DNA of 41,373 bases from a virus. Below, in pieces: positions 1 through 41,373 of the stretch (positions within the stretch are counted from its first letter, which is position 1; every line of letters begins with the position of its first letter). Under the pieces are notes generated by a model. That model saw only the letters and a program-made list of their open reading frames with translations, was not told the DNA's origin and made no database searches. The stretch is from positions 1 to 41,373 of the IMG/VR virus record IMGVR_UViG_3300033388_001953; one strand, given 5' to 3'. The translations under genes were made by a program, and so were the position numbers.

Positions 1-114
1 GGGACGATAAAAGACCAACCTTGACGGATTTGAAGGAGTCAGGAGCTATAGAACAAGATGCAGATGTAGTCTTATTTATACATAGAGACGAATATTACAC
101 AGGCAATCGAAGTG
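1..114. repeat. Terminal direct repeat, left copy (contig closure)
   Basis: These 114 bases are identical to the last 114 bases of the window. The repeat lies inside the helicase gene, and the reading frame is continuous across it when the ends are joined. This is what an assembler leaves when a circular or circularly permuted headful genome is linearised. A true short terminal repeat is possible but less likely inside a coding region. Confidence 0.95.
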
Positions 115-245
115 ACGAAGTGGGGCAGGCTGATGTAATAATATCAAAACAGCGTAACGGGATCACAGGGGCGATAAAGCTCAAATGGGACGCTGAATAT
201 ATCAGGTTTGGGAATTTGGCGTGGCAGGATAGAGTAGATATTTAG
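1..245 (+). CDS. Replicative DNA helicase DnaB-like, C-terminal part (continues from the right end)
   Basis: This is the 3' part of the gene that begins at 40164; codons run from base 3 in frame with that copy. Joined across the repeat the gene is 1341 bp, 446 residues, a normal length for a DnaB/RepA-type ring helicase. This segment carries the acidic ESGAIEQDAD stretch followed by VVLFIHR, the conserved C-terminal RecA-fold region with the arginine-finger side of the hexamer. It ends in TAG at 243-245, followed 31 bases later by a lipoprotein gene. Confidence 0.93.
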   Translation, partial: DDKRPTLTDLKESGAIEQDADVVLFIHRDEYYTGNRSDEVGQADVIISKQRNGITGAIKLKWDAEYIRFGNLAWQDRVDI

Positions 246-276
246 GCGATAAAAAGGCGTTAACAGGAGGGTAGTG

Positions 277-438
277 ATGAAACGATTAATACTTTTATTA
301 ATACCTATTGTTTTATTTACTGGATGTGCAGGGGCAACGGGAAACATAGAGTCATCGGATTCAATAGAAAGGGGTTTGTCTTATATTGCTTGTGCGATAA
401 TGACACATGGTGTTTTGCAAATTATATTTAGAAAATAA
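277..438 (+). CDS. Small lipoprotein (53 aa)
   Basis: The start is set by AGGAGG at 265-270, six bases before ATG. The product has a basic N-terminus (MKR), a hydrophobic core and a lipobox LFTGC with the lipidated cysteine at residue 17. It would be an outer- or inner-membrane-anchored peptide of about 37 residues whose C-terminal half is again hydrophobic. It sits between the helicase and a hypothetical gene, away from the lysis genes. A small lipoprotein could be an outer-membrane spanin (Rz1-like) partner for the membrane protein at 25665-25949, or a superinfection-exclusion lipoprotein. Position and size alone do not decide. Confidence 0.8.
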   Translation: MKRLILLLIPIVLFTGCAGATGNIESSDSIERGLSYIACAIMTHGVLQIIFRK

Positions 439-450
439 AAGGAGGCTAAG

Positions 451-858
451 ATGTTTGAAGGTGTGAAGGATTTTAAAGATTGCGAGGTAGGTGATGCTGT
501 TTGGAGTATGTGTCATGGATGGGGTAAGGTTAATGGCATTGGCTCGACTAGCGATCTGTTCTCTGTATGTGTACTATTCACCGATGGGCATAGTACGGCG
601 TATACTGTAGAAGGGAGGGACTATCGGCATAATAAAAATACCCTCTTTTGGGACGAAGTAAAAATAACCCCACCACCTAAGCCTAAGAAAGAGGTGACGG
701 TCGAGGGGTGGATGAATTTATATCCGAATACCACTGTATGTGAGCCGATAGTCGCACGAGTGAAGTATGTATATGACACTGAGGAGGCTGCGGATAAGTA
801 TGCAGAAGACAACCGCCTCGGCGAAGCTGTCCATATAAAGCATAAGTATAGGGAGTAG
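451..858 (+). CDS. Conserved phage protein, VWSxxxGWG-type (135 aa)
   Basis: Strong ribosome site (AAAGGAGG) ahead of ATG. The N-terminal half (VGDAVWSMCHGWGKVNGI, then a beta-rich YTVEGRDY and TLFWDEVKI) resembles small phage proteins with the pattern GDxVW...GWG...(Y)T.DGR...LFW, a compact beta-barrel-like fold of unknown role, which I recognise only as a family pattern. The C-terminal half (about 75-135) begins with a PPPKPKK linker and looks like a separate alpha/beta domain. Co-directional with the helicase and lipoprotein genes; plausible end of the replication operon. Confidence 0.75.
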   Translation: MFEGVKDFKDCEVGDAVWSMCHGWGKVNGIGSTSDLFSVCVLFTDGHSTAYTVEGRDYRHNKNTLFWDEVKITPPPKPKKEVTVEGWMNLYPNTTVCEPIVARVKYVYDTEEAADKYAEDNRLGEAVHIKHKYRE

Positions 859-1000
859 GTGTTAAGATATAGCGATATTTGATTAACAAGGGTATTTGAC
901 GTTAATGTAATTATAGATAAGCCTTAAAGTGGGCGTGAACATTAAAACAGGAGGTGTGTTATGTTTAAATTTAATAGTCTTACATTCAGAGAGCCTCACC

Positions 1001-1039
1001 AAAAACATTACTGAAAACAATAACATAGTCGCAGTAATG
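1001..1039 (-). terminator. Candidate intrinsic terminator of the minus-strand RNA
   Basis: Minus strand CATTACTG (1039-1032) and CAGTAATG (1013-1006), loop of 18, followed by TTTTT (1005-1001). The stem is perfect but AT-rich, so strength is uncertain. Confidence 0.5.
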
Positions 1040-1164
1040 CCGTCTAAGAACCTCACCTCAAATAATTATAGGGCTATTTTACAGACACCGTACAGAGATT
1101 GCTCTCTCCTTGTACGGTGGCCACCGAAGTGGACTTAAGCCCGATGCCGTAGCAGAGCGGGTAC
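1001..1164 (-). ncRNA. Candidate structured small RNA with three tetraloop hairpins
   Basis: Read on the minus strand from the promoter at 1199-1171, a transcript starting near 1164 would fold into: hairpin 1 (1161-1140) CCCG..CGGG with an inner UGC-UACG-GCA; hairpin 2 (1132-1121) CCAC-UUCG-GUGG; hairpin 3 (1119-1086), an 8-9 bp outer stem CACCGUAC/GUACGGUG, a 4-nt bulge and an inner AGAGA-GCAA-UCUCU; then an unstructured spacer and an 8-bp stem CAUUACUG/CAGUAAUG followed by UUUUU. Two UNCG loops closed by C-G and one GNRA loop appear only when read on this strand. No ORF fills it. Function unknown; antisense to any plus-strand read-through from the helicase operon. Confidence 0.65.
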
Positions 1165-1170
1165 ATTTCT

Positions 1171-1199
1171 ATATTAGCACCTTACCTAAAGACTGTCAA
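1171..1199 (-). promoter_or_regulatory. Sigma70-type promoter of the candidate RNA
   Basis: Minus strand TTGACA (1199-1194), 17-base spacer, TAATAT (1176-1171). The -35 matches consensus fully and the -10 matches TATAAT at four of six positions. Predicted start about 1164. Confidence 0.7.
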
Positions 1200-1224
1200 A
1201 CTACAGATAGTCAGTCCTTTTTTT
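1191..1224 (+). terminator. Intrinsic terminator-like hairpin, plus strand
   Basis: GACTGTC (1191-1197) pairs with GATAGTC (1206-1212) with one G-U pair, loop of 8, then AGTCC and seven Ts (1218-1224). It would end transcription coming from the helicase/lipoprotein/451-858 genes before the terminase block. It overlaps the -35 of the divergent minus-strand promoter. Confidence 0.6.
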
Positions 1225-1231
1225 ATTTTCC

Positions 1232-1261
1232 TTGACAGCACTTAAAAACTATGTCTACAAT
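1232..1261 (+). promoter_or_regulatory. Sigma70-type promoter with its start point at the ATG of 1268
   Basis: TTGACA (1232-1237), 18-base spacer, TACAAT (1256-1261), then exactly six bases to ATG at 1268. A transcript starting at the usual distance begins on or next to the A of the start codon, so the message would be leaderless. No ribosome site precedes the ATG. Confidence 0.7.
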
Positions 1262-1267
1262 CTAGTT

Positions 1268-1480
1268 ATGAGCAAAGAGTATGAGATTACAGCTCAGATA
1301 GTAGGGCATAAGTCCTTGAAGATAACAGGCGGCCTACGGGTAGAGATTGACATACCCGATATCAAGCCATTAGACGTATCGAAGATAGTAGTCCTTGCTA
1401 TTAACAAGGCGAACGTTAGGCTGGTGATTAAACCTTATGACAAATGTAGCCTTAAAACCGCCCCAAAGGAGTACAAGTAA
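1268..1480 (+). CDS. Hypothetical protein upstream of terminase (70 aa)
   Basis: I start it at ATG 1268 rather than the upstream TTG at 1232, because that TTG is the -35 element of the promoter. The product has alternating beta-type segments (YEITAQIVGHKSLKITGGLRV) and ends in a basic tail. It overlaps the small terminase gene by 44 bases. I recognise no family. First gene of the late block; probably translated without a leader. Confidence 0.65.
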   Translation: MSKEYEITAQIVGHKSLKITGGLRVEIDIPDIKPLDVSKIVVLAINKANVRLVIKPYDKCSLKTAPKEYK

Positions 1481-1904
1481 GCTAACAGACAAGCAGGCAC
1501 AGTTCGTTGTAGAGTATCCCATAGATTTTAACGGTGCAGCCGCTGCGGTAAGGGCAGGGTTTAGTAAGAAAACCGCTAAAGAACAGGCGGTTAGGTTATT
1601 AACCAATGTTAACATACAAAAAGCTGTACAAAAGCTAGTAGCGGAAAGATTAGAAGAAGCTGGCATGTCAATTCAATGGGTGCTTGATAAGTATAAGACT
1701 TTGATTGATAGATGCATGCAGGTAGTGCCAGTCAGAGAGAAAATCGATGGTGAGTGGCAAGATACTGGTGAGTTTAAGTTTGATTCAGGTGCGGCACGGG
1801 CGGCCTTAGCAGATGTAGGTAAGTATTTTAAGATGTTCACCGAGAAGCACGAGCATTCAGGTAATATAGAGATTGTTAAACGAGATTATTCAAAGGGTGA
1901 CTGA
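1437..1904 (+). CDS. terS: Terminase small subunit (Terminase_2-like, 155 aa)
   Basis: The small subunit binds the packaging site and delivers DNA to the large subunit. The region KLTDKQAQFVVEYPIDFNG with AAAVRAGFSKKTAKEQAVRL after it (residues about 16-55) is the helix-turn-helix signature of the Terminase_2 family, in which LTxKQ..FV.EY..DxN...AA.RAGYS is typical. The C-terminal part (about 75-150) is helical and probably oligomerises. The start at 1437 lacks a clear ribosome site and lies inside the preceding gene, so translational coupling is likely. The stop overlaps the terL start by one base. Confidence 0.9.
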   Translation: MTNVALKPPQRSTSKLTDKQAQFVVEYPIDFNGAAAAVRAGFSKKTAKEQAVRLLTNVNIQKAVQKLVAERLEEAGMSIQWVLDKYKTLIDRCMQVVPVREKIDGEWQDTGEFKFDSGAARAALADVGKYFKMFTEKHEHSGNIEIVKRDYSKGD

Positions 1905-3241
1905 TGAGTAATACAGCCAAGAAACAGATCCCTATCCCCTATAACTTCACTCCCCGAAGTTATCAAGACCCCTTTTTCGTAGCAATGAACACAGGTTTTA
2001 AGAGAGCTGTTCTAATCTGGCATAGACGTGCTGGTAAGGATGTCACCGCCCTGAACTATACTATCGAGCAGATGCTAGAGCGTGTAGGGACGTACTATTA
2101 CTTTTTCCCAACATATGCACAGGGTAAAAAAGTGTTGTGGAAAGGGTTGCGAGGTGACGGCTTTAAGTTTATGGATCACTTCCCTGATGAACTTGTAGTT
2201 GACCGTAACGAGGCAGACCTTTCAGTAGAGCTATACAACGGCTCTCGCTTTCAAATAGTAGGTACAGACAACTACGATGCCATCATGGGAACTAACCCTA
2301 TCGGTGCTGTGTTCTCTGAATATGCCCTTCAAGACCCTCGTGCATGGGACTTGATACGTCCGATACTACGTGAGAACGGTGGTTGGGCTGTATTCGAGTA
2401 TACGCCACGAGGTGATAACCACGGGAAGACTCTCTACGATATGGCTAAGAACAACCCTGATTGGTATTGTTCGTTGCTTACAGTAGACGATACGAAGCGT
2501 GAGAATGGCCTACCTATCATCTCCCCTCAAGACATTATGGCTGAACGTGCCGAAGGTATGGACGAAGAGACTCTACAGCAGGAGTATTACTGCTCTTTCG
2601 TTGGATCGGTGCAGGGTTCGTACTTCGGTAAGCAGATAGCAGAGGCCGAGAAGGACGGTAGAATAACCTCTGTACCCTACGATGCGAGAATCAAGGTAGA
2701 TACTTATTGGGATTTAGGCATGGACGATTCGATGACAATATGGTTTACTCAGGTAGTGGGCAGGGAGATAAGGCACATTGACTACCTCGAAGACTCAGGG
2801 GAAGGTTTTCAATATTATGCAAAGCTCTTGTCTGAAAAGCCATACGTCTACGGTGAACACTACATGCCCCACGATGTCTCAGTGAGAGAGCTTGGCACAG
2901 GACTATCTCGTAAGGACGCAGCGGAGAATCTAGGTATTAAGCCTGTAGTGATGATCCCTAGAGTACAACACAAAGAAGACTCTATCCAAGCTGCTAGAGG
3001 TATTATAAGCAGGTGTTACTTTGATAAAGATAAGTGTGCTGAGGGTCTTAGTGCCCTCAAGAACTACCAGAAGGAGTACGACGAGAAGAAGAAGGTATTT
3101 AAAAAGAAGCCCCTACACAACTGGGCGGCTCATGGTGCGGATGCTTTCCAAGGCTTTGCTATGGGGTACAAAGAGCAAACAAAGCCCTACAAAGCCCCTC
3201 AGAGGGCACAGGGGCAGTCAAATGGATGGATGGAAGGGTGA
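1904..3241 (+). CDS. terL: Terminase large subunit (445 aa)
   Basis: ATP-driven DNA packaging motor with a nuclease that cuts concatemers. The adenine-binding Q region lies near FTPRSYQDPF (15-24). The Walker A variant is WHRRAGKD (39-46, Lys45), Walker B with the catalytic acid is GAVFSE (134-139, Glu139), and the RNase H-like nuclease begins at DTYWDLGMDDS with Asp270 as first metal ligand. A late acidic site is HGADAFQ near 410. Length is normal for the headful-type group. The gene starts at ATGA overlapping the terS stop and is followed two bases later by a zinc-ribbon gene. Confidence 0.96.
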   Translation: MSNTAKKQIPIPYNFTPRSYQDPFFVAMNTGFKRAVLIWHRRAGKDVTALNYTIEQMLERVGTYYYFFPTYAQGKKVLWKGLRGDGFKFMDHFPDELVVDRNEADLSVELYNGSRFQIVGTDNYDAIMGTNPIGAVFSEYALQDPRAWDLIRPILRENGGWAVFEYTPRGDNHGKTLYDMAKNNPDWYCSLLTVDDTKRENGLPIISPQDIMAERAEGMDEETLQQEYYCSFVGSVQGSYFGKQIAEAEKDGRITSVPYDARIKVDTYWDLGMDDSMTIWFTQVVGREIRHIDYLEDSGEGFQYYAKLLSEKPYVYGEHYMPHDVSVRELGTGLSRKDAAENLGIKPVVMIPRVQHKEDSIQAARGIISRCYFDKDKCAEGLSALKNYQKEYDEKKKVFKKKPLHNWAAHGADAFQGFAMGYKEQTKPYKAPQRAQGQSNGWMEG

Positions 3242-3242
3242 T

Positions 3243-3389
3243 ATGATGGATGACAGGTGTTGTATTAAGTGTAGAAAGGAAGTTATCCTAGAAACTGATA
3301 GGCGTAATTGGCTATGGTTGGAAGACAAAGGCAAGGTCTGTTTCAATTGTCTTATAGAAAACTTTAATTTAGAAGAAGAGGAAGGGTGA
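3243..3389 (+). CDS. Zinc-ribbon-like protein (48 aa)
   Basis: ATG at 3243 follows GGAAGGG at the end of terL. The product has one pair CIKC near the N-terminus and a second pair CFNC about 22 residues later, separated by an aromatic and basic segment (NWLWLEDKGK), the spacing of a small zinc ribbon. It ends in an acidic tail (EEEEG). Unknown role; possibly a nucleic-acid or protein adaptor. Confidence 0.65.
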   Translation: MMDDRCCIKCRKEVILETDRRNWLWLEDKGKVCFNCLIENFNLEEEEG

Positions 3390-3390
3390 T

Positions 3391-3702
3391 ATGGTAAATG
3401 AGTGCGTGCCTATAGACGGTCAAGGTAGTGTTGGCGATCTCGTGGTTAAGGACGCAGCCGAGACAGTGACAATGGATAAAGTTACATCGACAAGATGCCC
3501 TCATGATTATTTAGGTTATTCATGTAGAATTTGTTACAGCCCTCAGGCGGTGAATGATAACCCTCGGTCGGGGATGGATGTTATTGCGAAGTTGAGAGAT
3601 ATTCAAGAGACAAAGGGCTATAAGGGTTGTTTGGTTCTTACCCTCGACGCTCCACACCCTAACCTTTCAGAGTATTACGATGACGGAGGGTTTAGTGTAT
3701 GA
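3391..3702 (+). CDS. Hypothetical protein with a CxxC pair (103 aa)
   Basis: Start ATG one base after the previous stop, with AAGGGTGAT as ribosome site. The middle of the protein has CPHDYLGYSCRICY, a cluster of Cys and His that could hold a metal; the C-terminal part (about 60-103) is a hydrophilic mixed fold ending DDGGFSV. No family recognised. Lies in the terL-portal interval, where podoviruses of this type often carry small accessory genes. Confidence 0.6.
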   Translation: MVNECVPIDGQGSVGDLVVKDAAETVTMDKVTSTRCPHDYLGYSCRICYSPQAVNDNPRSGMDVIAKLRDIQETKGYKGCLVLTLDAPHPNLSEYYDDGGFSV

Positions 3703-3857
3703 ACGGCAAGAAAGTAAAGAGACTTAGACGTGAGGCAAGAAAGCAGATACGGGATGCTAAAGAGAGGGACAGCATGCTCGGTACAGAGAGTTCCCTAGCT
3801 ATAATGCCTGAAAAGGTGGTATATAAGGCTCTAAAGAGGTTAGATAAGCGAATATGA
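3699..3857 (+). CDS. Small basic helical protein (52 aa)
   Basis: ATGA-type overlap with the previous gene (ATG at 3699) and with the next (its TGA is inside the ATGA at 3854). The N-terminal half is strongly basic and helical (KKVKRLRREARKQIRDAKER). It is held between two genes by overlaps on both sides, which supports translation. Role unknown. Confidence 0.55.
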   Translation: MNGKKVKRLRREARKQIRDAKERDSMLGTESSLAIMPEKVVYKALKRLDKRI

Positions 3858-4345
3858 AGATTAATATGACTAAGAAACGCATACTGGTAAGGCGTAAGAA
3901 GACTCCGAAGAAGGTCGGCAGTCTCTATATCCCCGATGAGGCTCGTGTACTGTATCCAGAGGGTGAGGTTTTGTCGGTCGGCAGAGATGTTAAGACGGTC
4001 AAAGAGGGTGATGTAGTCACCTTTCAGGCTCGATGCAACATAGAACGGGATGAGGACATGATTATCGAGGAAGATGTTGTCCTTGGTATCAGGACTAAGG
4101 AAGGACTTAAGGCTGTAACTAACAGGGTTTTTATCAATAGAACACCACCTAAGCGTAAGAGTGGTGGTATTGTTATCCCCGAAGAGGCACAAGAGGACGT
4201 GCCAGAGGGTATGGTCGCTTCTATAGGTGCAGAGGTTTTAGACATTAAAGTAGGCGATACGGCTTTATTTAATGTTAGAGATGGCATACAGGTCGATGAG
4301 TTTTTAATAATGCGAGATACGGATATCTTTGCAGTAAAGGAATAG
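3854..4345 (+). CDS. Tandem GroES-like co-chaperonin (163 aa, two Cpn10 domains)
   Basis: GroES caps the GroEL chamber, and phages encode replacements to fold their coat protein. Here one chain holds two GroES-like domains. Domain 1 is about 7-80 (KRILVRRKKTP, GEVLSVGRD, VKEGDVVTF, EEDVVLGI). Domain 2 is about 90-163 (NRVFINRTPP, GMVASIGAEV, IKVGDTALF, DTDIFAV). The mobile loop that docks on GroEL is canonical in domain 2, GGIVIPEEA at 104-112 with the hydrophobic triplet IVI; in domain 1 the equivalent is GSLYIPDEA. Usual Cpn10 and T4 gp31 are about 95-111 residues with one domain. The nearest known layout is the double-domain chloroplast Cpn20. It lies just before portal, scaffold and coat. 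Confidence 0.88.
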   Translation: MKINMTKKRILVRRKKTPKKVGSLYIPDEARVLYPEGEVLSVGRDVKTVKEGDVVTFQARCNIERDEDMIIEEDVVLGIRTKEGLKAVTNRVFINRTPPKRKSGGIVIPEEAQEDVPEGMVASIGAEVLDIKVGDTALFNVRDGIQVDEFLIMRDTDIFAVKE

Positions 4346-4346
4346 T

Positions 4347-6302
4347 ATGGAAGATAAAGAGATTGTAAGAATAGCCCTTGAACGGTATAAGTTTGGGGCA
4401 GAGTATATGACAGAAAACTGGCTCCAGATGGAGTCAAATATTAAGTTTGCTCAACAGGCTATTCAATGGCCTTCTGATATAGAACAGAAGCGAAAGGATA
4501 AAGGTCGTCCGTGCCTAACGATCAATAGGCTACCAGCATTTATCCGCCAAGTTGTCGGTTCACAGCGTCAAATGAGGCCGTCAATTAAGGTGCGACCTGT
4601 AGATAGTGTCTCTGACCCTGAAACGGCAGAAGTTCATAGTGATATAATCAGGCACGTTGAGTATAAGTCAAAGGCAAAGCATGCGTATGATAACGGTTTT
4701 ACCTATGCTGTTACTTGCGGAATCGGGTACTGGAAGGTGTCAACTGATTATGTGAATCCTCAGACCTTTGACCAAGATATCATCATAACGAGGATATTCA
4801 ACTCCTTCAGTGTAGTCCTAGACTATATGGCGACAGAGAAAGATAAGTCCGATGCTAAGTGGGGCTTTATCACGGAGTGGATGAGTAACGAGGAGTACAA
4901 GCAAACCTATCCCGATGCTGATGTAGTAAACTTTGAGACTGCTGAAAACACCGCTTATTCTGATTGGGTTCGTAAGGATGAGGTGATGATAGCTGGCTAT
5001 TATGAGCTTAAAGAGACCAAAGAAAAGATATATTTAATGGACGATGGCAGGGTCTTAAGTGTAAAAGAGTTAGAGGAACTTCAGAGCTATGTAGGCGATG
5101 AAGATCTAGGTAGTGTTGTTCCTGTAAACGAGAGGGAAACTGTAAAGACACAGCTTATTTACCGTGTAATGAGTGGCAATGAGATCCTTGAAACCAAAGA
5201 GATAGATGGTAAATATATCCCTATTATTCCCTGCTATGGTGAGGAGATATATAAAGACGGTCGTCCCTACTACGTTTCCTTGATACACGCCGCCATTGAT
5301 GCACAGAGGATGTATAACTACTGGTCTTCTACCGATACAGAGTTTATAGCATTACAACCTAAAGCACCTTATCTTGTGACCTCCGAGCAGATTAAAGGTT
5401 ACGAGATGGATTGGGCTACTGCCAATGCGGATAATGCTTCGTTCCTACCTTATAACCATGTACCGAACGTACCACCACCTCAGAGACAGATGCCACCGCA
5501 GCTATCGACTGCAATAGGTACGGCTGCTCTAAGGGCTGTTGATGATATGAAGGCCACTATGGGGCTATTCGACCCTTCTATGGGGAGCAAATCGAGCGCA
5601 GCAGAGTCAGGCAAGGCCATTACAGCACTACAGAGACAGGGTGAGACCTCAACATATATATGGATAGATAACCTTGAGACGGCTATAAACCATACTGGCA
5701 GGGTAGTTCTTGATCTCATCCCTTCTACATACGACACCGCCAGAGTCTTCAGGATACAGGGCGAAGATAGTAAAAATAAGGTAGTAGAGGTTAATCAGCC
5801 GAGTGAAGATGGTATCATCAACGACCTTTCAAAAGGTGAATATGATATCGTCATCGAAACAGGGCCATCTTATGCTACCAAGAGACTTGAAGCTGTAGAT
5901 AGTATGATGAAGATGATTGCTGCTTACCCTCGTATCATGGAGCTTGCAGGAGACTTACTGGCAGGAAACATGGATTGGCCGGGAGCGGATGAGCTAACTA
6001 AGAGAATCAGAAAGAGTATGCCACCCGGTCTCGTTGAGCCAGAAGAGGGTGAAGAGCCACCTCCACCGCCACAACCAACACCTGAAGACCAGTTAAAGGC
6101 ACAGGAGTTACAGCTTAAAGAACAGGAAATGCAGCTTGAGGCAGAGAAACTCGAAGTCGAGAAGATGAAGGTCGAGGTAGACATGGAGAAGGTAAGGGTA
6201 GATGCAATGAACAATGAGGAAGACTCGGATGAGAGAATGCGCAGAATAGCTATGGATGTAGTGGCTGAGGTGCATGGTGGGGAAGGTGGAGTCCTTGACT
6301 AA
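4347..6302 (+). CDS. Portal protein (P22 gp1-like, 651 aa)
   Basis: Forms the dodecameric DNA entry ring at one head vertex and nucleates capsid assembly. The N-terminal part (FAQQAIQWPSDIEQKRKDKG, GRPCLTINRLPAFIRQVVGS) and the run after it (residues about 30-110) are the typical opening of P22-type portals. The middle has the wing and stem regions (PYYVSLIHAAIDAQRMYN near 310-330) and SAAESGKAITALQRQGE near 413-430. The C-terminus is a proline-rich linker followed by a long charged coiled coil of repeated QELQLKEQEMQLEAEKLEV-type heptads, comparable in place to the P22 barrel. Start ATG with AAAGGAAT upstream. Confidence 0.93.
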   Translation: MEDKEIVRIALERYKFGAEYMTENWLQMESNIKFAQQAIQWPSDIEQKRKDKGRPCLTINRLPAFIRQVVGSQRQMRPSIKVRPVDSVSDPETAEVHSDIIRHVEYKSKAKHAYDNGFTYAVTCGIGYWKVSTDYVNPQTFDQDIIITRIFNSFSVVLDYMATEKDKSDAKWGFITEWMSNEEYKQTYPDADVVNFETAENTAYSDWVRKDEVMIAGYYELKETKEKIYLMDDGRVLSVKELEELQSYVGDEDLGSVVPVNERETVKTQLIYRVMSGNEILETKEIDGKYIPIIPCYGEEIYKDGRPYYVSLIHAAIDAQRMYNYWSSTDTEFIALQPKAPYLVTSEQIKGYEMDWATANADNASFLPYNHVPNVPPPQRQMPPQLSTAIGTAALRAVDDMKATMGLFDPSMGSKSSAAESGKAITALQRQGETSTYIWIDNLETAINHTGRVVLDLIPSTYDTARVFRIQGEDSKNKVVEVNQPSEDGIINDLSKGEYDIVIETGPSYATKRLEAVDSMMKMIAAYPRIMELAGDLLAGNMDWPGADELTKRIRKSMPPGLVEPEEGEEPPPPPQPTPEDQLKAQELQLKEQEMQLEAEKLEVEKMKVEVDMEKVRVDAMNNEEDSDERMRRIAMDVVAEVHGGEGGVLD

Positions 6303-6462
6303 TAGACTTTTAACATTGGCAGAAGTTTGCAAGGATGTATCGAAAACTACAAGGAAGAAGTATTCTGAGTACTGCAAGTCAAAGAATATTGATTTTACAG
6401 AAGAGGGTTATATTGATTTTATGAACAGACTTACTGCGGGACTTTTTTACGGGGTAAACTAA
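6274..6462 (+). CDS. Hypothetical protein overlapping the portal end (up to 62 aa)
   Basis: Either ATG 6274 (after GAGGTGC) or TTG 6295 (after GGAAGGTGGAG) may be used; both lie in the portal's last codons. The body (LLTLAEVCKDVSKTTRKKYSEY..GYIDFMNRLTAGLF) is helical and basic. No family recognised. The next start-like TTG follows its stop directly and coincides with a promoter -35. Confidence 0.55.
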   Translation: MVGKVESLTNRLLTLAEVCKDVSKTTRKKYSEYCKSKNIDFTEEGYIDFMNRLTAGLFYGVN

Positions 6463-6491
6463 TTGACTGACGCTCAACGAAAGGTTATAAT
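6463..6491 (+). promoter_or_regulatory. Strong sigma70-type promoter inside the late block
   Basis: TTGACT (6463-6468), 17-base spacer, TATAAT (6486-6491, perfect). Predicted start near 6498, upstream of the ribosome site AGGAG for the gene at 6545. With the terminator at 7051-7087 it bounds an independent cassette. Confidence 0.65.
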
Positions 6492-6555
6492 TGAAGCACT
6501 TAAGCAGTTAAAGGGTGTTGAGAGACAATTACAGGAGTTGTTGAATGGTAAATAA
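6463..6555 (+). CDS. Possible 30-aa helical peptide (uncertain)
   Basis: Would start at TTG directly after the previous stop and run into the next gene. The sequence is amphipathic and helix-like (IIEALKQLKGVERQLQELL). There is no good ribosome site, and its first codons coincide with the promoter -35, so the coding impression may be accidental. Confidence 0.3.
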   Translation: MTDAQRKVIIEALKQLKGVERQLQELLNGK

Positions 6556-6763
6556 GGTATACTTAAAAGGAGTTGAAGTTCGTCCAGATTGCTTTGAGCT
6601 AAATAATACTTTAGCGATAGTAATAGGCAGATGCAGTGTTACTATAGAGTTCTCAGAGAAAGATTTAAAAGAGCTGACCATTAAAGAAATTATTGATCGT
6701 AAGGTAAGGGCTTCTTTATCTATGTTGCTAGACAAGCATAAGCGGGAGTTGTTGAAAGGATGA
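6545..6763 (+). CDS. Hypothetical cassette protein 1 (72 aa)
   Basis: ATG preceded by CAGGAGTT. The N-terminal half is beta-type (VYLKGVEVRPDCFELNNTL, then a VTIEFSEKDL segment), the C-terminal half an amphipathic helix (EIIDRKVRASLSMLLDKHKRELL). It is cotranscribed with the next gene through an ATGA overlap, and both lie between a promoter and an intrinsic terminator. No family recognised. Placement between portal and scaffold with its own signals is typical of a late-acquired accessory gene. Confidence 0.65.
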   Translation: MVNKVYLKGVEVRPDCFELNNTLAIVIGRCSVTIEFSEKDLKELTIKEIIDRKVRASLSMLLDKHKRELLKG

Positions 6764-7005
6764 GTGAGGGAATATTTAAAGATAAGGGAGTCTATGTGTC
6801 CCTAGATGTAATATCACAATTTTCACAAAGTCGAGTTGATAGCTTCTGTGCATATATAAGACAGTATGACGAGAAGAGTGACGGTTTCAACGAGTTAACA
6901 AATCAGGTGATAGATTTCGTTAACCCAATCACCATTGAGGGTGCACCAAGAGTTTTGCGCAAAATGGCAGATGCTATTGAGAAGAAAGGAGAGGAGTTAA
7001 AGTAA
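6760..7005 (+). CDS. Hypothetical cassette protein 2 (81 aa)
   Basis: ATGA overlap with cassette protein 1. Hydrophilic, mixed fold (GIFKDKGVYVSLDVISQFS; then FVNPITIEGAPRVLRKMADAIEKKGEELK, a C-terminal helix). No signal, membrane segment or known motif. Followed by the terminator at 7051-7087, which isolates it from the scaffold gene. Confidence 0.65.
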   Translation: MSEGIFKDKGVYVSLDVISQFSQSRVDSFCAYIRQYDEKSDGFNELTNQVIDFVNPITIEGAPRVLRKMADAIEKKGEELK

Positions 7006-7050
7006 TCTTTAACACATAATCGCTTAAACCTCAGAATATACGAGGACAAA

Positions 7051-7087
7051 GGCTACCACGGATTAAATTCTGCGGTGGCCTTTTTTT
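7051..7087 (+). terminator. Intrinsic terminator within the late block
   Basis: GGCTACC (7051-7057) pairs with GGTGGCC (7074-7080) with one G-U pair, followed by seven Ts (7081-7087); an A-tract precedes the stem. Late transcription must pass it to reach scaffold and coat, either by antitermination or a promoter I cannot see. Confidence 0.8.
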
Positions 7088-7158
7088 ATGCCTTACCGAT
7101 GAGGTACATCGGGGAAACAACTGAAACAGGAAGGAGCAGAACCTTCAAGGAGAACGTA

Positions 7159-8019
7159 ATGGAATCAGTAGAAGAAGTAGTTGAACAGGAAGCCACACCG
7201 ACAGAGGGTGAAGTCGGGACAGAAGTTATTGAGGATAAAGAAGGAGCAAAACCTTCAGAGCAGACCGATGAGGAGTCGGGAGGAAAGGGCGAGAGTCCAA
7301 CTGAAAAGAAAGAGGGGGCAGAACCCACAGAAAAGTCTCATACGCAGAAGCGTATCGACAAGATATCAGGTAAAAACGCACGGTTGGCAGAGGAGAACGC
7401 TTATCTTAAGGGCAAGATAGACGCTCAGAAGGAGTCACAGACCCCTAAAGAGCCAGAGACTGAACTTGTAAAGCCGAATAGAGATGACTTCGATGATTAT
7501 GATGACTACACCGAAGCTCTTACGGATTACAAGCTAGATGTAAGGCTCGATGAGCGTGATAAGGCTAACGCAGTCAAGGCTTCGGAGAATGAGGCTAAGA
7601 CAGCAAAGGACAAGGCTCAGGAGAGTTTTAACGAGCAGATAAGTAAGGCACGGGGAAAGCATGAAGACTTTGACGAGGTGGTGATGAACAATCAGGACGT
7701 TGCCATAACTGACAGTATGTTGAACGTCATGCAGGAAAGTACTCTCGGTGCTGAAGTCGCTTATCATCTCGGTAAAAATCCTGAAGAGGCCTTAAGGATA
7801 GCTAAACTTTCGCCAACTGCACAGGCAATGGCAATCGGACGTATTGAAGGAACACTTGATGCGCCAGTACAAAACACAATAACGCCGAAACGTGTGTCAA
7901 CAGCTTCTGAACCCGTAGGCAAAGGTATCCAAGGTAAGGGAGCTGCACCTTCCAAAAAGCTAAGTGATTTAAATATGGAAGAGTATGCACGAGAGAGGCT
8001 AAAGAAATTCGGAGGGTAA
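7159..8019 (+). CDS. Scaffolding protein (286 aa)
   Basis: Internal chaperone of procapsid assembly, released before or during packaging. I start at ATG 7159 behind AAGGAG; upstream in-frame GTG lies in the terminator and is unlikely. The protein is very hydrophilic: an acidic N-terminus rich in Glu and Thr (about 1-80), a coiled coil near KNARLAEENAYLKGKIDAQK (about 100-120), an acidic DDFDDYDDYTEAL box, more helix, and a basic C-terminal helix ending MEEYARERLKKFGG. In P22 the basic C-terminal helix-turn-helix binds coat. Assigned mainly by composition and its place directly before the coat gene. Confidence 0.8.
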   Translation: MESVEEVVEQEATPTEGEVGTEVIEDKEGAKPSEQTDEESGGKGESPTEKKEGAEPTEKSHTQKRIDKISGKNARLAEENAYLKGKIDAQKESQTPKEPETELVKPNRDDFDDYDDYTEALTDYKLDVRLDERDKANAVKASENEAKTAKDKAQESFNEQISKARGKHEDFDEVVMNNQDVAITDSMLNVMQESTLGAEVAYHLGKNPEEALRIAKLSPTAQAMAIGRIEGTLDAPVQNTITPKRVSTASEPVGKGIQGKGAAPSKKLSDLNMEEYARERLKKFGG

Positions 8020-8023
8020 ATAA

Positions 8024-9214
8024 GTGGCGAATACAAATTTAAATATAGATATGATTACCAAGGAGTCATTGGTCGTTCTTCATCAGAAGGCTGCCTTTCT
8101 AGCTACTATAAACAAGCAGTATGATGATTCTTTTGCAAATGACGGGGCTAAGATAGGCGATTCGCTAAGAATCAGGTTGCCGGACGAGCCAGAAGTAAGA
8201 GATGGTATCAACATGGTTGCGCAGGCTTCCGTTGAGAGATCAACTACTCTAACCGTAACCACTATCAAGGGTGTTGACCTTGACTTTTCCTCAGTTGACC
8301 TTACGATGGACATAGATAAGTTCTCCGAGAGGAAGATAACCCCTGCTTTGACTCGCTTGGCTGCTAAAGTAGAGTCGCATGCTTATTCCATGTATAAAGA
8401 CGTTGCTAATATGGTAGATGGTGATGCGGCAAGCATTACGTTTAAGCATGTTATGGAAGGCAGGAAGTCACTAGTTGACTACCTTGCCCCTGAAGAGGAC
8501 AGGAGTGTTATGCTGTCTACTCAGCACAACCTTGACCTCGTAGATACGCTCAAGGTCTTGTTTAACCCTAGCAAGACTATTTCAAAGCAGTACGTGAAGG
8601 GCTTGATGGGACGTGCCGGGGAGATGGACTTCTACGAGAATACTCATGTAGGCAAGCACACGACGGGTACGGCAGCCAAGACTACAGGCTATGCTATGAA
8701 CGGTGCTGGTCAGTCTGGTGCTACCCTAGTAATTGATACAGGGTCAACGACCTTCCTGAAGGGCGACGTTTTCACTATAGCCGGTGTTAATAGTGTTCAT
8801 CAGGAGACAAAGGTTGATACAGGTGTTCTTAAGAAGTTCGTTGTTACAGCTGATTCTGGTGCTTCAGCAACAAGTCTTGCTATCTCGCCGAGTATCGCAC
8901 TAACAGGTGGCAATCAGAACGTAGCAACTGGCCCAGCTGATGGTGCGCTCTTGGTAAAGATAGGTGCAGGAGCAAGCGAGACCCTTGACACTACGATGGC
9001 TTACCAGAAGGATGCGTTTACATTCGCAACAGCTGACCTTTTGATACCGAATGGTGTTGATTATGCAGCGCGTCATAATCTGGATGGTCTGTCTATCTCG
9101 GTAATTAAGGACTTCAGTATAAGCGACCGTACATTCCCTTGTCGTCTTGATATTTTGTACGGTTTTAAAACCCTAAGGCCGGAACTTGCATGCAGAATAC
9201 ACGCTGACGGTTAA
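8024..9214 (+). CDS. Major coat protein (P22 gp5-like, 396 aa)
   Basis: HK97-fold shell protein. GTG start, four bases after the scaffold stop. P22-coat-like features are the N-terminal MITKESLVVLHQKAAFLATI, the GDSLRIRLP strand, DLDFSSVDLTMDIDKFSERKI (the E-loop to spine region, split by a short gap in my reading), and YENTHVGKHTTG near 205-216, leading to a beta-rich inserted domain (about 225-335) and the closing LDGLSISVIKDFSI. The expected T=7 head fits a genome of this size. A likely substrate for the phage GroES-like protein; inference. Confidence 0.93.
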   Translation: MANTNLNIDMITKESLVVLHQKAAFLATINKQYDDSFANDGAKIGDSLRIRLPDEPEVRDGINMVAQASVERSTTLTVTTIKGVDLDFSSVDLTMDIDKFSERKITPALTRLAAKVESHAYSMYKDVANMVDGDAASITFKHVMEGRKSLVDYLAPEEDRSVMLSTQHNLDLVDTLKVLFNPSKTISKQYVKGLMGRAGEMDFYENTHVGKHTTGTAAKTTGYAMNGAGQSGATLVIDTGSTTFLKGDVFTIAGVNSVHQETKVDTGVLKKFVVTADSGASATSLAISPSIALTGGNQNVATGPADGALLVKIGAGASETLDTTMAYQKDAFTFATADLLIPNGVDYAARHNLDGLSISVIKDFSISDRTFPCRLDILYGFKTLRPELACRIHADG

Positions 9215-9241
9215 TAATAAAAATTCAGGAGGAATAATATA

Positions 9242-9712
9242 ATGGCACTACGAGAAGCAACAATTGATTCAGAAGATGGAGCTATAGTAAGAGGACAGCA
9301 CGTTGAGGTCATAGCGGCAGGAGCTACTAAGCAGTTGACCGCTAGAGACTCAGGTGCGCTTGTTCTACTTGATACGGCGGCAGGGAGTATTGTTTCACTT
9401 CCAGCAACACCCGTAGCAGGTATGACATTTGACGTGGCGGTATCTGTTTCTGTAACGAGTAACAGTCATATCGTTAAGACTAATGATGCGGCTATCTTTA
9501 TTGGTGGCGGTATTCAGCAGATGATAGACACGACTGCGGTATCTGAGGGACAGTTCGCTGACCCAACTTCAGATGTTACTCTTACCATGAACGGTACGAC
9601 CACAGGTGGTCTTATCGGTACACAGGTAAGGTTTGTGGCACTGTCAGCCACAGTATGGACTTGTTCGGGGCTAGTAGCTAGTTCTGGCACACTCGCAACT
9701 CCGTTCGCTTAA
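9242..9712 (+). CDS. Putative head decoration or minor capsid protein (156 aa)
   Basis: Preceded by AGGAGGAATAATATA, a strong late-gene ribosome site, and placed right after coat. The sequence is a run of short beta strands with many Ala, Thr, Val, Gly and few Lys (LVLLDTAAGSIVSLPATPVAG, a beta-sandwich style). Such small beta proteins after the coat gene are often head-decoration or stabilising proteins. No specific family is claimed. Confidence 0.65.
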   Translation: MALREATIDSEDGAIVRGQHVEVIAAGATKQLTARDSGALVLLDTAAGSIVSLPATPVAGMTFDVAVSVSVTSNSHIVKTNDAAIFIGGGIQQMIDTTAVSEGQFADPTSDVTLTMNGTTTGGLIGTQVRFVALSATVWTCSGLVASSGTLATPFA

Positions 9713-9720
9713 TCTCAAAC

Positions 9721-9744
9721 GGGGAGGGTGTAAAAGCCCTCCCC
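9721..9744 (+). terminator. GC-rich hairpin after the coat genes
   Basis: GGGGAGGG (9721-9728) pairs perfectly with CCCTCCCC (9737-9744), loop of 8. No U-run follows (ACTTTAA), so it is more likely a partial terminator or an mRNA 3'-stabilising stem lowering expression after the abundant capsid genes. Confidence 0.5.
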
Positions 9745-9759
9745 ACTTTAAGAGGGAAT

Positions 9760-9957
9760 ATGTCAGATACAAGAATATGGATGTATCAGGGTGAGGAAGC
9801 GAAGATATTTAACAGCCCTGAAGACGTACCTGAAGGTTGGACTCGCAGACCTGTCTATAAAGAGGTTGAAAGACCACTCAAGGGTGACGTAGAGGTAGGC
9901 GAGCCAGAGAAGGTAGAAGTCAAACCTAAACGGAAGTATAATCGCAAGAAGAGGTAG
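9760..9957 (+). CDS. Small phage protein with basic tail (65 aa)
   Basis: Start behind AGAGGGA. N-terminal MYQGEEAKIFNSPEDVPEGW resembles a short recurring phage motif (GE..IF.SPE.VPEGW) found in small structural-region proteins; the C-terminus is strongly basic (KPKRKYNRKKR). It could contact DNA or the capsid interior. Function unknown. Confidence 0.7.
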   Translation: MSDTRIWMYQGEEAKIFNSPEDVPEGWTRRPVYKEVERPLKGDVEVGEPEKVEVKPKRKYNRKKR

Positions 9958-9959
9958 TT

Positions 9960-10652
9960 ATGGCGACCGCACAAGAACTGATAAAATCTAGTATGCGCTT
10001 ACTTGGACTCATTGAGGTGGGGGAAACTCCACCCAATGACGAGTTGCAGGATGCCTTATCTGCTCTTAATTCTATGTTGGACGGATTCTCTGTCAGCCGT
10101 CACCTGATATACGCTCGGACAGATGAAGGCTTTACGCTTACATCAGGTACGGGTTCTTATTCTATGGGGACTAATACGACAAGGGCTGTTAAGATAGAGC
10201 ATGCTTTCGTAAGAGACTCTAGTAATGTTGACACCACGCTAGAGATCATCAATAAAGATAGATATAACAATATCACAGATAAGACGGTTCAAGGAAGACC
10301 CTGTTACCTTATGTACGACCCTCAGTATAGCCTTTCAGAGATACATCTCTATCCTGTACCAGACGACTCTTATACACTTTATACAGATAGTTGGAAGGTG
10401 TTGACCTCTGTTTCTGCGTTGACCACGACTATCGCTTTTCCACCTGGATACGAAAGGATGTTGAAGTATAATCTTGCACTGGAGATTGCGGCTGAATTTG
10501 GGGTGACTGTGCCTCCAACTATCTTTAAGACGGCAGAAGAGAGCATAAAAAGTCTGGCAGCTATCAATATGCCACGCATTAATTCAGACTTAGGTATACC
10601 GGCAGGTAATAGTGGAGAATTTAATATTCAATCGAGGGAGTATTATAGATGA
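9960..10652 (+). CDS. Head-tail completion protein, P22 gp4-like (230 aa)
   Basis: Tail accessory factor that joins the portal ring to the next completion protein. The opening AQELIKSSMRLLGLIEVGET followed by ELQDALSALNSMLDGFS (residues 4-45) matches the P22_gp4-like pattern, in which a helical hairpin is followed by a beta region. P22 gp4 is shorter (about 166 residues); this one has a longer C-terminal part (FPPGYERMLKYNLALEIAAEF, then a tail to 230). It overlaps the next gene by four bases. Confidence 0.82.
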   Translation: MATAQELIKSSMRLLGLIEVGETPPNDELQDALSALNSMLDGFSVSRHLIYARTDEGFTLTSGTGSYSMGTNTTRAVKIEHAFVRDSSNVDTTLEIINKDRYNNITDKTVQGRPCYLMYDPQYSLSEIHLYPVPDDSYTLYTDSWKVLTSVSALTTTIAFPPGYERMLKYNLALEIAAEFGVTVPPTIFKTAEESIKSLAAINMPRINSDLGIPAGNSGEFNIQSREYYR

Positions 10653-12073
10653 GATTTCCGTTTATCGGTCAAACCTATAGTTCTCGTAGCTTAAATGCTA
10701 ATGCTCAGAAGTGCGTCAATCTCTTCCCTGAAATAGAGAAGGGTGGAAAGAATGTCGCTGTGCTATATGGTACTCCCGGGCTTGAGCTATTTGTTCAACT
10801 TGCAGGAGAGGCTATTCGCAGGGGGAAAATGCTTGCTCTAGGGGATTTCTTTTATGCTGTAGCACATGACAAGTTGTATAAGGTCAACGCTATCGGGACG
10901 GCAATCGTTCTTGGAACTTTAAATACTACTTCTGGCAGCGTCTCAATGGCTCATAACGGCACACAGATTATAGTTGTCGATGGTGACTACGGATATATTT
11001 ATAATACTGGAACAGAAGTATTTGCAGAGATTACAGACCCCGACTTCCCCGGTGCTGATACCGTCACATTCATGGATGGTTATTTTATATTTAATAAACC
11101 GAATACGAAGTCTTTTATGATTACTGGACTATATGACGGCACGACGGTTGATGCCCTTGATATAGCCTCAGCAGAGGGCGCACCAGATAATATATTAGCC
11201 ATTGTTAACGACCATAGAGAGCTTTGGCTATACGGAGAGAAGACTACAGAGGTCTGGTATAACTCAGGTAATGCAGATTTTCCTTTCGATAGGATGGACG
11301 GTGTATTTATAGAGAGTGGTCTTGCCGCTCCTGCGAGTGTCATTAAGGGCGATAACGCAACCTCTTGGATATCAAGCAATGAATACGGACACGGGACTAT
11401 TGTACGAGCAGAAGGATATACGCCAAAAGTCATATCAACAAGGGCGATCGAGGAAGAGATGCGAACATACTCTTCTATATCAGATGCCTTTGGATGGATA
11501 TATTCAGTTGCTGGGCATGTCTTTCATGTGTGGACATTCCCGTCAGGTAACGCAACATGGGTATATGATGCCGCAACAAAGATGTGGCATAAGTGGTCGA
11601 GTTACAATGGAGATTTACAGGAGCAAGGTCGTCACAGGGCTGATTCTCATGTATTTTTCAACGGTAAACACTACGTCGGAGACTACCAAACAGGTAAGAT
11701 ATACGAACTTAAGATGGACGTTTACACTGACAATGGCGACCCTATTATTCGCAAGAGAGCTTGCCAACATTTAAGTAGTGATGAAAAGCGTACTGTTTAT
11801 CATAAGTTGCAGATAGTTTTGGAATCAGGTGTCGGCCTTACGTCAGGTCAAGGTAGTGACCCACAAGCTATGCTTCGCATGAGCAAGGACGGAGGACATA
11901 CTTGGTCGGCTGAAAGGTGGGTTTCTTTTGGTAAGAAAGGTGAGTATAAAGACAGGGTGCTATGGCGGCGACTCGGGTTCGCAAGAGATATGGTCTTTGA
12001 AGTAACGGTCTCAGACCCCGTACCCGTAGTTATTATAGCCGCAACATTAAACGGAACACAGGCGAGGCATTAA
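10649..12073 (+). CDS. Packaged DNA stabilisation protein, P22 gp10-like (474 aa)
   Basis: Forms the lower ring of the tail hub and plugs the packaged head. The start GQTYSSRSLNANAQKCVNLF followed by PE and GTPGLELF (residues 7-50) is characteristic of the gp10/Phage_stabilise family, and the rest is beta-propeller-like with repeated small strands (LWLYGEKTTEVWYNSGN near 192-210). Length equals that of P22 gp10 (about 472). Start overlaps the gp4-like gene. Confidence 0.9.
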   Translation: MRFPFIGQTYSSRSLNANAQKCVNLFPEIEKGGKNVAVLYGTPGLELFVQLAGEAIRRGKMLALGDFFYAVAHDKLYKVNAIGTAIVLGTLNTTSGSVSMAHNGTQIIVVDGDYGYIYNTGTEVFAEITDPDFPGADTVTFMDGYFIFNKPNTKSFMITGLYDGTTVDALDIASAEGAPDNILAIVNDHRELWLYGEKTTEVWYNSGNADFPFDRMDGVFIESGLAAPASVIKGDNATSWISSNEYGHGTIVRAEGYTPKVISTRAIEEEMRTYSSISDAFGWIYSVAGHVFHVWTFPSGNATWVYDAATKMWHKWSSYNGDLQEQGRHRADSHVFFNGKHYVGDYQTGKIYELKMDVYTDNGDPIIRKRACQHLSSDEKRTVYHKLQIVLESGVGLTSGQGSDPQAMLRMSKDGGHTWSAERWVSFGKKGEYKDRVLWRRLGFARDMVFEVTVSDPVPVVIIAATLNGTQARH

Positions 12074-12460
12074 ATGGCAGAAGGTGTAAATCTTAGTCCG
12101 CCGCCTAGAGATAGGGGGATATCGGCAGAACTTGCTTCATGGCTTATAAGGCTGCATAGAGCGATAAGGTCTGTTTTGCCATCTATAAGTTCTGATAATG
12201 GGGACTTAAATATAACGCTGACGCACGACACAAGTGCGCTGACGCAACGATTTAATACAGCCCTAACTACCAACAGGACTATTACTTTAAGCACGTCTAA
12301 GGCGCACAGAGGGGCTAGATTTAGGATAGTGAGGGAGTCAGGGGCAACAGGAGGCTCGACCCTTGACGTGGGTGGGCTTAAATCTTTAGCGGTTGACGAA
12401 TGGGCGGATGTGGAATATTCGGGGTCTGCTTGGATCCTTACAGGGTATGGTGGATTATGA
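12074..12460 (+). CDS. Hypothetical structural-region protein (128 aa)
   Basis: ATG immediately after the gp10-like stop. N-terminal helix with basic patch (AELASWLIRLHRAIRSVLP), then a beta-rich C-terminal half closing with WADVEYSGSAWILTGYGGL, a pattern seen at the ends of phage fibre-like domains. Overlaps the GNAT gene by four bases (ATGA). May be a small tail or head fibre; no firm family. Confidence 0.65.
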   Translation: MAEGVNLSPPPRDRGISAELASWLIRLHRAIRSVLPSISSDNGDLNITLTHDTSALTQRFNTALTTNRTITLSTSKAHRGARFRIVRESGATGGSTLDVGGLKSLAVDEWADVEYSGSAWILTGYGGL

Positions 12461-12888
12461 TAGTAAGGTCGGGGAACAAAGAAGATATTAAGCAAGTTGG
12501 TCGGCTGTGGTTGCAGATGATAGCGGAACTCTCTCCGTCACTAACGCCCAATGTTGAGTGGTGGAAAGAGATGGCAAATAATCTTTTCGATGCAGGGGCT
12601 TATTATCTGGTAGTTGCAGAGGAAGATGGTGTTTTAAAGGGTTTTATTGACGGTATGCTCTTTCCTGAACCTTCAACAGGCAAAATACATGGCGTAGGCC
12701 AACATATGTACGTTCGGCCAAATTACCGTAACACATTCATTGCGGCACGCCTCTATAAAAAATTAGTAAGAGCCTTGCAAGATAATGGGGCGACAATACT
12801 AGAACTTTTTTGTTTCGATAATGAGAAACCGTTATGGGAGAAAAAGGGGTACAAACCTCTTAGGCAATTAATGAGGAGGACTGGATAA
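12457..12888 (+). CDS. GNAT-family N-acetyltransferase (143 aa)
   Basis: GNAT enzymes move an acetyl group from acetyl-CoA to an amine. N-terminal IVRSGNKEDIKQVGRLW is a typical GNAT opening. The strand YYLVVAEEDGVLKGFIDGML and the acetyl-CoA loop region HMYVRPNYRNTFIAARLYKKL follow; the loop Q/R-x-x-G-x-G/A is degenerate here (RPNYRNTFIAA). The end has LELFCFDNEKPLWEKKGYKP, the classic beta6-7 W/FYEKxGF motif. Lying in the tail operon, it may modify a virion or host protein; this is inference. Confidence 0.85.
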   Translation: MIVRSGNKEDIKQVGRLWLQMIAELSPSLTPNVEWWKEMANNLFDAGAYYLVVAEEDGVLKGFIDGMLFPEPSTGKIHGVGQHMYVRPNYRNTFIAARLYKKLVRALQDNGATILELFCFDNEKPLWEKKGYKPLRQLMRRTG

Positions 12889-13613
12889 TGTTTGACCCAA
12901 TAACAGCAGCAGTAATAGGCTCGGCAGCAATAGGAGCAGGTTCTTCTATTCTAGGGTCAAAAGCTCAATCAAAGGCAGCTGGTAAGGCGGCTGATGCTCA
13001 AACCGCAGCGGCAGATAGAGCAGCGCAAGTCCAGTGGGATATGTACGAGCAGACCCGTGAGGACATGACACCTTGGCGTGAGACCGGGGAAGAAGCTCTT
13101 TACAAGCTCTCGGATGTAATGGGCATTGGCACAAAGGATAGAGATAAGACAGAAGACTTCGGGGCTTTAACTAAGCCTTTTGAATATCAGGGCTACGAAG
13201 ACCCGGGATATCAATTTAGATTTGGCGAAGGACAGAAAGCCCTTGAACGTAGCGCATCTGCAAAGGGTATGACTTTCTCTGGTAGAACGGGGCGTGAACT
13301 TACCCGATATGGTCAGGAGATGGGTTCTCAGGAATACGGCAACGCTTTTGGCAGACACCTTCAGGAGCAGGACAGACTTTATAATCGCTACGCAGGTATC
13401 TCAGGTACAGGGCAGTCTACTGCGGTGCAGCAAGGGCAATATGGCATGCAGACCGCAGGGAATGTCGGCAACACTATGATGACGGCAGGAAGGGCACAGG
13501 CACAGGGGTACACAGGTTCTGCTCAAGCACGGGCGAGTGGTTACGCAGGAGCAGGGACTGCCGCCAATCAAGGCATGCAGAATATGTTAATGGCAAAATA
13601 TTTAGATATTTAA
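12888..13613 (+). CDS. Ejection (DNA transfer) protein, small (241 aa)
   Basis: Start in a TAATG overlap with the GNAT gene. N-terminal AAVIGSAAIGAGSSILGSKA is an alanine/glycine-rich amphipathic or membrane helix, followed by a long Ala/Gln-rich helix (SKAAGKAADAQTAAADRAAQ) and a low-complexity Gly/Gln/Ala C-terminal half (AQGYTGSAQARASGYAGAG). This layout is common for internal proteins ejected ahead of phage DNA (P22 gp7/gp20 class or 'DNA transfer protein'), which assemble a channel in the cell envelope. Confidence 0.75.
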   Translation: MFDPITAAVIGSAAIGAGSSILGSKAQSKAAGKAADAQTAAADRAAQVQWDMYEQTREDMTPWRETGEEALYKLSDVMGIGTKDRDKTEDFGALTKPFEYQGYEDPGYQFRFGEGQKALERSASAKGMTFSGRTGRELTRYGQEMGSQEYGNAFGRHLQEQDRLYNRYAGISGTGQSTAVQQGQYGMQTAGNVGNTMMTAGRAQAQGYTGSAQARASGYAGAGTAANQGMQNMLMAKYLDI

Positions 13614-13626
13614 AGGAGACTAAATC

Positions 13627-14586
13627 ATGCCTAACGGGTATTATCCACAGGTTAAGCCACTAAATATAGGTGAAGTCGTAAGGACAGGTTCGGCGATGCA
13701 GGGGCGCAACATCCTTAACCGTCTCAACGAGATGAAGTTGAAGGACTACGGTCGAAAGATGGCTAAAGAGCAGGGTATGAACGAACTTGCCAAGCAGTAT
13801 ATGACTCCTGCTAGACCAGAGCAGGTAATGCCACAAGGACAAGTCGGGCCACCACAACCTGCGACACAAGCATCCTTCGACCAACAGGGGTATGGTAATG
13901 CACTTATGGCTCAGTATCCTCAAGAAGGCATGAAGATGCAGAAGAGTGCGGAAGAGATGCGGCAAGCAGAGATTAAAACAATTATTGACCTTGCCAAGGT
14001 ATCACCTCAAGCAGCAGAGCAGAGGTGGAATACAAGCCCCTTAGCTAAGGAAAGCGGCCCTATTAAGTTTATGGAGACCAAGGGAGACTATAGCACCTTT
14101 AAAGATGGTAGAGGCGGTATTTTTCGCTTCAATAAAACCACAGGTGAAATTACGCCATACAGAGAACCACGTAAAGGCAAGACTATAGAAGAAGAGAAGT
14201 TTGGACTAGAAAGAGAGAAGTTTGAATATGAGAAAAAGAAAGGCCCCAAGAGAACCGAAGCACAGAAGTCTAACAATGCAGAGATAGATACAGCAAGGGA
14301 TTCCTTAAAGCGTATGAACCTAAGCAAGGATGAAATCCTGAAACGAACTCAAAAGTATACGGATACAGGCAGGACTAATAAGGCTTATGATCCATACTTA
14401 GAGAGCGTTATAAAGAAAGCTGTTAACCGTAAGGTTGGAGATGATCTCAAATTTAACTCAATATATAATAAGTATATCGGTGGTGAGGAAGATATGGGGG
14501 GGGCGGTACAGCCTCCGACGGGTGGTAGTTATACACCAGAAGCAATACAGGCAGAAATAAAGAGAAGGGGCTTGATAGCAAGATAA
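13627..14586 (+). CDS. Putative second ejection protein (319 aa)
   Basis: Starts behind AAAGGAGAC, ends in an overlap with the next gene. Mostly helical and Gln/Lys-rich: a Pro/Gln linker (about 65-85), IKTIIDLAKVSPQAAEQRWN (about 116-135), a small beta patch (YSTFKDGRGGIFRFNKTTGE), then a charged helix (EEEKFGLEREKFEYEKKK). Position between the small ejection protein and the giant virion protein suggests an internal virion protein. No family is certain. Confidence 0.65.
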   Translation: MPNGYYPQVKPLNIGEVVRTGSAMQGRNILNRLNEMKLKDYGRKMAKEQGMNELAKQYMTPARPEQVMPQGQVGPPQPATQASFDQQGYGNALMAQYPQEGMKMQKSAEEMRQAEIKTIIDLAKVSPQAAEQRWNTSPLAKESGPIKFMETKGDYSTFKDGRGGIFRFNKTTGEITPYREPRKGKTIEEEKFGLEREKFEYEKKKGPKRTEAQKSNNAEIDTARDSLKRMNLSKDEILKRTQKYTDTGRTNKAYDPYLESVIKKAVNRKVGDDLKFNSIYNKYIGGEEDMGGAVQPPTGGSYTPEAIQAEIKRRGLIAR

Positions 14587-17500
14587 TGCCAGATATAACT
14601 ACATATTCTGATACAGAGCTGTTGAAAATGGCAGGTCAATCAAGTGATATTGCTAGTATCCCTGATGAAGAGCTTATGCGCCTATCGGCACAGGACGACC
14701 TCTCAGGCGTGTCCGACGAAGAGTTGATAAGGATGTCGGGGCAATCGCCTAGCGTGCCACAGGAAGCCGTACAGCCCCCTATAACGCCCGATATGGGTCA
14801 ATATGCAGAGGCATACGCCCAACCAGAGAGTGTGATGTTAGCTCCGGGTGAAGATGTGACGGCAGGGATTGTTCCACGTGGAACATCTGAGATAGCTAAA
14901 GCATGGGAACGTGGTAAGAAAGGGGCAGGTGCTGCTATCGGTCGTGGCCTTGAATATATAGGTGAAGAGTTTAAACAAAGAGAAGTTCCACCGCTACAGA
15001 GAACAATAGGTGGTAAAGAGTTTGAGATACCTATGGGTAGCCCTATTTCAGGTGAAGCGGTTATTAAGGCAGGGGCAGGGATAACCGAACATTACGAGGA
15101 TATTCTTGCAAAACACCCTGAATGGATGCCTTCTCCTGAATTTATGGATAGACCTTGGTACGACCCTGAAAGATTGGCTGCAACTATGGCAGAGACTCTG
15201 CCTTTAACTGGCGTAGCTATGGGGTCTGGTGTTGTGGCAGGGATTATCACTAAGAACCCTTATGTCGCTGCAACTGTAAGCGGCACTATATTTGGAGCTA
15301 CGAGTGCCGGAGATATCCTGAAAGAAGCTAAAAAGGAGGGCTTATCTATAGAAGAAGCCCTTCCAGCAGCACGATTAGCTTTCGGAGGGGAAGTAGTTCT
15401 TGAGTTTATACCGGGCTATATGTTTATGAGAATGGTAGGACTTGGACGGCCTCTTAAAAAGAAGTTAATCAAAGAAGGGGTAAAAGAAGTCAATAGGGCT
15501 ATTAGGGTTGCTTATGGTATGGGTAAGTTAAGTGTGGCAGAAGGTCTTGAGGAAGGTTTGCAGACCACTAAAGACAATCTTATTGCACGTGGATATTGGG
15601 AGCCAGACAGACCTATATTCCAAGATGTCCCTGAGAGTACAACGGTAGGTACTATAATGGGTTGGGGTTTAGGTGGTGTCGGTACTGCTATAGGGACTGC
15701 CCCCCAGACTATAAATAAGATACGTGAGGATATCCAAGCACTACCAGAAACACAGTTACCCTCTGAACAGAGGGATGCGATCATAGCCGAGCTTGGTAGG
15801 CAGGAAGAAGAACTTGCCGCAGGATTACGAGAAGCAGAGTCAAAGTACCAGCCACCAGTTGAGGAAGTAACGCCACAAGTACCTGAAAAGGTTGAAGAAG
15901 TAGCAATCACGGAGGCGGTCAAAATAGAGGACATATCCGACCAAGAACTTGCAGAAGTAGCAGGGGTGGAGTTAGAGGAAGTTAGCCCTAAGACTAAATC
16001 TGATGTTTGGGCTGAGTACCAAGAAAGTAGGGAGGCAGTAACGGCGGCGTTTACTAATTGGAGCGAGTCTAAAGGCAAGACTAAAAAACAAGCAAGTATA
16101 AAATTAGACGAAGCTCGCAAAAGAGACAGTCTTGCCAATAGCGCATTGTCGAAAGAAAATAGAAGTATAATTAAATCTTTCATCCAAGAATTAAAGGGGA
16201 ATAATATACCAGTAACAAAAGCAGTAGGTGGTTCAATATATATAGGTGAAAAAGAAGAGGGTAAGATTAGAATTGCCGACCACGCCTTGCCCTCTTCTCG
16301 CTATGATATAGGTGAAGGAACTAAATTTGATTTCAATTATTTAGGAATGTCTCCGCTTGAAGTTAAAAAGAAAATAGACGCAATCAGAAAAAAGATAACT
16401 TCCTTAAAGGCTAAATCTCCACAAGAGATTGCCAAACAATACAACCTCGACTACAACGGCGAGCAGGAGTTCCCCGGCAAAGAACCATTACACCTATTCA
16501 CACTTAAAGACAAGGGGGCAGAGTCTACCTTCCCTGTTGAAAGTCTTGAACCTAAAGCTATTGAAGCGAAGATTAAAGAGGTAAGGGAGAGGTTTGGGGT
16601 AAAAGAAAAGGTGGATGTAAAGAAAGACGACACCGCCTACCTCGCAGGGGATAAGCATATAAGTTTCCGTAAGGGTGAAGATATACCAGAGCCTTCCCCT
16701 GAAGTACAGGCAAGGAAGAAGCCTATACGCAGAGAAGATGTATTGCAGCCTTTAGTTAAGGCATTAGGGATATCTCTGTATCAGGGACGGATTAAGGGAA
16801 CGCCTTTAGGTTTCTTTAAAAGGGGCAAGGAAGAGGTAAGGATAAAGAAGAAGTCTGATATGGAAGTTACCGCCCATGAGGTAGCCCATCTTCTCGATAG
16901 CCGTATACCTGAAATACAAAAGTCATGGCGTAGTGGGTTGAACGCCACAGCTCATCGTAAAGAACTGAAGTCTATATCTTACGACAAGGCAAAGATAAAA
17001 GAAGGTTTTGCGGAGTTTGTACGGCTATGGATGACGCAGAAAGACCAAGCTGTAAAGGTAGCCCCTCAGTATAGTGAGTGGTTTGAAGGGTTTATTGAGA
17101 AATCAGAATACGGAAAAGTATTAAAAAAAGCACAGAAGAACATGCACGCATGGTTTGAGCAGGGGGCGTTGGGACGTGCGAAGTCTAAGATAGGAACTCA
17201 GAAAGAGATCAACGACATTGAAGACAGCCTTTTCGATAGATTCAGGCAATCGGTCGCCGATGACTTGCATGGTGTTTATAAGATGGAGAGAGAGCTAACA
17301 GGTGGCATAGCTCCAGTTGGGCCTTACGAGACTGCACGCCTTACACGGGCAGGACACGCTATTATGGATGGGGCTATTCGTGCAGGATATCCTGTTGTCA
17401 ACGAAGACGGCAGTCATAGCTTTAAGGGAAAAGGACTTGAAGAAATACTCGAACCCGTAAGTGGTTCATTGGATGACTGGTTGTTATATGCCGTTGGGCG

Positions 17501-19793
17501 TTCCGCTAATGAGCTTATGGCACAAGGCCGTGAAAACTTATTCACGCCTACAGAAATCGAGGCCATGACAAAATTAGAGACCAAGGAGTTCAGAAAGGCT
17601 TTTGATGATTACCAAGTATGGAATACAAAGATAGTAGATTTTGCCGAAGCTAAAGGCCTGATAAACCCTGAAAGCAGAAAGTTATGGAAGAGAACTCAGT
17701 ACCTACCATTCTACAGAGAGGGGCAGACAGGGCAGACTAAACGGGTGAAAGGTATTGAGGGCAACTGGTCTGGTGTAAAAATGCTTACTGGCGGTACTGG
17801 TAACGTAAGAGATATATTGCGTAACATTAAAGATAACGCCTCACACATGATAATAGAAAGCCTTAAGAATGAAGCACGGGTAAGCATAGCTGACATGGCA
17901 GATAGCCTTCCTAAAGGCGCAAAGTTTATGACGCAGATAAGTAAAGATACTCAATCCGTATCTGTAGGCAAGGAAGAGATAGAGCGTTTTGTTTATAAGG
18001 AATTGTTTGGATTAAATAAAAGCGACATTAAGGACGGTAATATACCTGAAGCTATGATTTCCACCATCGACCAGATGGTGGAACACTTTACTTCGCAACC
18101 AGAATATATGAAGTTTTGGGTATTTGGCCAAGCCCCTAAAGGGAACAACATTATAGCGGTATTGAGAAAAGGTAAGCCAACTTTTTACGAAGTAGCCGAC
18201 CCTATACTTTTCCGTGCGATATCTTCACTCAACCGTCCTGTTTCTAAGTCGGTATTGATGAATATCTTAAGGTCGGTAAAAAGGACAGGGCAGGCAACCA
18301 TTACCCTTACCTTAGACTTTATGACTGCCAACATAGCAAGAGATACGGTTATGGGCGGCATTATGAGCAGGAGTGGCTTTATACCTATTAAAGATTCTAT
18401 ATCAGGGATGAAGTCAAGAGTAACAGAGGATAAGGCTTATTGGGATTTCATAGCTAACGGAGGCGGACTTTCATCTCACCTCTTGGACGAACGTGCGCTT
18501 AAAAAACATCTTGAAAAGTTCTATGTAAAGAAAGGACTCAATCCTAAATATATTCTCGATACACCGAATAAGGTGGCGTATTTTCTTAAAACTTTATCTG
18601 ATGCTTTTGAGATGTCAACAAGGGTGGGAGAATATAAGCAAGCTATTAAAAAAGGAGCGCAACCTCGTCACGCCGCATATCAATCCCGTGAAGTCTCAAC
18701 AGACTTTGCAATGAGGGGTGACAGTGCATTAATGAATTTCTTTTATGATAGTGTTATGTTTTTAAAGGCAGGCGTTAATGGTATCGACCGTCTTTATAGG
18801 GGCGTCTCGCATGACCCTAACAGGGGGGCTATAGGGGTTAAGGTAGGAATGTTGGCTGCGATATCTACTGTCCTCTACCTTATAAATAAAGATATTGAAG
18901 AGTACAACGATTTACCTGATTGGGAAAAAGATACATACTGGCATTTTTTCATCCCTAAAAAAGGAGGAGGATACCATCATTTTCGTTATCCTAAGATATG
19001 GGAGATAGGTGCGGTAGCCTCTATAGCGGAAAGAGCAGCGGCAAATGTTATTAAAGGCAGCCCAAAAGAGTTTGCAGATGACTTCCAACGTATAGCCTTA
19101 AGTCAGTTCAAATTGGAATTCATACCACAAGCTATAAGACCTTTATATGAACAGGCTAAAAACCGCATAGGGTTCATTGATGTACCGATAGAATCCCAAT
19201 CTATGAAGAATCTTCAGCCTTGGTCGAGAGCAAAACCTAGAGGAAGCAGGGCATTGAGAAGTATAGGGGAGGCTACGAGGAAGTTCCCACGCAAACTGCA
19301 AGTACCACCGGCACGGGCAGAAGCATTACTGAGGGGATATTTCAATACTTGGGCTATGTACGGCCTGTCATTAACCGATTCTATTTTTTATGACAATATG
19401 CCAGCAAAGAGATTAGATCAAACGATGGGCATAAGGCGTTTTTATAAACAGTCTCCACCGAGACGCACTAAGTACGAGACCATGTTCTACGATATGCTAA
19501 GAGAGACTACGGAATTACGGCAGACCATGAGACACATGGATGAATACAAAACAGATTTTGCAGACGAGATAGAGTCTCAATATGGGGATGTACTGCAAGA
19601 CTATAATCAACTTAAGAATCTTAACAGAGAGATGCGAGGGATAGGTAACGAAATCAATTTGATATACGAAGATAAAAAGACACCGCCTAAAGAAAAGAGG
19701 CGACAACTGGATAACTTAATAATAGAAAAAAATACGCTATTAAAAGAAGTTATAACCGAGATTGAAAAAGACAGAGAAACAAGAGGAGAATAA
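14586..19793 (+). CDS. Giant polyvalent virion/ejection protein (1735 aa) with zincin motif and LPD38-like region
   Basis: The largest gene of the genome. Residues 5-55 hold three imperfect repeats of the form (S/P)D(T/E)EL(L/M)..(A/S)(G/A)Q, and a related DQELAEVAG occurs near 457. A hydrophobic Gly/Ala stretch lies about 205-245 and another about 1418-1436. A metallopeptidase-like site is HEVAH at 764-768 with EGFAEF at 806-811 as possible third ligand. The part from about 1240 to 1450 (DFMTANIARDTVMGG; FEMSTRVGEYKQAI; SREVSTDFAMRG) resembles the large polyvalent protein domain LPD38 found in phage proteins injected with DNA. The C-terminus is a charged helix. Likely carried in the head and injected. 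Confidence 0.82.
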   Translation: MPDITTYSDTELLKMAGQSSDIASIPDEELMRLSAQDDLSGVSDEELIRMSGQSPSVPQEAVQPPITPDMGQYAEAYAQPESVMLAPGEDVTAGIVPRGTSEIAKAWERGKKGAGAAIGRGLEYIGEEFKQREVPPLQRTIGGKEFEIPMGSPISGEAVIKAGAGITEHYEDILAKHPEWMPSPEFMDRPWYDPERLAATMAETLPLTGVAMGSGVVAGIITKNPYVAATVSGTIFGATSAGDILKEAKKEGLSIEEALPAARLAFGGEVVLEFIPGYMFMRMVGLGRPLKKKLIKEGVKEVNRAIRVAYGMGKLSVAEGLEEGLQTTKDNLIARGYWEPDRPIFQDVPESTTVGTIMGWGLGGVGTAIGTAPQTINKIREDIQALPETQLPSEQRDAIIAELGRQEEELAAGLREAESKYQPPVEEVTPQVPEKVEEVAITEAVKIEDISDQELAEVAGVELEEVSPKTKSDVWAEYQESREAVTAAFTNWSESKGKTKKQASIKLDEARKRDSLANSALSKENRSIIKSFIQELKGNNIPVTKAVGGSIYIGEKEEGKIRIADHALPSSRYDIGEGTKFDFNYLGMSPLEVKKKIDAIRKKITSLKAKSPQEIAKQYNLDYNGEQEFPGKEPLHLFTLKDKGAESTFPVESLEPKAIEAKIKEVRERFGVKEKVDVKKDDTAYLAGDKHISFRKGEDIPEPSPEVQARKKPIRREDVLQPLVKALGISLYQGRIKGTPLGFFKRGKEEVRIKKKSDMEVTAHEVAHLLDSRIPEIQKSWRSGLNATAHRKELKSISYDKAKIKEGFAEFVRLWMTQKDQAVKVAPQYSEWFEGFIEKSEYGKVLKKAQKNMHAWFEQGALGRAKSKIGTQKEINDIEDSLFDRFRQSVADDLHGVYKMERELTGGIAPVGPYETARLTRAGHAIMDGAIRAGYPVVNEDGSHSFKGKGLEEILEPVSGSLDDWLLYAVGRSANELMAQGRENLFTPTEIEAMTKLETKEFRKAFDDYQVWNTKIVDFAEAKGLINPESRKLWKRTQYLPFYREGQTGQTKRVKGIEGNWSGVKMLTGGTGNVRDILRNIKDNASHMIIESLKNEARVSIADMADSLPKGAKFMTQISKDTQSVSVGKEEIERFVYKELFGLNKSDIKDGNIPEAMISTIDQMVEHFTSQPEYMKFWVFGQAPKGNNIIAVLRKGKPTFYEVADPILFRAISSLNRPVSKSVLMNILRSVKRTGQATITLTLDFMTANIARDTVMGGIMSRSGFIPIKDSISGMKSRVTEDKAYWDFIANGGGLSSHLLDERALKKHLEKFYVKKGLNPKYILDTPNKVAYFLKTLSDAFEMSTRVGEYKQAIKKGAQPRHAAYQSREVSTDFAMRGDSALMNFFYDSVMFLKAGVNGIDRLYRGVSHDPNRGAIGVKVGMLAAISTVLYLINKDIEEYNDLPDWEKDTYWHFFIPKKGGGYHHFRYPKIWEIGAVASIAERAAANVIKGSPKEFADDFQRIALSQFKLEFIPQAIRPLYEQAKNRIGFIDVPIESQSMKNLQPWSRAKPRGSRALRSIGEATRKFPRKLQVPPARAEALLRGYFNTWAMYGLSLTDSIFYDNMPAKRLDQTMGIRRFYKQSPPRRTKYETMFYDMLRETTELRQTMRHMDEYKTDFADEIESQYGDVLQDYNQLKNLNREMRGIGNEINLIYEDKKTPPKEKRRQLDNLIIEKNTLLKEVITEIEKDRETRGE

Positions 19794-19795
19794 TC

Positions 19796-21178
19796 ATGGC
19801 AGCTACTTTATTTCCACAACCTTTAGTCCAGTTTTTAGATGATAACGGCGACCCGTTAAGTGGTGGTAAGGTTTATTTTTATGAACCGGGGACATCAACA
19901 CCTAAAGACACTTACACCGACCAAGCCGCAGGGACGGCTAACGCCAATCCTGTTATATTGAATAGTAGGGGAGAGGCTGCTATCTGGTTGAATGGTTTTT
20001 ACAAGGTTAATTTAACAGCTTCGGATGATACGCAAGTAACTGGCTACCCAGTAGACAACCAAAGTAGTGGTAGTGCTTCTACCTCAACAACACAGACGGA
20101 ATGGACAAGTCCGGGGGATACGCCTACCTACATATCATCCACTTCCTTTAGTGTACCCGGAGACCAATCAACAGTCTATCAGGTAGGCCGTAGAATTAAA
20201 TGTACGGTTGGAGCTTCAACATATTACGGCGTTATCACGGTAGTCGCATATACCACCTTAACGACTGTTACAATATCTCTTGATTCAGGCAGTCTTACAT
20301 CGAGCCTTACCGTTGTTGATGTAGGTATCTTGACCGTTACGAATCCCTCAGTACCAGAGAGTGTGCGTAGCGTGGCCTCTGCTACGGCATCAGGCCACGC
20401 TACAAACGCAGGGCAGATACAGGGTGGCCTCATGGTCTTTGATGATGATACAGGGGCGGCAGACGCTTATGTGGGGACTCTCGCCCCAGCTATAACGGCT
20501 TATGGCGAAGATATGGAGGTCTGCATAAAGATAGTCAATGCGAATACCGTTGTCGCTCCAACTCTTAATCTAAACGCTCTCGGAGCTAAGACTATCAAGA
20601 GGATAAATGGTGCGGCCTTACTTGTCGGAGACTTGCCAGCGGATCATTATGCTGTGTTGAGATATGACGGTACGGACTTCATCTTAATGAACCCTGCGCT
20701 ACATACTCACCTAGACGCTAACAATGGGGGTGTAATTCTACAGGTCGTAAACAAAACCGATGGTGCAGTAAATACGGGGACGGGTACAATCGCAACGGCT
20801 GACGGTGTTCCTCAGAATACTGATGGCGATCAATATATGGAGCTTGCTATAACTCCAAAAAGCACTACTAATAAGCTGAAAATAGATATAGTTTGTAATG
20901 TAGCTGCTACAATAAATGATAAGGTATCTGTTGCTCTTTTCCAAGATTCCACAGCAAGTGCTTTAGAGGCTGTAACGCAACGTCCACAAAATTCTAACGA
21001 GATACTATCTTTCGCATTCACACATTACATGGCAGCAGGGACTACAAGCGAAACGACTTTTAAGGTTAGGGCAGGTGCGCAAAGTGCAGGAACTACAACC
21101 TTTAATGGTGAATCTGGAGCAAGGATATTCGGTGGTGTAATGGCTTCTAGTATAACTATAACAGAAACCCCAGCGTAG
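19796..21178 (+). CDS. Tail fibre / receptor-binding protein (460 aa)
   Basis: Start follows AGGAGAATAATC. The N-terminal FPQPLVQFLDDNGDPLSGGK and YFYEPGTSTPKDTYTDQAAG with ANPVILNSRGEAAIWL (residues 6-65) is the well-known virion-attachment opening of many podovirus fibres and spikes. The middle (about 95-200) is Thr/Ser-rich beta structure; from about 205 (LMVFDDDTGAADAYVGTLAP) a second beta module begins, and the C-terminal domain (about 310-460) resembles small beta-sandwich adhesin tips. A perfect RNA hairpin sits at codons 191-203. Confidence 0.85.
   Translation: MAATLFPQPLVQFLDDNGDPLSGGKVYFYEPGTSTPKDTYTDQAAGTANANPVILNSRGEAAIWLNGFYKVNLTASDDTQVTGYPVDNQSSGSASTSTTQTEWTSPGDTPTYISSTSFSVPGDQSTVYQVGRRIKCTVGASTYYGVITVVAYTTLTTVTISLDSGSLTSSLTVVDVGILTVTNPSVPESVRSVASATASGHATNAGQIQGGLMVFDDDTGAADAYVGTLAPAITAYGEDMEVCIKIVNANTVVAPTLNLNALGAKTIKRINGAALLVGDLPADHYAVLRYDGTDFILMNPALHTHLDANNGGVILQVVNKTDGAVNTGTGTIATADGVPQNTDGDQYMELAITPKSTTNKLKIDIVCNVAATINDKVSVALFQDSTASALEAVTQRPQNSNEILSFAFTHYMAAGTTSETTFKVRAGAQSAGTTTFNGESGARIFGGVMASSITITETPA
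20367..20403 (+). repeat. 12-bp perfect inverted repeat with UACG loop inside the fibre gene
   Basis: GTAGCGTGGCCT (20367-20378) and AGGCCACGCTAC (20392-20403) are perfect complements. Between them UGC-UACG-GCA can extend the stem with a UNCG loop. The 15 bases CTCTGCTACGGCATC here also occur in hairpin 1 of the candidate minus-strand RNA (1157-1143). The codons read SVASATASGHAT, so part of the match may reflect protein constraint. Confidence 0.7.
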
Positions 21179-21188
21179 GAGGCAAGAA

Positions 21189-21497
21189 GTGTTAGGCTTA
21201 TTAGCGTCTTTTAAAGGTGATATAATGAATTGGCTGTCTATGGTAGCCATGCTACCCTTTCTTATGCTCGTCAAGGGGGAGGGTAAAGGTGAGGAAAAAA
21301 TCCAAGTGAACTATAAAAAGTTAATGGAGCTGGCAGTAATAGCCTTAGTCACAGCAGGGTTATCTAGCTACGTCATGGTACAGGTTATGGACGTTAAGAT
21401 TGATTTTATTCACGAAGATATCGCCGAATTGAAAAAGGTTATAGATAAGGTAGACGACAAGGTAGATAAGATAATATGGGAAAGGGTGGTTAAATGA
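21189..21497 (+). CDS. Putative holin-like membrane protein (102 aa)
   Basis: GTG start six bases after AGGAGG (21177-21182); a second in-frame ATG with AAAGGTGAT lies 12 codons on (21225), a dual-start layout known from some holins. Two hydrophobic stretches (about 14-29, MNWLSMVAMLPFLMLV, and 47-66, LAVIALVTAGLSSYVMVQVM) are followed by an acidic/basic coiled coil (IAELKKVIDKVDDKVDKII). It overlaps the lysozyme gene by four bases, a typical lysis-cassette order. The holin role is inferred from topology and context. Confidence 0.65.
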   Translation: MLGLLASFKGDIMNWLSMVAMLPFLMLVKGEGKGEEKIQVNYKKLMELAVIALVTAGLSSYVMVQVMDVKIDFIHEDIAELKKVIDKVDDKVDKIIWERVVK

Positions 21498-21916
21498 GCA
21501 AAAATCTTGCAGTATCAATCGCACTAGAGGCGTTAAAGGCAGATGAAGGTTACAGACCTCATCCTTACAGATGCACGGCAGGGAAGGTTACAATCGGTTA
21601 CGGTCGCAACTTAGACGACAAAGGCATCACCAAAGACGAGGCCGTATACCTACTAACCAAGGATATTGTAGACGCAGACAAGGAACTCTATAAAGCCTTT
21701 CCTTTCATTGTCGAACTCTCTTATGCTCGCCAAGCAGTCTTGATTAATATGTGCGTCAATATGGGAATAACACGGCTTAAGAAGTTTAAGAGAATGTGGG
21801 TAGAGATAGAGGGTAAGATGTTCTCACGTGCAGCCTTGGAGATGTTAGATTCGAGGTGGTCTCAGCAGGTCGGCGACCGTGCTAAAAGATTGGCTGCCAT
21901 AATGGGGGAAGAATGA
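21494..21916 (+). CDS. Endolysin, T4-type lysozyme GH24 (140 aa)
   Basis: Cuts the beta-1,4 bond of peptidoglycan glycan strands at lysis. The active-site block DEGYRPHPYRCTAGKVTIGYG runs from residue 17; I see Glu18, Cys27 and Thr33, spaced 9 and 15 like Glu11, Asp20 and Thr26 of T4 lysozyme. Asp20 is thus replaced by Cys, a substitution shared by a sizeable group of phage GH24 enzymes and tolerated by T4 lysozyme. GRNLDDKGITKDEAVYLL and the C-terminal helix bundle fit the family. No signal peptide is visible, so a holin should be needed. Confidence 0.94.
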   Translation: MSKNLAVSIALEALKADEGYRPHPYRCTAGKVTIGYGRNLDDKGITKDEAVYLLTKDIVDADKELYKAFPFIVELSYARQAVLINMCVNMGITRLKKFKRMWVEIEGKMFSRAALEMLDSRWSQQVGDRAKRLAAIMGEE

Positions 21917-21917
21917 C

Positions 21918-22340
21918 ATGACACCATTAGTCGGGGATATATTAGAGAGTACGGTCGGTAAGGTCGTAGGCGGTCTTGTAGATAAGTATCTTCCAAAGTC
22001 GATGGGCGAGGCCGAAAAAGCCAACTTTGTTAAAGAGGCAAGCGAACTCGTCTTGACGAAGTATAAGGCCGAGACAAAAGATATTCAGTCTGCCCGAGAT
22101 ATGCACAAGGCTATATTGGTAGACGCACCGAAGTGGATTAAGGCTGCTTCGGCTGTTGTAATACCTTACGGTGGGCTTATGGCTATAACGGTTTTCTTTT
22201 TTAACATCCTTGCGCCGTATTTTGGCTTTATAAAAGTACCGCTTACATATCACGAGGCAGCGACCATAGATATTATTATTACTTTCTTCTTCGGGTATCG
22301 CTTAACGCAAAAACTCAAAGGCACGGCAGGTAAATTCTAA
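21918..22340 (+). CDS. Putative holin, membrane protein (140 aa)
   Basis: Begins two bases after the lysozyme stop. An N-terminal amphipathic part (residues 1-70, with VDKYLPKSMGEAEKANFVKE) and the segment KYKAETKDIQSARDMHKAI are followed by two strong transmembrane helices (about 76-100, WIKAASAVVIPYGGLMAITVF, and 113-130, IDIIITFFFGY). The arrangement of a cytosolic QSARDMHK-type helix before hydrophobic helices recalls the 3TM GTA-type holin family. Lysis-cassette position supports it; the family assignment is tentative. Confidence 0.65.
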   Translation: MTPLVGDILESTVGKVVGGLVDKYLPKSMGEAEKANFVKEASELVLTKYKAETKDIQSARDMHKAILVDAPKWIKAASAVVIPYGGLMAITVFFFNILAPYFGFIKVPLTYHEAATIDIIITFFFGYRLTQKLKGTAGKF

Positions 22341-22696
22341 TGTACGCACTAGCAAGAATTATAGGTGATGGTTCGGGAGAAAATCCGTATAAGACTGATA
22401 TTCAAGGGTCTAGGTTTCATTCAATTATAAAATCTAAGGTCGATGGACATCCAAAGTTTAACTGGTGTTTTGCCGAGTGCTTTGATATTGACAATGCAAG
22501 CGGAACGGGATTATTTAAGTTCCCGACAATAGGACTTGATGAAGAAATTAACATCATTCCTATCTTAGCTCGCACAGGTATGTTAGATGAACTCGTAGGC
22601 AAGGGGATAGATACGTCACAGATTACCAATCAATCAAGCATGAGGGACGTTGTGCGAATTGTAGGCAAGCATCAAGACGAGGTGTTCAATATCTAA
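22340..22696 (+). CDS. Hypothetical protein (118 aa)
   Basis: TAATG coupling with the gene before and after. Compact alpha/beta protein without membrane segments; ALARIIGDGSGENPYKTDI near the start and INIIPILARTGMLDELVG in the middle. Similar small proteins occur in phage and plasmid particle-gene clusters, but I cannot name a family. Its place between lysis and adhesin-like genes suggests a structural or assembly role. Confidence 0.6.
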   Translation: MYALARIIGDGSGENPYKTDIQGSRFHSIIKSKVDGHPKFNWCFAECFDIDNASGTGLFKFPTIGLDEEINIIPILARTGMLDELVGKGIDTSQITNQSSMRDVVRIVGKHQDEVFNI

Positions 22697-23355
22697 TGGT
22701 TATTAAAAACGATACGTTTACAATTACTGGCGGGGATATAGCCCTAGAGACCCGTACCTCTGATAGTGGCGGTGGCTGGGGCGGAGCAGACACTGCAAAT
22801 TTTGATGTCATTGACGCTACCAATGCAGTACTACGAGACGGTGATGGAACTGTCTTAATGGCAATGGGGGATGAAGCCCCTTCAAGTGCTGATTATTATG
22901 TGACAGCGAATGGCGAAGTAGTTAATGACGCTAACTGGGCAGTTGATGGTTTCGGGCCGGCAGTAAGAGTAGTCGATGCTAATAATGGTTATTACGTCCA
23001 GCTTTTAAGAGGTACGGGGACGGCAGGACAAGCAAAGCTGAGACTCTTTAAAAGGGTTTCAGGAACGCACACACAGATAGGCAGCGATTATACAATACCT
23101 AGTGGATTTTCAGGGGCTACAAATTATGCTGTCAAACTTCAATGCGAAGGGACTAGCCTCAAGGTATATCTTGATACGGTTTTACAGATTGATGAAACTG
23201 ATTCAGCCCTATCAGCAGCAGGCGAGATTGGAATAGCGGGGCGCAATAGCGACCCACTTATAACGAGTGTATATTCAGATTACTTAACGGTGGCACATAC
23301 CCCCTTTGCAGCACTTAACGGCCCGATGAGAGGGCCTCTTGGAGGCAGATTATAA
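22696..23355 (+). CDS. Jelly-roll / LamG-like putative adhesin (219 aa)
   Basis: Almost entirely beta strands with the rhythm of a concanavalin-like or laminin-G-like jelly roll: a cloudy Gly-rich N-terminal loop (TRTSDSGGGWGG), then ANNGYYVQLLRGTG, AKLRLFKRVSGTHTQIGSDY, NYAVKLQCEGTSLKVYLDTV and GEIGIAGR, the order of strands in carbohydrate-binding LamG-type modules. The C-terminus is a Gly/Arg/Leu tail. Probable surface-binding virion protein; coupled to its neighbours by overlapping or adjoining codons. Confidence 0.7.
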   Translation: MVIKNDTFTITGGDIALETRTSDSGGGWGGADTANFDVIDATNAVLRDGDGTVLMAMGDEAPSSADYYVTANGEVVNDANWAVDGFGPAVRVVDANNGYYVQLLRGTGTAGQAKLRLFKRVSGTHTQIGSDYTIPSGFSGATNYAVKLQCEGTSLKVYLDTVLQIDETDSALSAAGEIGIAGRNSDPLITSVYSDYLTVAHTPFAALNGPMRGPLGGRL

Positions 23356-25413
23356 ATGATAAACTTAGGTGATTTTCCGACAGGGAAAACTTTATACATA
23401 CCGTTCCATACTTTCAGTAGCGATGATCCTAGTGCGTCAATAACCATAACAGGTTTGGCCCTCGCAGATATAAAAGTTTATAAGAATGGCGGTACTACAC
23501 AGAGGTCTTCAACTTCTGGCTTTGCGCTACTAGATACTGACGGCATAGATTTTGACGGCATTACTGGTATTCACGGTATCTCTATAGATACCTCTGACGA
23601 TACAGACGCAGGGTTCTATGCTGTAAGCAGCGAATATTGGGTGGTGATAGATAATATCACGCTTGACGGAGCGACTGTTAGCTTTACAGCAGCCGTATTC
23701 TCAATAGATAACCGAGGGCTTATATCTGCGGTCGGCAATCTTACCTCTGGCTCTGCTGCTATCAATGTGACCCCATTAGCAGCCCCTAACGGCTTCGTTA
23801 TTACAACAGGACTTAGCGAAGCAAATGACGAAGATAGCACCCATGCTCTTGATGGGATAACACATGACCTCTTGCCTAGTGGAGGTACAACGGATTGTTA
23901 TTATGTCTTTGATGTCGGAGGCAATGGAGTTCCTGTTTCAGTAACTTGGGACGGGTATGTAAATGCTAACGGTGATACTTGGGATATGTACGCTTATAAT
24001 TGGGGAACTACAAGCTGGCAACAGGTTGGTAGTGTATCGGGTGCAAATGGTACGACAATTATAACGGAAACTTTCACCTTACTTAACGCCCACGTTGGTA
24101 CAGGAGCTAACCTCGGACTTGTCCATTTTCGTCCGTATTCAACAGACGGGACGAAACTATCTACTGATAGAATTACTTGCGCTAAAGCCGTCGTCCATCA
24201 ATCTGTTGGCTATGCGAACGGTAGCGTTTGGATAGATACAACACATGGAACGGCAGGTACGGAATCTTACGTCAATGGTGTTGCTGATAATCCCGTTGAT
24301 GGTATTGCGGATGCAAATACTATTTCTACTGCTTTAGCTCTACATCGTTTTGAAATTACGGCTGATAGCTCTCTTACTCTAGCGGCAACACAAGCAAGCG
24401 ATATTCTTAATGGCAGAGGATATACATTAGCTTTAGGTGGACAGGTTTTAACTGGAGCTCATATTATTGGTGCAGGGGCGGTATCTGGAATAGCTACAAC
24501 GGCAGGTGATGAGATGCACTTTACAGGTTGCGAGATGGGAACTTGTACCCTAGGCGCAACACATCTAACTGGATGCGGACTACAGGATACGATAACTCTA
24601 TCTGATGCGGTTAATTATACTCTGACTAGGTGTTATTCTCAAGTCCCCGGTTCTGGAACGCCTGTTATAGATTTTGGTGCTGCTATAGGCAATACTGGCC
24701 TAAATATGAGAGCGTATTCTGGTGGCATAGAAGTTCAGAATATGGGGCAGACTGGCGCAGATACTATGAGTCTTGAAGGTGACGGACAACTCATAATAAA
24801 TGCTAACTGTACGGGTGGGGCAATCTCTATCAGAGGACATTTCACCATCACAGATAATTCAGGTGGTGCAGTTACCGTAACCTCGGACGATGTTGTCGCA
24901 AATGTGGCAGCGATTCTTGTAGATACAAACGAACTCCAAACTGATTGGGCGGATGGTGGTAGGCTGGATTTATTACTAGATGCCATACCGACAACAGCAA
25001 TGAGAGGTACGGACGGTGCTAATACTACCGTACCAGATGCAGCAGGGACAGCTCCAACGGCCGTTGAGATTAGGGCTGAAGTGGATAGTAATTCAACTCA
25101 GTTGGCGGCTATAAAAGCTACTACTGACAACCTTCCAAGTGCAGTTAAAAAGAATACCGCTCTTGCTAACTTTGAATTCTTTATGCGAGACACTGCCGAC
25201 CATGTCACAGGTAAGACAGGACTCACAATAACAGCAGAAAGGAGTATAGATGGTGCGGCTTTTGCGGCCTGTGCTAATAGTGCAAGCGAAGTAAGCGCGG
25301 GAGTTTATAAGATAAGTCTGGCAGCAGGAGATTTGAATGGTGACACAGTAACGCTTAAATTCACAGGCACTGATGCGGACGCAACTATCATAACTATACT
25401 AACAAAACCATGA
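23356..25413 (+). CDS. Large beta-rich minor structural protein (685 aa)
   Basis: The N-terminal 130 residues (LYIPFHTFSSDDPSASITIT; VYKNGG; GFYAVSSEYWVVID) form an immunoglobulin-like particle-surface module widely seen in phage structural genes. The central part, WIDTTHGTAGTESYVNGVAD followed by NPVDGIADANTISTALALHRF (about 295-340), is a motif I recognise from many environmental phage fibres and precedes a beta-helix-like region (about 350-520). A coiled region (NSTQLAAIKATTDNLP) leads to a C-terminal beta domain similar to the N-terminal one. Probably a head or tail fibre; the exact place on the virion is unknown. Confidence 0.75.
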   Translation: MINLGDFPTGKTLYIPFHTFSSDDPSASITITGLALADIKVYKNGGTTQRSSTSGFALLDTDGIDFDGITGIHGISIDTSDDTDAGFYAVSSEYWVVIDNITLDGATVSFTAAVFSIDNRGLISAVGNLTSGSAAINVTPLAAPNGFVITTGLSEANDEDSTHALDGITHDLLPSGGTTDCYYVFDVGGNGVPVSVTWDGYVNANGDTWDMYAYNWGTTSWQQVGSVSGANGTTIITETFTLLNAHVGTGANLGLVHFRPYSTDGTKLSTDRITCAKAVVHQSVGYANGSVWIDTTHGTAGTESYVNGVADNPVDGIADANTISTALALHRFEITADSSLTLAATQASDILNGRGYTLALGGQVLTGAHIIGAGAVSGIATTAGDEMHFTGCEMGTCTLGATHLTGCGLQDTITLSDAVNYTLTRCYSQVPGSGTPVIDFGAAIGNTGLNMRAYSGGIEVQNMGQTGADTMSLEGDGQLIINANCTGGAISIRGHFTITDNSGGAVTVTSDDVVANVAAILVDTNELQTDWADGGRLDLLLDAIPTTAMRGTDGANTTVPDAAGTAPTAVEIRAEVDSNSTQLAAIKATTDNLPSAVKKNTALANFEFFMRDTADHVTGKTGLTITAERSIDGAAFAACANSASEVSAGVYKISLAAGDLNGDTVTLKFTGTDADATIITILTKP

Positions 25414-25664
25414 TAATAGAATGGCAATCAGGGAAATACTTACAGCCTAATACCTATATTGACGGTGGTGATGGGTATGTAATAGGATATAGTGGGGTGG
25501 TCTCGGAAGCCGTGGTAGTTATCTGCCCCACTCCCCTTACCCTTGCCTCTGCCTCGTCTTTATCGGCGTTGACTGTAGCAGGGGCAGGGTCTCTTGACCC
25601 CCTCACTACGGCAAGCGCACCGTCTTTAACAGCGTTACCTGTTAAACTGCCGTGCGTGCCTTAG
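25410..25664 (+). CDS. Hypothetical protein, last late gene (84 aa)
   Basis: ATGA overlap with the structural gene. A beta-type start (MIIEWQSGKYLQPNTYIDGG) is followed by repeats of the form (T/S)AS(S/A)(L)SL(S/T)AL(T/P)V. Its TAG is directly adjacent to the stop of the minus-strand gene (TAG at 25662-25664, CTA at 25665-25667). A strong hairpin lies within its last codons. Confidence 0.6.
   Translation: MIIEWQSGKYLQPNTYIDGGDGYVIGYSGVVSEAVVVICPTPLTLASASSLSALTVAGAGSLDPLTTASAPSLTALPVKLPCVP
25616..25656. terminator. Interrupted hairpin at the convergent gene ends
   Basis: CGCAC (25616-25620) with GTGCG (25652-25656), and TTTAACAG (25625-25632) with CTGTTAAA (25639-25646), loop of 6, 4/5-base internal loop. 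The structure lies in the 3' end of the plus gene just before abutting convergent stops and could act as a barrier on both strands; a U-run is lacking. Confidence 0.45.
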
Positions 25665-25949
25665 CTATTTCTCACTCTCCACAAACCCATCCATATCTAA
25701 TTGCTCCCTTATCTTCAATTCCTCTTGGGCCATAATTAGCTCAGTCTGTAAATTTAGTGTGCGGTCTAATAGCCTCTCGACCTCTTTTTCGTGTAATTCT
25801 GCCATGTGGGTGCAATCAGCGTGGGTAGTTGTGGTGGTGAGTGTGGGTTCGTGAGTTAACACACCGTACGTTATAAGTATTGCGACTGCAAGGATAAACC
25901 ATGTTACAGCCCAATGGGTATTCTCTGTCCAACACTTCCACGGCTTCAT
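25665..25949 (-). CDS. Membrane protein, inner-spanin-like (94 aa)
   Basis: An N-terminal transmembrane segment (about 13-31, AVTWFILAVAILITYGVL) is followed by a Thr-rich linker and a coiled coil (MAELHEKEVERLLDRTLNLQ), the topology N-in, C-out of i-spanins, which link the inner membrane to an outer-membrane lipoprotein during lysis. It is on the opposite strand to the lysis genes, which is unusual, so the assignment is tentative. The lipoprotein at 277-438 would be a candidate partner. Last gene of the minus-strand operon. Confidence 0.6.
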   Translation of the reverse strand: MKPWKCWTENTHWAVTWFILAVAILITYGVLTHEPTLTTTTTHADCTHMAELHEKEVERLLDRTLNLQTELIMAQEELKIREQLDMDGFVESEK

Positions 25950-25952
25950 ACT

Positions 25953-26141
25953 CTATTCCTCCTTTATGGATTTAAGGATTTGCTCTGCTCTTTGCATTTT
26001 CTTTCCCGATGATTCTACAAATTGCGCTATTTTGCTTAGCCCTTCCTTCGCCTCCTCAAGTTTCGATTGGAGTTGTGCTATTTCTTTATTTTTATCATTT
26101 AAGGCTTTTCTAATTATATCAATACTCTTCTCTTCACTCAT
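25953..26141 (-). CDS. Coiled-coil protein (62 aa)
   Basis: The start ATG at 26141 overlaps the end of the next upstream gene (ATGAGTGA) and has AAGGAGCAAAACAA upstream. The sequence is a nearly uninterrupted charged helix with heptads (KDKNKEIAQLQSKLEEAKEG). No motif; perhaps an oligomerising accessory protein. Three bases from the membrane protein gene. Confidence 0.65.
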   Translation of the reverse strand: MSEEKSIDIIRKALNDKNKEIAQLQSKLEEAKEGLSKIAQFVESSGKKMQRAEQILKSIKEE

Positions 26142-26301
26142 TTGTTTTGCTCCTTACCTCTGGTTCTTTAACATCAGGAAACGGCCTATGCAGCTTAAGT
26201 TCTAATTGGGACACCTTAGCTCGTAGGTCGGATATCTGCTTGTCTCTGTCGGCTATGGTGTCAAGGCAATCATCTATATCTTCCTTACTCATTATCGTCA
26301 T
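26134..26301 (-). CDS. Small helical protein (55 aa)
   Basis: ATG at 26301 (second Met at 26292) behind AAGGAGCAAAACAA, a ribosome site repeated almost exactly before the next gene, which suggests a local duplication of the start region. Helical N-terminal part with a heptad run (DRDKQISDLRAKVSQLELKL). It overlaps the genes on both sides by a few codons. Unknown function. Confidence 0.6.
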   Translation of the reverse strand: MTIMSKEDIDDCLDTIADRDKQISDLRAKVSQLELKLHRPFPDVKEPEVRSKTNE

Positions 26302-26590
26302 TTGTTTTGCTCCTTAGATAATCTCGTTTAAATTTATTTGCATAAGCTATCATTCTAATATATGAATCATGTTCATTTCGCCAATAGTAATCTATATAAA
26401 AACAAAATCCAAAAAGACTTAAATAAATCTCGGTGACCTTCTTGTATGAAGCGTTTTCAAACGCAACCCTTATAATATCTAAATTCATCCAGTTATTCGG
26501 AAACTCTCGCCATTGACAATAAAAGGAAATATTAAATCTCCATATATTTAAACTTTTGTTGCCCATCATTTCATCTGTTACTATTTTCAC
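26285..26590 (-). CDS. Hypothetical aromatic-rich protein (101 aa)
   Basis: I start it at GTG 26590, seven bases after AAGGAGG; an upstream in-frame GTG at 26608 overlaps that ribosome site. The protein is rich in Tyr, Trp, Phe and Asn (FNISFYCQWREFPNNWMNL; LSLFGFCFYIDYYWRN), and AT-richer than its neighbours. No recognised family. Its end overlaps the next gene. Confidence 0.6.
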   Translation of the reverse strand: MKIVTDEMMGNKSLNIWRFNISFYCQWREFPNNWMNLDIIRVAFENASYKKVTEIYLSLFGFCFYIDYYWRNEHDSYIRMIAYANKFKRDYLRSKTNDDNE

Positions 26591-26635
26591 TTTCCTACCT
26601 CCTTCCACTCAAACTCACCTGTTTGTGGGTGTGTG

Positions 26636-26836
26636 TTATTCTTGCTCGAATTTATCACAATAACTATCCCTATACACATCCATGTCTGGGTCTTCACAAG
26701 ATAAATGTTCGCAGGTTAATCTTTCTTTTGGTGTATTTCTGCCCCAATCAACTAGGAACTTACAATAATAGCAGCAATCAGTGTGATATACAAAATTCGC
26801 ATCATCCATTAATTTTGTGGCGTCTTTATTTGGCAT
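26636..26836 (-). CDS. Cys-rich small protein (66 aa)
   Basis: ATG 26836 is preceded by AGGAGGAAGG; an upstream Met seven codons earlier is less well placed. Contains CCYYCKFLVDWGR, CEHLSC and YCDKFE, six Cys in pairs, so probably a zinc- or metal-binding mini-fold of a kind common in phage early regions. Overlaps the upstream gene's end. Confidence 0.65.
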   Translation of the reverse strand: MPNKDATKLMDDANFVYHTDCCYYCKFLVDWGRNTPKERLTCEHLSCEDPDMDVYRDSYCDKFEQE

Positions 26837-27194
26837 CCTTCCTCCTATACTCCACAATATGCTCTGCTAGAGAGCGTGAGTTGGCGAATAAGTCAACGGT
26901 TATCATAATTACTTGATAAGGTAAGTTGTGCTGTGGGCGAGTCAATTCTTTCATAAACTCATCCCACCACTCCTGCTCAACTGCCCACTGAATCATCGCC
27001 GACCAGTCGGAGCTGTGGAGTAGATAGTTGGGGTTGTCGGCGTGATAAGTAATACCACAATGCTTACATTTAACACCTTCACAACAACATCCTTGAGTAT
27101 CTTCCCTTTCTCTTCCTAGGCAAATACCCTGATACTCATGCCAACACAACCCCATCGCCTCATGTATATACTGGTTGATCTCTTGGTCAGTCAT
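26826..27194 (-). CDS. Conserved phage accessory protein with zinc-like cluster (122 aa)
   Basis: Opening MTDQEINQYIHEAMGLCWHE is the typical start of a widespread phage protein group with the pattern (I/L)N..IAE.MGWKWHE, then a Cys/His group (CCCEGVKCKHCGITYHADN) and 'SDWSAMIQW'. ATG 27194 has AAGGAG upstream; an alternative GTG at 27221 overlapping the preceding stop is also possible. The same family usually ends by a helix like EYRRKDAK. Function unknown. Confidence 0.75.
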   Translation of the reverse strand: MTDQEINQYIHEAMGLCWHEYQGICLGREREDTQGCCCEGVKCKHCGITYHADNPNYLLHSSDWSAMIQWAVEQEWWDEFMKELTRPQHNLPYQVIMITVDLFANSRSLAEHIVEYRRKDAK

Positions 27195-27217
27195 TAAATA
27201 ACTCCTTAACTGTTCAA

Positions 27218-27667
27218 TCACCCTTCCACCTCCGTAAACTCACATATAGCCTTATACAAAGCTGATGGGTCTGAGCCGAGCCAAGTGAGTATATCTTTTA
27301 TAAGAGTCTCTTGATCTTGGGCATAATCATACTGAAAATGTAAGGACTCATCTTTCAACCACTCACAAAACTCCTCAAACTTATCCCACTTTGGCAACCT
27401 AGCCAGAAGCCAGAACGCACCTTCGGGAGTGGTGAGGTCGGGGTTGCTTTTGTAAAGATTTGAATCCTGTCCTTCTACGGCTAAGATAACATCGCATTTA
27501 GCACAAACAATACTGATGGGTATATGGATACTATCGCCCCTTGCTTCGCCTTGAATATGCCAACAATCCCCTTCCACCTTCAGTAACTCATAGATTTTCT
27601 GTTGTGATAAACGTGCATAATGGCTAATCCTAGCCCCCTGAGTGTCCATGTGTGCGTTCTTTTCCAT
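27218..27667 (-). CDS. Hypothetical protein with CxxC (149 aa)
   Basis: ATG with AGAGGTAGTATAA upstream. A central beta patch carries CAKCDVILAVEGQD; the rest is helical and aromatic (PEGAFWLLARLPKWDKFEEF). The context and composition match the phage family of the next gene, in which a single domain describes water-soluble early proteins of unknown role. Overlaps the following gene by four bases when that starts at 27221. Confidence 0.6.
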   Translation of the reverse strand: MEKNAHMDTQGARISHYARLSQQKIYELLKVEGDCWHIQGEARGDSIHIPISIVCAKCDVILAVEGQDSNLYKSNPDLTTPEGAFWLLARLPKWDKFEEFCEWLKDESLHFQYDYAQDQETLIKDILTWLGSDPSALYKAICEFTEVEG

Positions 27668-27748
27668 TTATACTACCTCTGGTATGGTTAGGGGTTAGAG
27701 TGGACTATAGGGCAGTTTAAAGACGTACCCCGAGGTCTGTAAATTTAA

Positions 27749-28078
27749 TTAGCCAGAGCCAAAGCCATCGCCAGAGCCAGAGCCAGAGCCAGAGCCATCG
27801 CCAGAGCCATCGCCAGAGCCAGAGCCATCGCCAAAGCCAAAGCCATCGCCAAAGCCAAAGCCAGAGCCAAAGCCAGAGCCATCGCCAAAGCCAGAGCCAT
27901 CGCCAGAGCCATCGCCAGAGCCAGAACCAGAGCCAGAGCCAGAGCCAAAGCCAGAGCCATCGCCAAAGCCAGAGCCATCGCCAGAGCCATCGCCAAAGCC
28001 AGAGCCATCGCCAAAATTAAAATCTAAAGCAAAAGTAGTTTTGTCGCCAGTCATTATCCTGCCAGCTACCTTTTCCAT
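27749..28078 (-). CDS. Gly-[Ser/Phe/Asp] dipeptide-repeat protein (109 aa)
   Basis: ATG 28078 follows AAGGGGGTAGAGGT and overlaps the upstream gene by 13 bases. After about 20 ordinary residues ([20 protein letters not shown]) the rest is 44 two-residue units: GS, GF or GD, with no GD-GD neighbours. The product would be a flexible, acidic, Phe-dotted low-complexity chain similar in outline to GDGSG/GYG-rich proteins seen in other phages. Such FG-like chains can be sticky or phase-separating, but a function is not known. All six frames are open through the repeat. Confidence 0.65.
27752..28015. repeat. Hexanucleotide tandem array, 44 units
   Basis: On the plus strand each unit is GCCAGA, GCCAAA or GCCATC (21, 11 and 12 times by my count). 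Only one unit deviates (ACCAGA). Codons never vary synonymously apart from that unit, which suggests recent expansion by slippage or recombination. Copy number should be variable between isolates and may be misassembled. Confidence 0.95.
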
Positions 28079-28353
28079 ACCTCTACCCCCTTTATTGATT
28101 TTTTGGCGACATTGGTGCAGGGGATAATTTCTATTATTTGTGTCAATACTACGGTTTTCACTTCGCATGGGAACTTACTTTTGATGCCCGCCGAAACGCC
28201 TTCCATAGCTAATTGAGATAAGGATGCCGCACCATCCCAGTACCAAATTCTGCGAGCATTCTTTAATTCAATCTCGTATCCTTTGCGGCTGACTACTGTT
28301 CCTGCGAATACTCCTGCTGAATATGTCCTTGCTATTACGTATCTACCTTTCAT
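28066..28353 (-). CDS. Conserved phage protein, DUF6948-like (95 aa)
   Basis: Good ribosome site GGAGGCGGTA. The sequence ([55 protein letters not shown]) fits a compact family seen in many phages and mobile elements in which R.Y.AGV.AG and RIWYW.GA.SL.QLA are the constant parts. No catalytic motif; unknown function. Its tail overlaps the repeat gene. Confidence 0.85.
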
Positions 28354-28395
28354 TACCGCCTCCTTGCTCGTTAAGGGTTAATTTATAGTGTGGGC

Positions 28396-28644
28396 TTAAG
28401 TTTGCTCTTCTTCCGCAATCGCATCTTTTGACATAACAGCTTTGGCAGTTGTGAGTTGCTTGATGAGGCCATCTATATCGTCTGCGGTTAGGAATAACCT
28501 TACTTGCTGTTCATTTTGTAGCCCCTTTTCAAGACTACAACCTTCGTGTGTATCTAGGATAAGTTCCATCATTGGTTGATATTCGTCAGATTCCTTGGTC
28601 TTGAATTTATAAAAGTTCATATTGGTTTTATTTAATTGTCGCAT
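28396..28644 (-). CDS. Hypothetical protein (82 aa)
   Basis: I use ATG 28644 directly after GGAGGGAAGAG; a longer reading would run through the structured leader. The product is small and acidic (ELILDTHEGCSLEKGLQNEQ; FLTADDIDGLIKQLTTAKAV; acidic end EEEQT). No family recognised. It is preceded by a stem-closed 5' region at 28666-28719. Confidence 0.6.
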   Translation of the reverse strand: MRQLNKTNMNFYKFKTKESDEYQPMMELILDTHEGCSLEKGLQNEQQVRLFLTADDIDGLIKQLTTAKAVMSKDAIAEEEQT

Positions 28645-28665
28645 CTCTTCCCTCCGTTTAATTGT

Positions 28666-28719
28666 TAGTGGGGGCAGAACAAACATCCTGCTAAACTGAT
28701 TCAAGGACAGACCCCACTA
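28666..28719 (-). promoter_or_regulatory. Stem-closed leader element upstream of the 82-aa gene
   Basis: On the minus strand TAGTGGGG (28719-28712) pairs perfectly with CCCCACTA (28673-28666), closing a 38-base interior. It lies 22 bases before the ATG, in a 114-base gap without a gene. It may be a regulatory leader or an mRNA processing/stabilising stem; no known riboswitch class is recognised. Confidence 0.45.
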
Positions 28720-28758
28720 TTTACTACCTTATACTTGTGATCGGTTTCTTCTCTACCT

Positions 28759-29208
28759 TCAGATATTAGGCTCTCGCCATTCTTTATGGATTTGCTTATG
28801 ACAAGGCTGGCAGACCCACACAACTTCAAGTGGCTTAGAGTAGTCATCGTGATGAGCTAATACCTTCTTCTTTTTTTTACACAATGCACATTTATTAGGG
28901 CGTTTTAATTTACCACTTTTTAAAGCCCTACTTACTCTCCCCACAGCCAGACTGCGATGAGGGAATTTTTTTCTATATTCTTCCGTAATTCTTAATGTTT
29001 CTTTTTTCCTATGAGGCAGTAACGCTCTCGCACGATCATAAGCTCTAATCTTGTCTAAATTAGCATTACGATGTGCGTTAGCATCTTTCTTGGTACACTC
29101 CTTACATTTGCCTAAAGTACCATCTGCCATCTGCGAGTGCCTATAGAACCCAGATATGGCCTTTGTTTTCTTGCACTTAAAACATTGTTTAGCTGTAATT
29201 TTTTGCAT
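28759..29208 (-). CDS. HNH-type (homing) endonuclease-like protein (149 aa)
   Basis: Two parts: an N-terminal zinc ribbon with a recognisable phage motif (CFKCKKTKAISGFYRHSQMA, then CKECTKKDANAHR; residues 9-45) and a C-terminal HNH-like fold (CALCKKKKKVLAHHDDYSKP, then CQPCHKQIHKEW; about 105-147), with the His pair and the final H..H forming the betabetaalpha-metal site. It has its own promoter, a habit of free-standing homing endonucleases. It lies between the SSB gene and small hypotheticals. A late nicking role in DNA processing is also possible. Confidence 0.85.
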   Translation of the reverse strand: MQKITAKQCFKCKKTKAISGFYRHSQMADGTLGKCKECTKKDANAHRNANLDKIRAYDRARALLPHRKKETLRITEEYRKKFPHRSLAVGRVSRALKSGKLKRPNKCALCKKKKKVLAHHDDYSKPLEVVWVCQPCHKQIHKEWREPNI

Positions 29209-29226
29209 AATCCCTCCGTTGAGAGT

Positions 29227-29255
29227 ATATTATCATGCACTTAAAACGGAGTCAA
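29227..29255 (-). promoter_or_regulatory. Promoter of the HNH gene
   Basis: Minus strand TTGACT (29255-29250), 17-base spacer, TAATAT (29232-29227), 18 bases before the ATG at 29208. CTCCGT in this region (29249-29244 on the minus strand) can pair with the ACGGAG of the ribosome site, but only if transcription began further upstream. Confidence 0.6.
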
Positions 29256-29266
29256 CTATATCCTTT

Positions 29267-29662
29267 TTAGAAAGGGAGATCTGAATCATCTTTCGTCCCA
29301 TACGCAGGACTACCCTCTGCCTGTCCGCTATCATTTTTACCACCTAGCATCTGCATCTGGTTGGCGATAACTTTCGATGTGTAGAAGGTTGTTCCGTCTT
29401 TCTCGTACTTATCGTTATCAATCTTTCCCTCGATATAAACTAACTTGCCTTTGATTAGGTACTTCTGGCAAATATCGGCTAGTTTTCCAAAGGCTACGAT
29501 GTTGTGCCAAGTTGTTTTTTCTTGCTTGTTACCGTCCTTATCTTTCCAGTTCTCAGATGTCGCTACTGAAAAGGTACAGACGGGGTTGCCATTTGCACCA
29601 TATTTCGTCGTAGGATCTTTTCCTAACCGGCAGACTAAAAGTACCTTATTTACGCTAGACAT
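29267..29662 (-). CDS. ssb: Single-stranded DNA-binding protein (131 aa)
   Basis: OB-fold protein covering single-stranded DNA in replication and recombination. Start ATG 29662 in a TAATG overlap. SSVNKVLLVCRLGKDPTTKY, GNPVCTFSVATSENWKDKDG and TTWHNIVAFGKLADICQKYL with GKLVYIEGKI (residues 2-85) are the usual SSB strand motifs, and the C-terminus DDSDLPF is the acidic tip that docks partner proteins. Downstream of the ERF gene in one operon, a normal pairing. Confidence 0.95.
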   Translation of the reverse strand: MSSVNKVLLVCRLGKDPTTKYGANGNPVCTFSVATSENWKDKDGNKQEKTTWHNIVAFGKLADICQKYLIKGKLVYIEGKIDNDKYEKDGTTFYTSKVIANQMQMLGGKNDSGQAEGSPAYGTKDDSDLPF

Positions 29663-30294
29663 TATTTTTCTTCCTCCCATTCACCTAGTTTTTTAAATAT
29701 CTTCTCTTGTTCTTCCCGCTCGGTAATTAAGTTAGCGTGTTCATAATTTGCATCAGCGAGAATATAGTAATAGGCTTTATCGCCAATTCTTTCTTTTTGT
29801 TTTTTCATGTACTTAAGGAACTCAAAGTTGCTTGTTTTGCCTTTTGGCTTCTCTGTAGCTGCCACTTCGTGCGTCTCCGTCTCGGTATCTTTTTGCTCTT
29901 CGGTCGGGATCGAAAAAATCTGAAAGAAGGCATATTTTTGAGCCGCCGACATAGCCTTGTTGCAGGATTTATCCCCTGAGTCCATAGCCTCACCTACCAC
30001 TTGAGCCACTACACTTGACCCGTCCTCTGCGTAAAAAGTATATTCAACGGTAAGGATAGTGTAGATAAGCGTACCACCGCTCTTTGTCTTGCGTTCTTCT
30101 CTCTTTTGGTCAATTACTTTCGGTACACAAAAGATACCGTGTTTAGACAAGAGAGGGTGTAGGGCGTTGTAGACAGCATCTATGCCCCTAAATTTATAGT
30201 TCTGCATGGGGTTTTTGCTGTCCTTACCTATTGCCCCTATCTCACCCATTACGGCAGATATCTTGCTGTATATCTTCGGTGTCTCTTCGGTCAT
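29662..30294 (-). CDS. ERF-family single-strand annealing protein (210 aa)
   Basis: Recombinase that anneals complementary single strands, used for recombination-dependent replication and circularisation. ATG 30294 lies eight bases after AAGGAG; earlier ATGs are worse placed. Typical ERF core: KISAVMGEIGAIGKDSKNPM-QNYKFRGIDAVYNAL (about 8-42), HGIFCVPKV, then DSGDKSCNKAMSAAQKYAFF (about 118-140), the family's most conserved block. The C-terminal 70 residues are charged helix. It pairs with the downstream SSB. Confidence 0.93.
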   Translation of the reverse strand: MTEETPKIYSKISAVMGEIGAIGKDSKNPMQNYKFRGIDAVYNALHPLLSKHGIFCVPKVIDQKREERKTKSGGTLIYTILTVEYTFYAEDGSSVVAQVVGEAMDSGDKSCNKAMSAAQKYAFFQIFSIPTEEQKDTETETHEVAATEKPKGKTSNFEFLKYMKKQKERIGDKAYYYILADANYEHANLITEREEQEKIFKKLGEWEEEK

Positions 30295-30427
30295 TATCAT
30301 CACTCCTTTGATCAATTTGGTCTGCATTACCTACAAGGATCTTTTCTCTGTACTTCTTGTCAAAAAAATCAGTTAGGTTAGGTTGGTTGTCTTCGTTTAC
30401 GCTTTTAATTCGACTGTTACGATACAT
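30242..30427 (-). CDS. Possible small protein between Gp157-like and ERF genes (61 aa)
   Basis: ATG is directly after the Gp157-like stop, with AAAGGTGACATGA as possible ribosome site; its end overlaps the ERF gene by 53 bases. Polar, Asp/Asn/Arg-rich (NQPNLTDFFDKKYREKILVG). If it is not real, the gap between the Gp157-like stop and ERF start would be 133 bases. Confidence 0.45.
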   Translation of the reverse strand: MYRNSRIKSVNEDNQPNLTDFFDKKYREKILVGNADQIDQRSDDNDRRDTEDIQQDICRNG

Positions 30428-30943
30428 TCATGTCACCTTTAAATAAGAGACACCCTCTTGTATCTTCCAGCCTCTAACTTTCTTGCCTTCTTTCAAAGCA
30501 TTAAGTATAGCCACCTTGTCGGGTTGCCACGTCTTCGGTATCACTCTTCTATATTTATGAGGCGTATCTTTGCCTCCTGAATTATAAAAGGCCTCTCTTG
30601 CCGTTTCTTTTCCTTTGCAATTCGTAAAGTTGCCTAACGGGGTCTCAATCTTCTCTAGGTTTGCCTCTCGCATACATCGAATAATATATGCCTTTAGCCT
30701 GTCCTTTGCATTCACCCTAACTTCTTTCAGTTTCTTAAGTCTTTTGATCTCTGCATCTATAGCATTGTTGTTGGCGTCTATGTTTGACAACACCTTTCGT
30801 ATCCCTTGGGATTTATTTACAAGGGTCATATTGCATTCATCGAGACGTTTTTCCAACTCAGGAGATATAACCCCTTCTGCGTCTATGATGCTATCGGTTA
30901 TCTCTGCCAGTTCATCGGTTATTTGGTAAAGTTTGGCATCCAT
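30428..30943 (-). CDS. Siphovirus Gp157-like protein (171 aa)
   Basis: Homologues were first noted in Streptococcus thermophilus phages and often sit with ERF or other recombination genes. Start ATG 30943 behind GGGGAGAAGTGTA. The N-terminal two-thirds is a coiled coil (YQITDELAEITDSIIDAEGV; NAIDAEIKRLKKLKEVRVNA, KDRLKAYIIRCM), the C-terminal third the usual beta patch with LGNFTNCKGKE, IPKTWQPDKVAILNALKEGK and VRGWKIQEGVSYLKV. Role is probably an accessory in DNA metabolism. Confidence 0.88.
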   Translation of the reverse strand: MDAKLYQITDELAEITDSIIDAEGVISPELEKRLDECNMTLVNKSQGIRKVLSNIDANNNAIDAEIKRLKKLKEVRVNAKDRLKAYIIRCMREANLEKIETPLGNFTNCKGKETAREAFYNSGGKDTPHKYRRVIPKTWQPDKVAILNALKEGKKVRGWKIQEGVSYLKVT

Positions 30944-31248
30944 TACACTTCTCCCCATTCCTTTTTATTCCCTGCCGCCAACCACGCAGCTTGGGTCTGT
31001 TCAACAAGTACATCTATATTAACTTTATAGAACTTTGCGAAAGTATCTCGTCCCATTCTGTGAAAGCCATTGATATGATGGTAGTAACAGAGCGGTACAC
31101 AGGTCTCGTCCCCACCTCCTGCACCCTTTGTTCTGCTATGATGCGCTGCTACGGTGTCATCCTGTATATGACAGATACAACAAGGTAGGGTGGCTACAAA
31201 ATCCCTGTATTCCTGACTTTCAAATGGCTTCTTCTTCTGTAGGTTCAT
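30943..31248 (-). CDS. HNH-like nuclease, phage recombination type (101 aa)
   Basis: A small cysteine/histidine protein: RDFVATLPCCICHIQDDTVA with AHHSRTKGAGGGDETCVPLC and YHHINGFHRMG (about 15-66) matches the DUF968-like/HNHc nuclease pattern (CxxC, HH, PLC..HH..H). Found in phage recombination and early operons. Start ATG overlaps the previous stop (ATGA). Likely processes branched or terminal DNA with ERF and SSB. Confidence 0.85.
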   Translation of the reverse strand: MNLQKKKPFESQEYRDFVATLPCCICHIQDDTVAAHHSRTKGAGGGDETCVPLCYYHHINGFHRMGRDTFAKFYKVNIDVLVEQTQAAWLAAGNKKEWGEV

Positions 31249-31454
31249 TCTGGTCTACCTGCTAATCCGCAATAGCCCTTCCAATTTGACTGTAGATTCT
31301 CACCTTTAAAGTGGTTGGCTTCAGGGTTATACTTTTCCTTACTTTCCTCGTTCCACCGCCAAGCCATACAGTTTGAAGCGCCACAAATGACACCTTCTTC
31401 ACCGTTTTCTACACAACAATATTTTTTATTTGCCTCTTCTTCTGTTAATAACAT
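31245..31454 (-). CDS. Cys-containing hypothetical protein (69 aa)
   Basis: I choose ATG 31454 behind AAGGAGGGAGTG; a much longer in-frame reading crosses the previous gene and is rejected. Contains KKYCCVENGEEGVICGASNC and a Trp/Asn-rich middle (MAWRWNEESKEKYNPEANHF), then KGYCGLAGRPE. Similar small proteins with CxxxxxC..C are a phage early-region family binding metal. Role unknown. Confidence 0.65.
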   Translation of the reverse strand: MLLTEEEANKKYCCVENGEEGVICGASNCMAWRWNEESKEKYNPEANHFKGENLQSNWKGYCGLAGRPE

Positions 31455-31464
31455 CACTCCCTCC

Positions 31465-31710
31465 TTATTGATTACAGTCCATGCAATCTCTTTTGATCGG
31501 GTCATCAATATAATACCCAAGACCTCCACAATCTCCGCATCCACTCCCGTCACACTCGTCGCAAGGGTTGTTTTCATCCACATATCCCTTATCATTACAA
31601 GTATCACAAAACGGTTTACGAGGTGTGTCTTCTGAGCAATCCTCACACTCACTTTGACCTACAGCAGTCCCACCGCAACATACGCACCTTCCTGTGTCTT
31701 CGTAACTCAA
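31465..31710 (-). CDS. DnaJ-type zinc-finger-like protein (81 aa)
   Basis: TTG start, six bases after AAGGAG. Thirteen cysteines: CVCCGG, CEDC, CDTCNDKGY, CDECDGSGCGDCGGLGYY, CMDC. The CxxCxGxG-like pairs are those of the DnaJ central zinc finger, which binds unfolded proteins, but no J domain is present. Many phages have similar tiny zinc-finger proteins of unknown purpose. It overlaps the preceding gene by four bases. Confidence 0.75.
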   Translation of the reverse strand: MSYEDTGRCVCCGGTAVGQSECEDCSEDTPRKPFCDTCNDKGYVDENNPCDECDGSGCGDCGGLGYYIDDPIKRDCMDCNQ

Positions 31711-31853
31711 GTTGTCTCCTTCGGCCTCAACTCTTCTTTTTCCTCCGATGAGACTTCTTTCAGGACACTTGTAGCCACCTTAACACCACACTTGCAGACG
31801 CCCTTACCTTCTACGATTGCTATAGGTCTATCACAGCGAATACATTCAATCAT
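31707..31853 (-). CDS. Zinc-ribbon protein (48 aa)
   Basis: ATG 31853 overlaps the stop of the membrane protein gene. Motifs CIRC (residues 4-7) and CKC (20-22), with VEGKGV between them, recall a small one-metal ribbon; the C-terminal half is a charged helix (KEVSSEEKEELRPKETT). Too short to have been taken as a gene by length alone, but bounded by overlaps on both sides. Confidence 0.6.
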   Translation of the reverse strand: MIECIRCDRPIAIVEGKGVCKCGVKVATSVLKEVSSEEKEELRPKETT

Positions 31854-32068
31854 CCCCACACCTCCAGATACCACATAGCCAACCCTGTAGCCACTACACC
31901 GATCAGTATTGAACAGATAAGGAACGTGCCTGTCTCTATTTTACGTTTAGGCTGGGTCGGCCTTACACAATGGTGATTTTCGTAAGTACCGTCTGGTAGT
32001 AGTCCATCACATAGATGGCAGTATTCGAGTGTATCGGTTGCATCTTCGTTGTAATCGAATTTATCCAT
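31850..32068 (-). CDS. Membrane protein with N-terminal Cys/His cluster (72 aa)
   Basis: ATG 32068 behind GAGGAGACCTCTA. N-terminal cytosolic YCHLCDGLLPDGTYENHHC could bind one metal; a basic turn (PKRK) leads to one membrane helix (about 48-67, FLICSILIGVVATGLAMWYL). A single-pass early membrane protein could be an anti-host or anti-superinfection factor; nothing in the sequence decides. Confidence 0.65.
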   Translation of the reverse strand: MDKFDYNEDATDTLEYCHLCDGLLPDGTYENHHCVRPTQPKRKIETGTFLICSILIGVVATGLAMWYLEVWG

Positions 32069-32408
32069 TAGAGGTCTCCTCGAACTTCTTTATCATATTT
32101 TCAAGCCTCTTTCTCCAGCCGTAGAGTCTGCGGAGGCGGAGGGGTATGGGAATCTGGTGGTAAGGTGCCTCAGATGACGGGGGATAATACTGTCCTCCTG
32201 CGCAACAATGCCTCTTTCCAAAAACCATCCAAGGGCAATCTACACACTTATCATCGTCACCCCAACTGTTATCCTTACCGAATCGATCCACCTGTATACA
32301 GAAAGGGCAATCTCCGGGCCGGGTATTATGCGTCCCATCCTTATACTGCCCTATCAGCTCATCAACTGCCTTTAGGGTACGCTTAGCCCATGTGAGTGTA
32401 GGTTTCAT
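32061..32408 (-). CDS. Cys-rich hypothetical protein (115 aa)
   Basis: ATG with GGAGGGATAA. N-terminal helix, then CPFCIQVDRF and DDDKCVDCPWMVFGKRHCCA (about 34-70), followed by Pro/Tyr-rich and basic helical C-terminal segments (PLRLRRLYGWRKRLENMIKK). Resembles a small phage family with CPLC.....C..CPW...G, whose role is not known to me. Probably metal-binding. Confidence 0.7.
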   Translation of the reverse strand: MKPTLTWAKRTLKAVDELIGQYKDGTHNTRPGDCPFCIQVDRFGKDNSWGDDDKCVDCPWMVFGKRHCCAGGQYYPPSSEAPYHQIPIPLRLRRLYGWRKRLENMIKKFEETSNG

Positions 32409-32642
32409 TTATCCCTCCAACCTTTTTTGCAAGACCTTAACCGACCTTACCAGTTTAATTATCTTTGTATCCGTCCCCTGTTTCCCTGCCTGATACATCT
32501 TAAGCCCGAAGACTTCGATCATGTCGTTCTTAAAGATATTCAGTTTGTCTTTAATAGCCTCTTGACGTACCAGTTGCATCTCTAGGATTACTAAGTCTTG
32601 GATTAATTCAATCTTGGTTTTCTGGTCGGCTGGTTTATCCAT
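32409..32642 (-). CDS. Coiled-coil protein (77 aa)
   Basis: ATG behind AAGGAGGGTGTGTA, adjoining the next gene without a gap. Nearly all helix with heptads (KTKIELIQDLVILEMQLVRQ, LNIFKNDMIEVFGLKMYQAG, VRSVKVLQKRLEG). No motif recognised. Confidence 0.65.
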   Translation of the reverse strand: MDKPADQKTKIELIQDLVILEMQLVRQEAIKDKLNIFKNDMIEVFGLKMYQAGKQGTDTKIIKLVRSVKVLQKRLEG

Positions 32643-32657
32643 TACACACCCTCCTTA

Positions 32658-32816
32658 TTAATCGAATTTACGGCCACGGTCATCTTGAATATTATAATTT
32701 AAGCCCAAGCCTTTTAGATATCCAGTTGCTTCTTCCATCGTATCCATTGTAACAGTAGCACCACCACCGTTCATAGCTACAACGTACCCGTAATCTCTAA
32801 TGTATATAGTATTCAT
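32658..32816 (-). CDS. Small hypothetical protein (52 aa)
   Basis: ATG 32816 behind CAGGAGGTATCAC, a very strong ribosome site; stop TAA at 32660-32658. Fold pattern beta-beta-alpha with IRDYGYVVAMNGGGATVTMD then a helix (MEEATGYLKGLGL) and IQDDRGRKFD. No family recognised. Confidence 0.7.
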   Translation of the reverse strand: MNTIYIRDYGYVVAMNGGGATVTMDTMEEATGYLKGLGLNYNIQDDRGRKFD

Positions 32817-32845
32817 GTGATACCTCCTGTTTAAGTTAGCCTTGC

Positions 32846-32989
32846 TTAAGAGTTCTCATCTTCCTTATCCTCGTTCCACTTGTTGCTATGGCACTTAGGG
32901 TTAGGACATTGGTATACAGGTGTCTTCCTAGGATTCCATTCCCAATCACATTGCTTGCACTTGAGCTGCTTTATCTTGATATCTACCAT
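32846..32989 (-). CDS. Zinc-ribbon protein, first gene of the minus operon (47 aa)
   Basis: ATG 32989 behind AAAGGAGATTTTCAA, downstream of the promoter at 33050-33022. Four cysteines as CKQC (11-14) and CPNPKC (28-33), with a Trp-rich strand between (DWEWNPRK), a classic small rubredoxin-like ribbon; acidic tail EDKEDENS. As the leading early gene it might contact host RNA polymerase or another factor, but that is speculation. Confidence 0.7.
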   Translation of the reverse strand: MVDIKIKQLKCKQCDWEWNPRKTPVYQCPNPKCHSNKWNEDKEDENS

Positions 32990-33021
32990 TTGAAAATCTC
33001 CTTTGCTTGATTTGTATTTAC

Positions 33022-33050
33022 ATCCTATATCACAATCAATATCGTGTCAA
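33022..33050 (-). promoter_or_regulatory. Leftward early promoter
   Basis: Minus strand TTGACA (33050-33045), 17-base spacer, TAGGAT (33027-33022). It precedes the operon 32989-25665, which has no other clear break except the HNH promoter. Confidence 0.7.
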
Positions 33051-33084
33051 CCCCTAATCCATTTATTTTAATATATATTATGTC

Positions 33085-33113
33085 TTGACAATACCTTATA
33101 GTAATGCAATACT
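33085..33113 (+). promoter_or_regulatory. Rightward early promoter
   Basis: TTGACA (33085-33090), 17-base spacer, AATACT (33108-33113, four of six matches). The leader to 33180 contains a short direct repeat GGGCGA-TTT-GGGCGA (33135-33149) and the ribosome site AGGAGG. Divergent from the leftward promoter with 34 bases between the two -35 elements. Confidence 0.6.
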
Positions 33114-33180
33114 TAAGTCTAACAATAGTTCGCTGGGCGATTTGGGCGAAAATTTTCCGCACAACTAACAGGAGGGTGTT

Positions 33181-33378
33181 ATGAAGAAGACAACAGCGTG
33201 GGCTATCGTGAGGAAGAAGACGGGGAAGATAGCAGAGGATATATCTGAGTTAGGTGGTGAGGAGATTTATCCAGAGGTGTGGTCTTTAAAGAGCGGGGCA
33301 AAGGACGCAATGCTTAACGGGAATTACTCAGTTAACGACTACCACATCATCAAAGTCACAATAGAGGAGGTTGGATAA
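33181..33378 (+). CDS. Hypothetical protein (65 aa)
   Basis: ATG behind AGGAGGGTGTT, first gene of the rightward early unit. Mixed alpha/beta: KKTTAWAIVRKKTGKIAEDI, EVWSLKSGAKDAMLNGNYSV and DYHIIKVTIEEV, a beta-strand-flanked layout often seen in small phage inhibitors or accessory proteins. No known family. TAATG junction with the next gene. Confidence 0.65.
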   Translation: MKKTTAWAIVRKKTGKIAEDISELGGEEIYPEVWSLKSGAKDAMLNGNYSVNDYHIIKVTIEEVG

Positions 33379-33677
33379 TGTACATAGAAATAATACGATA
33401 TTTAAATGAAGAAAAGTTGCAGAGAAAAGTGTGGGTCTTTTATTTTAGCCTAAACAATGTTCTTTCTGTGCGTCTTGACTCATTCAAGGATGAATTGAGA
33501 CATAGCAGAAGGCATAGGATATGGAATCTATACGAACACTATGACAGGATATTTAGCCGCAGTAGTACAATATCATCACCATATGATGTCTGTATTCCTG
33601 ACGATGTATTTGCAGAAGCCAAAGAGCTAGTTGTGGTTAAGATTAAAAACCTTAAACTACCAGAGGCCAAACCATGA
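33378..33677 (+). CDS. Hypothetical protein (99 aa)
   Basis: TAATG-coupled to the previous gene and ATGA-coupled to the next. A beta hairpin region (LQRKVWVFYFSLNNVLSVRL) is followed by a basic patch (KDELRHSRRHRIWNLYEHY) and a C-terminal strand-helix-strand (DDVFAEAKELVVVKIKNLKL). No motif recognised. Confidence 0.6.
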   Translation: MYIEIIRYLNEEKLQRKVWVFYFSLNNVLSVRLDSFKDELRHSRRHRIWNLYEHYDRIFSRSSTISSPYDVCIPDDVFAEAKELVVVKIKNLKLPEAKP

Positions 33678-34180
33678 CCTACATGATCAAGGAATTGGAG
33701 TGGGAAAGGGATGGCGAAGATGAGAATTATTATTATGCACGCCCTTCTGGAGGTCTTAGTCGGATGTATGAGGTCTATCTGCACTTCCAGAGTGAAGTCG
33801 ATAGCGTCTGGCAAATGTATTACGATAACAACAGGGAGGGTCTATATCACACTCTCGAAGCCGCCAAGCAAGCCGCAACCGAACATTGGGAGTCAAGATT
33901 AGAGGAAGCGTTAGAGGAGAAAGTCGAGAGGTATGGTGGATTGTCGGTCTGTTGCCTATGTGAATCAGCAATGAGTCCAGAGGAGGCGAATAGGTGGAAG
34001 TCTACGAGAGCTATAGCAGGGCACGCCCTGTCAATATTGGTTCTGGACTTAGGGTATAAAGAAGCTCCTATCCACGGACATCATCCTATACGACATCAGT
34101 TAATGTGGAAACATGTCGTGGACGTATTAGGTGAAGAGGAAGTCGCAGAGGAAGCAAGGTTAATGGAGGTGCCAATATGA
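33674..34180 (+). CDS. Conserved phage protein, LEAAKxAAxxHW-type plus helical domain (168 aa)
   Basis: The N-terminal 75 residues (ELEWERDGEDENYYYARPSG to HTLEAAKQAATEHWESRL) follow a frequent small phage module in which a beta sheet is followed by (S/T)LEEAK.AA..H.. . Residues about 85-168 are a second, helical part with CCLCESAMSPEEANRWKSTR and HHPIRHQLMWKHVVDVLGEE. Unknown role. Starts in an ATGA overlap, ends in another. Confidence 0.7.
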   Translation: MTYMIKELEWERDGEDENYYYARPSGGLSRMYEVYLHFQSEVDSVWQMYYDNNREGLYHTLEAAKQAATEHWESRLEEALEEKVERYGGLSVCCLCESAMSPEEANRWKSTRAIAGHALSILVLDLGYKEAPIHGHHPIRHQLMWKHVVDVLGEEEVAEEARLMEVPI

Positions 34181-34521
34181 GTAGAGAGATAAAGTTTCGA
34201 TATACAGTAGTAAGGAAAAATGGACATATCTTCCATCGAGATTTTACTATTGCAGAGGCAGATTTTGGAGATGTTGCAAATTGGCTAGACGTAAATCATA
34301 TTGATGTAGATACATTAAATAGAAGGCAATTCACCGGCCTACTCGATAAAAACGGTAAGGAGATTTACGAAAAAGACTGGCTTAAATCTGAGTGGGGATA
34401 TAGTGGCCTTGTAGACCTAGAAGGCATCTTATATGCAAAAGGCGAAGGCGTTATAGCTGATGACATCGAAATAATCGGCAATATATTTTCTAACCCTGAG
34501 CTACTGGAAGGTGGGGAATGA
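34177..34521 (+). CDS. YopX-family protein (114 aa)
   Basis: YopX proteins are small, common in phages and plasmids, and of unknown biochemical role. Diagnostic elements: MSREIKFRYTV at the start, QFTGLLDKNGKEIYEKDWLK in the middle (about 61-80), and EIIGNIFSNPELLEGGE at the end. The central acidic insertion is a little shorter than in many homologues. ATGA-coupled on both sides. Confidence 0.9.
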   Translation: MSREIKFRYTVVRKNGHIFHRDFTIAEADFGDVANWLDVNHIDVDTLNRRQFTGLLDKNGKEIYEKDWLKSEWGYSGLVDLEGILYAKGEGVIADDIEIIGNIFSNPELLEGGE

Positions 34522-34901
34522 AAGACCTTGAGCATCAAGATCAAAAGGCTTTAATACAGTGGGTAGCCTACAATCTCAATAAGTATCCAGAACTTTCTTT
34601 ACTATTTGCAATCCCGAACGGCGGACAAAGACATCGAGCGGTCGCAGCGAAGCTCAAAGCAGAAGGAGTCCGGGCAGGAGTTCCAGACCTATGCCTACCT
34701 GTAGCGAGGATGGGCTACAACAGCCTTTATATTGAAATGAAGGTAAAGCCTAACAAACCGACAAAGAAGCAGTTAGAGTGGCACACAGCCCTTAGAGAGC
34801 AAGGACATAAAGTAGAGGTCTGCTACGGTTGGCAGGAAGCGCAGGGAGTTTTAGAGGATTATTTAAACCCAAGAGTGGAAGTAGAAGTAAAGGAGATATG
34901 A
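34518..34901 (+). CDS. VRR-NUC domain nuclease (127 aa)
   Basis: VRR-NUC enzymes are PD-(D/E)xK nucleases acting on structured DNA; stand-alone phage versions are usual. Motifs: FAIPNGGQRHRAVAAKLKAE (about 34-54), GVRAGVPDLCLPV with the metal-binding Asp near 60, LYIEMKVKPNKPTKKQLEWH with the ExK pair near 75-77, and VCYGWQEAQGVLEDYL. Likely helps resolve replication intermediates with the HNH and ERF proteins. Confidence 0.94.
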   Translation: MKDLEHQDQKALIQWVAYNLNKYPELSLLFAIPNGGQRHRAVAAKLKAEGVRAGVPDLCLPVARMGYNSLYIEMKVKPNKPTKKQLEWHTALREQGHKVEVCYGWQEAQGVLEDYLNPRVEVEVKEI

Positions 34902-34902
34902 G

Positions 34903-35211
34903 ATGAGTGAAGAGAAGAGTATTGAAGAATGTCAAAGTATTACATGCGAGATATGTGGACTTGAGGGCGTAAGGCATCTTCTTCCTGAAAAAGCACTTAC
35001 AGAGGTAATTAAAGTTCTTGAGTTTGGTTCTCGTAAATACTCACCTCATGGATGGAAGACGAACGGTGACGAAGATGATTATGAGGCCGCTAATAGGCAT
35101 ATTCATTTTTGGTCAGAAGGCGGTAATCACGATCACGAATCCAACCTACGCCCTTTAGCCCACGCAATATGTAGGTTGGCATTTATTTTAGATAGGGAGT
35201 TAGAGAGATGA
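34903..35211 (+). CDS. dATP/dGTP diphosphohydrolase-like protein (102 aa)
   Basis: Start behind AAAGGAGATATGAG. The family (DUF5664, dGTP_diPhyd_N) hydrolyses dATP or dGTP to the monophosphate and pyrophosphate and contributes to phage nucleotide pools. Typical segments: LLPEKALTEVIKVLEFGSRK followed by Y and GW (about 26-48), YEAANRHIHFWSEGG (about 58-73), and NLRPLAHAICRLAFILDREL. It has an N-terminal extension with CQSITCEICG. No PurZ-like gene accompanies it, so a Z-base pathway is not indicated. Overlaps the methyltransferase gene by four bases. Confidence 0.82.
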   Translation: MSEEKSIEECQSITCEICGLEGVRHLLPEKALTEVIKVLEFGSRKYSPHGWKTNGDEDDYEAANRHIHFWSEGGNHDHESNLRPLAHAICRLAFILDRELER

Positions 35212-36221
35212 ACTACCTCGACCTATTCTCCGGCGGAGGAGGATTTCATCAAGGACTCGTCCAAGCTGGCTTTAAATTTGATTGGTGCGGTCATAGCGAA
35301 GTGGACAAATATGCAGAGCAGGTTTATCATAAACATTTTCCAGAATCGAGGTGCTTAGGAGATGTCAGAACAATTAACCCTGATGAATTGCCAAAAATCA
35401 ACCTTATCACCTTCGGATTTCCATGCCAAGATCTCTCGGTGGCTGGAAAACGAGGAGGACTTCATGCGTCACGAAGTGGCCTCTTTTTTGAGGCTATGCG
35501 TATCGTTGAAAGTGCCAAGCCCGATATTTTTATCTTTGAAAACGTCAAAGGGCTTCTATCATCAAGTGAAGGACGGGACTTTGAGGTCGTACTGCGAACA
35601 ATTGCCGACCTTGGGCTTTATGACTGCGAATGGCAGCTTGTCAATACACGGTGGGTATTACCCCAAAATAGAGAGCGGATATTCTTTATCGGACATGCTC
35701 GAAACAAAAGTAGACCCAAAGTATTTCCTATCGGAGAAAGCGATGCAATTAATGATAAATCTCGACAAGGCGAAGAAGGGAAAGGACGGGCATGTGTTAA
35801 GGTTAAACGACAACCTCTCAAGTTTCTCGATCGCAACCAGAAGAACATAGAAGGGGATTATGCTTTCACGGTAGATAGTGTCAATTCGGGCGGCGTGAAG
35901 ATAAGCGAAGCCACCAAACAGGGCTACGCAGTAGCAGAAGAGGGCGACTCTATTAACTTAAGTGTACCAAATAGCAAGACTCGTAGAGGCAGGGTAGGCA
36001 AAGGAGAGGCGCAGAGGCTTGATACGGGGATGCAGCAGTATACCATTCAGTCAGGCATACGTCGCCTCACCCCGGTCGAGTGCGAGCGTTTACAGGGATT
36101 TAAAGATGGTTGGACGGATATCGTCTCAGATACGCAGCGTTATAAAATCATGGGAAATGCTGTGACGGTAGACATAGTTGAGATGATCGGTCGGGTAGTG
36201 GGTCAGTTTGAAATCTCCTGA
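35208..36221 (+). CDS. DNA (cytosine-5) methyltransferase (337 aa)
   Basis: Transfers a methyl group from SAM to C5 of cytosine, likely protecting the phage DNA. Motif I is LDLFSGGGGF (4-13), motif IV GFPCQDLSV with catalytic Cys73 (70-78), motif VI ENVK (111-114), motif VIII QNRERIF (152-158), and the closing motifs IX/X RRLTPVECERLQGF and YKIMGNAVT. The target-recognition part (about 165-280) is short. No cognate restriction enzyme gene is nearby, so it is a solitary enzyme. A second long reading frame crosses codons 52-214 in the +1 frame. Confidence 0.95.
   Translation: MNYLDLFSGGGGFHQGLVQAGFKFDWCGHSEVDKYAEQVYHKHFPESRCLGDVRTINPDELPKINLITFGFPCQDLSVAGKRGGLHASRSGLFFEAMRIVESAKPDIFIFENVKGLLSSSEGRDFEVVLRTIADLGLYDCEWQLVNTRWVLPQNRERIFFIGHARNKSRPKVFPIGESDAINDKSRQGEEGKGRACVKVKRQPLKFLDRNQKNIEGDYAFTVDSVNSGGVKISEATKQGYAVAEEGDSINLSVPNSKTRRGRVGKGEAQRLDTGMQQYTIQSGIRRLTPVECERLQGFKDGWTDIVSDTQRYKIMGNAVTVDIVEMIGRVVGQFEIS
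35362..35850 (+). CDS. Overlapping +1-frame ORF within the methyltransferase gene (162 aa)
   Basis: The frame lies wholly inside the methyltransferase gene, offset by one base. An ATG with TTAGGAG just ahead is poorly spaced. Two parts look like real protein families to me: SDFHAKISRWLENEEDF, the +1 reading of motif IV, resembles phage proteins with FHARTS.S.EKE, and GYSLSDMLETKVDPKYFLSE resembles the SLSDILE..V..KY(F/Y)LSEK element known from other phage proteins and some methyltransferases. So the overlap may be translated, or may be a fossil of an ancient frame change. Not proven. Confidence 0.4.
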   Translation: MSEQLTLMNCQKSTLSPSDFHAKISRWLENEEDFMRHEVASFLRLCVSLKVPSPIFLSLKTSKGFYHQVKDGTLRSYCEQLPTLGFMTANGSLSIHGGYYPKIESGYSLSDMLETKVDPKYFLSEKAMQLMINLDKAKKGKDGHVLRLNDNLSSFSIATRRT

Positions 36222-36223
36222 TA

Positions 36224-36252
36224 TTGACAAAGACCAACCTATTTGCCATAAT
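36224..36252 (+). promoter_or_regulatory. Promoter placed for a leaderless start at 36259
   Basis: TTGACA (36224-36229), 17-base spacer, CATAAT (36247-36252, five of six), then six bases (AAAAGT) to the ATG. No ribosome site. Confidence 0.75.
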
Positions 36253-36258
36253 AAAAGT

Positions 36259-36495
36259 ATGCCTAAACGCTCAAGCAAAAAAGAAGAAGATGTAAACGTC
36301 CTTGCCTCTATGATAACTAAGAAGGCAACGGAAAAGCCAGAAGAGAAGCCCAAGAAGAACCCTGCCGCCGTTGCTCTTGGTCGCTTAGGTGGTTTGAAGG
36401 GCGGTAAAGCTCGTGCGAAAAAGCTCACAGCCGAAGAACGGAAAGAGATTGCCCGAATTGCAGCTACGGCACGATGGAAAAAAACAAAGAGTTAG
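36259..36495 (+). CDS. Small basic protein, RLGGLKGGKARA family (78 aa)
   Basis: I start it at ATG 36259 because MPKRSSKKEEDVNVLASMI is the family's usual opening. The second half carries NPAAVALGRLGGLKGGKARA followed by KKLTAEERKEIARIAATARW, a conserved Lys/Gly/Ala-rich pattern present in many bacteria and mobile elements; the name 'histone-like' is sometimes attached, but I know of no proven function. It stands alone with its own promoter and meets the minus-strand gene with overlapping stop codons (36492-36495). Confidence 0.8.
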   Translation: MPKRSSKKEEDVNVLASMITKKATEKPEEKPKKNPAAVALGRLGGLKGGKARAKKLTAEERKEIARIAATARWKKTKS

Positions 36496-36974
36496 CTTGC
36501 CTTTTCGTCTTCATTTGGGGCATTCTTTCTCCACTCAATGTCATCTGTAAAATCAAGAGGCATTACTATAGGTTCTTCGTCAGAATGTATGCCATTCCAA
36601 TGGTCGGTATCAAGTGTAAGCTGAAGGCCATCTCCAACCATTTGTTCACGCCTATTTATCAGGGATTTTAGCATGGGCTTACGTGGAGCTTCATCAATAT
36701 CTATCCACAGAGTGCCTTGCCCTCCCACTTTCTTTTCTGGTATTGCGTGATTTGCGCGATATGGTTTTCCTGTTCTTTTATCTTTTCGAAATTCCTCACG
36801 TGCTGCGTCCGCAAACTGCCTTGAAAGTAAGTCTAAAGGGTCTTTAGGTTTTGGAAGAGACCAGCCCTTTTTAACCGCGAACTCTGCAACTTCGTGCATA
36901 TTAACCTCTGTATTACCAGTTTCGTCTTTGTAGTACCTGATAAAGCGTTGCATCTCTTTCTTTCTGGTAGTCAT
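36492..36974 (-). CDS. Partner protein of the Xre-ImmA module (160 aa)
   Basis: Follows the Xre-ImmA gene after 17 bases, so the two form an operon. ATG 36974 behind AAAGAGATAA. Residues about 25-55 (NMHEVAEFAVKKGWSLPKPK; DPLDLLSRQFADAAREE) and KRTGKPYRANHA lead to a beta part (GTLWIDIDEAPRKPMLKSLI) and NRREQMVGDGLQLTLDTDHWN. I recall similar proteins next to ImmA/IrrE genes in bacterial chromosomes, but no activity. It could be the effector or the target of its neighbour. Confidence 0.7.
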   Translation of the reverse strand: MTTRKKEMQRFIRYYKDETGNTEVNMHEVAEFAVKKGWSLPKPKDPLDLLSRQFADAAREEFRKDKRTGKPYRANHAIPEKKVGGQGTLWIDIDEAPRKPMLKSLINRREQMVGDGLQLTLDTDHWNGIHSDEEPIVMPLDFTDDIEWRKNAPNEDEKAS

Positions 36975-36991
36975 TTATCTCTTTAGGTTTA

Positions 36992-38137
36992 TTAGATTTC
37001 GACTGGAGCAACATCACCCCAACCGTCTACAATCGCATTTGGTGCGACGATATGTCTAATCTTTACCAGATGATTACGAAAACGATCATAGCGACCAATT
37101 CGGTGTTGTAGTTGCCCAGCTATAAGCCCCGGATGAATTTGTAAGGTATTGGCAAATCCAATAATATCACGATTAGGAAAAAACGGCGCTTTGCGTTCTA
37201 TAAAGCTATCTAAATCATTTTTAGGCACACAAAAATTTTCTGCTGCTGCATTCGCTAATCGTTCTTCATCGGAAACATTTGAACCAGTTCCCGCACGTTC
37301 TCCTTCAAGTTCTGTATCTAACATGACAGCATTACGTCCGTGCAGGCGTAAAACGTGTTCCATCTCATGTCGAAGAACAAACCAAAAATTATCAATACGG
37401 TCATGACGTAAAGTCATACCAATAACTGGAGATGTGTTATTTAGCCAGAAACAAACACCATCAATTTTAGCAGATTTCAAAGATTCAACAATAACATACC
37501 TAATGCCGCTCTCGGCGAGGATGCGAGGCACTTTGCGGATTTCTTCTGGTGCCGAAAGTAAAGCGTCAAGTTTTTTAATTGCTGCAATTCCCTTAGACTT
37601 AGAGTACTGCCCTACAATCATTTCTCTTGAGATTTGCCTAACTCGATATATCCATGCTAGCTGAGTAGGGGTTGCAGCAGTTGCAATATTTGTTTTTTTT
37701 GCTGCATGTGGAAAAATTTCAATCTCACTGGGTGAATCTACGCCGAAGAATTTCGCAAGAGCTGCTTCGGCTTTCGGTACATCGCGAATATTATCAGCAT
37801 CTAGCCAACCACGCTTAATCATTTCTCCGACAGGCAAGTCACCAAAGAGATGAGCACGGGCGGCAAGGTCAGGGTCGTTACGTAAAGTGATACGAGCCTT
37901 TGCAAGGTCATAAGATTTTTGAAGTTCTAAGAATTTTTCAGCAGGAATGTCAAATATCTTTCCGAGTAAAAGTGACATCTCAGCATCTACTGACCTTTTG
38001 CCTAAGATAATTTTATTTATTCCTGTTTCATCGGCATTTAAAATGATAGCGAGCACTCGTTGAGTCCAGCCACGAGTGCTTATTAAATGCTGAATTAACT
38101 GTCCGGGAGTTTTAAAATCTTCTTCTGTATTTTTCAT
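36992..38137 (-). CDS. Xre-ImmA/IrrE fusion: HTH regulator plus zinc metallopeptidase (381 aa)
   Basis: Two domains. Residues about 8-85 are a HigA-like Xre helix-turn-helix (TPGQLIQHLISTRGWTQRVL, the recognition helix near NADETGINKIILGKRSVDAE, ending LELQKSYDLAKA). Residues about 200-310 are an ImmA/IrrE (DUF955) zincin: HEMEH at 257-261, third ligand in SDEERLANAAAENFCVP near 289-305. ImmA-type enzymes cleave repressors or antitoxin-like partners in response to stress. Here DNA-binding and protease are joined, and a short partner gene follows. ATG 38137 has no ribosome site but is six bases from a -10. A toxin-antitoxin-like or exclusion module is likely; a lysogeny switch is less so without an integrase. 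Confidence 0.88.
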   Translation of the reverse strand: MKNTEEDFKTPGQLIQHLISTRGWTQRVLAIILNADETGINKIILGKRSVDAEMSLLLGKIFDIPAEKFLELQKSYDLAKARITLRNDPDLAARAHLFGDLPVGEMIKRGWLDADNIRDVPKAEAALAKFFGVDSPSEIEIFPHAAKKTNIATAATPTQLAWIYRVRQISREMIVGQYSKSKGIAAIKKLDALLSAPEEIRKVPRILAESGIRYVIVESLKSAKIDGVCFWLNNTSPVIGMTLRHDRIDNFWFVLRHEMEHVLRLHGRNAVMLDTELEGERAGTGSNVSDEERLANAAAENFCVPKNDLDSFIERKAPFFPNRDIIGFANTLQIHPGLIAGQLQHRIGRYDRFRNHLVKIRHIVAPNAIVDGWGDVAPVEI

Positions 38138-38143
38138 GCTATT

Positions 38144-38172
38144 AATTTAGCATCCTGACACAATAATGTCAA
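38144..38172 (-). promoter_or_regulatory. Promoter and candidate operator of the Xre-ImmA operon
   Basis: Minus strand TTGACA (38172-38167), 17-base spacer, TAAATT (38149-38144), then six bases to ATG 38137: again a leaderless arrangement. A dyad TGACA-N6-TGTCA (38156-38171) overlaps the -35 and is a natural operator for self-regulation by the Xre domain. Confidence 0.75.
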
Positions 38173-38192
38173 CAGGCAATTAGGCCTTTTTG

Positions 38193-38204
38193 TCAAACTG
38201 ACCC
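38193..38204. repeat. 12-bp direct repeat, left of the transposase gene
   Basis: TCAAACTGACCC, identical and in the same orientation to 39122-39133. The two copies enclose the transposase-like gene and its promoter (start-to-start distance 929 bp). Confidence 0.8.
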
Positions 38205-38264
38205 GTTAAATATATATCCTAATTATAATTTATTGTATTTTTAAGATGTTATGGGATAAAAGAC

Positions 38265-38293
38265 TTGACAATGCTTGAGCGGTGAAGTATAGT
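38265..38293 (+). promoter_or_regulatory. Promoter placed for a leaderless start at 38300
   Basis: TTGACA (38265-38270), 17-base spacer, TATAGT (38288-38293), six bases, ATG. No ribosome site before the ATG. Confidence 0.75.
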
Positions 38294-38299
38294 TTAGTC

Positions 38300-39130
38300 A
38301 TGAACAGGTTAGATATAAAGAAACAAGCGCAGATAATAGCTTGCCTCGTTGAAGGGAACAGTGTCAGGGCAACGTCCCGTATGACAGGTGCGGCTAAAGG
38401 GACGGTCTTAAAGCTCCTAGCTGATGTCGGCAAGGCTTGTTCTGAATATCAGGATAAAGTCCTTAGAGACTTGTCTTGCAAGCGTATAGAGTGTGACGAG
38501 ATATGGTCTTTCTGCTATTCTAAAAAGAAGAACGTGCCAGAAGATAAGCAAGGCAAGTTTGGTTACGGCGATATATGGACATGGACGGCCTTAGATGCAG
38601 AGACTAAATTGATGGTAAGTTGGTATATAGGAAGGCGTGACACAGCAACTGGAAAGCTATTCATGAATGACTTGGCAGACCGCCTTTCTAATCGCATACA
38701 GCTAACCACAGACGGGCATAAGGCGTACTTAGAAGCCGTAGAGGATGCCTTTGGCGCAGATATTGATTATAGCCAGTTAGTCAAGATATACGCGACACCA
38801 CAAGAGAACCAGACTCGTTACAGTCCTGCAAAGCATCTAGGGTCAGAAAAGAAGATAATTAGCGGCAACCCTGATAAATCAAAGATATCTACAAGTTATG
38901 TGGAAAGACAGAATCTAACTATGAGAATGGGTATGAGGCGTTTTACTCGCCTTACAAATGGTTTCTCCAAGAAGGTCGAGAACCTTGCTCATGCCGTATC
39001 TCTGCACTTTATGTATTATAATTTTTGCAGGATACATCAGTCTTTGAGGGTAACTCCTGCAATGGAAGCAGGTGTAACTAGTAAGCTTTGGGAGATTGAG
39101 GATATAGTAAAATTAATTAATTCAAACTGA
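38300..39130 (+). CDS. IS1-like DDE transposase-family protein (276 aa)
   Basis: Starts at ATG 38300. N-terminal helix-turn-helix with IIACLVEGNSVRATSRMTGA and KGTVLKLLADVG; catalytic core with KRIECDEIWSFCY (first Asp), QLTTDGHKAYLEAVE (second Asp) and ISTSYVERQNLTMRMGMRRF (Glu). The end YNFCRIHQSLRVTPAMEAGV is standard for this family, usually annotated IS1-like and frequently found as single genes. No terminal inverted repeats are visible; only 12-bp direct repeats flank it. It may be a resident gene rather than an active element. Confidence 0.88.
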   Translation: MNRLDIKKQAQIIACLVEGNSVRATSRMTGAAKGTVLKLLADVGKACSEYQDKVLRDLSCKRIECDEIWSFCYSKKKNVPEDKQGKFGYGDIWTWTALDAETKLMVSWYIGRRDTATGKLFMNDLADRLSNRIQLTTDGHKAYLEAVEDAFGADIDYSQLVKIYATPQENQTRYSPAKHLGSEKKIISGNPDKSKISTSYVERQNLTMRMGMRRFTRLTNGFSKKVENLAHAVSLHFMYYNFCRIHQSLRVTPAMEAGVTSKLWEIEDIVKLINSN

Positions 39131-39133
39131 CCC
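39122..39133. repeat. 12-bp direct repeat, right of the transposase gene
   Basis: TCAAACTGACCC; the copy includes the gene's stop codon (TGA at 39128-39130). It could be a target duplication, a recombination scar or the element's own end. Confidence 0.8.
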
Positions 39134-39154
39134 ACTACCATACTGTTTACGTAG

Positions 39155-39184
39155 TTGACAAACACCTCACAACCATAGTATAGT
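39155..39184 (+). promoter_or_regulatory. Promoter of the replication operon
   Basis: TTGACA (39155-39160), 18-base spacer, TATAGT (39179-39184); start predicted near 39191, giving a leader of about 200 bases before the initiator gene. Confidence 0.75.
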
Positions 39185-39190
39185 AGTAAT

Positions 39191-39391
39191 CATCTCGATA
39201 GTCCATGAGGTCGGCAATGGCCTCATGGATAACAATTAACCCCTTTTGCAGAGGACTGTATATGAAATACCCTACACATTTTAAATTTACCGAAGTAGTG
39301 CCAAGGACGGTTAACCCCGTACAGGACTCATATACTCCTGTCTGCAACCTTGGCACTACTTTTGTACGTTTGAAATCTTAAGAGGTTTATT
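39191..39391 (+). ncRNA. Structured leader of the replication operon
   Basis: Two strong folds. Hairpin A, 39201-39230, is a 12-pair stem (two G-U) with loop GGCAAU. Structure B, 39293-39361, has a 14-bp perfect closing stem (AAGTAGTGCCAAGG with CCTTGGCACTACTT) enclosing two inner hairpins: ACGG/CCGT (39307-39320) and ACAGGA/TCCTGT (39321-39341), a three-way junction. It is followed by UUUUG, a weak U-run, so an attenuator is possible. A 39-codon ORF overlaps it. Confidence 0.65.
39262..39381 (+). CDS. Leader ORF of the replication operon (39 aa)
   Basis: ATG 39262 with GCAGAGGACTGTAT upstream; stop TAA 39379-39381 just before the ribosome site of the initiator gene. The middle codons form structure B of the leader, so ribosomes translating it would unfold the 14-bp stem. 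This arrangement would allow translation-controlled attenuation. The peptide sequence itself is unremarkable. Confidence 0.5.
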   Translation: MKYPTHFKFTEVVPRTVNPVQDSYTPVCNLGTTFVRLKS

Positions 39392-40171
39392 TTGGCTAAG
39401 ATCGACGGCGGTTATTATATTAAGGCAAGGTGTGTTCAGGAAAGTGAGATAGCAACTGCACCCCCTCACGTTAGGGAAATATGGGACTGGTTTCTAATGA
39501 AAGCCAACCACGCCCCCCTTAAAAGATATGGGCATGTCTGTGATCGAGGGCAACTATTATGCACTTATTCAGACATTCAAGAGGGGTTGCATTGGATGGT
39601 GGGATGGCGTAAAGAGACGTATTCAAAGCACGCTTGCGAAACCACAATGAAGTACTTAAAGAAGCGGGAGATGGTGACCACAAGGAAAACTACAAAGGGG
39701 ATGATAGTAACTATATGTAATTACGAGTATTTTCAGAATCCTAAGAACTACGAGAACCACACGGAAACAAGCAGAGTAACTACACGAGAACCACAGACCT
39801 CCGATACCATAGACAAGAATAAGAAGAATAAAGAATTAAAGAAGAATATATATATACCTCCACCAGAAGATTTTGAAGTAACTGAAAAGTTAATTAAGTG
39901 GGCTAAGGAAAAAGAAGTATCTAGGAAGGAGTTACAAAAACAAATAGAGGCATGCTTTGACCACCATAGGGCTAAAGAAAGTAAGATAAAGGATTGGAAC
40001 GCAGCAATAAGAACATGGATCAGGAAAGGTCTTGAGTTTGGAACTGTCAATAAAGTTAAGAGCAGCGATCTCTGCCCTGATTGCAACCAACCTACCAACG
40101 GTAATTATTTTGGCAATCAACAACGCTGTAGAGATTGCCATTTTAAGAAAATAGGAGTAGCGAATGTCTAA
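39392..40171 (+). CDS. Replication initiator, phage O/DnaD-like winged-helix protein (259 aa)
   Basis: TTG start six bases after AGAGG. It recognises the origin and recruits the helicase encoded next. N-terminal winged helix (GGYYIKARCVQESEIATAPP; HVREIWDWFLMKANH; DRGQLLCTYSDIQEGLHW; TTMKYLKKREMVTTRKTTKG; VTICNYEYFQNPKNYEN), a low-complexity Lys/Asn linker near 145-160, a helical domain with KDWNAAIRTWIRKG, the typical DnaD-like helicase-interaction end, and a C-terminal zinc ribbon CPDC..CRDC. It overlaps the helicase start by eight bases. The origin may lie within the gene's linker, as in other phages; not established here. Confidence 0.87.
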   Translation: MAKIDGGYYIKARCVQESEIATAPPHVREIWDWFLMKANHAPLKRYGHVCDRGQLLCTYSDIQEGLHWMVGWRKETYSKHACETTMKYLKKREMVTTRKTTKGMIVTICNYEYFQNPKNYENHTETSRVTTREPQTSDTIDKNKKNKELKKNIYIPPPEDFEVTEKLIKWAKEKEVSRKELQKQIEACFDHHRAKESKIKDWNAAIRTWIRKGLEFGTVNKVKSSDLCPDCNQPTNGNYFGNQQRCRDCHFKKIGVANV

Positions 40172-41373
40172 CATATTGAAGATATCTCCACATTCCAACG
40201 AAGCAGAACAAAGTGTCTTAGGGGCTATATTGCTCGATAAGGGTGTTTTTGATAAGGTCTTAAAGTATTTGTCTGTAGACGGTTCTGATTTTTACATGCC
40301 CGTTCACAGGACGTTATTTCAAAAGATGTATAGTATTCACGCCAAAGACATCCCTGTCGATATAATAACCTTAAGCGATTCAATTAAAGATAAGGCTTTT
40401 TTAGAAAATAATGGTGGAATCTCGTATGTTGCAGCTCTAGTTGAAGCCGTACCGACTGTTGCGAACGTGATGTTTTACGCCGGGGAAGTAAAAAAGAAGT
40501 CTATCAGACGGCATATAATATCCTTAGCGGCAGACATGACAATGGCGGCCTATGAGCAGGAAGACGTGAGCGAGTTAGTGGATAACGCACAGAAGAGTCT
40601 AAGCAAGGCGGCGGTGTCGACAGACAAGCCCTTCGTCCATATCGGGGAGGTGGTAAAGACGGTCTTTGATGAACTTGAGGAATTAAGTAAGTCTGAACAG
40701 AATATGTCGGGTATCTCAACGGGGTTTGCTGACCTCGATGAACGCCTCGGAGGTTTTCAGGATACAGATTTAATCATAGTAGCAGGAAGGCCGAGTATGG
40801 GAAAGACGGCGTTAACGATGCAAGTAGCTTCTTACCAAGCCCTACACGAAGAAAAGAAGGTTGGTATATTCTCAATCGAGGTAGGCCGTAAGCAATTACT
40901 TAAAAACATCTTTGCTTGCCAGACTAAGATAAACACCGAGAAGTTCAAGACCGCTTCTTTTGAGGCCGATGAATGGAGCAGATTGTCAGAGGTCTCGGGT
41001 AGTTTAATAGGCACTAATATTTATATCGATGAGATGTCTAGGTCGGTAATGACGATTGTAAGACAGGCTAGGGCAATGAAACTAGAGCATGGCCTTGATA
41101 TTATCTATATCGACCATTTACAGTTAATTAACGCAGGAATGAAGAAAGAGAGTAGGGCGTTGGAGGTCGGGCAGATAACAGGACAGCTTAAAAACCTTGC
41201 TAAAGAGCTTGAGATCCCCGTGGTGCTTGTTTCTCAGCTTAACCGAGGCGTAGCAAGTAGGGACGATAAAAGACCAACCTTGACGGATTTGAAGGAGTCA
41301 GGAGCTATAGAACAAGATGCAGATGTAGTCTTATTTATACATAGAGACGAATATTACACAGGCAATCGAAGTG
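40164..41373 (+). CDS. Replicative DNA helicase DnaB-like, N-terminal part (continues at base 3)
   Basis: Start ATG 40164 inside the end of the initiator gene, with AGGAGTAGCGA upstream. N-terminal DnaB domain SPHSNEAEQSVLGAILLDKG (about 8-28) and DFYMPVHRTLFQKM; the RecA-like core starts at GISTGFADLDERLGGF. Walker A is GRPSMGKT (208-215), Walker B IIYIDHLQLI, and VVLVSQLNRGVASRDDKRPT follows. The gene has no stop before the window end and completes at 245. Hexameric ring moving 5'-3' at the fork. Confidence 0.96.
   Translation, partial: MSNILKISPHSNEAEQSVLGAILLDKGVFDKVLKYLSVDGSDFYMPVHRTLFQKMYSIHAKDIPVDIITLSDSIKDKAFLENNGGISYVAALVEAVPTVANVMFYAGEVKKKSIRRHIISLAADMTMAAYEQEDVSELVDNAQKSLSKAAVSTDKPFVHIGEVVKTVFDELEELSKSEQNMSGISTGFADLDERLGGFQDTDLIIVAGRPSMGKTALTMQVASYQALHEEKKVGIFSIEVGRKQLLKNIFACQTKINTEKFKTASFEADEWSRLSEVSGSLIGTNIYIDEMSRSVMTIVRQARAMKLEHGLDIIYIDHLQLINAGMKKESRALEVGQITGQLKNLAKELEIPVVLVSQLNRGVASRDDKRPTLTDLKESGAIEQDADVVLFIHRDEYYTGNRS
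41260..41373. repeat. Terminal direct repeat, right copy
   Basis: Exact second copy of bases 1-114. Removing one copy gives a 41,259-bp circle. With a P22-like packaging set the likely physical genome is a circularly permuted, terminally redundant headful molecule; that is inference. Confidence 0.95.

Follow-up and report, generated by a model that had tools for sequence, protein, structure and literature searches.

The viral record analyzed here, which we call the window (the whole stretch of DNA, 41,373 bases), carries a 114-base terminal repeat and is therefore probably a complete circular genome. Its replication genes are separated from its terminase genes, which were called by PHROGs and are ordinary TerS and TerL, by a region without a convincing gene (859-1231). 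On the minus strand this region carries a predicted RNA that is preceded by a promoter, TTGACA-N17-TAATAT (1199-1171), and followed by opposite-strand genes only, with no sense-oriented gene downstream (Table 1). An initial annotation, made from the letters alone, had described this promoter, the position between replication and terminase genes and the lack of a convincing gene, and all three descriptions hold.

Table 1. Features of the RNA locus and its immediate surroundings in the window
Feature	Position	Strand	Basis
-35 element TTGACA of the RNA promoter	1194..1199	-	sequence; TTGAC at the same place in relatives
-10 element TAATAT, extended (TG before), N17 from the -35	1171..1176	-	sequence and relatives
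5' end GUA, G1164 the predicted +1; consensus GUN	1162..1164	-	conservation and distance from the -10
Hairpin H1: CCCG-[CUC]-UGC-UACG-GCA-[U]-CGGG	1140..1161	-	109 viral motif stretches, outer-stem covariation, tetraloop class swaps
Conserved spacer CUUAAGU (family consensus ..AAG[AU]C)	1133..1139	-	family alignment
Hairpin H2: CCAC-UUCG-GUGG	1121..1132	-	99% paired; each of the four pairs covaries in the family
Hairpin H3: CACCGUACA-[a]-GGA-(GAGAGCAA)-UCU-[c]-UGUACGGUG; loop consensus GANNNCAA	1086..1119	-	family comparison; covariance-model match ends at 1086
AU-rich stretch between H3 and the terminator; shorter in most relatives	1042..1085	-	sequence reading
Terminator-like stem GGCAUUACUG..CAGUAAUGUU and UUUUU	1001..1041	-	fold -11.1 kcal/mol, z -1.6
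Terminator-like hairpin at the end of the upstream operon; stem overlaps the -35 of the RNA	1191..1222	+	sequence reading, fold
Divergent promoter TTGACA-N18-TACAAT, for the small ORF at 1268 and the terminase genes	1232..1261	+	promoter scan

The minus strand packs the hairpins UGC-UACG-GCA, CCAC-UUCG-GUGG and AGAGA-GCAA-UCUCU into ~50 nt. No other triplet of UNCG/GNRA hairpins within 120 nt occurs on either strand of the 41-kb record, and only 1 in 20,000 shuffles of the locus contained as many such hairpins. The 85-nt core folds with a z-score of -2.8, and the whole 166 nt with a modest -2.0. The UACG and UUCG caps are as initially annotated, whereas the third hairpin, taken to be capped by GCAA, is, from comparison with the family, better read as a 9-bp stem that continues in a short inner stem and is closed by a loop of 8 nt, GAGAGCAA, than as a simple tetraloop hairpin. 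The annotated stem with a UUUUU tract is also present (CATTACTG/CAGTAATG followed by TTTTT, 1041-1001), but because it is AT-rich and has an 18-nt loop it is only a moderate terminator. The RNA is a single, non-repeated unit. A plus-strand RNA would fold almost as well, but the stable tetraloops, the promoter and the relatives all favor the minus strand. ARAGORN returned no match for a tRNA or tmRNA. The apical 14-nt sequence of H1, CTCTGCTACGGCAT, is repeated exactly within a coding gene at 20377-20390, probably by chance.

Several other features of the window were recorded. A 17-codon ORF on the plus strand (961-1014) has a very good ribosome-binding site (AGGAGGTGTGTTATG) and overlaps the minus-strand RNA at its 3' end. 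The window has 11 promoters with an exact TTGACA versus 1.8 expected from shuffles, and the intergenic ones are placed at sensible gene starts. At 39155-39381, just ahead of a DnaD-like gene, a strong promoter (TTGACA-18-TATAGT) precedes a leader rich in hairpins and an ORF of 39 aa; the end of this ORF overlaps a terminator-like branched hairpin, and the arrangement could be an attenuator. The -10 box lies only 6-7 nt ahead of the ATG at 1268, 36259, 38300 and 38137(-), and these short predicted distances suggest leaderless mRNAs in the phage or its host. An IS1-family-like DDE transposase (PF03400, 38282-39130) is flanked by two direct TCAAACTGACCC stretches and is a possible insertion in the phage.

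The RNA proved difficult to place. It reached the gathering score of no family in Rfam 15, nor did its relatives, so the statement that no known RNA class is recognizable still stands. An exact 24-mer of the core was absent from the viral contigs searched. Among terminase relatives, the closest contig (90% TerL) aligns only from ~1711 and ends short of the RNA, and the others lack it; the neighboring small ORFs and DnaB, used as baits, yielded no close relative. These protein baits were unproductive because the phage has no close relative that covers the RNA region. Blastn against a phage collection returned short, chance-level matches only and no named phage with the full RNA, E. coli genomes gave no match to the RNA, and a TerL scan of genomes produced one weak MAG contig. 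The exact H1 pattern was found in 0 of 398 Pseudomonadota genomes because H1 varies in chromosomal copies.

Relatives emerged from a distant blastn search against plasmids. Two 28-nt matches (E=0.2) were both intergenic and both ran into further hairpins and a terminator. The stretch common to the window and these matches, CCCGCUCUGCUnCGGCAUCGGG, occurs as a pattern in 109 viral stretches versus an estimated expectation of well under one by chance, and the 28-nt match led to over 130 distinct phage and plasmid loci. In the fuller relatives H1 is followed by a spacer (..AAG[AU]C), H2, H3 and a terminator, with a linker before the terminator that is usually shorter than in the window. The stem of their H3 is long and variable, has a bulge on the 5' side and leads through a short inner stem to a loop of 8 nt (GANNNCAA).

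About 100 other phage loci apparently have H1 alone, as a leader or within tRNA arrays, without H2 and H3. Phage arrays at L128, L153, L185, L192 and L146 combine H1, tRNAs or tRNA-like sequences and other recurrent structured modules in changing order, and Rfam names none of these modules except the tRNAs. In L259 a phage-encoded permuted tmRNA (RF04321, 3035-3233) lies downstream of H1, with a sub-threshold match to an abiF-like RNA between the two. AbiF RNA (RF03085) resembles the present RNAs in being linked to a phage-defense (abortive infection) protein, but it is a different RNA linked to a different protein family and has no match in the window. H1 is tandemly duplicated in L099 (6870-6920) and in several related phages, the first copy having a CUCG loop.

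MazF and PemK are textbook type II toxins restrained by protein antitoxins. Eight full-length copies of the RNA (L088, L090, L109, L168, L171, L183, L245, L292) lie directly behind a gene of this family. The linked protein matches Pfam PF02452 above the cut-off (1.1e-13), and its predicted structure retrieves MazF structures at Z up to 13.7 (6kyt_K, 111 aligned, rmsd 2.6). The listed structure matches of the PemK model do not include the type III toxins ToxN and CptN, although such a list does not exclude them, and neither PADLOC nor NCBIfam names the subfamily. In many loci the RNA starts ~17-25 nt past the pemK stop codon, and in many the -35 TTGAC of the RNA falls inside the last pemK codons.

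The start of the RNA can be predicted from its relatives. A G three bases upstream of the H1 motif is conserved (92%; 78 distinct loci), and in 31% of 132 distinct relatives the end of a -10-like hexamer falls exactly 6 nt upstream of this G, versus ~1% at most other offsets. From this conservation and the spacing peak we infer that transcripts of the family start at the conserved G, directly before H1; transcription itself is inferred. H1 thus placed exactly at +1 could instead be a cis-acting 5' element, for example a put-like antiterminator or an RNA stabilizer or processing handle, that heads phage non-coding transcripts and of which the pemK loci are merely users. Many H1 copies do stand ahead of tRNAs or a permuted tmRNA, and in the put RNA of HK022, too, a phage transcript carries hairpins at its 5' end or close to it, putL being likewise a two-stem RNA that closely follows its promoter (PMC9378689). 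We took put-like antitermination seriously. It is weakened by the lack of sense genes downstream of the window RNA, as HK022 put acts in cis on RNA polymerase and lets it read through terminators into sense genes (PMC9378689). Full-length copies, furthermore, have their own terminator and often, as in the window, only opposite-strand genes downstream, and at least one copy (L185) sits within a tRNA array without a correctly placed -10 box. A cis-acting element also leaves the pemK partner, the conservation of H2 and H3 and the GANNNCAA loop unexplained. We consider it the main rival, albeit an unlikely one.

The proposed structure is supported by compensatory change. When outer stem positions of H1 were freed in the search, the versions CCTG/CAGG and TCTG/CAGA appeared, and when apical positions were freed, the UGC/GCA stem was kept with UNCG, GNRA, CUUG, GUUA and other tetraloops. 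H1 is 99.6% paired, with 9 double changes versus 0.9 in shuffles. Across the family alignment both sides change in 21 of 23 pairs, the covariation score is 0.753 versus 0.222 in shuffles, and double-change cells number 183 versus 56. This alignment is model-fitted and hence biased towards its own structure; shifting it by 1-3 columns lowers the score to 0.13 or less. Absence of covariation in related phages had been named as an outcome that would refute the RNA, and the result is strongly positive.

A covariance model (R1) was built from 23 pemK-linked RNAs only, with no orphan RNA included. It matches the window at 1165-1086(-) with 71.9 bits (E=1.8e-15) and finds nothing below E=0.45 in 85 other viral loci (649 kb, mostly terminase-related). 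The window RNA has the H1 with its 3-nt/1-nt internal loop, the AAG[AU]C-type spacer, H2, and an H3 with a GANNNCAA-type loop (GAGAGCAA) and a 3' single-nt bulge. Sequence comparison firmly places the predicted RNA of 1164-1086(-), together with its 3' terminator region, in a family with the architecture H1-H2-H3-terminator that has no Rfam entry. The modest energy of the whole 166 nt might be taken to indicate a functionless chance fold, a reading that the model match and the strong covariation refute and that we regard as having virtually no prospect of being right.

The association with pemK also holds when the search starts from the protein alone. One linked PemK was used to search 388 genomes of the phylum and 385 of a class, the two draws overlapping, and 21 distinct pemK loci were found. 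A strict H3 (the GANNNCAA loop and an outer stem of at least 7 pairs) lies downstream in 18 of the 21, versus 98 of 20,000 control windows, with the caveat that the first nine loci were already known when GANNRCAA was relaxed to this loop consensus. Model R1 matches an RNA behind 20 of the 21 loci, including five of the six that are absent from the model, and the RNA accompanies none of 13 other PemK/MazF loci in the same genomes. Across the 388 genomes R1 has nine matches, of which seven adjoin pemK (all seven are in the model) and two do not (L337 and L340, chromosomal copies). In bacteria, plasmids and some prophages, these comparisons establish, predicted RNAs of the family lie immediately downstream of a PemK/MazF-family gene; the specificity of the linkage for one PemK subfamily, the start-site geometry of the RNA and the predicted MazF fold of the protein are likewise established. 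A type II protein antitoxin upstream of pemK was considered and rejected. The upstream neighbors vary among loci (dnaN, LysR-type, repressors and others), and the gene order therefore gives no evidence of a conserved protein antitoxin. No RNA partner of PemK was found in the literature searched, which did not cover subscription papers.

Linkage this tight, with the RNA starting so close behind the pemK stop, is also what one would expect if the RNA were the 3' part of the pemK transcript, bound or cut by PemK for autoregulation, and if the orphan phage copies were functionless remnants. The RNA has its own promoter, and orphan copies in unrelated phages retain the full structure, promoter and start site, which remnants would lose; we give this explanation little credence.

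The window RNA is such an orphan copy, as no PF02452/PemK gene is found anywhere in the record. Model R1 matches 13 further phage or plasmid loci at E<1e-6 without an adjoining pemK (L280, L237, L100, L164, L308, L176, L121, L099, L272, L243, L298, L087 and L114), although H3 may be incomplete in the weaker ones. A search of twelve of these records (L280 to L087, leaving out L114), several of them fragments, found no PemK. The presence of the RNA without pemK in many phages, together with its compact, sRNA-like layout with a terminator, would also suit a host-directed regulatory sRNA unrelated to toxin neutralization that, for example, titrates an RNA-binding protein or base-pairs with mRNAs. 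The conserved nucleotides occupy structured or loop positions and not a free seed, and the chromosomal RNA is tied to one PemK subfamily and not to other PemK loci, which makes such a role improbable in our judgment. The initial annotation had also allowed for packaging or host control. A packaging RNA (pRNA) was rejected: the phage has ordinary TerS/TerL, and the relatives are not tied to the terminase, occur on either strand and have many different, unrelated gene sets as neighbors. The evidence leans towards host control, via the PemK/MazF link that the annotation could not see; no more specific function had been named.

In the reading that we propose, this RNA partners an RNA-cutting PemK in the manner of an antitoxin, and the phage copy serves to decoy a host toxin; we hold this proposal to be evenly poised between right and wrong, with toxicity, inhibition, decoy role and transcription all inferred. 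The PemK of the linked subfamily would be an RNA-cutting toxin, although no experiment shows its toxicity. The RNA would bind the toxin via H1, with its CUC/U internal loop, and via the H3 loop GANNNCAA and so block it, again with no experiment that shows the inhibition. The window copy would most likely be trans-acting, mimicking the antitoxin so that a PemK-RNA system encoded by the host, which is unidentified, stays silent during infection or lysogeny. We infer this because an RNA takes the place expected of an antitoxin gene beside a MazF-fold protein, as it does in type III systems (PMC5086642), because the orphan layout is of a trans type (own promoter, own terminator, nothing sense downstream) and because pseudo-ToxI of phage PhiTE, for which this strategy has been shown, offers a precedent (PMC3475682). 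Against an antitoxin, most phage loci apparently have H1 only, so H1 may serve a separate function; pemK is missing beside two chromosomal copies; and the RNA is neither repeated nor upstream of the toxin gene, unlike known type III antitoxins.

Type III systems (ToxIN, CptIN, TenpIN) resemble the pemK loci in combining a MazF/Kid-fold toxin with an adjacent non-coding RNA and no evident protein antitoxin (PMC5086642). Their antitoxins are tandem repeats that lie upstream of the toxin and form pseudoknots (PMC5086642), whereas the pemK-linked RNA, modeled here with nested pairs only, has three hairpins, is present once without repeats and follows the toxin gene under its own promoter. The linked toxin matches Pfam PemK/MazF by sequence. 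The toxin gene is adjacent in the pemK-linked relatives and absent from the window. The RNA may work like a type III antitoxin, but it lacks defining features of the type (a tandem array, an antitoxin upstream, one shared promoter with a terminator between) and we do not class it as such. MazEF/PemIK type II systems share the toxin superfamily (PF02452, MazF fold) and differ in that the pemK loci have an RNA beside the toxin gene and no conserved MazE/PemI-like gene. Pseudo-ToxI (PMC3475682) is an RNA mimic borne by a phage without the toxin gene; like the window RNA, it corresponds to RNAs that elsewhere accompany a toxin of the MazF fold. RNAs of the window type differ from it in being full-length, having their own promoter, being widespread in environmental phages and being unrelated in sequence, and their activity is only inferred.

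We tentatively suggest, at somewhat less than an even chance, that a PemK/MazF without a protein antitoxin and with a downstream three-hairpin RNA constitutes an undescribed protein-RNA toxin-antitoxin class in Pseudomonadota, and that many phages, including that of the window, carry the orphan RNA or only its 5' hairpin, sometimes in tRNA arrays, as antidotes to such systems. If true, a PemK subfamily with an RNA as its conserved neighbor would represent a new, non-repetitive and multi-hairpin kind of protein-RNA toxin system, and 'solitary' pemK genes would be explained. RNA mimicry against toxins, known from laboratory-selected PhiTE mutants, would then become a widespread natural form of counter-defense.
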